Part shown: positions 1 through 36,673 of the stretch, in pieces
Layout of the letters: each line of letters begins with the position of its first letter
How positions within the stretch are numbered: position 1 is the stretch's first letter
Source: Roseivivax halodurans JCM 10272
GTDB taxonomy: Bacteria; Pseudomonadota; Alphaproteobacteria; Rhodobacterales; Rhodobacteraceae
Assembly: GCF_000521785.1 (NCBI RefSeq)
Contig: NZ_JALZ01000026.1
Coordinates: 1-36,673, forward strand
Direction of reading: 5' to 3'
Length of the DNA stretch: 36,673 nt
Made by a program: the position numbers and the translations under genes
The notes under the pieces: generated by a model
Told to the model about the DNA's origin: nothing
Database searches by the model: none
What the model saw: only the letters and a program-made list of their open reading frames with translations

Positions 1-51
1 TCTTCCACGAGGGGCGGTCGCTCTACTGGCGGTAGGGCGGCCGCGACGCGG

Positions 52-2232
52 TCACTCGGTCACGGAGATCGGGTGCCGCGCCAGAACGGTTCCGTCGCGC
101 CCGAGATGGTAGCGCAACTCGTAGTCGCCGGGCTGATCGGGCGCGACGAGCAGCGAGGGGCTGTCGTCGCTCGTATAGACCGACGCCAGAACCTCTCCGT
201 CTTCGGATCCGGCCGGCGCAAGGGCCACGTAGTCGCGGCGGTAATCCGGCCCCTCCCACGAGAACGCGATATTGCCCCCGACCGGCGCGCTTTCGGGGCC
301 AGTGATCGACGCGTCGACGGGTTCGAGAGTGATCGCGCGCCGCGCCAGCACCGTCTCGCCGACGCTCGCTGCGACATACCGGATTTCGTACTCGCCCGGG
401 GCCGAGGGCATGTCGAGGATCAGCGGATTGCCGTCCCGTGCATAGCGGAAACCGGCATAGCCGGGATCATCCACCTGCGCGATCGTCAGGAAATCCTTGG
501 GATAGGCGGGCCCTTCCCATGTCACCACGACCGGCGCGCCGGCGCGCGCGGTCTCCGGCGCTTGCAGCGAGGCGCTCACGTCCACCACCTCGAGCGGTTG
601 CGCCGCCAGCACCGTGTCGTCCTGGTTCAGGACATAGCGCAACTCGTATTCGCCCGGTTCGAGCGGCGCCGTCACGGTCAGCGGGCCGCCCTCGCGCGTG
701 TAGGTGTAGGTTTCGTAATCGCCGCTGCCCGGCTCCGCGATCGAGATGTAGTCGTTCTCGTAATCCGGCCCGTCCCAGTCGACCTCGAGCTCCGCCCCTG
801 CCTTCGCCCTGGCTTCGGCATAGAGCTTGGCCTCGACCGGAAGAACCTCGATATCGAGGGTCTCGAGCACGGTGGCATCCAGGGCCATAACGTAGCGCAC
901 CTGGTAGCTCCCCGGCTCGGGCGGCATCAGCAGGCGCAGCGGGCTTCCCTCGCGTGTATAGGTGTAGTTGACGTGCCCGTCATCTCCGGGTCGCGAGACG
1001 GAAATATAGTCGCCGTCGTATCCGGGGCCGAGCCAGACCAGCGGCACCGACGCTCCCATGTCCACTTCGGTGTCGATTTCGAGTTCGACCTCGACCTCCG
1101 TGGCGGTGATCGGTCTCGTGGCAAGTACCGCGTCGTCGCTCGAGCGAATGTAGCGCAACTCGTATGTGCCGGGTGTCGCCGGCATGCGCAGGGACAGAGG
1201 ACTGCCGTCCCGGACGTAGGTGTAGGTCTCGTATCCCGTCGCGTCCGGCCGCGCCACGGAGACATAATCGGTCTCCTTGCCCGGCCCGGCCCATTCGATC
1301 TCGACAGTCACACCGATGGGGGCGCTGCCTGGTCCGTCGAGGGTCGCTCCGGGTGCGGGATCGGGCAGGCGGACGGTCACGATCTGCGCTTGATCGGAGA
1401 CGGTGAACGTCGTCGCTGTGCCCTCTTCGCTGCCGGGGCGTGTCACGGTGACCTCATAATCCCCGGGCCCGAGCGGCATGGTCATGGTCGTGGCCGCGTC
1501 CGGCTCCGACACCGGTGTTCCCTCCCGCCGGATCTTCCAGAGGAGGGGCTCGGTGATCTCGGATCCGTCGCGGCCTTGAATGGCGCGGAACGTGATGTCG
1601 CTCAGCGCCATCTCCGCCCCCGAGGTGAGCGCAGAGAGGGCGTCCGCGAGGCCCGGCGCGTCGGCGGCCGCGTGGAAGGCGCCGCCGGTCGCCTCGGCCA
1701 TACATTGCATCTGCGCAGAGGCTTCCGCGTCCGCCACGTCGAGGGCGATCACATGTGCGGTGAAGTCCGCTCCCGTCTCTTCCAGCGCCAGCGCGGCGGC
1801 GCATGGATCGGGAGCGCAGGTCTCGATTCCGTCCGAGACGAGGATCACCGTCGCCGGCTCCTCCGTGTAGCGCATCTCCTCGGCGGCGATCCGGAGCGCA
1901 TCGCTCATCGGTGTCGATCCCGTGGGCCGGAGGGCGGCCAGCGCCTCGCGGATATCGGTTCCGGTGTCTTCGCCGGGCGCAACCAGCACCTCGATATCGG
2001 CGCAGTCCCCCCGTTCCCGGTGCCCATACGCGGCGAGGCCGGGCAGGCGATCCTCGGGCCAGGCGTCGAGCCATTCGCCCAGGACACCCTGCGCAATGGT
2101 GATCTTGGCCGTTCCCTCGATCTGCCCCCACATCGATCCCGACGCATCGAGGACGAGGACCGTCTGCTCCTGGGCGGAGCCGGCGGTGGCAGCAAGGCCA
2201 ACAGCGAAGGCGGCGAAGAGGGGGCGATGCAT
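52..2232 (-). CDS. Exported von Willebrand factor A protein with five Ig-like repeats
   Basis: The 726-residue product begins with a signal peptide (about residues 1-20, ending AGSA). A VWA domain follows at about 23-200 with an intact metal-site motif DASGSMWG (29-36) and the segment VSDGIETC near 132-139. Residues 295-726 are five tandem repeats of about 86 residues. Each carries a GPxYxxDYISI-like strand, a YTYTREGSPL-like strand and a final PGxYELRYV strand, which looks like a beta-sandwich fold. The ATG is preceded by GGAG with 7-nt spacing. The gene is divergent from the exbB-tonB operon. A periplasmic or surface protein that binds a ligand through a divalent metal is inferred. No enzymatic domain is seen and the partner is unknown. 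The VWA call is firm and the biological role is not. Confidence 0.85.
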   Translation of the reverse strand: MHRPLFAAFAVGLAATAGSAQEQTVLVLDASGSMWGQIEGTAKITIAQGVLGEWLDAWPEDRLPGLAAYGHRERGDCADIEVLVAPGEDTGTDIREALAALRPTGSTPMSDALRIAAEEMRYTEEPATVILVSDGIETCAPDPCAAALALEETGADFTAHVIALDVADAEASAQMQCMAEATGGAFHAAADAPGLADALSALTSGAEMALSDITFRAIQGRDGSEITEPLLWKIRREGTPVSEPDAATTMTMPLGPGDYEVTVTRPGSEEGTATTFTVSDQAQIVTVRLPDPAPGATLDGPGSAPIGVTVEIEWAGPGKETDYVSVARPDATGYETYTYVRDGSPLSLRMPATPGTYELRYIRSSDDAVLATRPITATEVEVELEIDTEVDMGASVPLVWLGPGYDGDYISVSRPGDDGHVNYTYTREGSPLRLLMPPEPGSYQVRYVMALDATVLETLDIEVLPVEAKLYAEARAKAGAELEVDWDGPDYENDYISIAEPGSGDYETYTYTREGGPLTVTAPLEPGEYELRYVLNQDDTVLAAQPLEVVDVSASLQAPETARAGAPVVVTWEGPAYPKDFLTIAQVDDPGYAGFRYARDGNPLILDMPSAPGEYEIRYVAASVGETVLARRAITLEPVDASITGPESAPVGGNIAFSWEGPDYRRDYVALAPAGSEDGEVLASVYTSDDSPSLLVAPDQPGDYELRYHLGRDGTVLARHPISVTE
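55..1350 (-). repeat. Five tandem coding repeats (about 258 bp each) within the VWA gene
   Basis: Reading leftward, the repeat units lie at about 1350-1093, 1092-835, 834-574, 573-313 and 312-55, which are residues 295-380, 381-466, 467-553, 554-640 and 641-726. Shared landmarks in each are W-x-GP near the start, DY/DF followed by a short hydrophobic strand, a central DG/EG-x-PL turn, P-x-x-PG-x-Y and RY. The units have diverged at DNA level, and the last one is the most divergent, with SDDSPSL in place of REGSPL. This is an old amplification and not a recent unstable repeat. Confidence 0.8.
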
Positions 2233-2260
2233 CGGAGGGCTCCATCGACGGGTCCATGCG

Positions 2261-2288
2261 AGATTACATTGCCGGAGCCCCGTGCCAA
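2261..2288 (-). promoter_or_regulatory. Candidate sigma-70-type promoter for the VWA gene
   Basis: On the minus strand TTGGCA (2288-2283) is followed after 16 nt by TAATCT (2266-2261), about 28 nt upstream of the ATG at 2232. The hexamers and spacing fit a housekeeping promoter. No transcription data support it. Confidence 0.35.
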
Positions 2289-2353
2289 CCCGTTGCGGTA
2301 TATGGGGGAGCTTGAGCCGTTCTTCGGTCGGACGGATGGTCTGCCCCCGGCAG

Positions 2354-2401
2354 TTGACAATTCTGACGCAAACAGTCAGTTAAATCGCACCCAGCTATCC
2401 G
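2354..2401 (+). promoter_or_regulatory. exbB-operon leader with iron-box-like operator
   Basis: A perfect -35 hexamer TTGACA lies at 2354-2359 and an AT-rich TTAAAT at 2380-2385, although that spacing (20 nt) is long. Just downstream of the -35, CTGAC-N7-GTCAG forms an inverted repeat that contains TGA-N9-TCA at 2364-2378. This is the published form of the RirA iron-responsive operator of alphaproteobacteria. Rhodobacterales often use an IscR-type regulator for a similar role. The word CCCAGCTATCCG (2390-2401) recurs in the receptor leader at 6020-6031. Iron-repressed control of the exb-ton operon is inferred. Confidence 0.5.
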
Positions 2402-2498
2402 GAAACGGTCGCACGGTACCAAAATCTGTCACACGAACCCGCGGATCCACCTGCTGTCCGCATGGCAGGCGGGCGCGGTCGATCCGAGGTCATGTGCT

Positions 2499-3197
2499 GT
2501 GTCCGACATTCTCGCCGCCCTTCCTACGTTTTTCTCTGACGCGCCCGCCCGGCTCGAGTTGCTCCTGCAGGGTGGCCCGGTCATCCTGTTGATCGCCGCG
2601 CTGTCGGTCCTGACGGTCGCTCTCATCCTGTGGAAGATCTGGCGGCTCGCGCTCATCGGGGCCTGGACCGGCGGTCGCCGCGCCGAGCGGGCGGTGCGTC
2701 TTTGGGAGAGCGGAGATGCCGCAGCGGCCGAACGTCTTCTGGTCGGCCGCCGCACCTGTCGTGCCGAAGTCGTTCTCACCGCGATGCGGAGCCTGAGGGA
2801 CCCGGCGCTCAGCGCCGAGGCGGCGGAGGCCGAGACGGTGCGGGTCGCCAAGGGCGTTCTCGCGCGCCTCCGCAGCGGCCTGCGGCCTCTCGAACTCATC
2901 GCCACGGTCGCGCCGCTGCTGGGTCTGCTCGGCACCGTCCTGGGGATGATCGCCGCCTTCCAGGCCTTGCAGGAGGCCGGTAGCCGCGCAGATCCGGCGA
3001 CGCTCGCGGGGGGCATCTGGGAAGCATTGCTGACGACCGCTGCCGGCATGGCGGTCGCGATCCCCGCCTCCGCCGCGCTGACATGGTTCGAAGCCGTGGC
3101 CGATCGCCTGCGCCACGAGATGGAGGATCTTGCGACCCGGCTGCGCATCCGCGCTCCGGAGGCCGCGTCGGCACCGCTGCGTCACGCGGCGGAGTGA
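2499..3197 (+). CDS. exbB: ExbB/TolQ/MotA-family proton-channel subunit
   Basis: The product is 232 residues. With ExbD it forms the inner-membrane channel that uses proton flow to energise TonB. A first membrane helix is at about 22-45, and the family core at about 128-190 contains LELIATVAPLLGLLGTVLGMI and LLTTAAGMAVAIPAS, the two conserved helices of MotA/TolQ/ExbB proteins. The start is GTG at 2499, preceded by GAGG at 2486-2489. The nearby ATG at 2492 is in another frame. It is followed after 7 nt by exbD and clearly heads an exbB-exbD-exbD-tonB operon. TolQ is the alternative, but the adjacent TonB and siderophore genes favour ExbB. Confidence 0.9.
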   Translation: MSDILAALPTFFSDAPARLELLLQGGPVILLIAALSVLTVALILWKIWRLALIGAWTGGRRAERAVRLWESGDAAAAERLLVGRRTCRAEVVLTAMRSLRDPALSAEAAEAETVRVAKGVLARLRSGLRPLELIATVAPLLGLLGTVLGMIAAFQALQEAGSRADPATLAGGIWEALLTTAAGMAVAIPASAALTWFEAVADRLRHEMEDLATRLRIRAPEAASAPLRHAAE

Positions 3198-3204
3198 TCC
3201 TCCG

Positions 3205-3591
3205 ATGAATCTCGGAGACCCGCCGCCCCGCCGCCGCCCGTCGCTCACTCCGATGATCGACGTGGTCTTTCTGCTCCTCGTCTTCTTCATGCTCTCCTCG
3301 CGGTTCGGCGTGGATCTGCAAGTGCCGCTGAACGTCGCCGGCAGTGCGTCGGGAGCCTATTCGGGTCCGCCGCGCCTCGTCGACATCTCTCCGGGGAGCG
3401 TTCGGCTCAACGGCACGGAAATGCCGATCGCGGAGCTCCCGGCCGCACTCGAGGACCTTGTCGAAAGCCGCGAGGACACGATTGTCCTTCGCGCCCGCGA
3501 CGGCTCGGAGCTGCAGCGCGTGGTGTCGGTGATGGAAACCCTGGGACAATCCGGCTTCGGCAAGCTCGTTCTGGTGGAGAATGGGTCATGA
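3205..3591 (+). CDS. exbD: ExbD-family subunit 1, with canonical membrane aspartate
   Basis: This 128-residue protein has a short cytoplasmic N-terminus, one membrane helix at about 16-36 and a periplasmic ExbD/TolR domain. The helix reads PMIDVVFLLLVFFML and carries Asp19, which matches the proton-relay Asp25 of E. coli ExbD. The C-terminal pattern of hydrophobic strands ending GFGKLVLV is typical. The ATG at 3205 was chosen because it gives the family N-terminus and sits just after the exbB stop; the frame is open further upstream. It overlaps the next exbD by ATGA (3588-3591). Two exbD genes in a row suggest a heteromeric ExbD pair. Confidence 0.9.
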   Translation: MNLGDPPPRRRPSLTPMIDVVFLLLVFFMLSSRFGVDLQVPLNVAGSASGAYSGPPRLVDISPGSVRLNGTEMPIAELPAALEDLVESREDTIVLRARDGSELQRVVSVMETLGQSGFGKLVLVENGS

Positions 3592-3998
3592 GGATCGACG
3601 ATGCGCCCCGCCGCCGGCCGCAGGAGAACCTCGTGCCCATGATCAACGTGGTGTTCCTGCTTCTCATCTTCTTCCTGATGACGGCGCAGATCGCCCCGCC
3701 GCAGCCCTTCGAGGTCGAACCTCCCGACGTGGCCGAAGCCGAAGACGCCGACGGGACCTTGACGGTCTACCTCTCGGCGGACGGGCAGATCGGCTTCCGC
3801 GACGTGATGGGAGACGCCGCGCTTGCATCGCTCGAAGATGCAAAGACCGAAGAATGTGGCGGTCCCTGCGGCGAGGGGGGACCCGTCCTCATGCTGCGCG
3901 CCGACCGCGCCGCGCCGGCCGAGGATCTTGCCGCGTTGATGCCTCGGCTCGGGCAAGCCGGCTTCTCGCGGGTGGAACTGGTGACGGCACGGCAATGA
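3588..3998 (+). CDS. exbD: ExbD-family subunit 2, Asp replaced by Asn
   Basis: This 136-residue paralogue of the preceding gene has the same layout: basic N-terminus, helix PMINVVFLLLIFFLM at about 17-32 and a periplasmic domain. The proton-relay aspartate is asparagine here (Asn20, codon AAC), whereas subunit 1 has Asp (GAC). The periplasmic part also has an insertion with two cysteines, C90 and C94 (CGGPC), absent from subunit 1. ATGA overlaps on both sides (exbD1 stop, tonB start) indicate tight translational coupling and probably fixed stoichiometry. It is likely part of the same ExbB-ExbD channel, as a partner without its own protonatable residue. Confidence 0.88.
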   Translation: MRIDDAPRRRPQENLVPMINVVFLLLIFFLMTAQIAPPQPFEVEPPDVAEAEDADGTLTVYLSADGQIGFRDVMGDAALASLEDAKTEECGGPCGEGGPVLMLRADRAAPAEDLAALMPRLGQAGFSRVELVTARQ

Positions 3999-4933
3999 GA
4001 CGTGCAGCGGAAGCCATAGCCTTCGTCGCGCTCGCCCTCGGGGCACATGCGGCGGTGCTCGCTCTTGCCGCCGAGGGCGAGAGCGGCATCACGGCCGCGG
4101 GGCAGGGCGGCGAGGCGCAGATGTCGCTGGAGGCGTCGAATGCGCAAGTCGCCGAGATGGTCGAGCGCTGGGAGACGCCGCCAGAGACGGTCGAGGCGCC
4201 TCAGATGGCGGCGATGACCCCGCCCGAGGCGCCTGCCGCTCCGGAGCCGTCGACGCCGTCTGCCCAGACGGCCCCTTCCGTCCCCTCGACACCTCAGGCG
4301 CCGCAGGGACTAGCTCTTCCGGAAACCGAGGCTGCGCCCGAGATCGACCGCGAGACAAACGCGCCGCCTCCGCCGCCGGAACCGGAGCCGAACGTTGACC
4401 CCGACAGCGCGGCACCACTTCGCAGCGGCGAACGGCCACAGGTGAGGCCCGAGAATTTGCGCCCCCCGGAGCCTGAGCCGCAGCCCGAGCCTCAGCCGCA
4501 ACGGCGCGCGGAGCCGGAGCCCGAGCGGGCGCCGCAGCAAGCGCCGTCCGAGACGACCAGCCAGCGCCAGCGCGCCTCCGGCTCGGGCGGCAGCAGCAAC
4601 GCCGGGGCGTCCGAGCGGAGTCAGACCTCGACGATCAGCGCGGGACAGCGGCAGAACCTTGCCCGGCAATACGGTGCCCAGATCCGCGCGACGCTGGAAA
4701 GGCGCAAGCGCTACCCCAACGCCGCCCGCGGCGCCTCGGGAACGGTGACCGTGCGCATCGTCGTCGGCCGGTCCGGGCAGCTCCTCGGCGCATCCATCGT
4801 GTCGTCTTCGGGCAATGCCGCGCTCGATCAGGCGGCGGTGCGGGCGGTGCGTGGCGCCAGATTCCCGGCGGCGCCGTCGCAGCTTCGCGACAGCCAGTAT
4901 TCCTACACGCTTCCGATGAATTTCTCCAGTTGA
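3995..4933 (+). CDS. tonB: TonB energy transducer
   Basis: The 312-residue protein has one N-terminal membrane anchor (about 7-26). A long proline/glutamate-rich spacer (about 60-190, with many PEP and PQPEP units) spans the periplasm. A TonB C-terminal domain at about 225-312 contains RKRYPNAARG, GTVTVRIVV and the SSGNAALDQAAVRAVR helix. The ATG at 3995 overlaps the exbD2 stop and gives the cytoplasmic-anchor start; an open frame continues upstream but is shadow sequence. It should carry proton-motive energy from ExbB-ExbD to the receptor encoded at 6070. A low-complexity spacer is normal for TonB. Confidence 0.92.
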   Translation: MRRAAEAIAFVALALGAHAAVLALAAEGESGITAAGQGGEAQMSLEASNAQVAEMVERWETPPETVEAPQMAAMTPPEAPAAPEPSTPSAQTAPSVPSTPQAPQGLALPETEAAPEIDRETNAPPPPPEPEPNVDPDSAAPLRSGERPQVRPENLRPPEPEPQPEPQPQRRAEPEPERAPQQAPSETTSQRQRASGSGGSSNAGASERSQTSTISAGQRQNLARQYGAQIRATLERRKRYPNAARGASGTVTVRIVVGRSGQLLGASIVSSSGNAALDQAAVRAVRGARFPAAPSQLRDSQYSYTLPMNFSS

Positions 4934-4947
4934 AGGGGGTCGTTCCC

Positions 4948-5985
4948 ATGTCGAGGCATACCAGCGCAGCGCTTTTCCGCGACGCCGACCCGATCGGCCT
5001 TCTCGACGCCGTCGCCGCGGATCTCGAAGCGCAGGACGTGATCTTCGCGCGGGACGGGGACGCGATCGATTGCGACACCGGGGTCGGGCGGCTTCATCTG
5101 CAATCCGAAGGCGGAGCGCTGCGGATAGAGGTGCACGCCGACAACGCATCCAATCTGCACATGCTCTGCGAAGGGGTCTCCGCGCGGCTCGACAGGTTGC
5201 GTCACGACAGCGTGGCGCTTGACTGGCAGGGCGGGGATCTTCGGACCGGTGGGCTGCCGCCGAACGTGCGGACCGGGCAGGTGATCGCGCGGTCGCGTAT
5301 CGGCACGAAGTTCGTCCGGCTGAGAGTGTCGGCGGACGATCTGTCGGATTTCGCGCTGTCGGGCCTGCACATCCGGCTCCTGATCCCCATCGGCGGAAGG
5401 GCGCCGGTCTGGCCTTATCTCACCGCCAAGGGACGGACGGTCTGGCCCGGCGAAGGGGACGGCATGCACATGCCCGCCTACACGATCCGGGCCATCGATC
5501 CCGAGGAGGGCTGGCTCGACGTGGACGTCTTCCTTCATGGCAACGGATCGACCTGCCGCTGGGCCGAAGAGGTCGGGATCGGCGCCGAGGTGGGGATCAG
5601 CGGCCCGGGCGGAGGCTGGATGCCACCCGGACGGTCCTGGCTCCTCGCCGGAGACGAGACCGCCTTGCCCGCCATCGCGCGGATACTCGAGGCGGCGTCG
5701 GACGATGTGTCCGCGGAGGTGCTGGTCATGGTCGACGGCCCGCAGGACGTGCTGCCTCTGGCTGCGCCGGCGGGGGCCCGGATCACGTGGCTCTATCGCG
5801 ACCGCGGCGACGATCTCGTGGCTGAGGTGAAGGCTGCGCCACTGCCTGCGGGCCCCGGTCGGCACATCTGGTTCGCCGCCGAAAAATCCCTCGCTGCCAA
5901 TGTACGCAGTTGGTTGCGCGGCAGCGCGGGCGTCGACCGGAAGGATTGCTACATTGCCGCCTATTGGGTGGACGGCAAATCTTGA
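4948..5985 (+). CDS. Siderophore-interacting FAD protein with N-terminal DUF2218
   Basis: The product is 345 residues. The first 90 or so resemble DUF2218, a small domain often joined to siderophore-interacting proteins. About 105-345 is a ViuB/YqjH-type ferredoxin-reductase-like module. Visible landmarks are MPAYTIR near the flavin site, the VFLHGNG...CRWAEEV helix start, GPGGGW and the GDETALPAIARILE strand-helix of the nucleotide-binding half. The likely job is reduction of ferric siderophore in the cytoplasm to free the iron. ATG 4948 was preferred to an in-frame TTG at 4930 because AAGGGGG precedes it at good distance. It closes the exbB operon, whose stop codon overlaps the next promoter region. 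Confidence 0.85.
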   Translation: MSRHTSAALFRDADPIGLLDAVAADLEAQDVIFARDGDAIDCDTGVGRLHLQSEGGALRIEVHADNASNLHMLCEGVSARLDRLRHDSVALDWQGGDLRTGGLPPNVRTGQVIARSRIGTKFVRLRVSADDLSDFALSGLHIRLLIPIGGRAPVWPYLTAKGRTVWPGEGDGMHMPAYTIRAIDPEEGWLDVDVFLHGNGSTCRWAEEVGIGAEVGISGPGGGWMPPGRSWLLAGDETALPAIARILEAASDDVSAEVLVMVDGPQDVLPLAAPAGARITWLYRDRGDDLVAEVKAAPLPAGPGRHIWFAAEKSLAANVRSWLRGSAGVDRKDCYIAAYWVDGKS

Positions 5986-6031
5986 CTCTTTAAATCGGAT
6001 TATCCTATCCGGAACTCGTCCCAGCTATCCG
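5982..6031 (+). promoter_or_regulatory. Leader and candidate iron-regulated promoter of the receptor gene
   Basis: TTGACT (5982-5987) and TATCCG (6006-6011) are separated by 18 nt. TGA-N9-TCG at 5983-5997 differs by one base from the TGA-N9-TCA box in the exbB leader. TTAAATCG and CCCAGCTATCCG (6020-6031) are shared with that leader, and CTATCCG occurs twice here. Shared words in two iron-uptake leaders argue for one regulator or one leader function. The exact protein is not shown by sequence. Confidence 0.45.
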
Positions 6032-6069
6032 CCAGGCAATATCAGAATAAAACACGTAGGAGACGGGAC

Positions 6070-8157
6070 ATGCCAAGCATGCGCTCGAGCCTGTCGGTCT
6101 GTGCGCTCATTGTGGCGGCTCCGGCGCTGGCTCAGGACATCGCGCTCGATGCCATCACGGTCGAGGATCAGAGCGGCGGCGGACTTTATGGCGAAACCCA
6201 ATCGCTCGACACCGGCGGCATCACGCGCTTCGAGGCGCCGATCGCCGAAACCCCGCGCTCGGTCAACGTGGTCACGGCCCAGCAGATGCTCGAGCGGGGC
6301 GCGACGGATATCGAGGATGCGCTCAGCTACTCGACCGGGGTCAATGCGGGCCAATGGGGGCACGATGCGCGCTCGGACTGGTACAATATCCGCGGCTTCA
6401 ATCCGACCACGTTCCACGACGGACTGCTGTCGCGCTACGGCTATTACAATGACGTGAAGCCCGAGCCCTTCCTGCTGGAAAGCGTCGAGGTTCTGCGCGG
6501 TCCCGCATCGGGACAATACGGCAACGGCGAGGTGGGCGGTGTCGTCAACACCACGTCCAAGACCGCGGCGACGGAGAGCCCCGACATCGCGCAGCTGTCC
6601 TTCGGCAGCAATGCGCGGCGGCAGGTCGGCGCCGATTTTGGCGGCAATTTTACCGAGGACGACACGCTCAGCTGGCGCCTCGCGGGGCTCTATCGCGAGA
6701 GCGAGACCGACGTCGAATATTCTCAGGACGACGCCATCGCCATCGCGCCGTCGCTGACATGGCGGCCGGGCCCCGACACGGAGCTCACGCTGCTCGCCCG
6801 CTACCAGAAGAACGATGCGACGCCGGACATCCAGTTCGCCTCGATCTACGGGACGCTCTACGATGCGCCGAACGGCCGCAAGCTCGACAGCGACGTCTTT
6901 ATCGGCGAGCCGGACAACAACCGTTTCGATGCCGAGCATCGCTCGCTCACCGCGCTCTTCTCTCACCGGTTCAACGACGTGTGGTCGATGGACGTGAACG
7001 CCCGCTGGACCGATGCTGAGGCGGATTACCGGCACACCTGGTGGGGATCGGCGGACAGCCCGACGCGCTACAATGCCGACGGCACAATCAACCGGCTCGT
7101 CTACAAAGCCGACAACAGCTTCGAGAGCTACAACCTCGATGTCACGGGCAAGGCAGAATACGATCTGGCCGGCTGGGACATGACGACCCTCGTCGGCGCG
7201 ACCTACACCCAGGCGACCTATGACAGCGACACCGTCTACGGCCAGCAGAACGGTCCGATCGACCCCTTCGATCCCGATTATACCGGCGTGACCTTCCCCG
7301 ACCCGATCGCCGACACGCCGGCCAACACGATCGAGGAAGCCGGCGCGTACGTGCAGACGCGGGCGACCTGGAACGACCGGCTGCATCTCGACGTCGGGGC
7401 GCGGTATTCCTGGATCGAGACGGGCGAGACCTCGGGGACCTTCACGGACGCCACGGTCGACACGACCGACGATGCGGTGACGGCGAACGTGGCGCTGCTC
7501 TACCGCTTCGACAACGGGATCGCTCCCTATGCGAGCTACGCCGAAAGCTTCCGGCAGGAGAGCCTCGGGACCGATGCGTCAGGCGAGCCGTTCGATCCGA
7601 CCCGCGGCGAGCAATACGAGATCGGCGTGAAGTACCAGCCCGAGGGGACCGATACGCTGCTGTCGGCGGCCGTCTTCGACCTGACCAAATCCAACCTGAC
7701 CAAGCAGGATCCCGACAACCCGGGCTTCCAGACTCAGACGGGCGAGGCGACCTCGCGCGGGATCGAGCTCGAGGCCAAGCGCCGCTTCGGAAACGTCTTC
7801 GTCGATGCGGGCTACACCTGGCTCGAGACCGAGAATGTGAGCGGCGACCGCATCGCGCAGGTCCCGTCCGATTTCGGCTCGATCTGGGCCGATTGGCGGC
7901 CGCAGGGCAATCTCAACGGGTGGAGCTTCGGGGCCGGCGTGCGACACACTGGCGAAAAGTGGGACGGCAGCGACAGCCAGCGCACGCCGCCGGTCACTCT
8001 CTATGATGCGGCTGTCGGCTGGTCGAACGATCGCTTCGACGTGCGTCTCAATGCCCGGAACCTTGCGGACGAGGATTACGTGTCCTTCTGCGACACGGCC
8101 ACCTGCTATTTCGGCGCGGGCCGGTCCGTCGCGCTCACCGGAACGATGAAGTTCTGA
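6070..8157 (+). CDS. TonB-dependent siderophore receptor
   Basis: The 695-residue outer-membrane receptor has a signal peptide (about 1-21, ALAQ end) and a TonB-box-like segment DAITVED near 26-32. The plug domain includes APIAETPRSVNVVTAQQM and ends in the LRGPASGQYGNGEVGGVVN motif. A beta-barrel ends in the usual terminal phenylalanine (TGTMKF). Length and plug are typical of FhuA/FoxA-type ferric hydroxamate receptors, but the exact siderophore cannot be read from sequence. GGAG precedes the ATG by about 8 nt. The stop shares one base with the ATG of the ATPase gene, so receptor and ABC importer are co-transcribed. Confidence 0.92.
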   Translation: MPSMRSSLSVCALIVAAPALAQDIALDAITVEDQSGGGLYGETQSLDTGGITRFEAPIAETPRSVNVVTAQQMLERGATDIEDALSYSTGVNAGQWGHDARSDWYNIRGFNPTTFHDGLLSRYGYYNDVKPEPFLLESVEVLRGPASGQYGNGEVGGVVNTTSKTAATESPDIAQLSFGSNARRQVGADFGGNFTEDDTLSWRLAGLYRESETDVEYSQDDAIAIAPSLTWRPGPDTELTLLARYQKNDATPDIQFASIYGTLYDAPNGRKLDSDVFIGEPDNNRFDAEHRSLTALFSHRFNDVWSMDVNARWTDAEADYRHTWWGSADSPTRYNADGTINRLVYKADNSFESYNLDVTGKAEYDLAGWDMTTLVGATYTQATYDSDTVYGQQNGPIDPFDPDYTGVTFPDPIADTPANTIEEAGAYVQTRATWNDRLHLDVGARYSWIETGETSGTFTDATVDTTDDAVTANVALLYRFDNGIAPYASYAESFRQESLGTDASGEPFDPTRGEQYEIGVKYQPEGTDTLLSAAVFDLTKSNLTKQDPDNPGFQTQTGEATSRGIELEAKRRFGNVFVDAGYTWLETENVSGDRIAQVPSDFGSIWADWRPQGNLNGWSFGAGVRHTGEKWDGSDSQRTPPVTLYDAAVGWSNDRFDVRLNARNLADEDYVSFCDTATCYFGAGRSVALTGTMKF

Positions 8158-8918
8158 TGTTCGAGCTTCGGGACATCTCGAAGCGCCATGGCGGGCGGGA
8201 GGTGCTGGGCATCGACCGCCTGTCCCTGGGCGGCGAGGGCGTGACGGCCATCCTCGGTCAGAACGGCTCGGGCAAATCGACGCTGCTGTCCCTGCTCGCC
8301 CGCCAGGCGCGGCCGGATACCGGAGAGATCGACCTTTCCGGTGCACCGCTCGCCGGGCCCGGCCAGCGCGCTTTCGCGCGTCAGGTCGCCTATCTGCCGC
8401 AGCGGTTGCCGCCGGTGCCGGGCCTGACCGTGCGCGAGCTTGCGGGCCTCGGGCGGTTCGCCTGGCGCGGAGCTTTCGGCCGGTGGACAGTCGAGGATCG
8501 CGCCGCGGTGGAGACCGGTCTTGCCGAAACCGGCGCGACGGGCTTTGCGGACACGCTGGCCGACGATCTCTCGGGGGGCGAGCGACAGCGGGCCTGGATC
8601 TCCATGCTTCTGGCGCAGGACGCGCCGGTGCTGCTTCTCGACGAGCCGACGGCGGCGCTCGACCTTGCCCATGCCTACGAGGTGATGGCCCTGCTGCGCC
8701 GCACCTCGCGGGACGGCGGCCGCAAGGTGATCGTCGTTCTCCACGACGTGAACCTCGCCACGCGCTTCTCGGACCGGATCGTCGCGCTCCGCGGCGGAGA
8801 GGTGGCGTTCGACGGCGCCCCCGGAGATTTCCTCGCGCCGGGCACGCTTCGGACGCTCTACGACATCGAGATGGCGCTGGTCGAGGGCCCCTCCGGGCCG
8901 GTGGCCGTCGTCGCCTGA
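8157..8918 (+). CDS. Ferric-siderophore ABC transporter ATPase (FecE/FhuC type)
   Basis: The 253-residue ATPase is complete. Walker A is GQNGSGKS at 34-41, the Q-loop is YLPQR near 79-83, the ABC signature LSGGERQ is at 138-144, Walker B is VLLLDE at 158-163 and the switch histidine is H196 (VLHDVNLA). It matches the FepC/FhuC/FecE family, which powers iron-chelate and vitamin B12 importers. It starts inside the receptor stop (TGATG), without a clear ribosome site of its own, so translation is probably coupled. The partners are the two binding proteins and the fused permease downstream. Confidence 0.92.
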   Translation: MFELRDISKRHGGREVLGIDRLSLGGEGVTAILGQNGSGKSTLLSLLARQARPDTGEIDLSGAPLAGPGQRAFARQVAYLPQRLPPVPGLTVRELAGLGRFAWRGAFGRWTVEDRAAVETGLAETGATGFADTLADDLSGGERQRAWISMLLAQDAPVLLLDEPTAALDLAHAYEVMALLRRTSRDGGRKVIVVLHDVNLATRFSDRIVALRGGEVAFDGAPGDFLAPGTLRTLYDIEMALVEGPSGPVAVVA

Positions 8919-8943
8919 CCCAATTCCGAAAGGATCCCTCCCC

Positions 8944-9816
8944 ATGCTGCGCATCGCCGCGCTTCTTCTGTGTCTCTCGACATCGGCCATGGCGCGGGAC
9001 AACCCGCCAGGCCGTGTTGCCGCCCTGAGCTGGGGGCTCGCGGAAACTCTGGTGGCGCTCGGCGTCGACCCTGTGGCGGTGGCGGATGTCGAGGGCTACC
9101 GCACCTGGGTCGGAATGCCAGCCCTGCCGGACGGCGTGCGGGACGTCGGCCTCCGGACCGAGCCGAACCTCGAGGCACTCGCGGAGGCGGCGCCGGATCT
9201 CATTCTCGCCTCGGACAACCAGGCGGACATCATCCCGGAGCTGAGCGGGATTGCCGAGGTCTGGCACGTCGAGGGGTTCGATGCCGGGCAGGACAACGCC
9301 GAGGTCGCGCGCCGGACACTTCTGGACCTCGGTGCGAAGCTCGGTCGCGAAGGCGAGGCGCAGGCGATCCTCGACGATGTCGACGCGCGCTTGGCCGCAG
9401 CCGGGGACCGCGTGCGCCGGCATTTCGACGGCAATCCGCCGTCAGTCGTTCCCATCCGCCTTCTGACTCCGACGACGGTCCGCATCCACGGCGCCAACGG
9501 CATGGCCCTGGCGGCTCTCGAGGGCATGGGCCTGACGCACCCCGATCCGGGAGAGCCCACGGAGTGGGGTTTCGTGCAGCGTCCGGTCGAGGATCTTGCG
9601 GTCTACGAGGAGGCGGCGGTCGTCAACTTCGTGCCGTTTCCGGCAAGCGACGAGCTCTTCGGCACGCAGCTCTGGTCGTTCATGCCATTCGTGCGCCATG
9701 GCCGCTTCGCCGAGGCCGGCCCGGTCTGGACCTTCGGAGGGGCCTTGTCGGTCGCCTCGCTTGCCGAAGCCATGGCCGATGCACTCGTGACGATCGATCC
9801 GGAGGCCGTAAGATGA
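8944..9816 (+). CDS. Periplasmic iron-siderophore binding protein 1
   Basis: The 290-residue protein has a signal peptide (about 1-18) and a FhuD/FecB-type cluster A-III fold. The first lobe carries RVAALSWGLAETLVALGV and GLRTEPNLEAL...PDLILAS. A long connecting helix and the second lobe (VRIHGANGMALAALEGMGL, later VEDLAVYEE) follow. No lipobox is present, so it should be soluble in the periplasm. AAAGGA lies about 10 nt before the ATG. The stop overlaps the ATG of a clear paralogue. The role is to deliver ferric siderophore to the permease encoded at 10706. Confidence 0.88.
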   Translation: MLRIAALLLCLSTSAMARDNPPGRVAALSWGLAETLVALGVDPVAVADVEGYRTWVGMPALPDGVRDVGLRTEPNLEALAEAAPDLILASDNQADIIPELSGIAEVWHVEGFDAGQDNAEVARRTLLDLGAKLGREGEAQAILDDVDARLAAAGDRVRRHFDGNPPSVVPIRLLTPTTVRIHGANGMALAALEGMGLTHPDPGEPTEWGFVQRPVEDLAVYEEAAVVNFVPFPASDELFGTQLWSFMPFVRHGRFAEAGPVWTFGGALSVASLAEAMADALVTIDPEAVR

Positions 9817-10709
9817 TCCGCATGCTCGCGCTCGCTTTCGTGCTGCTCGCAAATGCCGCTGGCGCACTCACGATCGAGGACCGCCGAGGCCCACAGGAAT
9901 TCGCATCGATACCGGAGCGCATCGTGGTTCTCGACTGGGCCCTCGCCGAGCAGGTTCTCGATCTCGGTGTCGTTCCCGTCGGCGCGCCGGAACTCGATCT
10001 CTACAGGGACTGGGTCGCGCAGCCCGAGATGCCGGACGGCGTGGAGGATGTCGGCCTGCGCACCGAACCCAATCTCGAACGCATCGCCGCGCTCAATCCC
10101 GACGTCATCATCGCTTCCGACGCGCCGCCGGAAGACGTCGCACGCCTCGAGAGGATCGCGCCGGTGGTGGTGTTCGACGCCTGGTCGGCCGATCACGACA
10201 ACGTCGCCGCGTCCGAAGGGATCTTCCTCGAGATCGCCAGCCTCACGGACCGTACCGAGACGGCCGAGGCCATGATCGACGCCATGGAGGGTGAACTGCA
10301 GGAGCTCCGAACGTGGCTCGGCGAGGCCTTCGGCGGCTCGATCCCCGAGACCGCCGTGATCCGGCTCAATGACGGAGCATCGGTCTGGATCTATGGCGCC
10401 AATTCGATCCCGGTGGCAGCCCTCGAAGCTCTCGGAATTGAGAACGCCCTGCCGCAGCCGCCCTCCCGCTGGGGAGTGGCGCAGAAGCAGGTCGACGCGC
10501 TTGCGGCGGTCGAAAACGGGGCGCTGATCGCGATCCGGCCGCACATGGCCGGGGATGCGCTCTTCGAGACCCCGCTCTGGCGGTTCCTGCCCGCGGTGCA
10601 GCAGGGCATGTTCGCCGAGACGGATCCCGTCTGGAGTTACGGCGGTTACATGTCGCTCCTGCGTCACGCCCGGGCGTTCCATGACGCGCTTCTGCCTCTC
10701 TCCGAATGA
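9813..10709 (+). CDS. Periplasmic iron-siderophore binding protein 2
   Basis: The 298-residue protein has a signal peptide (about 1-18). It is a tandem paralogue of binding protein 1, with aligned landmarks ALAEQVLDLGV, PDGVEDVGLRTEPNLERI, PDVIIASD and IYGANSIPVAALEALGI. Lobe sequences differ enough to suggest a different ligand or a different affinity. The ATG at 9813 overlaps the preceding stop (ATGA); the frame stays open far upstream inside gene 1, but that is shadow sequence. Its own stop overlaps the permease start (ATGA at 10706). Having two binding proteins for one fused permease is the unusual point. Confidence 0.88.
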   Translation: MIRMLALAFVLLANAAGALTIEDRRGPQEFASIPERIVVLDWALAEQVLDLGVVPVGAPELDLYRDWVAQPEMPDGVEDVGLRTEPNLERIAALNPDVIIASDAPPEDVARLERIAPVVVFDAWSADHDNVAASEGIFLEIASLTDRTETAEAMIDAMEGELQELRTWLGEAFGGSIPETAVIRLNDGASVWIYGANSIPVAALEALGIENALPQPPSRWGVAQKQVDALAAVENGALIAIRPHMAGDALFETPLWRFLPAVQQGMFAETDPVWSYGGYMSLLRHARAFHDALLPLSE

Positions 10710-12694
10710 CCTGGACACGTCCGATTGCGCCCGTCGCGCTCGCTCTCGCGGTGGCGCTGATGCATCTGTGGCTCGGTGCGACCGTCGATGCTGCTCGCCT
10801 CTTCGATCTTCTGACGGGCGCCGCGCCGGAAACCTTCGACGACATCCGGGTCACCCAATCGGTTCTCCCGCGGATCGCCATGGGACTGATCGTCGGGGCG
10901 GCGCTCGGCCTTGCGGGCAGCCTCTTCCAGCAGCTCACCGGCAACCGTCTCGCCTCGCCGCTGACGCTCGGAGCCTCCTCCGGAGCCTGGCTCGCCATGG
11001 TGATCGCGACCTTCCTCGCCCCGGCATTTGCGGCAAGCAGCCGGGAATGGATTAGTCTCGCCGGCGCAACCGGCGCCTTCGGTCTCGTTGTCGCCATCGC
11101 GGGGTTACGCGGTCTGATGGGGCTGAAGGCGGTGCTCGCAGGCATGGCGGTGAACCTGCTCCTCGGTGCCGTCGCGGGCGCCATCGTCCTGATGCAGAGC
11201 CCCTATTTCGGCCATCTCTTCGTCTGGGGCGCCGGAGACCTCGGTCAGAGCGGGTGGGGCGCCACGCTATGGGCGGCCCCGCGCCTCGGTCTCGCGGCGG
11301 CAGGGGCGTTCTGCTGCGTCCGGATCCTGACCCTTCTGCGCTCAGGCGCGGGCGGGGCGGAAGCGCGAGGCCTGGCACTCACCCCGTGGCTCACGATGAT
11401 CGCCGCGCTGGCGCTCTTCCTGACCGCGGTGAGCGTCGCGACTGTCGGCATGATCGGCTTCATCGGACTGCTTGCTCCGACCGTGGCCCGGTCCTGCGGT
11501 GCGCGGCGCCCGGCAAGCGAGCTTGCCGCCAGCGCCTTCTGCGGCGCCGCGCTCCTATCGGCGGCCGACATGATCGCGGTCGGCGCGAGCGTTACGCTGC
11601 GCGACATGGTTCCGACCGGGGCCGCCGCGGCGCTTGCCGGCGCTCCGGCCCTGGTTCTGCTCATGAGACGCCGCCTCGGCGCGGCCGACCATGCCCAACT
11701 CGACATGCCGGAAGGGCCGGCAGGGCTGCGCCTCCGTACGCTGACCGGACTTGGCCTTCTGATGGCGGCGGCGCTCCTGCTCGCGATATGCGTGGGGCAG
11801 GGCGATGCAGGCTGGCGGCTGGCATGGCCCGAAGGCGTGACATGGTCGTTCCGCTGGCCCCGGATTCTCGGAGCTGCGGGGGCAGGGGGCGCGATGGCCC
11901 TGTCCGGCGTGGTTCTCCAACGGGTGATCCGCAACCCGCTGGCGAGCCCCTACATTCTCGGCATGTCGTCCGGCGCGACCTTTGCGCTCGTCCTCACCGC
12001 GCTCGTGAGCGGGACTTCCATCTATGCGGCGGGGGCGCCGATTGCGCTTCTGGGGTCGGGGATCGTCCTGGCGATCCTCCTGCTTCTCGTGCGGCGGCAC
12101 GCCAATGCGCCGATGATCGTGGCGCTCGTGGGGATCTCGCTCGGAGCGCTGCTGGACGCCCTGGTGAAGATCGCACTCGCGGCCGGCACGGCCGACAGTT
12201 TTGCGATCCTCGGCTGGCTCGGCGGCTCGACCTACCGCGTCTCCGGAAATGCGGCGCTGACATTGATGATGCTCGCGCTCGTCGCGACGGCCGCGACCTT
12301 CGTCGCGCGGCGATGGCTGACCCTGATCGCGAGCGGTGATGCGGTCGCCGCCGCGCGCGGACTGGCGGTGGTGCGCATCCGGACGGCGTGTCTGTGTCTT
12401 GCCGCAAGTCTCGCGGCCGGAGTGACCGCGATGATGGGCCCGGTCGCCTTTGTCGGGCTTGTGGCGCCTCACGCCGCCACCATGCTCGGTGCGCGGACCG
12501 CGGGCGCGCAGGTCCTCTCCGCCGTATGGCTCGGCGCCGCGTTGATGATCCTGTCCGACTGGCTGGGGCGGACGCTCATCTATCCGATGCAGCTCCCCGC
12601 CGGGACGATCGCGGCCTGCGTCGGGGGTACCTACTTCATCCTGCTGCTTGTCCGACAGAGAACGCGGCGCAACGGTCGCATGTCCGGGCTCTGA
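10706..12694 (+). CDS. fhuB: Fused ferric-siderophore ABC permease (FhuB type)
   Basis: At 662 residues this is twice the length of a FecCD permease. Both halves repeat the family pattern: the first has RIAMGLIVGAALGLAGSLFQQLTGNRLASPLTLGASSGAW, the second RILGAAGAGGAMALSGVVLQRVIRNPLASPYILGMSSGA. Each half ends with MIGFIGLLAPTVAR or MGPVAFVGLVAPHAA, the coupling region. About 18-20 membrane helices are expected. E. coli FhuB has the same fusion, which supports a hydroxamate-siderophore system. The gene overlaps binding protein 2 and ends the operon. I see no convincing terminator after it. Confidence 0.9.
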   Translation: MTWTRPIAPVALALAVALMHLWLGATVDAARLFDLLTGAAPETFDDIRVTQSVLPRIAMGLIVGAALGLAGSLFQQLTGNRLASPLTLGASSGAWLAMVIATFLAPAFAASSREWISLAGATGAFGLVVAIAGLRGLMGLKAVLAGMAVNLLLGAVAGAIVLMQSPYFGHLFVWGAGDLGQSGWGATLWAAPRLGLAAAGAFCCVRILTLLRSGAGGAEARGLALTPWLTMIAALALFLTAVSVATVGMIGFIGLLAPTVARSCGARRPASELAASAFCGAALLSAADMIAVGASVTLRDMVPTGAAAALAGAPALVLLMRRRLGAADHAQLDMPEGPAGLRLRTLTGLGLLMAAALLLAICVGQGDAGWRLAWPEGVTWSFRWPRILGAAGAGGAMALSGVVLQRVIRNPLASPYILGMSSGATFALVLTALVSGTSIYAAGAPIALLGSGIVLAILLLLVRRHANAPMIVALVGISLGALLDALVKIALAAGTADSFAILGWLGGSTYRVSGNAALTLMMLALVATAATFVARRWLTLIASGDAVAAARGLAVVRIRTACLCLAASLAAGVTAMMGPVAFVGLVAPHAATMLGARTAGAQVLSAVWLGAALMILSDWLGRTLIYPMQLPAGTIAACVGGTYFILLLVRQRTRRNGRMSGL

Positions 12695-12989
12695 GCGCAC
12701 CTTCTTGCCTCGGACGGCGTGCCGCGGAAGATACGCAATCGGCCACGCATGCGACGCCGCATCGCGCGACGTGCCGCGTTCTGGGCACGGCAGAGCCCCG
12801 TATCGATCCGATCATGATTTAGATGCGGCTTCCGCCCCGGAGGCTCCTTCGCTCGGCCAGCGCAGGTGATTGGCAGGCCGAACCCGTGGCTTATGCAGGA
12901 CATGTCGGCGATGTGACCGCAGAAGCCTTTCGTCCGCTGCCTGCTTCACCCATGACTGGATCCCGCACAGCAGCCGAAGGGAGGCAATC
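12695..12989 (+). other. Intergenic stretch, no gene recognised
   Basis: This 295-bp gap lies between the permease and the spermidine-synthase-like gene. The frame of the downstream gene stays open back to a TTG at 12870, but the translated extension is arginine- and cysteine-rich and unlike a protein. A small ATGCG/CGCAT hairpin occurs near 12749. I looked for cobalamin, glycine and SAM-II riboswitch cores and found none. A good ribosome-binding sequence (GAAGGGAGG) ends at about 12984. Confidence 0.5.
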
Positions 12990-14429
12990 ATCCGGTTCTC
13001 GATTGCGATTTTCCTGATCCTCGTCCTCTCCGCCGTGGGCCTGACCTACGAGATTGCCGCGGGACGGGTGCTCGCGCCGTTCTTCGGAACCTCGCTGCTG
13101 ACATGGACGGCGGTGATCGCCACGGTCCTCGCAGGCTTCTCGCTTGGCAGCGCGCTCGGCGGGCTCGTGGCGGAGCGCGATCGTTCGGCCGCCATCGGCG
13201 CCGTGCGCACAGCACTGATCGCGACCGCGGTACTCATGGCGCTATCACCGACCTTGCTCGGCCTCGTTCACGCCTTCGGCGCGCGCGGCACCGGCGGGAT
13301 GCTGGTGAGCGTCATCGTGACCTTCTTCCCAGCCTCGGTCTGCGTGACCCTGCCTTCGCCGCTTCTCGCCAAGCTTGCCGTCGAGGCGCGGCCGGGCAGA
13401 GAGGGCTCGTCGCTTGGGTTCGTCCTGGCGGCGGGGTCGGTCGGCGCGATCTTCGGCGCGATCCTCGCGGGCTTCGTCAGCCTGCCGCTCATCGGCTCGA
13501 CCGCGACCTTCGCCGCCTGCGGCATCGCAGCTCTGATGTGCCTGCCATTCATGAAGACCGCCCGGCCGGGCGCCGGACCGCAAGCCGCTGTGGTGATCGC
13601 CGCGGCGGCATTCACGGTTTTTGCGGGTGTCGCCGGAGGATCCGCATGCCGTTACGAATCGGGTCTCTCCTGTCTGCATGTGCTGGAGCAGGGTGCGGAA
13701 GTTCGCCTCATATCGGACGGCACGACCCAGGCGGCGGAGCGCGTTCCGGCAGAGAGCGCACATTCCGACGAAACCACCGATCTTGCGCTTTCCTACACCC
13801 GATGGCTTTGGGCGAGCATGGACCGGGATCTCGGGCCTGACCCTTCGGTGCTCTTCGTCGGTGGAGGGGGCTACACTCTGCCGACGCGACTTCTTGCGTC
13901 GCGACCCGAGGCCCGGGCCGTGGCGGTCGAGATCGATCCGCTGGTGACCGAGGTGGTCCGCCGGCACCTGCCGCGCGCCGCGGCTATGATCGAAGAGGAG
14001 GGGGGCGACGGAGGCGGGCGTCTCGGACTCGTTCATGCCGATGGCCGCGTCTACATCAACGAGACCACACGCCGCTTCGATGCGGCCGTGATGGACGCGT
14101 TTTCGTCCGGATCGGTCCCGGCGCATCTGGTCACGCTCGAGACCTACGAGCGCCTGCGGGCGATCGTCGACGGTCCGGTCTACGTGAACCTGATCGACGC
14201 GCCCGACGGCCCTCTGGCTCGTGGGGTCCACGCGATCCTGGACGAGCTCTACCCGCATGTCCGGGTGGTGGCCGGTCCGATCGGAGCAAGCGGCCGCGGC
14301 AACGTTCTTCTCGCTGCCTCGAACGAGCGGCTCGATCCTCTGGGGGCAGGGCCCGATAACTACACGCCTGCCGAGATTTCGGAGGCGAGGGCCTTCACCG
14401 ACGACCGTGGATGGGTCGGCCATCGGTGA
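12990..14429 (+). CDS. Membrane-anchored spermidine-synthase-like protein, start codon atypical
   Basis: About 479 residues. The N-terminal half (about 1-220) has roughly six or seven hydrophobic helices (FSIAIFLILVLSAVGLTYEIAAGR, then LAGFSLGSALGGLVAE and others). The C-terminal half is a Rossmann fold of the spermidine synthase family, with VLFVGGGGYTLPTRLL near 290, VAVEIDP near 312 and VMDAFSSGSVP. Whether it is a true aminopropyltransferase is uncertain; many such fused proteins are uncharacterised. The homology-expected N-terminus has no ATG, GTG or TTG. A strong GGGAGG is followed by ATC codons at 12987 and 12990. The next in-frame upstream start is TTG 12870, giving 519 residues. The stop lies 30 bp from the convergent hydrolase gene. 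Confidence 0.75.
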   Translation: MRFSIAIFLILVLSAVGLTYEIAAGRVLAPFFGTSLLTWTAVIATVLAGFSLGSALGGLVAERDRSAAIGAVRTALIATAVLMALSPTLLGLVHAFGARGTGGMLVSVIVTFFPASVCVTLPSPLLAKLAVEARPGREGSSLGFVLAAGSVGAIFGAILAGFVSLPLIGSTATFAACGIAALMCLPFMKTARPGAGPQAAVVIAAAAFTVFAGVAGGSACRYESGLSCLHVLEQGAEVRLISDGTTQAAERVPAESAHSDETTDLALSYTRWLWASMDRDLGPDPSVLFVGGGGYTLPTRLLASRPEARAVAVEIDPLVTEVVRRHLPRAAAMIEEEGGDGGGRLGLVHADGRVYINETTRRFDAAVMDAFSSGSVPAHLVTLETYERLRAIVDGPVYVNLIDAPDGPLARGVHAILDELYPHVRVVAGPIGASGRGNVLLAASNERLDPLGAGPDNYTPAEISEARAFTDDRGWVGHR

Positions 14430-14459
14430 GGAAGCGCGGGAGGCCGGCGGAGCTTTCGC

Positions 14460-16475
14460 TCAGGTCATGACCCGGGGAACCGAGACCGACCAGTCGAGAT
14501 CGCGAACGAGCTCCTCGCCGGTCCAGGCGCGCAGGCAGGCCTCGATGTGGAAGTGATCGCGGTCCCCGGTCAGGTGCGTTTCCGTTTCGGTGCGCACGGA
14601 CCAGTCGTCGCGGCTCATCTCATGCACCCAGGTGACACGGCCCGAGGCCGATTGCGGATCCTGGGGCAGGATCGTGTAGATCTCGTGGCCCTCCGCCGAG
14701 TGGCGGAACTCCTGCGCCGAGATCACGGCGTCGCCCTCGTGGTCGCGCACCTCGACAGTCATGCGTCCGGTATCACGGTCCTCGGTCACGACCCACTCCG
14801 CCCTCGGCGGCGCCTGGACGTCGAGCGCGAGTGGCGGCCCCGCGCGCGGAGCCTCGAAATCCGCGGCCATGTCGACTTGCGCGTCGCGCAGCGGCAGCGA
14901 CAACGATGAACGAGCTGGGAGCAGGGTTAGGGTCACCCGCTCCGGCGTCGGCCAAGCGATCGGAAAGTAGCTCGTCGAGACGGAGAGCCGGATCCGGTGG
15001 CCGGCACGGAAAATCTGCGCGACGTGCTTGAACGGGACCTCGACGGTGTAATCCCGCCCGGGCTCGAGCGCCTCGGGGGTCTCATGGCCGTCGCGATGCG
15101 TCAGGTTGAGCAGACCGTAGCTCACGCGCGTCGCAGCGCCGTCGGGTGCGACGTCACTGAGACGAACGGCGACCTGTGCGACCGGCCGATCCACCCGGAA
15201 CGTCATCGTCAGGGTCGCGTCGCCTGCTATGGCGCGGTCCGCCTCCAGGGGGGCGGTCTCGAAGGTGAGGCTGCCCGCGTCGTCGCGGCGCTGGTCGCCC
15301 GGCTGGTCTCCGGGATGGGCGTAGGAACACCATTTGCCACCCTGCAGGCCGACCCAGAGGGGCGAGCATACCGACAGCGCCTCCTCGTCGGGGGCGGTAT
15401 CCGAGCCGAGGGATCCGTCGGACCCGAGGCGGAACGCGGTGCGGGTGACGTTCGGGGAAGGCCACGATGGCTCGGTGATCCAGTGGCCCTCGCGCATGTC
15501 GTAATGGCTGCGGGGCTCGGCGTGATCCTGAAGGAAGAGCCTGAGGGGAGGCTCGTCCATGATCCCTGTCTCCTCGCCCTTCATCCAGTAATCCCACCAG
15601 CGCGTCTCTTCGGTCAACCAGTCGATGGCGGGGCCGGGCTCGCCGAGATAGGGATATTTGTGAGCCCAGGGCCCGATGATCCCCTTGGCGGGCCCGCGCA
15701 GGTTCTCGACCAGCCGGAATACCGACCGGCAATAGCCGTCGGCCCAGCCGCTGACCGCGTAGACCGGCACTTCGACATCGTCCCAGTTCTCGCAGATCGA
15801 GGCGTGCTTCCAGAACTCGTCGCGGGTCTGGTGGTTCATCCACGTCTCGAGCCAGAGGCCCGAACCGTCGAGGCGGGCCTCCCACATCTCGCGCCACCGC
15901 TCGCCCACATGTTTCGGATCGGGCGGCAACGTGTTGATGCCGAACATGACCGACGCCCAGGAAAGCTGATCGCCAAGCAGCGTGCCGCCCATGTAGTGGA
16001 TGTCGTCGGCATATCGGTCGTCGGTCGAGCAGATGGTGACGACCGCCTTCAGGGCCGGAGGACGCAATGCCGCGATCTGCAGGCCGTTGAAGCCGCCCCA
16101 CGAGATGCCGACGATGCCGACGCCGCCGTCGCACCAGCCCTGGTCCGCGATCCAGGCGATGGCATCGCAGCCGTCCTGCAGCTCGATCTCGGTGTACTCG
16201 TCCGTCATCACGCCTTCGGACTCGCCGGTGCCGCGAATGTCGAGCCGCACATAGGCGTAGCCATGACCCGCGAGCCACGGCGCCCGAGCGGCGTCACGCT
16301 CGAGCGTCTTGTCGTTCTTGCGGTAGGGGATGTATTCGAGGATCGCCGGCACCGGGCGCGTCTCAGCGTCCTCCGGCATCCAGATCCGGGCGGCAAGCCG
16401 GGTGCCGTCGGGCATGGGAATCTCGACGTGCTCGAGTTCGCGCACGTCGCGGGTCAGGTCGGTGTCGACTTTCAT
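14460..16475 (-). CDS. CocE/NonD-family alpha/beta-hydrolase (X-Pro peptidase-like)
   Basis: The 671-residue protein has the S15/CocE layout. An alpha/beta-hydrolase core at about 15-320 has YVRLDIRGTGES near 75-86 and the nucleophile elbow GISWGG with Ser125. A C-terminal jelly-roll of the PepX_C type begins near 340 and contains RHGTRI-like strands such as RAGHRIRLSVS. It has no signal peptide, so it is cytoplasmic. Relatives hydrolyse acyl esters or X-Pro peptide bonds; the substrate here is unknown. It is last in the leftward cyanophycin operon, 75 nt after the ATP-grasp gene, suggesting an amide or ester bond in a cyanophycin-related product as target. That link is inference from position. 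Confidence 0.85.
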   Translation of the reverse strand: MKVDTDLTRDVRELEHVEIPMPDGTRLAARIWMPEDAETRPVPAILEYIPYRKNDKTLERDAARAPWLAGHGYAYVRLDIRGTGESEGVMTDEYTEIELQDGCDAIAWIADQGWCDGGVGIVGISWGGFNGLQIAALRPPALKAVVTICSTDDRYADDIHYMGGTLLGDQLSWASVMFGINTLPPDPKHVGERWREMWEARLDGSGLWLETWMNHQTRDEFWKHASICENWDDVEVPVYAVSGWADGYCRSVFRLVENLRGPAKGIIGPWAHKYPYLGEPGPAIDWLTEETRWWDYWMKGEETGIMDEPPLRLFLQDHAEPRSHYDMREGHWITEPSWPSPNVTRTAFRLGSDGSLGSDTAPDEEALSVCSPLWVGLQGGKWCSYAHPGDQPGDQRRDDAGSLTFETAPLEADRAIAGDATLTMTFRVDRPVAQVAVRLSDVAPDGAATRVSYGLLNLTHRDGHETPEALEPGRDYTVEVPFKHVAQIFRAGHRIRLSVSTSYFPIAWPTPERVTLTLLPARSSLSLPLRDAQVDMAADFEAPRAGPPLALDVQAPPRAEWVVTEDRDTGRMTVEVRDHEGDAVISAQEFRHSAEGHEIYTILPQDPQSASGRVTWVHEMSRDDWSVRTETETHLTGDRDHFHIEACLRAWTGEELVRDLDWSVSVPRVMT

Positions 16476-16502
16476 GGAACGTCATCCGATGGAGTTCTGG
16501 AG

Positions 16503-16527
16503 GGGCCCGCACGTTATCGACGGGCCC
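16503..16527 (-). other. GC-rich inverted repeat between ATP-grasp and hydrolase genes
   Basis: GGGCCCG (16503-16509) and CGGGCCC (16521-16527) can pair with an 11-nt loop. No T-tract follows on the minus strand, so it is not a good terminator. It may slow decay or processing of the operon messenger. Confidence 0.4.
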
Positions 16528-16550
16528 GCGCGCAAAGTCTATGGCCTGCG

Positions 16551-17849
16551 CTATTCCACGATGTCGGTGAACTCGTAATTGAGCTTCTTCATCACCTGTT
16601 CGTAGTTCCACAGAAGCTTCGACTGCTTGCCCGCGCCCATCCAGACCGACGCGATCGCAAAGCTGTAGGCGTCCTGTTCGGGAAGCTCGGAAAGCATCAT
16701 GCCCTTGCTGACGTACGAGACAATGCGCGTGCCTTCGACCGCTTCGCTGGCCACTTCGATCTCTGCCCGCGACGGGGCCCGGGCCACCCGCGCGTCGCGG
16801 AAGAAGACGCGGTAAAAGAATTCAGCGGCCACGTTCTGGGGGCCTTCCCCCCGCGGCATGTCCGGCTTCCGCCCGAGGCCAAGATCGATCGTGACCTGCT
16901 GGTGGGAGACTCCGTCGACCATCTCGAAAAGGTCGCAATGCGACTGCGCGATGCGGGTGTTGATCTCGAGAAGCCAGATCTTGTCCTGCACCTCGTCCCA
17001 GTAATACTCGATGTTGAAGCCCGCATTATCGTAGCCGATATGGCTCATGATCGTGCGGGTGATCTCCCACATCTTGTCCTGCACCTTGCGCGGAAGCTGC
17101 GAGGGATAGAGGTAGTAGAAGAAGCTCAGCACCTGTGGGTAGCGGATCGAATCGACCGTCCCGTAAGGCACCACCTCGCCGTCGTGGACGTAGCCCTCGA
17201 CGGTGCATTGCCGGCCCCCGATCACCTGCTCGGCCATGCAGTAATGGCCCTCGACCGCCCGGATCTCGTCCGGCAGATCCGCCTGGCTCAGCACGTGGTC
17301 GAAGGGTTCGCCGATGGTACGGATCTCGGCGCGCAGCTTTTCGGTCGCGAAATCGAAATCCTCGGGGCTGTCGATCCGGAAACCGAGGCGGGACCCCGAC
17401 GACTTGATCGGCTTGACGAAGAACGGAAACCGCAGGTCAGCTTCGCCAATCTTCGAGAGTGCGTTGTCGTCGAACGGATCGAAGGCGGTGAACTTCGGGA
17501 TGTGATCGGGAATCGCCTCGCGCATGACCGCACGCGACCAGTACTTGTGCTCGCATTTCAGCAACGCCTCAAGCGAGACCTGGGGCGTTCCGTATTTCTT
17601 GCAGAGGATCGGGAGCATGGTGGAGACGGGGAAGTCGATATATCCGACGATGGCGTCGATGCTGCCGTCGAAGGCGTCGAGGGTGGCCTCGGCCTCGGCC
17701 AACATGGCCGGAATGTCGAAATCCTGTGTCTCGGACACCTGTGCCGGCGTCAGGAGCGGGTGAAACGTGACGTTTTCCACCCCGCGCAGGCGCCGCAGGC
17801 GCTCGGCGTTGTAATCGTTCAAGCCGACGACGAATACGTTCTTGCTCAT
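16551..17849 (-). CDS. ATP-grasp ligase of unknown substrate, in the cyanophycin operon
   Basis: The 432-residue protein has a Rossmann-like N-terminal domain (about 4-95) and an ATP-grasp domain (about 100-310). Visible active-site elements are FVKPIKSSGSRLG (Lys146 in the ATP-binding loop), MAEQVIGGRQCTVEGYV near 205-221 and the metal-binding strand NIEYYWD...LLEINTR with Glu281, Glu295 and Asn297. All look intact, so an active carboxylate-amine ligase is likely. It is not CphA: it lacks the Mur-ligase half and the CphA N-terminal domain. It sits 66 nt downstream of cphA and upstream of a CocE hydrolase. It could make or modify a dipeptide or side chain of the polymer, or a separate metabolite. 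No closer name can be given. Confidence 0.82.
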   Translation of the reverse strand: MSKNVFVVGLNDYNAERLRRLRGVENVTFHPLLTPAQVSETQDFDIPAMLAEAEATLDAFDGSIDAIVGYIDFPVSTMLPILCKKYGTPQVSLEALLKCEHKYWSRAVMREAIPDHIPKFTAFDPFDDNALSKIGEADLRFPFFVKPIKSSGSRLGFRIDSPEDFDFATEKLRAEIRTIGEPFDHVLSQADLPDEIRAVEGHYCMAEQVIGGRQCTVEGYVHDGEVVPYGTVDSIRYPQVLSFFYYLYPSQLPRKVQDKMWEITRTIMSHIGYDNAGFNIEYYWDEVQDKIWLLEINTRIAQSHCDLFEMVDGVSHQQVTIDLGLGRKPDMPRGEGPQNVAAEFFYRVFFRDARVARAPSRAEIEVASEAVEGTRIVSYVSKGMMLSELPEQDAYSFAIASVWMGAGKQSKLLWNYEQVMKKLNYEFTDIVE

Positions 17850-17866
17850 CTCACCCCCTGGTTTCG

Positions 17867-17889
17867 GCGGGGCGCTTGTTTCGCCCCGC
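17867..17889 (-). other. Perfect 8-bp hairpin between cphA and the ATP-grasp gene
   Basis: GCGGGGCG (17867-17874) and CGCCCCGC (17882-17889) are complementary, with a 7-nt loop. There is no T-run on the minus strand. It could trim transcript level downstream of cphA or stabilise mRNA ends. Confidence 0.45.
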
Positions 17890-17915
17890 TCTGTTTCTGA
17901 TTGCCTTGGTGCCGG

Positions 17916-20564
17916 TCAGGTCTTTGCCAGGTCGGCCTGTTCGGGAAAGCTGCGTCCCTTCAGCCGTGCCGTCGTGCCCTCGATGTCATCGACAAGCAGC
18001 AGGAGGAAGTCCCCCTGGCGCGCCTCTTCCATCGCGCGCCCGACCGCGTCGGCCTCGCTCATGATGACCTCGACGCGCCCGGTCGAGCCGGCCTCCTGCG
18101 CGCCTTCCGAGATGAGCTTGGCGACTTCGCCCTCGGAGCGGCCGCGTGCGTCGGTCTCGTAGACGAAAACCGCGTCGCACATATGGGCAAGCTGGGCGCC
18201 AAGACCCTTGAGATCCTCGTCGCGGCGGTTGCCGGGCGCAGTCGCCACCCCGATCTTGCGCCGCGTTCCGAGCCCGGTCACCAGCGGCTCGAGCGCTTTC
18301 AGCGCCGGCACGTTGTGGCCGTAATCGATCAGGCACTTCACCCCGTCCGCCTCGAAATAGTTCGTGCGGCCGGGCATCTGCGCCGGCGTCGGATGGAAGG
18401 TCAGAAGCCCCGCGCGGATATCGTCGATCTCGATCCCGTGCGCCAGCGCGGCCGCCGCGGCAGCCATGGCGTTCTGCACGTTGAAGGGGGCGTGCCCCTC
18501 GAAGGTGATCGGAACGTCGTTCACCTGCGCGATCTCGACCGTCACCTTGCCGCGCAGGAGCACGATCCAGCCGTTCCTGACCGTCAGGACCATGCCAAGT
18601 TCACTCAGATGCTCGGTCAGCGCAGGGTTTTCCGGATCCATGGTGAAGTAGATGATCTCGCCACGCGCCCAGTAGGTTCCGTGCTCCATCACCAGCGGAT
18701 CGTCGGCGTTGAGAACGCAGAAGCCGCCTTCGGACTTGCGCTTGACCGCATCCACCACGACGGTCTTGCAGCGCGCGAGCTCTTCCAGCGTGTGGATGTC
18801 GCGCTCTCCGAGATGATCCGACGCGATATTGAGCAGAACGCCCACATCCGCTTCGTCGAAACCGAGACCGCGGCGCATGATGCCGCCGCGGGCGACCTCG
18901 AGCACCGCATGTTCGACCGTCGGTTCCCTGAGCACGGCCTGCGCCGCTGCGGGGCCGGAATAGTCGCCGCGCAGGATCACGTTGTTGTCGATTTCGACGG
19001 TGCCCGTGCAGCCCATCCCGACAGACCAACCGGCCTGACGGAGGATGTGGGAGGTCAGGCGGGTCGTCGTCGTCTTGCCGTTGGTGCCGGTGATCGCGGT
19101 GATCGGGATGCGGCCGTTATCGGTGACGTTCGGGAACAGCATGTCGACGATAGCCTGGCCGACCGGGCGCGGCTTGCCGTGGGTCGGTGCCATGTGCATG
19201 CGAAAGCCGGGTCCCGCGTTGACCTCCACGATGCCCGCGGATTGTTCTTCGAGCGGGACGGATACGGTCTCACACAGAAGGTCGATCCCGATGACGTCGA
19301 GCCCAATCAGCCGGGCCACGCGTTCCATCATGAACTTAACGGATGGATGCACCTCGTCGGTGAGATCCGTTGCGGTGCCGCCGGTCGAGATGTTCGCGGT
19401 CGATTTGAGGAAGGCGATCTCACCCTCTGGAAGAACCGTATCGACCGTCAGGCCCGCCTGTTCGAGCATCCGTTTCGTCTGCTCGTCCACCACGATCTGG
19501 GTCAATAGGTTCTCGTGTCCGACGCCGCGTCGGGGATCCTTGTTCTCCTCGTCGATGAGTTGCTGGATCGTGTGGATGCCGTCGCCGGTCACATGGGCCG
19601 GTCGGCGGCGGGCCGCGGCGATCAGCTTGCCGCCGACCACCAGCATGCGGTGATCCTCGCCCTTGATGTAGCTCTCGACAATGACACCCGCATAATCGTC
19701 ACGCGCCCGTGCGACAGCGGCCTCGTAGCCGGACTTCAGGTCTTCCTTGGAGGCGATGTCGGTGGTCACGCCGCGTCCGTGGTTGCCGGAAAGCGGTTTG
19801 GTGACGACGGGCCAGCCGATCCATTCGGCAGCAGCCTCGGCCTCTTCCCAGGAATAGCAGGTCTGGCCACGCGGCACCGCGATGCCAGCCTCGCCGAGTA
19901 TCTGCTTGGTCCAGTCCTTGTCGTCGGCGATTGAGTGCCCGATGATCCCCGACGCGTCCGTCACGGTAGCTTGGAAGCGCCGCTGCTTGATCCCGTGGCC
20001 GAGCTGTGTGTAACTCGTGCCTTCGGTCAGGTTGTAGGCGGGTATGCCTCGTGCCTTGGCGGCATTCACGATCGATCCTGTCGAGGGGCCGAGGGCGTTC
20101 GCATCACGTACCTTTTTCAGGTGGTCGATATAGGGCTGAAGCTCGACCTCTTGCTCTGTGTAGAGCTTGCGCGCGATATCCACGGCCGCTTCACCGGCGG
20201 CGAGGCCGGTGGCCTCATCGCGATAGCGATAGACGACATGGTAGATACCGGTCTCGTAGCTGTCGACCGTCTTTCCGTACCCCACTGTGAACCCGACGAG
20301 GTTCTGCAGCTCGATGGCGAGATGCTCGACCATGTGGCCGGCCCACGTGCCATTGCGCACACGCTGCAGAAATCCGCCGGCTTCGCCGACGGAGCATCTG
20401 TGGTCGTGTATCGACGGGATCAGCGCCTCGAGCCTTTCGGCTATGCCCGGCACCTTGTCGCTCGAGCGGTCTTCAAGGTCCTCAATGTCCAACCGCATGT
20501 AGATGGCTTGATAGCGGCTGTAGTAATTCGGCCCACGCAATGCGCGGTGTTCAAGTATATGCAA
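17916..20564 (-). CDS. cphA: Cyanophycin synthetase
   Basis: This enzyme polymerises aspartate and arginine into cyanophycin, a nitrogen reserve, using ATP. The 882-residue protein has the three expected parts. An N-terminal domain (about 1-160) begins with HILEHRALRGPNYYSRYQAI. An ATP-grasp domain has KPLSGNHGRG at 256-265 and EVNAGPG at 447-453. A Mur-ligase-like domain has the P-loop GTNGKTTTT at 493-501, NIASDHLG and PAQMPGRTNYFE. Length and motifs match active CphA1. The start is TTG at 20564, placed by homology and by GGAG seven nt upstream; the frame is open 44 codons further but that lies in cphB. It overlaps the cphB stop by 14 nt. Confidence 0.93.
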   Translation of the reverse strand: MHILEHRALRGPNYYSRYQAIYMRLDIEDLEDRSSDKVPGIAERLEALIPSIHDHRCSVGEAGGFLQRVRNGTWAGHMVEHLAIELQNLVGFTVGYGKTVDSYETGIYHVVYRYRDEATGLAAGEAAVDIARKLYTEQEVELQPYIDHLKKVRDANALGPSTGSIVNAAKARGIPAYNLTEGTSYTQLGHGIKQRRFQATVTDASGIIGHSIADDKDWTKQILGEAGIAVPRGQTCYSWEEAEAAAEWIGWPVVTKPLSGNHGRGVTTDIASKEDLKSGYEAAVARARDDYAGVIVESYIKGEDHRMLVVGGKLIAAARRRPAHVTGDGIHTIQQLIDEENKDPRRGVGHENLLTQIVVDEQTKRMLEQAGLTVDTVLPEGEIAFLKSTANISTGGTATDLTDEVHPSVKFMMERVARLIGLDVIGIDLLCETVSVPLEEQSAGIVEVNAGPGFRMHMAPTHGKPRPVGQAIVDMLFPNVTDNGRIPITAITGTNGKTTTTRLTSHILRQAGWSVGMGCTGTVEIDNNVILRGDYSGPAAAQAVLREPTVEHAVLEVARGGIMRRGLGFDEADVGVLLNIASDHLGERDIHTLEELARCKTVVVDAVKRKSEGGFCVLNADDPLVMEHGTYWARGEIIYFTMDPENPALTEHLSELGMVLTVRNGWIVLLRGKVTVEIAQVNDVPITFEGHAPFNVQNAMAAAAAALAHGIEIDDIRAGLLTFHPTPAQMPGRTNYFEADGVKCLIDYGHNVPALKALEPLVTGLGTRRKIGVATAPGNRRDEDLKGLGAQLAHMCDAVFVYETDARGRSEGEVAKLISEGAQEAGSTGRVEVIMSEADAVGRAMEEARQGDFLLLLVDDIEGTTARLKGRSFPEQADLAKT

Positions 20565-21411
20565 CCCTTCGCTCCAGGCCAATTGCCTTGAGCTCGTCCG
20601 GCCCGAGTACCCTTCGGTCTGCGAGATCGTAACCGTATCCTTGGACGAGCGCGTGCATCTTAACGTTGGAAACCGCGACAGGTTCCCCGTCCGCAAGGTC
20701 GAATACGTTCGATTCCCCGATTTCAGAGCTGTCCACGAGGATCACGTGCCCCGGGCCGAAGGCCCGCACGATGTCGCCGTCGAAATGCACCGCGGCATCC
20801 TCGCCGAGGCCGACTCCGAGATATTCGGGGTTCGTGGCACCGACTTCCATCAGCCGGCTGAAACGCCCGCGTTCGAGGAAATGCGTGTCGATGATGACAC
20901 CCTCCACGAAGCCGAAGCCGGCAGACATCTTCACCGCACCTTTGCGCAGGGAATCGTCGGCTGGGCCGCCGTAGACCATGGTTCGTGACTGGCAGGCCGC
21001 GCCGGCGCTCGTGCCCGCGATGACCGCGCCTTCCGCGCGGCGCCGACGGATCGCCTCGATCGCCCGCGAGGCACCGAGAACGTTGGTCAGCCGCATCTGG
21101 TCGCCGCCCGACAGGAAGATGACGTCCGCGCTGCGGATCATGTCGACATACTTGTCCGACTCGGCATTGCTGCGGTCGCGGATCCGGATGTCCAGGACGT
21201 CCTTCGCGCCGATCAGGCTGAAAACCTCCTTGTAGGAGGCGAAGACGTCCTCCGGAATGCTGCTCGCCGTGGTGATCACGCCCACGACGGGCGCCTCCAC
21301 GTTCGACAGGGACACGACATGGCGAAGGATGCTCGCCTCGGAGGCCTTGTCCTCGGCCCCGCCTATGGCCACCAGCGGGCCCGCGTTTGGAATCTTTGCG
21401 CTCATATTCAT
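20551..21411 (-). CDS. cphB: Cyanophycinase
   Basis: This S51-family serine peptidase cuts cyanophycin to beta-Asp-Arg dipeptides. The 286-residue protein has GPLVAIGGAEDK near the start, IFLSGGDQMRLTNVL and the nucleophile motif AGTSAGA with Ser135. FVEGVIIDTHFLERGRFSRL carries the histidine region. It has no signal peptide, so it works in the cytoplasm on intracellular polymer. ATG 21411 was chosen because GGGGG lies 9 nt upstream; a TTG at 21450 would add 13 residues and an ATG at 21405 would remove two. It is the first gene of the leftward operon and its 3' end overlaps cphA, so making and degrading enzymes are co-expressed. Confidence 0.92.
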   Translation of the reverse strand: MNMSAKIPNAGPLVAIGGAEDKASEASILRHVVSLSNVEAPVVGVITTASSIPEDVFASYKEVFSLIGAKDVLDIRIRDRSNAESDKYVDMIRSADVIFLSGGDQMRLTNVLGASRAIEAIRRRRAEGAVIAGTSAGAACQSRTMVYGGPADDSLRKGAVKMSAGFGFVEGVIIDTHFLERGRFSRLMEVGATNPEYLGVGLGEDAAVHFDGDIVRAFGPGHVILVDSSEIGESNVFDLADGEPVAVSNVKMHALVQGYGYDLADRRVLGPDELKAIGLERRVAYT

Positions 21412-21470
21412 CACCAGGGTCCCCCGATACGCGGTTACCGCGACTTTCAACTCTCTGGAAGGTTTATCAG

Positions 21471-21486
21471 TAAGCGATTAAGCGAT
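21471..21486. repeat. Tandem 8-bp direct repeat in the divergent cphB/peptidase region
   Basis: TAAGCGAT occurs twice back to back, in a GC-rich genome where this AT content stands out. It lies 60 bp upstream of the cphB start and about 105 bp upstream of the peptidase start. This suits a regulator that controls both directions, but no regulator gene is adjacent. Confidence 0.4.
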
Positions 21487-21540
21487 CGTTGGAAACTGGG
21501 ACGTCGCGGTCGCTCGATGCGGTGTCCATATTCAAGATAG

Positions 21541-21575
21541 GGGCGCTTCGCGCGAAGTCGCCCGCTTTTTGGGCG
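21541..21575 (+). terminator. Terminator-like hairpin in the leader of the isoaspartyl peptidase gene
   Basis: GGGCGCTTC (21541-21549) pairs with GAAGTCGCCC (21554-21563) with one bulged T and a GCGC loop, and is followed by GCTTTTTG. No gene ends upstream on this strand, so this would act within the peptidase leader. The 3' arm CGCCC (21559-21563) can also pair with GGGCG (21571-21575), giving a mutually exclusive hairpin just before the ribosome site. This arrangement is typical of attenuators. Confidence 0.45.
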
Positions 21576-21591
21576 CATGAAGGACGGAACG

Positions 21592-22524
21592 ATGTCAAAG
21601 ACCAGCGGATACAGCCTCGCGATCCATGGCGGAGCCGGCGTTCTGCCGCGCGAACGCATGACAGCCGAGCGCGAGGCCGCCACGCATGCCGCTCTCGGGC
21701 GAGTGCTTTCGGCGGGTGAGGCGGTGCTCTCCGGCGGCGGCTCGGCGCTCGATGCCGTGACCGAGGCGGTGGCCGCGCTCGAGGACGAGCCGCTCTTCAA
21801 CGCGGGCCGGGGCGCGGTCTTCACGCGCGACGGCAAGCACGAGATGGACGCCGCGGTGATGGTCGGCAGGGACCGCTCCGCCGGTGCGGTCGCAGGCATC
21901 TGCGGGCCGCGCAACCCGGTTCGGCTGGCGCGTGCGGTGATGGAGCGGACGAGCCACGTCCTGATGATCGGCGAAGGCGCGCTCGGCATCGCACGTGACG
22001 CAGGGCTCGCATTCGAAGACGACGCGTACTTCTTCACGCAGGAACGCTGGGACAGTCTGCAGGAAACCTTGCGTATGGAGCAGTCGGGCGAGCTCGACGA
22101 CGATCCCGCCCGCCGTCACGGAACGGTCGGAGCCGTTGCGCGAGACGCCGAGGGACGTCTCGCCGCGGCGACGTCGACAGGGGGCATGACCGCCAAGAGG
22201 GCGGGGCGGGTCGGCGACAGCCCGGTGATCGGCGCGGGAACATTCGCGGATGACGGAACCTGCGCGATCTCCGCCACCGGAGACGGCGAGGCGTTCCTGC
22301 GCCTGTCGGTCGCGCACGAGATCGATGCGCGGATGCGCCTGCGCGGCGAGAGCCTCCGCAGCGCTGCCGAGGCGGTGATCGGCTCGGATCTCGAGGCCAT
22401 CGGCGGCTCGGGCGGGCTCATCGCGATCGACCGCGACGGCGCGATCGTCACTCCGTACAATTGCGAAGGCATGTATCGCGGATGGGTGCTCGGATCGGGC
22501 GAGCGGGAGACCGCGATCTACTGA
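21592..22524 (+). CDS. iaaA: Isoaspartyl peptidase / plant-type L-asparaginase
   Basis: This Ntn-hydrolase, 310 residues, is made as a precursor that cleaves itself before the catalytic threonine. That residue is Thr178 in RRHGTVGAVARD. Other landmarks are YSLAIHGGAG at the N-terminus, FNAGRGAVFTRDGKHEMDAAVM and STGGMTAKRAGRVGDSPVIGAGTFA after the cut. It should split beta-Asp-Arg released by cyanophycinase into aspartate and arginine, completing degradation. ATG 21592 is preferred over ATG 21577 because AAGGA lies 7 nt upstream. It is divergent from cphB and preceded by an attenuator-like hairpin. Confidence 0.9.
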   Translation: MSKTSGYSLAIHGGAGVLPRERMTAEREAATHAALGRVLSAGEAVLSGGGSALDAVTEAVAALEDEPLFNAGRGAVFTRDGKHEMDAAVMVGRDRSAGAVAGICGPRNPVRLARAVMERTSHVLMIGEGALGIARDAGLAFEDDAYFFTQERWDSLQETLRMEQSGELDDDPARRHGTVGAVARDAEGRLAAATSTGGMTAKRAGRVGDSPVIGAGTFADDGTCAISATGDGEAFLRLSVAHEIDARMRLRGESLRSAAEAVIGSDLEAIGGSGGLIAIDRDGAIVTPYNCEGMYRGWVLGSGERETAIY

Positions 22525-22530
22525 GCCGGG

Positions 22531-22547
22531 CAGGTCGCGAGGACCTG
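22531..22547. other. Short hairpin between convergent genes
   Basis: CAGGTC (22531-22536) pairs with GACCTG (22542-22547) around a 5-nt loop, between the peptidase stop and the channel stop. There is no T-run, so at best a weak bidirectional terminator. Confidence 0.3.
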
Positions 22548-22569
22548 TCTGGAAGCCGTGCGCTTGGGA

Positions 22570-23355
22570 TCACTCGCCGCGCCGCTCGCTGTCGAAGAGG
22601 CGCTGCTCGATGGAATCGAGGCGCTTGAGGACCTCGTCGCGATAGTCCGCGGTGGCGGCGTTCGATTCCTGCGCGTGGGCGTCCTGCATGCTGTTCACGA
22701 TCAGGCCGACCACGAGGTTCACCACCGCGAAGGTCGTGATCAGGATGAAGGGCACGAAGAATATCCACGCATAGGGATAGACCTCCATCACCGGGCGGAC
22801 GATCCCCATCGACCAGCTCTCGAGCGTCATGATCTGGAAGAGGGAATAGGCGGAATGGGGGATGTTGCCGAACCACTCCGGAAACGTGTCCCCGAAGAGC
22901 TTCGTCGCCATGACCGATGCGATGTAGAAGATCAGTGCCATCAGAAGGAAGACGGATGCCATGCCGGGCAGCGCCGAGACGAAGCCCTCGACCACCCGGC
23001 GCAGCGTCGGCGCGACCGAGATGATCCGGAGAAGCCTGAGAATGCGCAGCGCCCGGAGCACCGAAAGCCCTTGGGTGGCGGGCACAAGAGCGATGGCGAC
23101 GATGGCGAAATCGAAGACGTTCCAGCCCGATCGGAAGAACGAAGGCCCGCGCGCGAAGATCTTCAGCGCGATCTCGACCACGAAGATCGAGAGGCACAGC
23201 ATGTCGAGAAAGACGATGAGGCCCCCGGCGGCCGCCATCACCGTGTCGGATGTCTCGAGCCCGAGCACCACCGCGTTGAAGAGGATCACGCCCGTGATGA
23301 AGTTTCGCGTCACCTCGCGGTCGAGTGCTTCGGCAACTCGGTCTCTGATCGACAT
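22570..23355 (-). CDS. Voltage-gated sodium channel (BacNaV family)
   Basis: A single-domain, six-helix channel of 261 residues that forms tetramers. S4 carries four arginines at every third place (R101, R104, R107, R110 in VLRALRILRLLRII). The pore has the sodium filter TLESWSM at 177-183, followed by GIVRPVM, as in the structurally known NaVAb. The C-terminus ends in a coiled-coil helix (VLKRLDSIEQRLFDSE). The ATG at 23355 has GGAG six nt upstream; an earlier in-frame ATG at 23361 abuts that site. Such channels are common in marine and alkaliphilic bacteria and serve motility, pH or sodium signalling. It faces the peptidase gene convergently and no operon partner is evident. Confidence 0.92.
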   Translation of the reverse strand: MSIRDRVAEALDREVTRNFITGVILFNAVVLGLETSDTVMAAAGGLIVFLDMLCLSIFVVEIALKIFARGPSFFRSGWNVFDFAIVAIALVPATQGLSVLRALRILRLLRIISVAPTLRRVVEGFVSALPGMASVFLLMALIFYIASVMATKLFGDTFPEWFGNIPHSAYSLFQIMTLESWSMGIVRPVMEVYPYAWIFFVPFILITTFAVVNLVVGLIVNSMQDAHAQESNAATADYRDEVLKRLDSIEQRLFDSERRGE

Positions 23356-23650
23356 GCCCATCTCCGTTTCGGGAACCCGCCCCTCTATGCGGAAGGAGCC
23401 TTCGCGACACAAGACGCCGCCGGAAGCGGCAGGCCGACGCCGAATCTTTGCCAAATTGCCGCTCAAGCTGCCTTGCTTTGGCTATGGCTCCGCGAGCCGA
23501 TCCTGACCGCCGAAACTTGCGCGATCCGCCCGGCCATGCTTGCGTGATCGACACGGGCCGTCCGGCCAACCATCCGTCGGCGGCACCCAGAGTTGCGGCG
23601 GATAGGCTTCGGCCTGTGAGGGCCTGCGACCGGTCGCGAAAGGAATGGTA
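23356..23650. other. Divergent intergenic stretch
   Basis: This 295-bp region lies between the leftward channel and the rightward ABM-domain gene. It must hold both promoters, but I see no hexamer pair convincing enough to call and no RNA gene or repeat. AAGGA at 23639-23643 is the ribosome site of the next gene. Confidence 0.5.
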
Positions 23651-24220
23651 ATGCACGCGCTCTTCTTCGAGATGCGACCTAAGCCGGGGCATCTCGACCA
23701 TTACTTCGACCACGTGGCCCGATTGCGGCCGGTGCTCGACCGCCACCGGGGGCTGGTCTTTCTCGAACGCTACGGCTCCCTGAGCGATCCCGACCTCCTG
23801 CTGTCGCATCAGCTTTGGGACAGCGAGGAGGCGATCGCCGGCTGGAGAGCGGATGCCCAGCACCGCCGCTCGCAGACGGCGGGCAGGACGGTGCATTTCG
23901 CGGATTACCGGATCAGGGTCGGGGAGCGGATATGGCACCGGGCGCCCGGCACCGCCACCACGGAGTCCCGGGCGGATGTGGCCGCGAGCCGCTCCTGCGT
24001 TCTGGCGCTCTACGGTACGCGACCGCTCACGGACGGAGGCCTTTCAGCCTTCGAGAGCTTCACCCGGAAGGGCCGCTACATCTCACTCGGGGCCTTCGAA
24101 ACGCCGTCCCGGGCCCACGACGTGATCGCGCGCGGCGAGCTGATCGGAGTTGACGAGATGGCGCTCTATGGCATCCACCGCGACTACGGTCAGTTCGACC
24201 GCTCCGAGGCGCCGGACTAG
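23651..24220 (+). CDS. ABM-domain (antibiotic biosynthesis monooxygenase-like) protein
   Basis: The 189-residue protein has an N-terminal half (about 1-95) that looks like a dimeric alpha/beta-barrel of the ABM/EthD superfamily: MHALFFEMRPKPGHLDHYFDHV, then GLVFLERYGSLSDPDLLLSHQLWDSEEAIAGWRADAQHR. The second half (about 110-189) may be a weaker second copy, with LALYGT and RYISLGAFETPSRAHDVI. Functions in this superfamily range from quinone-forming oxygenases to haem degradation and stress proteins, so no reaction is assigned. ATG 23651 was chosen over ATG 23645 because AAGGA lies 7 nt before it. It appears to be a single-gene unit. Confidence 0.7.
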   Translation: MHALFFEMRPKPGHLDHYFDHVARLRPVLDRHRGLVFLERYGSLSDPDLLLSHQLWDSEEAIAGWRADAQHRRSQTAGRTVHFADYRIRVGERIWHRAPGTATTESRADVAASRSCVLALYGTRPLTDGGLSAFESFTRKGRYISLGAFETPSRAHDVIARGELIGVDEMALYGIHRDYGQFDRSEAPD

Positions 24221-24260
24221 TCCGTGATGTTTGTGGCGGAGGGACCGGGCGAGCTCCGCT

Positions 24261-24920
24261 CTACCCTCGGCGGCGCATCTCTGCGGTCGGCGCCCCTCCC
24301 GCGACGGGCGGTAGAAAGGCCGCGGACAAGGCATCGAGCGCCGCGCAAACGTCCGCGTATGCGTCCTCCCGGCGCTTCTTGGCCCGCAGCTTGCGCGCAA
24401 GCTCGGACCCTTTGGTTTCCGCTTCTTCGGCCAGGATGAGGAGCGCCATTTCGCGAATGACATGATAGACCTGTTCCGCGCCGTCCTCGTCCATCACGCT
24501 CGCGATCGCCTCAGGCATCGGGCATTCCTCCAGCATGCCTGTCAGGACCGGGCCGTGCTTGCTTTCGGCGGCGCGGGCCAGACAGGCTTCGGTGATGCCG
24601 GACATTTCGCAGCTGAAGGTCGCAAGCTCCATCCGCGCCTCCTGACTGTTGTAGCCCTGCTGCCGCACAAGCCTGATCCCGTCGCCGGTGCCGTCAGTCG
24701 CGATCTGCAGCCCGTCGATATCGAGTTCGGCGGCGACAGGTGCGCCGAGGGCCTCCTGCAGTCCGAGGGTTTCCACCAGCAGGACCACCCGCACCAGATC
24801 CGCAGCCGCAATGTCGCAGGCGAGGCGCTGGATGCCCCCGCGGTCGGCGGCGCGATAGCTCAGAGCGAGACGGGCGCCGCCGTCGCGGCGCATATCGACT
24901 GAAAAGGTCTTCGGAGTCAT
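24261..24920 (-). CDS. Protein of unknown function
   Basis: I do not recognise a family. The 219-residue protein starts with a likely beta-rich part (MTPKTFSVDMRRDGGARLALSYR). The middle (about 90-130) contains cysteines in FSCEMSGITEAC and EECPMPEA. A long charged helical segment rich in Ala, Glu, Arg and Lys (about 150-200) follows. There is no signal peptide or membrane helix. Strand-wide codon use matches the neighbours, and the frame has no competing better frame, which supports a real gene. It converges on the ABM gene with 40 bp between stops. Confidence 0.65.
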   Translation of the reverse strand: MTPKTFSVDMRRDGGARLALSYRAADRGGIQRLACDIAAADLVRVVLLVETLGLQEALGAPVAAELDIDGLQIATDGTGDGIRLVRQQGYNSQEARMELATFSCEMSGITEACLARAAESKHGPVLTGMLEECPMPEAIASVMDEDGAEQVYHVIREMALLILAEEAETKGSELARKLRAKKRREDAYADVCAALDALSAAFLPPVAGGAPTAEMRRRG

Positions 24921-25119
24921 GCCCCGCCCATACGCCCTCCCGGTCCGGAGAGGAAGACGCCGGAAAGGAGGGCCCTCCGTTGATTTCCTACGTCAATAAT
25001 GAAATTTCGGATGTGGGGCGCGGTATTCCGGGGTGCGTCCCCGGTTCGACAGGCGAGTTTTGGCGGTCGCACCGTAGCCTTTGCGCGACCGGAGCGTTCC
25101 GCGCCATGGCTTTGGCGGG

Positions 25120-26142
25120 CTATTGGAGTTCCGCCCGCACGAGGGCGGCTCCCTCTGCCATGGCCCGAATCTTGCCGAAGGCCGTCTCGCGGGGCAGGTA
25201 TTTGAGGCCGCAATCGGGGGCGACGATCACCTTTGCGGGATCGACATGCGGTAAGGCGCGGCGGATGCGCTCGGCAATGATTTCGGGCGTTTCGACCTCC
25301 GGGTCGGAGAGATCCAGCACTCCGAGGATGATCGACTTTCCCCGCAGATGTTCGAGGACGGAAGTGTCGAGATTCGATTGCGCCGTCTCGATCGAGATCT
25401 GGTCGCAGGCGCATCCCTGCATCTGCGGAAGGAAGGAATAGCCTTCGGGCCGCTCGTGGATGATCGCGGCGTAGCCGAAGCAGATGTGCACGGCGGTCGT
25501 TCCGGCCGCGCCGTCGAGCGCGGCGTTCAGCGCGTCGAGTCCGTACTCTTCGGCCGCCTCGGGGCGGGCCTGCATGTAAGGCTCGTCGAGCTGCACGATG
25601 TCGGCGCCGGCGGCGAAGAGGTCTGCGATTTCCTCGCGCACCGCCGCGGCGTAGGCGAGCGCCAGTGCGCGCGGATCGCCGTAATGATCGTCCTGCGCCT
25701 GCTGCGACATGATGAACGGGCCCGGCACGGTCATCTTGACCAGGCGGTCGGTGTGTCGCTTGAGGAACTTCAGATCCTCCACCTCGACAGCATGCATGCG
25801 CCGGATTTCTCCGGTCACCCGCGGGACCGGGTTGGGGTGGCCTGAGCGGTCTAGCGCGGTTCCGGGATTGTCGATGTCTACCCCGGCGAGCGCCGTCGCG
25901 AAGCGGTTGGAATAGCTCTCGCGCCGGATCTCACCATCGGTGATGATGTCGAGGCCGGCCTCCTCCTGCAGCTTGATGGCGGCGATCGTGGCGTCGTTCT
26001 GGGCTTCCTCGAGATGCTCTTCGGGAATGCGCCAGAGCTCCTTGGCGCGGGTGCGCGGGGGAAAACGTCCGCCAAGCTTGGCGCGGTCGATGAGCCAGTC
26101 GGGTTGGCAATAGCTTCCGACGAGGGATGTGGGCAGCAGCAT
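25120..26142 (-). CDS. MetE-like cobalamin-independent methyltransferase, catalytic domain only
   Basis: The 340-residue protein matches the C-terminal, zinc-containing barrel of methionine synthase MetE. All four zinc ligands are visible: His219 and Cys221 in VHICFGY, Glu252 in ISIET and Cys311 in APDCGLK. DEPYMQAR near 186-193 and the TVPGPFIMS strand at 138-146 are family landmarks. The MetE N-terminal domain that helps bind folate polyglutamate is missing, as in short MetE-like proteins. It lies 39 nt downstream of the amidohydrolase in the leftward catabolic operon, so a methyl transfer or demethylation step in catabolism is more likely than methionine synthesis. That is inference. Confidence 0.82.
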   Translation of the reverse strand: MLLPTSLVGSYCQPDWLIDRAKLGGRFPPRTRAKELWRIPEEHLEEAQNDATIAAIKLQEEAGLDIITDGEIRRESYSNRFATALAGVDIDNPGTALDRSGHPNPVPRVTGEIRRMHAVEVEDLKFLKRHTDRLVKMTVPGPFIMSQQAQDDHYGDPRALALAYAAAVREEIADLFAAGADIVQLDEPYMQARPEAAEEYGLDALNAALDGAAGTTAVHICFGYAAIIHERPEGYSFLPQMQGCACDQISIETAQSNLDTSVLEHLRGKSIILGVLDLSDPEVETPEIIAERIRRALPHVDPAKVIVAPDCGLKYLPRETAFGKIRAMAEGAALVRAELQ

Positions 26143-26181
26143 GGGACAATCTCGCAGTTAAGGGCGCCAAGGCACCGGATG

Positions 26182-27699
26182 TCAGATCGCGAAGAGGTCG
26201 CGCTCAACGCCGGCGGTCTCGAAGAGGTAGTCGCGGCTCGAGGTGAGTTCCTCGCGCAGGCGGGCGATGTCGAAACCGACCATCTGCCCGCGCCATTTCT
26301 TCACCTGTCCAGCCACCAGAACCGTGTCGACATTCGAACGCTCCATCAACGTCACGACCGCGCCCGGTGCGTTGTTGAGCGGGGCCACGTTCAGCGCTTC
26401 GGCATCGAGCAGGACGATATCGGCCGCCTTCCCGGGCGTGAGACTGCCCGTCACGGCCTCGAGCCCGAGACCCCGCGCGCCATCGATCGTGGCGTGGCGG
26501 ATCGCGTCGGGGCATTGCATCAGCGCCGGGTAATCCTCGGCCCCGGACAGCGCCGCCTCGTTGGCGAACATCCGTTGCAAGGTGATCAGACCGCGCATCT
26601 GCGTGAAGGGATCGGCGGTCATGGTGCATTCGACGTCCGAGGAGAGGGACACCGACATCCCGAGATCGATCGCCTTCTGGATCGGGGGAGTGCCGTGGCG
26701 CATGTGCATCTCGATCGGAACGGCGAGCGAGACATGGGCGCCGGCATCCGCGGCCGCCTGCCACGCCATGTCCGACATGCCCGTCATGTGGATGAAGATG
26801 TTGTCCGCGCCGAACTCGCCCCCCTGCGCCAACTGGTCGAAGGCGTCCGCCATACCGAAGGTGCCGACCACGTGGAGCGCGATCGGAAGGCCAAGCTCGC
26901 GGCCGATCTTCCAGCTCGTCTCGTAGCCTGGCAGGTAGATCTCTCCGCCCATGACCATCGTCACGAGCTGATCGTCGGATGAGAAATATCGCTCACGGAT
27001 GCGCCGCGCGTCCTGAGGATACTGGCTGCGCTCGCCGTGGCCCTCGAAATAGCCGAAGACGGCACGTCGCCCGGCGTCCTGCAGACCTTCGATGGCGGCG
27101 TCGGAATGTTCGGGGCTGTGGTGGATCTGGCTGACATCCATCACGGTCGTCACGCCCGCGTCGAGTTGAGCTATCCCAGCAAAGAGCTCGTTGATGTAGA
27201 CGTCCTCGGACCGGTAGACCATTGAGAATGTCTGCAGGATCGTCTCGTAATAATTGGTGGCGTTCACCTCCCGCCCGTCGTTGATCAGGATCCCGTGTGC
27301 GAGCTGGCTGCGCAGGGCCGTCTCGAACTGGTGGTGATGGGTGTCGATGAAACCGGGCATGACGATCTTGCCTGCAGCCTCGATCACCGCCGCGTCTGGC
27401 GCATCGATCGAGGCGGCGACCTCGACGATCCGTCCGCCCTCGATCAGCACGTCGCCGGCGGGAAAGTTGCCCACGCTCTCGTCGACCGAGATGATCGTGC
27501 CGCCCCGGATCAGGGTCTGCCGCCCCGGCTCCCCGATACCTGCGGGGATGGTGCCTTCGGCACTCTCCTGTGCGCGGGCCGATCCGCCGATCGTCGCGCC
27601 GCTCGCCGCCGCCACGCCGCCGATGGCGGAGGCCTTCAGGAAGTCGCGGCGCGTGGGGCAGGGCAGCCGGGGCCGCTTCGGATCGCACAATCTGCACAT
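26182..27699 (-). CDS. Tat-exported amidohydrolase (TrzA/AtzA-like)
   Basis: The 505-residue metal-dependent hydrolase has a twin-arginine signal, TRRDFLKAS at 16-24 (Arg17-Arg18), ending near ARAQ (44). It should therefore fold with its metal in the cytoplasm and act in the periplasm. The barrel shows DTHHH at 119-123, His276 (IALHVVG), His304 (FIHMTG) and Asp355 (LSSDVE), a complete amidohydrolase site. The C-terminal strands GLTPGKAADIVLLD are typical of this family. A CRLC motif precedes the signal. GGAGGAG lies upstream of the ATG. Placement between the IclR gene and the MetE-like gene suggests release of a transportable substrate outside the inner membrane. Confidence 0.88.
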   Translation of the reverse strand: MCRLCDPKRPRLPCPTRRDFLKASAIGGVAAASGATIGGSARAQESAEGTIPAGIGEPGRQTLIRGGTIISVDESVGNFPAGDVLIEGGRIVEVAASIDAPDAAVIEAAGKIVMPGFIDTHHHQFETALRSQLAHGILINDGREVNATNYYETILQTFSMVYRSEDVYINELFAGIAQLDAGVTTVMDVSQIHHSPEHSDAAIEGLQDAGRRAVFGYFEGHGERSQYPQDARRIRERYFSSDDQLVTMVMGGEIYLPGYETSWKIGRELGLPIALHVVGTFGMADAFDQLAQGGEFGADNIFIHMTGMSDMAWQAAADAGAHVSLAVPIEMHMRHGTPPIQKAIDLGMSVSLSSDVECTMTADPFTQMRGLITLQRMFANEAALSGAEDYPALMQCPDAIRHATIDGARGLGLEAVTGSLTPGKAADIVLLDAEALNVAPLNNAPGAVVTLMERSNVDTVLVAGQVKKWRGQMVGFDIARLREELTSSRDYLFETAGVERDLFAI

Positions 27700-27732
27700 C
27701 GGATGTCGTCTCCTCCGGAGTCGTGAGCGGGA

Positions 27733-28536
27733 TCAGCCGGTGAGGGCCGATCCCAGGACGGGATAGCGCGCGAGCTGATGCGCGATGTGGGATGCGGTGG
27801 CGCGGAGTTCCGGCAGACGTTCGAGGACAAGCTGTTCGGGAGTGACGAGCCCGGTATAGCCGGAGCTGTTGAGCGCGGCGATCGTGCGTCCCTCCGCGTT
27901 GCGGATCGGCACGGCGATGGCGGTGATGCCGTAATCGAGCTGGTCGACGGTGGTGGCGTAGCCCTGATCCCGCACGCGGTCGAGCTCTTCGGCGAGACGG
28001 CAGGGATCGGTGCAGGTGCGCGAGGTCAGTGCCTGAGGCGCAAGCCGGGCGAGCCACGCCTCGCGCTCTGCCGCTTCCATGCCCGCCACGATGACCCGGC
28101 CCATCGAGGTGGCGAATGCGGGATACCGCACGCCGACGACCGCCGCGGCGCGGCGGGCGCGCTGGACCGACACGTGCGCGATGTAGATCACGTCGTGTCC
28201 GTCGAGCGTGCCGACCGAGGAGGCATCGCCGAACCGGTCGACCACGTTCTTCAGTTCGGGTTGGAGGACCTCGTCGATCCGGGCCGAGGCGTAGAACGCC
28301 GATCCCAGGGTCATGATCTTGGGGGTCAGGTGGAACTGCTTGCCGTGCCGCGCGACGTAGCCGAGGGATTCGAGCGTGATGAGGCTGCGGCGCGCCGCGG
28401 CAGGGGTGAGATTGACCACCTTCGCCACTTCGCTGAGCGTCATTTCGGGGCGCGTGCCGTCGAAGCTTTCGAGGACCGAGAGGCCCTTGGCCAGCGCTTC
28501 GACGAAATCGGCAGGTCTTTCTGGTCTATCTTCCAA
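27733..28536 (-). CDS. IclR-family regulator (PcaR/PobR-like)
   Basis: The 267-residue protein has a winged helix-turn-helix at about 10-72 (FVEALAKGLSVLESF, MTLSEVAKVVNLTPAAARRSLITLESLGYV). An IclR effector-binding domain follows at about 85-260, including SVGTLDGHDVIYIAHV, FATSMGRVIVAGM and YGITAIAVPIRNAEG. It most resembles regulators of aromatic ring-cleavage genes. The start is TTG at 28536, with GGAGGG nine nt upstream, overlapping the end of the dioxygenase gene; the open frame continues into that gene but is shadow. It is cotranscribed with the dioxygenase and probably controls both arms of the divergent regulon. Confidence 0.87.
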   Translation of the reverse strand: MEDRPERPADFVEALAKGLSVLESFDGTRPEMTLSEVAKVVNLTPAAARRSLITLESLGYVARHGKQFHLTPKIMTLGSAFYASARIDEVLQPELKNVVDRFGDASSVGTLDGHDVIYIAHVSVQRARRAAAVVGVRYPAFATSMGRVIVAGMEAAEREAWLARLAPQALTSRTCTDPCRLAEELDRVRDQGYATTVDQLDYGITAIAVPIRNAEGRTIAALNSSGYTGLVTPEQLVLERLPELRATASHIAHQLARYPVLGSALTG

Positions 28537-28541
28537 ACGTG

Positions 28542-29405
28542 TCAGCCCTCCGGAGCCAGGACGAAATCGAACTCGAAAACCGCGTCGGGTTTCACGCTGA
28601 GATCGTAGTCGAACTGCTCGGCCTTCCGCACGGGCTGAACCTTGGCGATGAGGGATTTTCGCACGCCGAACACCGCGTCGTTGTCGAGATACTCGGTATT
28701 CTCGAAGAAGACCTCGGTGGTGATGTCGGCCATGCCCGGCGCACGGACGATGTAGTGGAGATGCGCGGCGCGCCACGCGTGCCGGTTGCCGGCGCGAAGA
28801 AGCTCTCCGACCGGCCCGTCATAGGGCACCGTGTAGGGTTTCGGCAGAACGGTCGTGTAATAGTAGCGGCCGTCGCCGTCGCAGGTGAACTTGCCGCGCA
28901 GATCCATCTTGTCCTGCCCGTGCTCCTGTTCCTGGATCGGGTAGGTGCCCGATCCGTCCGCCTGCCAAGTGTCAATGGTCGCGCCGGGCAGCGCCTTGTG
29001 CAACGTGTCCGTCACCTTGCCATGGACGAGCACGATGGCGCCGTCGCGCCCCTCGGAGAGATCCGCGCCAAGCGCCTTATCCGGCGCGTCGTCAAGGTAG
29101 AACGGCCCGAGATTCGAGCCTTCGGTGGCACCGCCGCGCGTATTGATCATGTCGACGAGCGCCGAGAAGCCGAGCACGTCCGAAAGCAGGATGAATTCGT
29201 GACGCTCCGGAGTGGAGATCTTCCCGCAATCGTAGAGAAAGTTCAGGACCCGCATCCATTCCGCATGGGTGAGGCTGTTCTCGCGCGTGAAGTCGTGCAG
29301 GTGCTCGATCAGACCGTGCAGCAATTGCTCGAACCGGCTTCCGGGTTCGGTGGCAAAGCTTTCCTTGACCGCATCGGTGATCTTGAACTGGTTGATTTCA
29401 CGCAT
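28542..29405 (-). CDS. Intradiol ring-cleavage dioxygenase (hydroxyquinol/catechol 1,2-dioxygenase type)
   Basis: The 287-residue enzyme has the N-terminal dimer domain (ITDAVKESFA...LIEHLHDFTRENSLTHAEW) and the catalytic beta-sandwich. The four non-haem Fe(III) ligands are visible: Tyr103 in LGPFYLDD, Tyr191 in PKPYTVPYDGPVG, and His215/His217 in RAAHLHYIV. The DGPVGELLRAGNRHAWR segment is closest to hydroxyquinol 1,2-dioxygenases, but catechol or a substituted catechol is possible. The ATG at 29405 follows GGGGGGACGG. It is the first gene of the leftward operon. No maleylacetate reductase or muconate cycloisomerase is found nearby. Confidence 0.9.
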   Translation of the reverse strand: MREINQFKITDAVKESFATEPGSRFEQLLHGLIEHLHDFTRENSLTHAEWMRVLNFLYDCGKISTPERHEFILLSDVLGFSALVDMINTRGGATEGSNLGPFYLDDAPDKALGADLSEGRDGAIVLVHGKVTDTLHKALPGATIDTWQADGSGTYPIQEQEHGQDKMDLRGKFTCDGDGRYYYTTVLPKPYTVPYDGPVGELLRAGNRHAWRAAHLHYIVRAPGMADITTEVFFENTEYLDNDAVFGVRKSLIAKVQPVRKAEQFDYDLSVKPDAVFEFDFVLAPEG

Positions 29406-29425
29406 TCCGTCCCCCCTTGCCAGTC

Positions 29426-29453
29426 GTTGCGCGTCGCTCAACGCATGCGCAAC
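29426..29453 (-). promoter_or_regulatory. Inverted repeat in the dioxygenase leader
   Basis: GTTGCGC (29426-29432) and GCGCAAC (29447-29453) are complementary, with a 14-nt spacer. The repeat lies between the leftward promoter candidate and the dioxygenase start. It could be a hairpin in the leader or a second operator. Confidence 0.35.
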
Positions 29454-29461
29454 AAACCTGC

Positions 29462-29498
29462 TTGACGTGACGGTACGCGCCGACATACGCTTCGGCAA
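29462..29498. promoter_or_regulatory. Overlapping face-to-face promoter candidates of the catabolic regulon
   Basis: Leftward, TTGCCG (29498-29493) and TACCGT (29475-29470) are 17 nt apart. Rightward, TTGACG lies at 29462-29467, with CATACG or TACGCT as a weaker -10 near 29484-29492. The two polymerase sites would overlap, so the directions may compete. The leftward pair is the better match. Confidence 0.4.
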
Positions 29499-29508
29499 GT
29501 GCAAAAAG

Positions 29509-29523
29509 TTTCGCAATGCGAAA
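29509..29523. promoter_or_regulatory. Perfect 7-1-7 palindrome, candidate IclR operator
   Basis: TTTCGCA-A-TGCGAAA is exact. It lies 13 bp before the rightward ATG and just upstream of the leftward -35 candidate. IclR-family proteins bind short palindromes of this length. With an IclR gene in the operon, a role as its operator is a reasonable inference: blocking rightward transcription and possibly activating leftward. Confidence 0.5.
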
Positions 29524-29535
29524 AACGGAGGGGCG

Positions 29536-30348
29536 ATGCGCATCGGGAAGCAGGACCAGAGTTTTACCGCCATCGCGACTTCCGATGCGGAGAGCATCAC
29601 CGTGCGCGGGCTCGATCTGTGCGACGATCTGATCGGCAGGATCGGCTTTACGGATTATTTCTGGCTGCTCGTGACGGGCGATGCGCCGAGCGAAGCGCAG
29701 CGCCGGATGATGGATGCCTGTCTCGTCGCCATCGCCGAGCACGGTCTTGTCCCCTCTGTGCAAGCCGCTCGGATGACGCTCGCGGCCGGACCGGATGCTT
29801 GGCAGGGCGCGATGTCCGCGGGCCTCCTCGGAATGGGCAGCGTCGTCGCGGGCTCGTCCGAGGTCGCGGCGCAATATCTGCAGGAGGTTCTCGACAAGGC
29901 CGAAGCGGACGGAACCGATGTCGAGACCGCCGCGGTCGAGAGCCTGAAGGGTCTCAAGGCCGCGAAGAAGAAGGTGCCGGGGCTCGGGCATCCGCAGCAC
30001 AATACCGGCGATCCGCGCGCCAACCGGCTGATTGAACTCGCGGACGAGTGGGGCGTCACGGGCCGTTACGTCGAGACGCTGCGCATCCTCGGCCGACACG
30101 CCCCCGAGATCACCGGGCGGCCGCTGCCGATCAACGTCTCCGGCGCGATCCCAGCTGTGATCCTCGATGCGGGCTGGCCGCTGGAGGCGATCAAGGCGGT
30201 TCCGTTGCTGGCGCGCACCGCGGGGCTCTCGGCGCATCTCTACGAGGAAAGCCTGCGCTCCATCGGATTCATCATGTCGAACCACGCCGACCAGGCGATC
30301 AGCTACGACGGGGTCGCATCGCCGAAGTCCCGGGCTGAAAAGGGCTGA
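29536..30348 (+). CDS. Citrate-synthase-fold protein, citryl-CoA-lyase-like
   Basis: At 270 residues it is much shorter than citrate synthase (about 370-430) and matches the compact lyase-type module also found at the C-terminus of ATP-citrate lyase. PGLGHPQHNTGDPRA with His152, His155 and Asp159 forms the expected active-site loop. FTDYFWLLVTGDAPS and GLSAHLYEE are further family segments. GGAGGGG precedes the ATG at 29536; the open frame further upstream is shadow. It is first in the rightward operon, 10 nt before a CoA-transferase, so a CoA-thioester formed by that enzyme is probably cleaved here to acetyl-CoA or a similar unit. The actual substrate is unknown. Confidence 0.8.
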   Translation: MRIGKQDQSFTAIATSDAESITVRGLDLCDDLIGRIGFTDYFWLLVTGDAPSEAQRRMMDACLVAIAEHGLVPSVQAARMTLAAGPDAWQGAMSAGLLGMGSVVAGSSEVAAQYLQEVLDKAEADGTDVETAAVESLKGLKAAKKKVPGLGHPQHNTGDPRANRLIELADEWGVTGRYVETLRILGRHAPEITGRPLPINVSGAIPAVILDAGWPLEAIKAVPLLARTAGLSAHLYEESLRSIGFIMSNHADQAISYDGVASPKSRAEKG

Positions 30349-30358
30349 GGAGGGGCGG

Positions 30359-31504
30359 ATGGTCAAGATCCTGCGCGACGTCCGGGTGGTCGAGCTCGGC
30401 ACATACATCACCGGTCCGGCTTGCGGCATGCACCTCGCCGATCTCGGCGCCGACGTGATCAAGGTCGAGCGCCCGGGCTCGGGCGATCCGTTCCGCGCCT
30501 TCAAGGGCGGGCTCTATTCGCCGCATTACCAGACCTACAACCGCAACAAGCGGTCGATCGCGCTCGATACCAAGGAGGAGGAGGATCTCGCAATCTTTCA
30601 CGAGCTGATCGCGAGCGCCGACATCTTCATCCAAAACTTCCGCCCGGGCGTGGCCGACCGCCTCGGCGCGGGCGAGGAGAAACTCCGCCGCATCAACCCC
30701 AAGCTCGTCTATTGCGCGATCTCAGGCTTCGGGGCCTCCGGGCCGTCCCGAGACCGGCCTGTCTACGATTCAGTGGCACAGGCGGCGAGCGGATACCTGC
30801 GGCTGCTGACCCCGCCCACCAATCCGCGCGTCATCGGGCCCGCAATCGCGGACGCGATCACCGGCCAGTACGCCGCCATGGCCTGCATCGCCGCGCTTCT
30901 CGAACGCGAGAAAGGCGGACAGGGGCGCCGGGTCGATATCTCGATGCTCGAGGCGATGTGCCACTTCAATCTCGACGCCTTCACCCACTATTACAGCGTC
31001 GGCGAGATCATGGGACCGCTGTCGCGCCCGACCGTCTCGCAGAGCTACACGTTCGAGTGCGCCGACGGGAAGTGGATCGCCTTCCACCTCTCGAGCCCCG
31101 AGAAGTTCTGGGAGGGGCTTCTCTCCGCGACGGGACAGGAGCAGCTCGGCGAGGATCCCCGTTTCAACGAGCGACTGCAGCGGATCGAGCATCAGGACGA
31201 TCTGATCGCGCATTTCGCGCCGGTCTTCGCCTCGAAACCGAGGGACGAATGGTGCGCGCTGCTGCTCGAGCACGAGGTTCCGCACGCGCCCGCCTACGAC
31301 GCCTCCGAGGCGCTCGAGGATCCGCAGGCGCAGCATCTCAACATCAAGGTGACCGCGCCGAGCTCGGAGCTCGGCACCTTCACCACCGTGCGCCCGCCCT
31401 ACAATTTCGACGGCGCGGCGCAGACGGATGTTCTCGCCCCGCCGACGCTCGACGAGCATGGCGAGGAGATCCGCGAAGAGCTGCGCAAGCGGCGCGCGGG
31501 CTGA
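30359..31504 (+). CDS. CaiB/BaiF-family (class III) CoA-transferase
   Basis: The 381-residue protein moves CoA between carboxylic acids. Landmarks are VVELGTYITGPACGMHLADLGADVIKVERPGSGDP near the N-terminus, the catalytic aspartate Asp165 in GPAIADAITGQYAAM, and GRRVDISMLEAM. GGAGGGG lies before the ATG at 30359. Family members act on oxalate, carnitine, succinate, mesaconate and others, so the acceptor cannot be read. Position between the lyase-like gene and the YCII-like gene argues for activation of a di- or tricarboxylate derived from ring cleavage. Confidence 0.88.
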   Translation: MVKILRDVRVVELGTYITGPACGMHLADLGADVIKVERPGSGDPFRAFKGGLYSPHYQTYNRNKRSIALDTKEEEDLAIFHELIASADIFIQNFRPGVADRLGAGEEKLRRINPKLVYCAISGFGASGPSRDRPVYDSVAQAASGYLRLLTPPTNPRVIGPAIADAITGQYAAMACIAALLEREKGGQGRRVDISMLEAMCHFNLDAFTHYYSVGEIMGPLSRPTVSQSYTFECADGKWIAFHLSSPEKFWEGLLSATGQEQLGEDPRFNERLQRIEHQDDLIAHFAPVFASKPRDEWCALLLEHEVPHAPAYDASEALEDPQAQHLNIKVTAPSSELGTFTTVRPPYNFDGAAQTDVLAPPTLDEHGEEIREELRKRRAG

Positions 31505-31516
31505 GGAGAGGCCGCC

Positions 31517-31915
31517 ATGACAGGAACGCCCGACTCCGTGCCCGCCGCCGACGTGAAGAAGGCGAGCAAGGACATGCTGCAGAAGCAGCTCTACGCCATC
31601 TTCACCAAACCGACGAACGGCATGGGCCCGGTCTTCGAGCATCTCGAGGCGCATCTGGCCTACCAAGTCGGCCTCGAGACGGACGGGAGGCTCTTTTCCG
31701 CGGAGCCGATGTGGACCGATGACGAGGAGAGCTGGGAAGGCGAGGGGCTCGTCGTCGTGCGCGCGGCCTCGCGCCAGGACGCCATCGCGATCGCGCAGGA
31801 CGATCCGATGCACAAAGCGGGCGCCCGCGAGTTCCACGTGCGCCCGTGGATGATCAACGAGGGCACCGTGACGGTCCGGCTCGATCTGTCGAGCCAGAGG
31901 TTCGAGATCGTCTGA
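31517..31915 (+). CDS. YCII-like small protein
   Basis: The 132-residue protein ends with DPMHKAGAREFHVRPWMINEG (about 95-115), the pattern of YCII/muconolactone-isomerase-like ferredoxin-fold proteins. The first 25 residues are charged and poorly conserved-looking, and the middle has LETDGRLFSAEPMW and GLVVVRAASRQDAIAIAQ. GGAGAGG precedes the ATG. Relatives include lactone isomerases and dehydrochlorinases, so an isomerase step on a ring-cleavage product is possible. This is a fold-level call, not an assigned reaction. Confidence 0.7.
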   Translation: MTGTPDSVPAADVKKASKDMLQKQLYAIFTKPTNGMGPVFEHLEAHLAYQVGLETDGRLFSAEPMWTDDEESWEGEGLVVVRAASRQDAIAIAQDDPMHKAGAREFHVRPWMINEGTVTVRLDLSSQRFEIV

Positions 31916-31941
31916 GACGTCTTTCAGGGAGGAGACCCGAC

Positions 31942-33021
31942 ATGAAACATCTGCTTGGTACCGCACTTGGCTGTGCGCTGGCACTGCCCGCCGCCACCTT
32001 CGCGCAGGAGACCATCCCCCTCACGGTGGCATCGAGCCATCCGACGGTGATCCCGTGGGTCGGCATGATCCAGACCCATTTCATGGCGCGCACCGACGAG
32101 ATTCTCGCGGAGGGCGGCAACTACCAGATCGAATGGAACGAGGCCTTCGGCGGACAGCTCTACAAGGCGAACGCGACGCTCGACTCGGTCGAGCAGGGCA
32201 TCACCGATATCGGCTGGGTGTTCTCGTTCCTAGAGCCCGCGAAGCTGCCGCTGAGCCAGGCCTCGTCCTACGCGCCGTTCTCGACCGCAGACGCCTCCAT
32301 GCAGCTCGAGGTCATGGCTGAGCTCTTCGAGACCAACGAGGCCTTCCGGAACGAGTGGGAGCAGTACAACCTCAAGGTCCTCGGCTTCACGGGGACCGAC
32401 AGCTACGACGTCTACGCCAAGGAGGAGCTCTCCGGATTCTCCGATCTCGACGGCATGAAGCTGTCGGCGCCTGGCGTGCTCGGCAACTGGCTGCGCGGGA
32501 CCGGGGCCAACGCGGTCGATGGTGCGCTCACCACGTTCTACACCGACATCCAGACCGGTGTGTCGGATGGCGTTCTGTCCCTCGCGCTCGGCGTGCTGCC
32601 GGCCAAGATCTACGAGGTCGCCCCCTTTGTTCACCGCTACGACCTGGGCGTGGCCTATTCGGGCGCGGTCGCGATCAACCGCGACAGCTGGGACAGCCTG
32701 CCCGAAGAGGTCCAGACCGCCATGATCGAGGCGGGCGAATACTACACCGAGAGCCACGGCCGGGACCTCAACGAGCGGCACGAGGCCGCGCTTGAGGCGA
32801 TGGTCGAAGCCGGGGCGCAGCAATCGCCGCCCGTCAAGATCATCGAGGTCGGCGAGGCGGACCGCGAGGCCTGGGTCCAGGCCATGCCGAACATCGCCAA
32901 GGAATGGGCCGACGGTCTTGAAGAGCAGGGCATCCCGGCGCGGGAGTTCATGCGCGCCTATCTCGACGGGATCCGCGAGCGGGGCGGGGAACCGGTGCGC
33001 GCCTGGGACGACGAGCTCTGA
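31942..33021 (+). CDS. dctP: TRAP transporter substrate-binding protein
   Basis: The 359-residue periplasmic protein has a signal peptide (about 1-22, ATFAQ end). The DctP pattern follows: LTVASSHPTVIPWVGMIQTHFMAR, EWNEAFGGQLYKANATLDSVEQGITDIGW, then DLDGMKLSAPGVLGNWLRGTGAN and FYTDIQTGVSDGVL. The last two hold the usual carboxylate-binding region. GGGAGGAG lies upstream of ATG 31942; earlier in-frame codons belong to the preceding gene. It delivers an organic acid, unidentified, to the DctQM permease. Expression with the CoA-transferase and dioxygenase regulon points to the pathway's growth substrate. Confidence 0.92.
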   Translation: MKHLLGTALGCALALPAATFAQETIPLTVASSHPTVIPWVGMIQTHFMARTDEILAEGGNYQIEWNEAFGGQLYKANATLDSVEQGITDIGWVFSFLEPAKLPLSQASSYAPFSTADASMQLEVMAELFETNEAFRNEWEQYNLKVLGFTGTDSYDVYAKEELSGFSDLDGMKLSAPGVLGNWLRGTGANAVDGALTTFYTDIQTGVSDGVLSLALGVLPAKIYEVAPFVHRYDLGVAYSGAVAINRDSWDSLPEEVQTAMIEAGEYYTESHGRDLNERHEAALEAMVEAGAQQSPPVKIIEVGEADREAWVQAMPNIAKEWADGLEEQGIPAREFMRAYLDGIRERGGEPVRAWDDEL

Positions 33022-33025
33022 TCCC

Positions 33026-33580
33026 GTGAGGTCCGAAACCGACAGCGAAGACGGTGCCGAGCTTCGGCACCGGTCCGCACCGGAGCGGATCTGGGCCCTG
33101 GTGGTCGACGCTCTCGCCGCGCTCGGAACGTTCCTGATCGCGGGGCTGATGCTGCTCATCTGTGCAGATATCGTCGCACGGAACGGGATGGGCTCTTCGC
33201 TGCCCCTGATTTCGGAGCTCGGAGCGCTTCTCCTCGTCATGATCGTCTGTCTTCAGCTTGCCGCGACGATCAGGGCCGACCGTCTTGCGCGAGCCGGACT
33301 CTTCATCACCCCCGTGAGCGCCTCACGCCCGCGTACGGGGGCCGCGTTCGAAGCCGCCTTCTGCCTTGTCGGCGCCCTGATGGTCGGGATGATGGCCTGG
33401 GCGACGCTCGATGTGCTGGCGGCCGACTGGGAGCGTGGCGAGTTCATCGGCACGCCCGGTCTCGGCACCCTTCCCACATGGCCGTTCCGCCTCCTCATCC
33501 TGATCGGCCTCACGGTCGCGGCGGTCGAATTCCTGGTCCGGGCGCTGCGGTCCCTGCGGCTTGCGGCAGGCGCCGCATGA
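33026..33580 (+). CDS. dctQ: TRAP transporter small membrane subunit
   Basis: The 184-residue protein has four membrane helices at about 27-50, 60-85, 105-128 and 145-170. ADIVARN and ELGALLLVMIVCLQLAATIRADRLAR near 50-90 are typical of DctQ. The start is GTG at 33026, four nt after the dctP stop, because the translated frame before it runs through dctP and there is no ATG near. The ribosome site is weak, so coupling to dctP is likely. It overlaps dctM by ATGA. Confidence 0.87.
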   Translation: MRSETDSEDGAELRHRSAPERIWALVVDALAALGTFLIAGLMLLICADIVARNGMGSSLPLISELGALLLVMIVCLQLAATIRADRLARAGLFITPVSASRPRTGAAFEAAFCLVGALMVGMMAWATLDVLAADWERGEFIGTPGLGTLPTWPFRLLILIGLTVAAVEFLVRALRSLRLAAGAA

Positions 33581-34890
33581 GCCCGCTCGAGATCGGCTAT
33601 TCCGCCGTCGGCGGCCTCGTCCTGCTGATCTACCTGGGCATGCCGATCGGCATCGCGATGCTCGGCGTCTCGTTTGTCGGCGTGGCCATGATCCGCAACG
33701 ATGCCGTCGCGCTGAATATGCTCGGCGCGGTCGGCAACGACAGCCTTCGCGAATATCTCTTCGCCGTGGTGCCTCTCTTCGTGCTGATGGGTCTCCTGGT
33801 GACGGTCTCCAATGTCGGCAAGGACACGTTCGACGTCTTCCAGCGCATGATGCGCAACGTGACAGCGGGCCTTGGCATAGCGACGGTCTTCGCCAACGCG
33901 GTCTTCGCCTCCATTACCGGCATCTCGATCGCCTCGGCCACGGTCTTCAGCCGTGTCGCCGTGCCGGAAATGACGCGCCACGGCTACACTAAGCGGTTCG
34001 CAACCGGGGTCGTCGCCGGCTCTTCGGTTCTCGGCATGCTGATCCCTCCCTCGCTCCTGATGATCGTCTACGCCGTCCTCGCCGAGCAATCGGTCGGACG
34101 CATGTTTCTCGCCGGCGTCGGTCCCGGTCTTCTGCTGTCGGTGGTCTTCGCGGTCACGATCTTGATCCTCGCGCGACGCTCCAAGTCCTTCGTGTTCGAG
34201 ACGACCGACGACGCCGAGGCCTACGCCGACCTCTCTCCAGGCGATTTCATCCGGAAATGCATCCCGATCCTGTCGCTCATGACGGTTGTCCTGGGCGGTC
34301 TCTATGGCGGGTTCCTGAACCCGACGGAGGCGGGCGCGGCCGGAGCGGCGGGGGCGCTCGTCATCGCATTGCTCCGCCGTTCGCTGCCCAAGCGCACGCT
34401 CTGGAACCTGATGGTGGAGACGGGCCAGATCACCGTGTCGGTGCTGTTCCTGATCCTCGCGGCCACCTTCTTCAGCCGGATGCTGGCGCTCTCCGGAGTG
34501 CCGCGGGAACTTGCGGGCCTGTTCCTCGACACCTCCATCGGACCCTACGGATTTCTGATCGCCTACCTTCTTCTGATCATCGTTCTGGGCTGCCTGATCG
34601 ATTCCATCTCGATCATGCTGATCGTGCTCCCGATCGCCCTGCCGGTGGCGGAGGCCGCAGGCTTCGACCTCATCTGGTTCGGGGTCCTGACCGTGGTGGC
34701 GGTCGAGCTGGGATTGCTCACCCCGCCGTTCGGGCTCTCGGTCTATACGATCAAGTCGGCGATCGAGGATCCGGACCTCTCGGTCGGCGACATCTTCCGC
34801 GGCACCTTGCCGTTTGTCGCTGCGATGCTCGTGGCTCTGGCGATCCTCGTCATCTTCCCGCCCATCGCGACTTGGCTCGCGCGGCTCTGA
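33577..34890 (+). CDS. dctM: TRAP transporter large membrane subunit
   Basis: The 437-residue DctM permease has about twelve helices. Family segments include LGMPIGIAMLGVSFVG, ANAVFASITGISIASATVFSRVAVPEM, GVVAGSSVLGMLIPPS and GFLNPTEAGAAGAAGALV, and it ends in ELGLLTPPFGLSVYTIKS. It moves the substrate with sodium ions. The ATG at 33577 overlaps the dctQ stop. With dctP and dctQ it forms a complete transporter. Confidence 0.92.
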   Translation: MSPLEIGYSAVGGLVLLIYLGMPIGIAMLGVSFVGVAMIRNDAVALNMLGAVGNDSLREYLFAVVPLFVLMGLLVTVSNVGKDTFDVFQRMMRNVTAGLGIATVFANAVFASITGISIASATVFSRVAVPEMTRHGYTKRFATGVVAGSSVLGMLIPPSLLMIVYAVLAEQSVGRMFLAGVGPGLLLSVVFAVTILILARRSKSFVFETTDDAEAYADLSPGDFIRKCIPILSLMTVVLGGLYGGFLNPTEAGAAGAAGALVIALLRRSLPKRTLWNLMVETGQITVSVLFLILAATFFSRMLALSGVPRELAGLFLDTSIGPYGFLIAYLLLIIVLGCLIDSISIMLIVLPIALPVAEAAGFDLIWFGVLTVVAVELGLLTPPFGLSVYTIKSAIEDPDLSVGDIFRGTLPFVAAMLVALAILVIFPPIATWLARL

Positions 34891-34907
34891 CGTTTAGCTG
34901 AGGCCCT

Positions 34908-35477
34908 ATGACCGAACTTCTCTTCATTCCCGGCAGCCTTCGCGCTGCCTCCGCCTCGCGCGCCACCGCCCGCGCCCTGATCGCACGGCTCCCCGCGGCC
35001 GTGAGCGCGCGAACAGCCGATCCGGGCCTTCTGCCGCATTACAACGCGGACCTGACCAACGATGCACACGTCGCGGCCTTCGTCGCCCAGGTCGGGCAGG
35101 CGGATGGCATCGTCTTCGTTACGCCCGAATACAACTACAGCATTCCAGGCCTGTTGAAGAACGCGATCGACTGGGCCTCGCGCCCCGCCTACGCGTCGGT
35201 CTTCAAGGACAAGCCATGTCTCGTCGTGACGGTCTCGGGCGGACCACTGGGCGGTGTTCGGGCGCAGTCGCACCTCAAATACGTGCTGAACGGCATGCTG
35301 GCGCGCGTCCATCCCAGCAAGGAGATCCTTGTGCCGCAGGCAAATGCCAAGATAGAGAACGGCACGCTTGTGGACGAAGCGATCCTCGATTTCGCCGGCG
35401 AGATCCTTGACGATTTCGCGTCCAACCTTGCGATCGACGCGACCTCGCACGTCACGGAGCGGCCGCCGATCCCCTAG
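34908..35477 (+). CDS. NAD(P)H-dependent FMN reductase
   Basis: The 189-residue flavodoxin-fold enzyme shows the FMN phosphate loop PGSLRAASASR near 8-18 and PEYNYSIPGLLKNAIDW near 74-90, both diagnostic of the NADPH-dependent FMN/quinone reductase family. It follows dctM by 17 nt and is probably in the same transcript. In a ring-cleavage regulon it could reduce quinones formed by oxidation of hydroxyquinol or feed reduced flavin to a monooxygenase, but no such monooxygenase lies in the window. Confidence 0.88.
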   Translation: MTELLFIPGSLRAASASRATARALIARLPAAVSARTADPGLLPHYNADLTNDAHVAAFVAQVGQADGIVFVTPEYNYSIPGLLKNAIDWASRPAYASVFKDKPCLVVTVSGGPLGGVRAQSHLKYVLNGMLARVHPSKEILVPQANAKIENGTLVDEAILDFAGEILDDFASNLAIDATSHVTERPPIP

Positions 35478-35517
35478 CCGTGCCGAAGCCGACGCGAAAC
35501 AGCGCGGGCTCCACAGG

Positions 35518-35546
35518 TTGACCCCGGCGCATGTCGCCAATACCAA
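35518..35546 (+). promoter_or_regulatory. Candidate promoter for the DMT exporter gene
   Basis: TTGACC (35518-35523) and TACCAA (35541-35546) are separated by 17 nt, about 105 bp upstream of the ATG. The 174-bp gap after the FMN reductase supports a separate start of transcription. No terminator is seen in this gap. Confidence 0.35.
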
Positions 35547-35651
35547 CGAGGGGCCGTCGAGATGGCGTCTCGGCGGCATCCCCGTGTCCTGTCCTGAACG
35601 CCCGGACCTGTCCGTACCCTCGCCGGTCCTTCGGAGGGTGGAGGAGGTATC

Positions 35652-36596
35652 ATGACTTCGCCAACGGCACATCCGGCGGGAACGTTCGAGCACAAGCGCA
35701 GCGGCATGGCCGCGATGGTTCTGGCCATGGCGCTTCTTCCGGTCGGCGACGCGATCTCGAAATCCCTGACCTCCGTCATTCCGCCCTTCGAGGTGACCCT
35801 GCTGCGGACGCTTGCGCAAGCGGCGTTCTTCCTGCCCGCCGCCTGGGTCATGCGCCGCCATTTGTCCGGTCCGATCTTCTCGAGGGCATCCCTCGCCTCG
35901 GCCGCGCTGATCGTGACCGTGCTCTACGCTCTCATCACCGCCTTCGAGGTCATGCCCATCGCCACGGCGATCTCGATCTTCTTCGTCGAGCCTTTGCTGC
36001 TCACGCTGCTTGCGGGTCCCTTTCTCGGGGAGGTGCCGGGTCCGCGCCGCTTCGCCGCGGTGGGCGTGGGGCTCGTGGGCGCGCTGGTCGTGATCCGACC
36101 GAATTTTGCGGAGTTCGGACCGGTCGTGTTGCTGCCGCTTCTCGCCGCGCTCGGATACGCGCTCAACATGATCGTCGTGCGTAAGGCGCGGGGCGGGCAA
36201 TCCCCGCTGAGCTTCCAGTTTGGCGCCTCGCTGCTCGCCGCGGCGCTTCTGCTGTCGATCGAGGCCGCGCGCCTTGCGATCGGTATCGCCCCGGATCTGC
36301 CAGTCCTGCCGGATTGGACCGTCTACGCGGTGCTCGCGGCGGGCGCGCTGTCGACGGTGACGTTCCTGCTGATCACCTTCGCCTTCTCCCGGGTCGAAGC
36401 GAGCCTTCTCGCCCCGTTCCAGTATCTCGAGATCGTCGGAGCGACCCTCGTCGGCTTCCTGGTCTTCGGCGATATCCCCGATGCGGTCACGTTCCTCGGA
36501 ACCGGGATCATCCTCTCCTCGGGGATCTACGTCTTTCACCGCGAGCGCCAGCAGGATCGCGCAGACGCGAAGACGGCATTCTCCGGAAGCTCCTGA
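35652..36596 (+). CDS. DMT-family (EamA) transporter
   Basis: The 314-residue membrane protein has ten helices in two EamA repeats. The first runs about 18-145 (AMALLPVGDAISKSLTSVIPPFEVTLLRTLAQ, PIATAISIFFVEPLLLTLLAGPFLGE), the second about 155-300 (VEASLLAPFQYLEIVGATLVGFLVFGDIPD). GGAGGAGG precedes the ATG. Such proteins export metabolites or amino acids, and the substrate is unknown. It may be in the regulon or independent; the gap and own promoter favour independence. Confidence 0.88.
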   Translation: MTSPTAHPAGTFEHKRSGMAAMVLAMALLPVGDAISKSLTSVIPPFEVTLLRTLAQAAFFLPAAWVMRRHLSGPIFSRASLASAALIVTVLYALITAFEVMPIATAISIFFVEPLLLTLLAGPFLGEVPGPRRFAAVGVGLVGALVVIRPNFAEFGPVVLLPLLAALGYALNMIVVRKARGGQSPLSFQFGASLLAAALLLSIEAARLAIGIAPDLPVLPDWTVYAVLAAGALSTVTFLLITFAFSRVEASLLAPFQYLEIVGATLVGFLVFGDIPDAVTFLGTGIILSSGIYVFHRERQQDRADAKTAFSGSS

Positions 36597-36643
36597 CCCC
36601 ATAGTCAAGAGATCGATCGCCCAGGGGTATGGTCGGGCTTGTC

Positions 36644-36673
36644 CCCCGGGCCGCGGGTTCCCGCGGCCCGGGG
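36644..36673 (+). terminator. Strong GC-rich hairpin after the DMT gene
   Basis: CCCCGGGCCGCGG (36644-36656) is complementary to CCGCGGCCCGGGG (36661-36673), giving 13 bp with a GTTC loop. The window ends at the foot of the stem, so a T-tract cannot be checked. Position about 47 bp after the stop suits an intrinsic terminator. Confidence 0.6.

Follow-up and report, generated by a model that had tools for sequence, protein, structure and literature searches.

One clade of cyanophycin synthetase (CphA) occurs, among the genomes sampled, only together with an ATP-grasp enzyme resembling dipeptide ligases in its predicted structure, and this enzyme mostly has a CocE-type hydrolase as its partner. 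The ATP-grasp and CocE can, in turn, exist together where CphA is missing. The operon described here represents a variant cyanophycin system. Research on the enzymes of cyanophycin aims at materials and nitrogen stores. The finding that this CphA clade was never seen without a dipeptide-ligase-like enzyme across three groups suggests a product that assays based on Asp and Arg could miss.

Organization of the operon

The window is the whole stretch of 36,673 nucleotides from Roseivivax halodurans JCM 10272 that was analysed. Five genes were located in it:

14460..16475, minus strand: CocE/NonD (S15) alpha/beta hydrolase (TIGR00976 match, triad alignment to cocaine esterase, AF2 model)
16551..17849, minus strand: ATP-grasp ligase with an L-amino-acid-ligase-like fold and no characterised family (PF13535, AF2 model, TM-score to 3vot)
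17916..20564, minus strand: CphA of the ATP-grasp-associated ("N-type") clade (TIGR02068, clade tree, residue tables)
20551..21411, minus strand: CphB cyanophycinase (over the TIGR02069 cut-off)
21577..22524, plus strand: IaaA isoaspartyl peptidase, divergent (PF01112)

All five reading frames are open and their coordinates agree with the preliminary description, which bears out its layout of a tight leftward run of cphB, cphA, ATP-grasp and cocE with a divergent isoaspartyl peptidase gene, separated by 165 bp. The start codon of cphA is probably the TTG at 20564 and that of cphB probably the ATG at 21411; given this TTG start, cphB and cphA overlap by about 14 bp. The spacers are 66 bp from cphA to the ATP-grasp gene and 75 bp from the latter to cocE. 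In a survey of the best 80 relatives of the ATP-grasp, all five genes were present in 38 of 80 loci. Roseivivax halotolerans is among the hosts with the complete set of five. The arrangement is therefore not a matter of chance, and adjacency to cphA is not confined to this strain. The cluster is common to alpha- and gammaproteobacteria and Thermodesulfobacteriota MAGs.

The preliminary description also held that the catalytic motifs of all five enzymes are intact. This stands for CphA and CocE, whose residues were checked, and by eye for CphB; for the ATP-grasp it comes down to conservation and for IaaA to a Pfam score. CphB reached 227 bits against TIGR02069 (cut-off 127), and its pocket, following the residue list in passages of PMC3235067, looks ordinary by eye, with Gln101, Asp172, Arg178, Arg180 and Arg183 present. 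The position of Gln173 is occupied by Thr. A changed substrate was rejected as the meaning of this replacement because, according to the same passages, the residue orients the catalytic His and CphE also has Thr. IaaA matched PF01112 at 330.5 bits and the NCBIfam equivalog PRK10226 below its cut-off (305 vs 567).

The N-type CphA clade

CphA scored 1126 bits against TIGR02068 (cut-off 850), has the N-G-M domain order by Pfam and keeps the catalytic residues Cx19HxxEH, H267, R309, R323, N394, S396, R458, K499, D585 and H586. It shares with canonical CphA1 (TIGR02068) the three domains, the tested catalytic residues, Cx19HxxEH and the proximity of CphB and an isoaspartyl dipeptidase, but it reaches only 39-44% identity with the other CphAs above the cut-off in the comparison. 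ATP-grasp-associated CphAs form one side of a tree branch with support 100 (28 of 59 rows) and, in the genomes sampled, are always accompanied by the ATP-grasp. They are further set apart from canonical CphA1 by three features. All 105 distinct clade sequences (85 and 20 from two alignments) have PGNRRD in place of PGDRRD; the next, acidic motif is shorter by one residue in each of 87 clade rows; and at position 215 the 105 distinct sequences have Ser, Gly or Ala, with no acidic residue there. The M-lid motif was read by comparison with MurE, which we assume to hold.

Clade CphAs deviate from other CphAs near positions predicted to recognise the side chain, while each of the 77 clade rows, which include a few duplicates of one genome, has ordinary catalytic residues at the N, G and M sites. 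In TeCphA1, Glu215 touches the terminal Arg side chain of the polymer, according to PMC9427784. Among the 39 other CphAs, 20 also have Ser or Ala at 215, almost all of them encoded by tandem CphA genes with no ATP-grasp, so that loss of the acid alone is no proof of a new substrate. The absence of Glu215 was dropped as a marker unique to the clade once the tandem CphAs of the phylum panel were added. An ATP-grasp that makes primers for a primer-dependent CphA was disfavoured, since Cx19HxxEH, given in part of PMC9262961 as the primer-making site of the CphA N domain, is intact in 77 of 77 clade rows.

Co-occurrence of the clade with the ATP-grasp

The co-occurrence of the ATP-grasp with cphA, which the preliminary description had proposed as a check, held across 151 Halomonadaceae genomes: the ATP-grasp was present in 45 of 45 cphA-positive and 17 of 106 cphA-negative genomes (Fisher p about 1e-24), where genome completeness is not given and some cphA-negative genomes may be gaps. 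The test was repeated under phylogenetic control on rpoB with 110 of the 151 genomes, giving 14 independent pairs that differ in cphA. The means over 200 pairings were 8.6 pairs pointing in the same direction, 0.0 in the opposite direction and 5.4 without a difference (median p 0.004). A set of 35 genomes encoding CphA or a CphA-like protein included three with the ATP-grasp, exactly those with an N-type CphA, and none was detected at E 1e-20 in the other 32. Overall, 48 of 48 genomes with an N-type CphA also had the ATP-grasp; 43 of these 48 CphAs were included in the alignment. The reverse case, an ATP-grasp–CocE pair without CphA, is common.

The spread of the cluster over two proteobacterial classes and Thermodesulfobacteriota MAGs is what a chance neighbourhood, or hitchhiking after horizontal transfer, might also produce. 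This explanation is extremely improbable, as the association persists under phylogenetic control and in the 25 of 45 cphA-positive Halomonadaceae whose ATP-grasp gene is not within 10 kb of cphA on one contig.

The ATP-grasp ligase

The ATP-grasp scored above the cut-offs of PF13535 (38.9 vs 27 bits) and PF02786 (30.2 vs 19.8 bits), both of them general Pfam models, and above that of no NCBIfam model. Its AF2 model (pLDDT 92) resembles dipeptide ligases. It aligned with the L-amino-acid ligase 3vot at TM-scores of 0.72 (query) and 0.75 (target), and the best query TM-scores among the 50 best rows of the fold search were those of 3vot and 3vmm; biotin carboxylases had the lowest E-values. The fold is common to the L-amino-acid ligases BL00235 (3vot), BacD/YwfE (3vmm) and RizA (4wd3), with query TM-scores of 0.72, 0.71 and 0.64, whereas sequence identity to them is about 15% and the gene adjoins cyanophycin or stress genes. 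A profile labelled A3 found no relative in the PDB at 1e-5. Plasmid relatives at 24-33% lie in unrelated gene settings.

A literature search, mostly without subscription journals, found no ATP-grasp of this type described with cyanophycin. The ATP-grasp in the relevant part of PMC9332814 is a mycosporine ligase, not a ligase beside cphA, and the passages of PMC6920838 on "cyanophycin" and "gene cluster" do not concern such a ligase.

The CocE hydrolase

CocE scored 240 bits against TIGR00976 (cut-off 66). Its triad S125, D246 and H272 lines up with that of cocaine esterase and is invariant in 28 sequences, and cocaine esterase is the closest fold to its AF2 model (mean pLDDT 75.5). A serine triad, a PepX_C domain and the fold are shared with cocaine esterase and the CocE/NonD family (TIGR00976), but identity to cocaine esterase in the fold alignment is about 23%, and the window enzyme has an extra C-terminal beta region (about 550-671) and a ligase partner. 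Alpha-amino-acid ester hydrolases have a carboxylate cluster near the nucleophile. In CocE, the residue at +3 from Ser125, a presumed place of that cluster, is Gly as judged by eye.

A passage of PMC10206079 named a CocE-like gene in NZ_SJEY01000003, 25-30% identical to cocaine esterase, as a candidate isoaspartyl dipeptidase. On this suggestion, CocE would be the missing dipeptidase and the ATP-grasp would have an unrelated task. We consider this very unlikely. The locus from that same record has IaaA adjoining cphB; IaaA is present in 41 of the 80 loci surveyed; and 23 of the 24 cphA loci fetched from Halomonadaceae have an IadA cluster, one member of which is over the IadA cut-off TIGR01975, downstream of cphA. 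The isoaspartyl dipeptidase role, where examined, is usually filled by IaaA or IadA, and CocE in that role would be redundant there. Moreover, CocE and the ATP-grasp remain a pair in genomes that lack cphA.

The pair outside the cph operon

The ATP-grasp and CocE are a module in their own right. CocE is directly downstream of the ATP-grasp in 72 of the 80 loci; it does not adjoin it in the other 8, and it was not found in 2 of the 7 such genomes searched. It follows the ATP-grasp directly in 20 of 20 cphA-negative and 17 of 17 cphA-positive loci. Of the 62 Halomonadaceae genomes with an ATP-grasp orthologue, 17 have the pair and no CphA over the cut-off, and the ATP-grasps of cphA-negative genomes are interspersed with those of cphA-positive ones (7 changes on the tree). 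In addition, a paralogous pair sits apart from cph genes, and of the 16 genomes from which such a paralogue pair was fetched, 9 have no CphA over the cut-off. Genome G047, from the family of the window, has the pair and no CphA over the cut-off.

These genomes bear on the proposal that the pair modifies finished cyanophycin and then removes the mark. The conserved adjacency fits it, as does the mirroring of CphA and CphB by a ligase and a hydrolase, and the preliminary description was right to tie the ATP-grasp and CocE to CphA and to each other. However, a pair acting only on the polymer would have no substrate in the CphA-less Halomonadaceae and paralogue-pair genomes. Making and removing a polymer mark therefore cannot well be its only job, and we regard this proposal as quite improbable.

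A further explanation has the pair forming and removing a solute for stress or osmotic balance, derived from amino acids or from dipeptides of cyanophycin breakdown, while CphA makes ordinary cyanophycin; the two would be linked by shared supply or regulation and not by a common polymer chemistry. The existence of the pair without cphA agrees with this, as do the neighbours of the 16 paralogue loci (counted as clusters with one member of each named), which include a DUF892 gene in 6, a KGG stress gene in 5 and a Mn-catalase gene in 3. Many hosts belong, by record title, to genera that we take to be halophilic or marine. Of 57 loci outside Halomonadaceae, 8 contain ectoine-use genes; the 57 comprise 53 from the survey of 80 together with L114, L118, L042 and the window, and three of them are from Thermodesulfobacteriota. 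The eight are related and represent about five arrangements. Such a solute would leave unexplained why N-type CphA was never found without the ATP-grasp and why CphA has clade-specific changes, and we judge the explanation somewhat unlikely. A general ectoine link was set aside, since none of the 25 Halomonadaceae pair loci, the 16 paralogue loci or the 13 CphA loci of other types has such genes, nor does any of the 25 loci (24 in Halomonadaceae) where cphA lies apart from the pair. The TelA and MFS protein neighbours in Halomonas gave no clue to function.

Proposed mechanism

We tentatively favour, with somewhat less than even confidence, a scheme in which a small product of amino-acid ligation is made by the ATP-grasp, used by N-type CphA and recycled by CocE. 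As an uncharacterised ligase and hydrolase accompany one CphA branch, mostly in halophilic or marine hosts, this branch may store a building block unlike that of the textbook polymer. The ATP-grasp would yield a soluble product by joining two small molecules, probably amino acids. N-type CphA would use it, most simply by loading it on the Asp side chain, replacing or alongside Arg. The polymer would be dismantled by CphB and IaaA (IadA in Halomonadaceae), and CocE would hydrolyse the product thus freed. Where CphA is lacking, this soluble compound may serve alone, perhaps as a stress or osmotic solute. The preliminary description had offered a different Asp/Arg-derived product as one of two ideas, and this is the nearer one. 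That description missed the separate clade of CphA and the CocE-like neighbour already in print.

A bolder and unlikely version is a second cyanophycin-like polymer of halophilic or marine Proteobacteria, in which the ATP-grasp unit, also a solute alone, would be strung along poly-Asp by N-type CphA and recycled by CphB, IaaA or IadA, and CocE. The solute would thus be banked in an osmotically silent form, possibly coupled to ectoine turnover. The ngg osmolyte system (N-acetylglutaminylglutamine amide) also pairs a ligase and a peptidase, again in an osmotic context; neither a GNAT domain nor a partner of the asparagine-synthase type was seen here, and the likeness is one of analogy.

Counting against the favoured scheme are the ordinary tested catalytic residues of CphA and the pocket of CphB, ordinary by eye. 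Further points against are the change at 215 shared with other CphAs, the reliance on MurE for interpreting the M-lid motif, the E-values of the biotin carboxylases, the possible gaps among the cphA-negative genomes and the 8 of 80 loci in which CocE is missing beside the ATP-grasp. The polymer question is answerable by amino-acid analysis in culturable hosts.

Gene organization of the locus

The preliminary description placed five genes here as a leftward operon with a divergent isoaspartyl peptidase gene, and these positions were confirmed on the window:

14460-16475, minus strand: CocE/NonD-type hydrolase (CocE), own NCBIfam cut-off passed
16551-17849, minus strand: ATP-grasp ligase, general Pfam models PF13535 and PF02786 only
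17916-20564, minus strand: CphA, own NCBIfam cut-off passed
20551-21411, minus strand: CphB, own NCBIfam cut-off passed
21577-22524, plus strand: isoaspartyl peptidase (IaaA), Pfam model PF01112 passed

Intergenic gaps along the leftward genes are at most 75 bp, and cphB and cphA overlap. The ATP-grasp has one match in the window's own genome. An ion-channel protein gene (PF00520; 22570-23466) adjoins iaaA on the opposite strand, and a fused MFS/spermidine-synthase-like protein (NF037959; 13035-14429) is encoded convergently with cocE. A TRAP transporter (binding protein plus large permease) is encoded at 31942-34890; the ectoine type was not indicated for this transporter by any test made in this analysis.

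Conservation of the locus

A three-sequence profile run against genome contigs recovered at least 547 ATP-grasp relatives, and the best 80 of these were kept. In these 80 loci, CocE lies directly downstream of the ATP-grasp in 72, CphA is present in 54, CphB in 53, and all five genes in 38. The adjacency of ATP-grasp and cphA extends beyond one strain, as CphA is directly upstream on the same strand in 48 of the 80. Their hosts include Rhodobacterales, Devosia, Pararhizobium, Fodinicurvata/Ferruginivarius, and Halomonadaceae, together with MAGs labelled Desulfobacteraceae/Desulfobulbaceae. Eight loci have no adjacent CocE; among the seven of their genomes searched, a CocE relative was found elsewhere in five (one a fragment) and was absent from two. 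In locus L039, on a Sphingomonas koreensis plasmid, an ATP-grasp relative is split in two around an IS3 family element (6704-9579), and an unsplit relative is present in locus L037.

Co-occurrence of ATP-grasp and CphA

In a sample of 151 Halomonadaceae genomes, the ATP-grasp orthologue (686 bits and above) was found in 62 and CphA (over its cut-off) in 45. The orthologue occurred in all 45 CphA-positive genomes versus 17 of the 106 CphA-negative ones, genome completeness not being given, and the two genes were at most 10 kb apart on one contig in 20 of the 45. An rpoB tree covering 110 of the 151 genomes requires 15 changes of cphA and 17 of ATP-grasp. It yielded 14 independent pairs that differ in cphA; on average, ATP-grasp differed in the same direction in 8.6 of them, in the opposite direction in 0.0, and not at all in 5.4, with a median p of 0.004. 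ATP-grasps from genomes lacking cphA are interspersed among those of positive genomes (7 changes), and CocE remains downstream in all 20 of the cphA-negative loci. Thus, in these genomes, the pair outlives CphA, and CphA is not seen without the ligase. The proposed tie of the pair to cphA is partly supported; the pair also occurs in genomes without CphA.

In the window's family, CphA was found in 8 of 198 genomes, with the ATP-grasp beside it in G000 and G170; the other six (G031, G034, G036, G043, G055, and G141) had no full-length ATP-grasp match. CphA occurred in 29 of 398 genomes of the phylum panel. Among 35 genomes with a CphA or CphA-like gene, ATP-grasp was detected at E 1e-20 in three (G376, G721, and G994), the ones carrying CphA of the ATP-grasp-associated clade (N-type), and was absent at that threshold from the other 32. 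ATP-grasp was thus present in 48 of 48 genomes (G000, G170, G376, and the 45 Halomonadaceae), and the 43 of their 48 CphAs that were aligned are all N-type. The CphAs of G245, G442, and G542 were left out of the alignment.

ATP-grasp and CocE as a module

ATP-grasp and CocE form a module of their own. In G047, a genome of the window's family with no CphA over the cut-off, ATP-grasp (36%) adjoins CocE (47%). In 23 genomes, including G047, where ATP-grasp is not beside cphA, CphA over the cut-off was found elsewhere in 15 and not in 8. Sixteen Halomonadaceae loci with paralogous ATP-grasps (37-44%; L170-L185) were fetched from 31 lower-scoring matches. CocE follows the paralogue in 15 of the 16, and no cph genes were found in the fetched stretches; CphA over the cut-off was found elsewhere in seven of these genomes and in none of the other nine. 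Some of these pairs lie beside stress genes: genes labelled DUF892, KGG (repeat), and Mn-catalase occur in 6, 5, and 3 of the 16 loci, respectively, each label denoting a gene cluster of which one member was identified.

A distinct CphA clade

A quick-search tree of 59 CphAs placed all 28 clade members on one side of a long-stemmed branch (SH-aLRT support 100). The tested catalytic residues are kept in all 77 clade rows checked for them. All 105 distinct clade sequences, in two sets of 85 and 20, read PGNRRD instead of PGDRRD; the D is kept by 37 of 39 other CphAs, the exceptions being the divergent L189 (N) and L192 (G). The following acidic motif is 14 residues long in all 87 clade rows, 79 of them with ETD or ESD, and 15 residues long in 37 of 38 readable non-clade CphAs. 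By analogy with MurE (Arg389, DNPR motif), these M-lid changes presumably sit at the binding place of the incoming side-chain amino acid.

Position 215 is Ser in 63, Gly in 40, and Ala in 2 clade sequences, and Glu in 16, Asp in 2, Ser/Ala in 20, and Arg in 1 of the 39 non-clade CphAs. According to PMC9427784, Glu215 of TeCphA1 contacts the side chain of the terminal Arg, and its loss removes most activity in TeCphA1 and about half in SuCphA1. Ser215 alone was ruled out as special because tandem CphAs of the phylum panel carry it.

CphAs of loci L239-L257 (same phylum), most of them encoded in tandem with a second CphA gene, have Ser/Ala at 215 and a common motif, Y[QE]DxxQRGR, in genomes without ATP-grasp. 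They are another CphA group whose substrate may differ; betaproteobacterial hosts are a guess. The divergent CphA-like protein of L189 (35% identical) also has Ser215 along with its Asn, and its genome (G362) has no ATP-grasp match.

Enzyme models and proposed role

AF2 models had pLDDT 92 for ATP-grasp and 75.5 for CocE. In Foldseek, biotin carboxylases gave the lowest E-values for ATP-grasp (TM up to 0.65), and the best query TM among the 50 matches listed belonged to the L-amino-acid ligases 3vot (0.72; target 0.75) and 3vmm (0.71). RizA (4wd3) aligned with TM 0.64/0.71. The CocE model was nearest to cocaine esterase, with the triad aligned.

ATP-grasp may supply a putative building block to this CphA and also have a use of its own, and CocE would recycle that building block. 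A substrate-supplying enzyme with its own use predicts the asymmetry observed, in which the pair without CphA is common and this CphA without the ligase is not seen. Decoration of the polymer was suggested earlier; as the pair's only role, it does not predict this asymmetry. The asymmetry, the dipeptide-ligase-like fold, and the CphA changes specific to the clade jointly favour a putative building block that ATP-grasp would supply and CocE would recycle; the polymer could be cyanophycin itself or an altered form.

Isoaspartyl dipeptidases

A dipeptidase is often present at these loci. IaaA was found in 41 of the 80 loci (best 80 of at least 547). Among 24 Halomonadaceae loci fetched away from the pair, cphA is followed in 23 by members of a single gene cluster, one of which passed the IadA cut-off (TIGR01975, 390 vs 331 bits). 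A cocaine-esterase-like gene in NZ_SJEY01000003 was proposed as a possible isoaspartyl dipeptidase (PMC10206079), and the main text nowhere mentions 'ATP-grasp'. Locus L065, from the same record, carries IaaA too.

Ectoine and salt context

Ectoine-use genes occur in 8 of 57 non-Halomonadaceae loci (L042, L056, L064, L065, L067, L070, L085, and L086) in about five arrangements, where uptake or utilisation genes share the stretch with the operon or the pair. In L067, DoeA/EutD, EutC, and EutB exceed NCBIfam cut-offs and an EutA-like gene falls below. Ectoine genes were not found in the 16 paralogue loci, in 25 pair loci of Halomonadaceae, or in two further sets of cphA loci, 13 with a CphA of another type and 25 lying away from the pair. 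Because the eight loci are related, the link to ectoine and salt is suggestive only. A TRAP system is nearby in seven of them; the binding protein of L042 matches 3fxb, 3gyy, and 2vpn, which we take to be ectoine-binding entries, and its counterparts in the remaining six loci share 73-88% identity with it. Many host names among the 80 loci belong to halophilic or marine genera.
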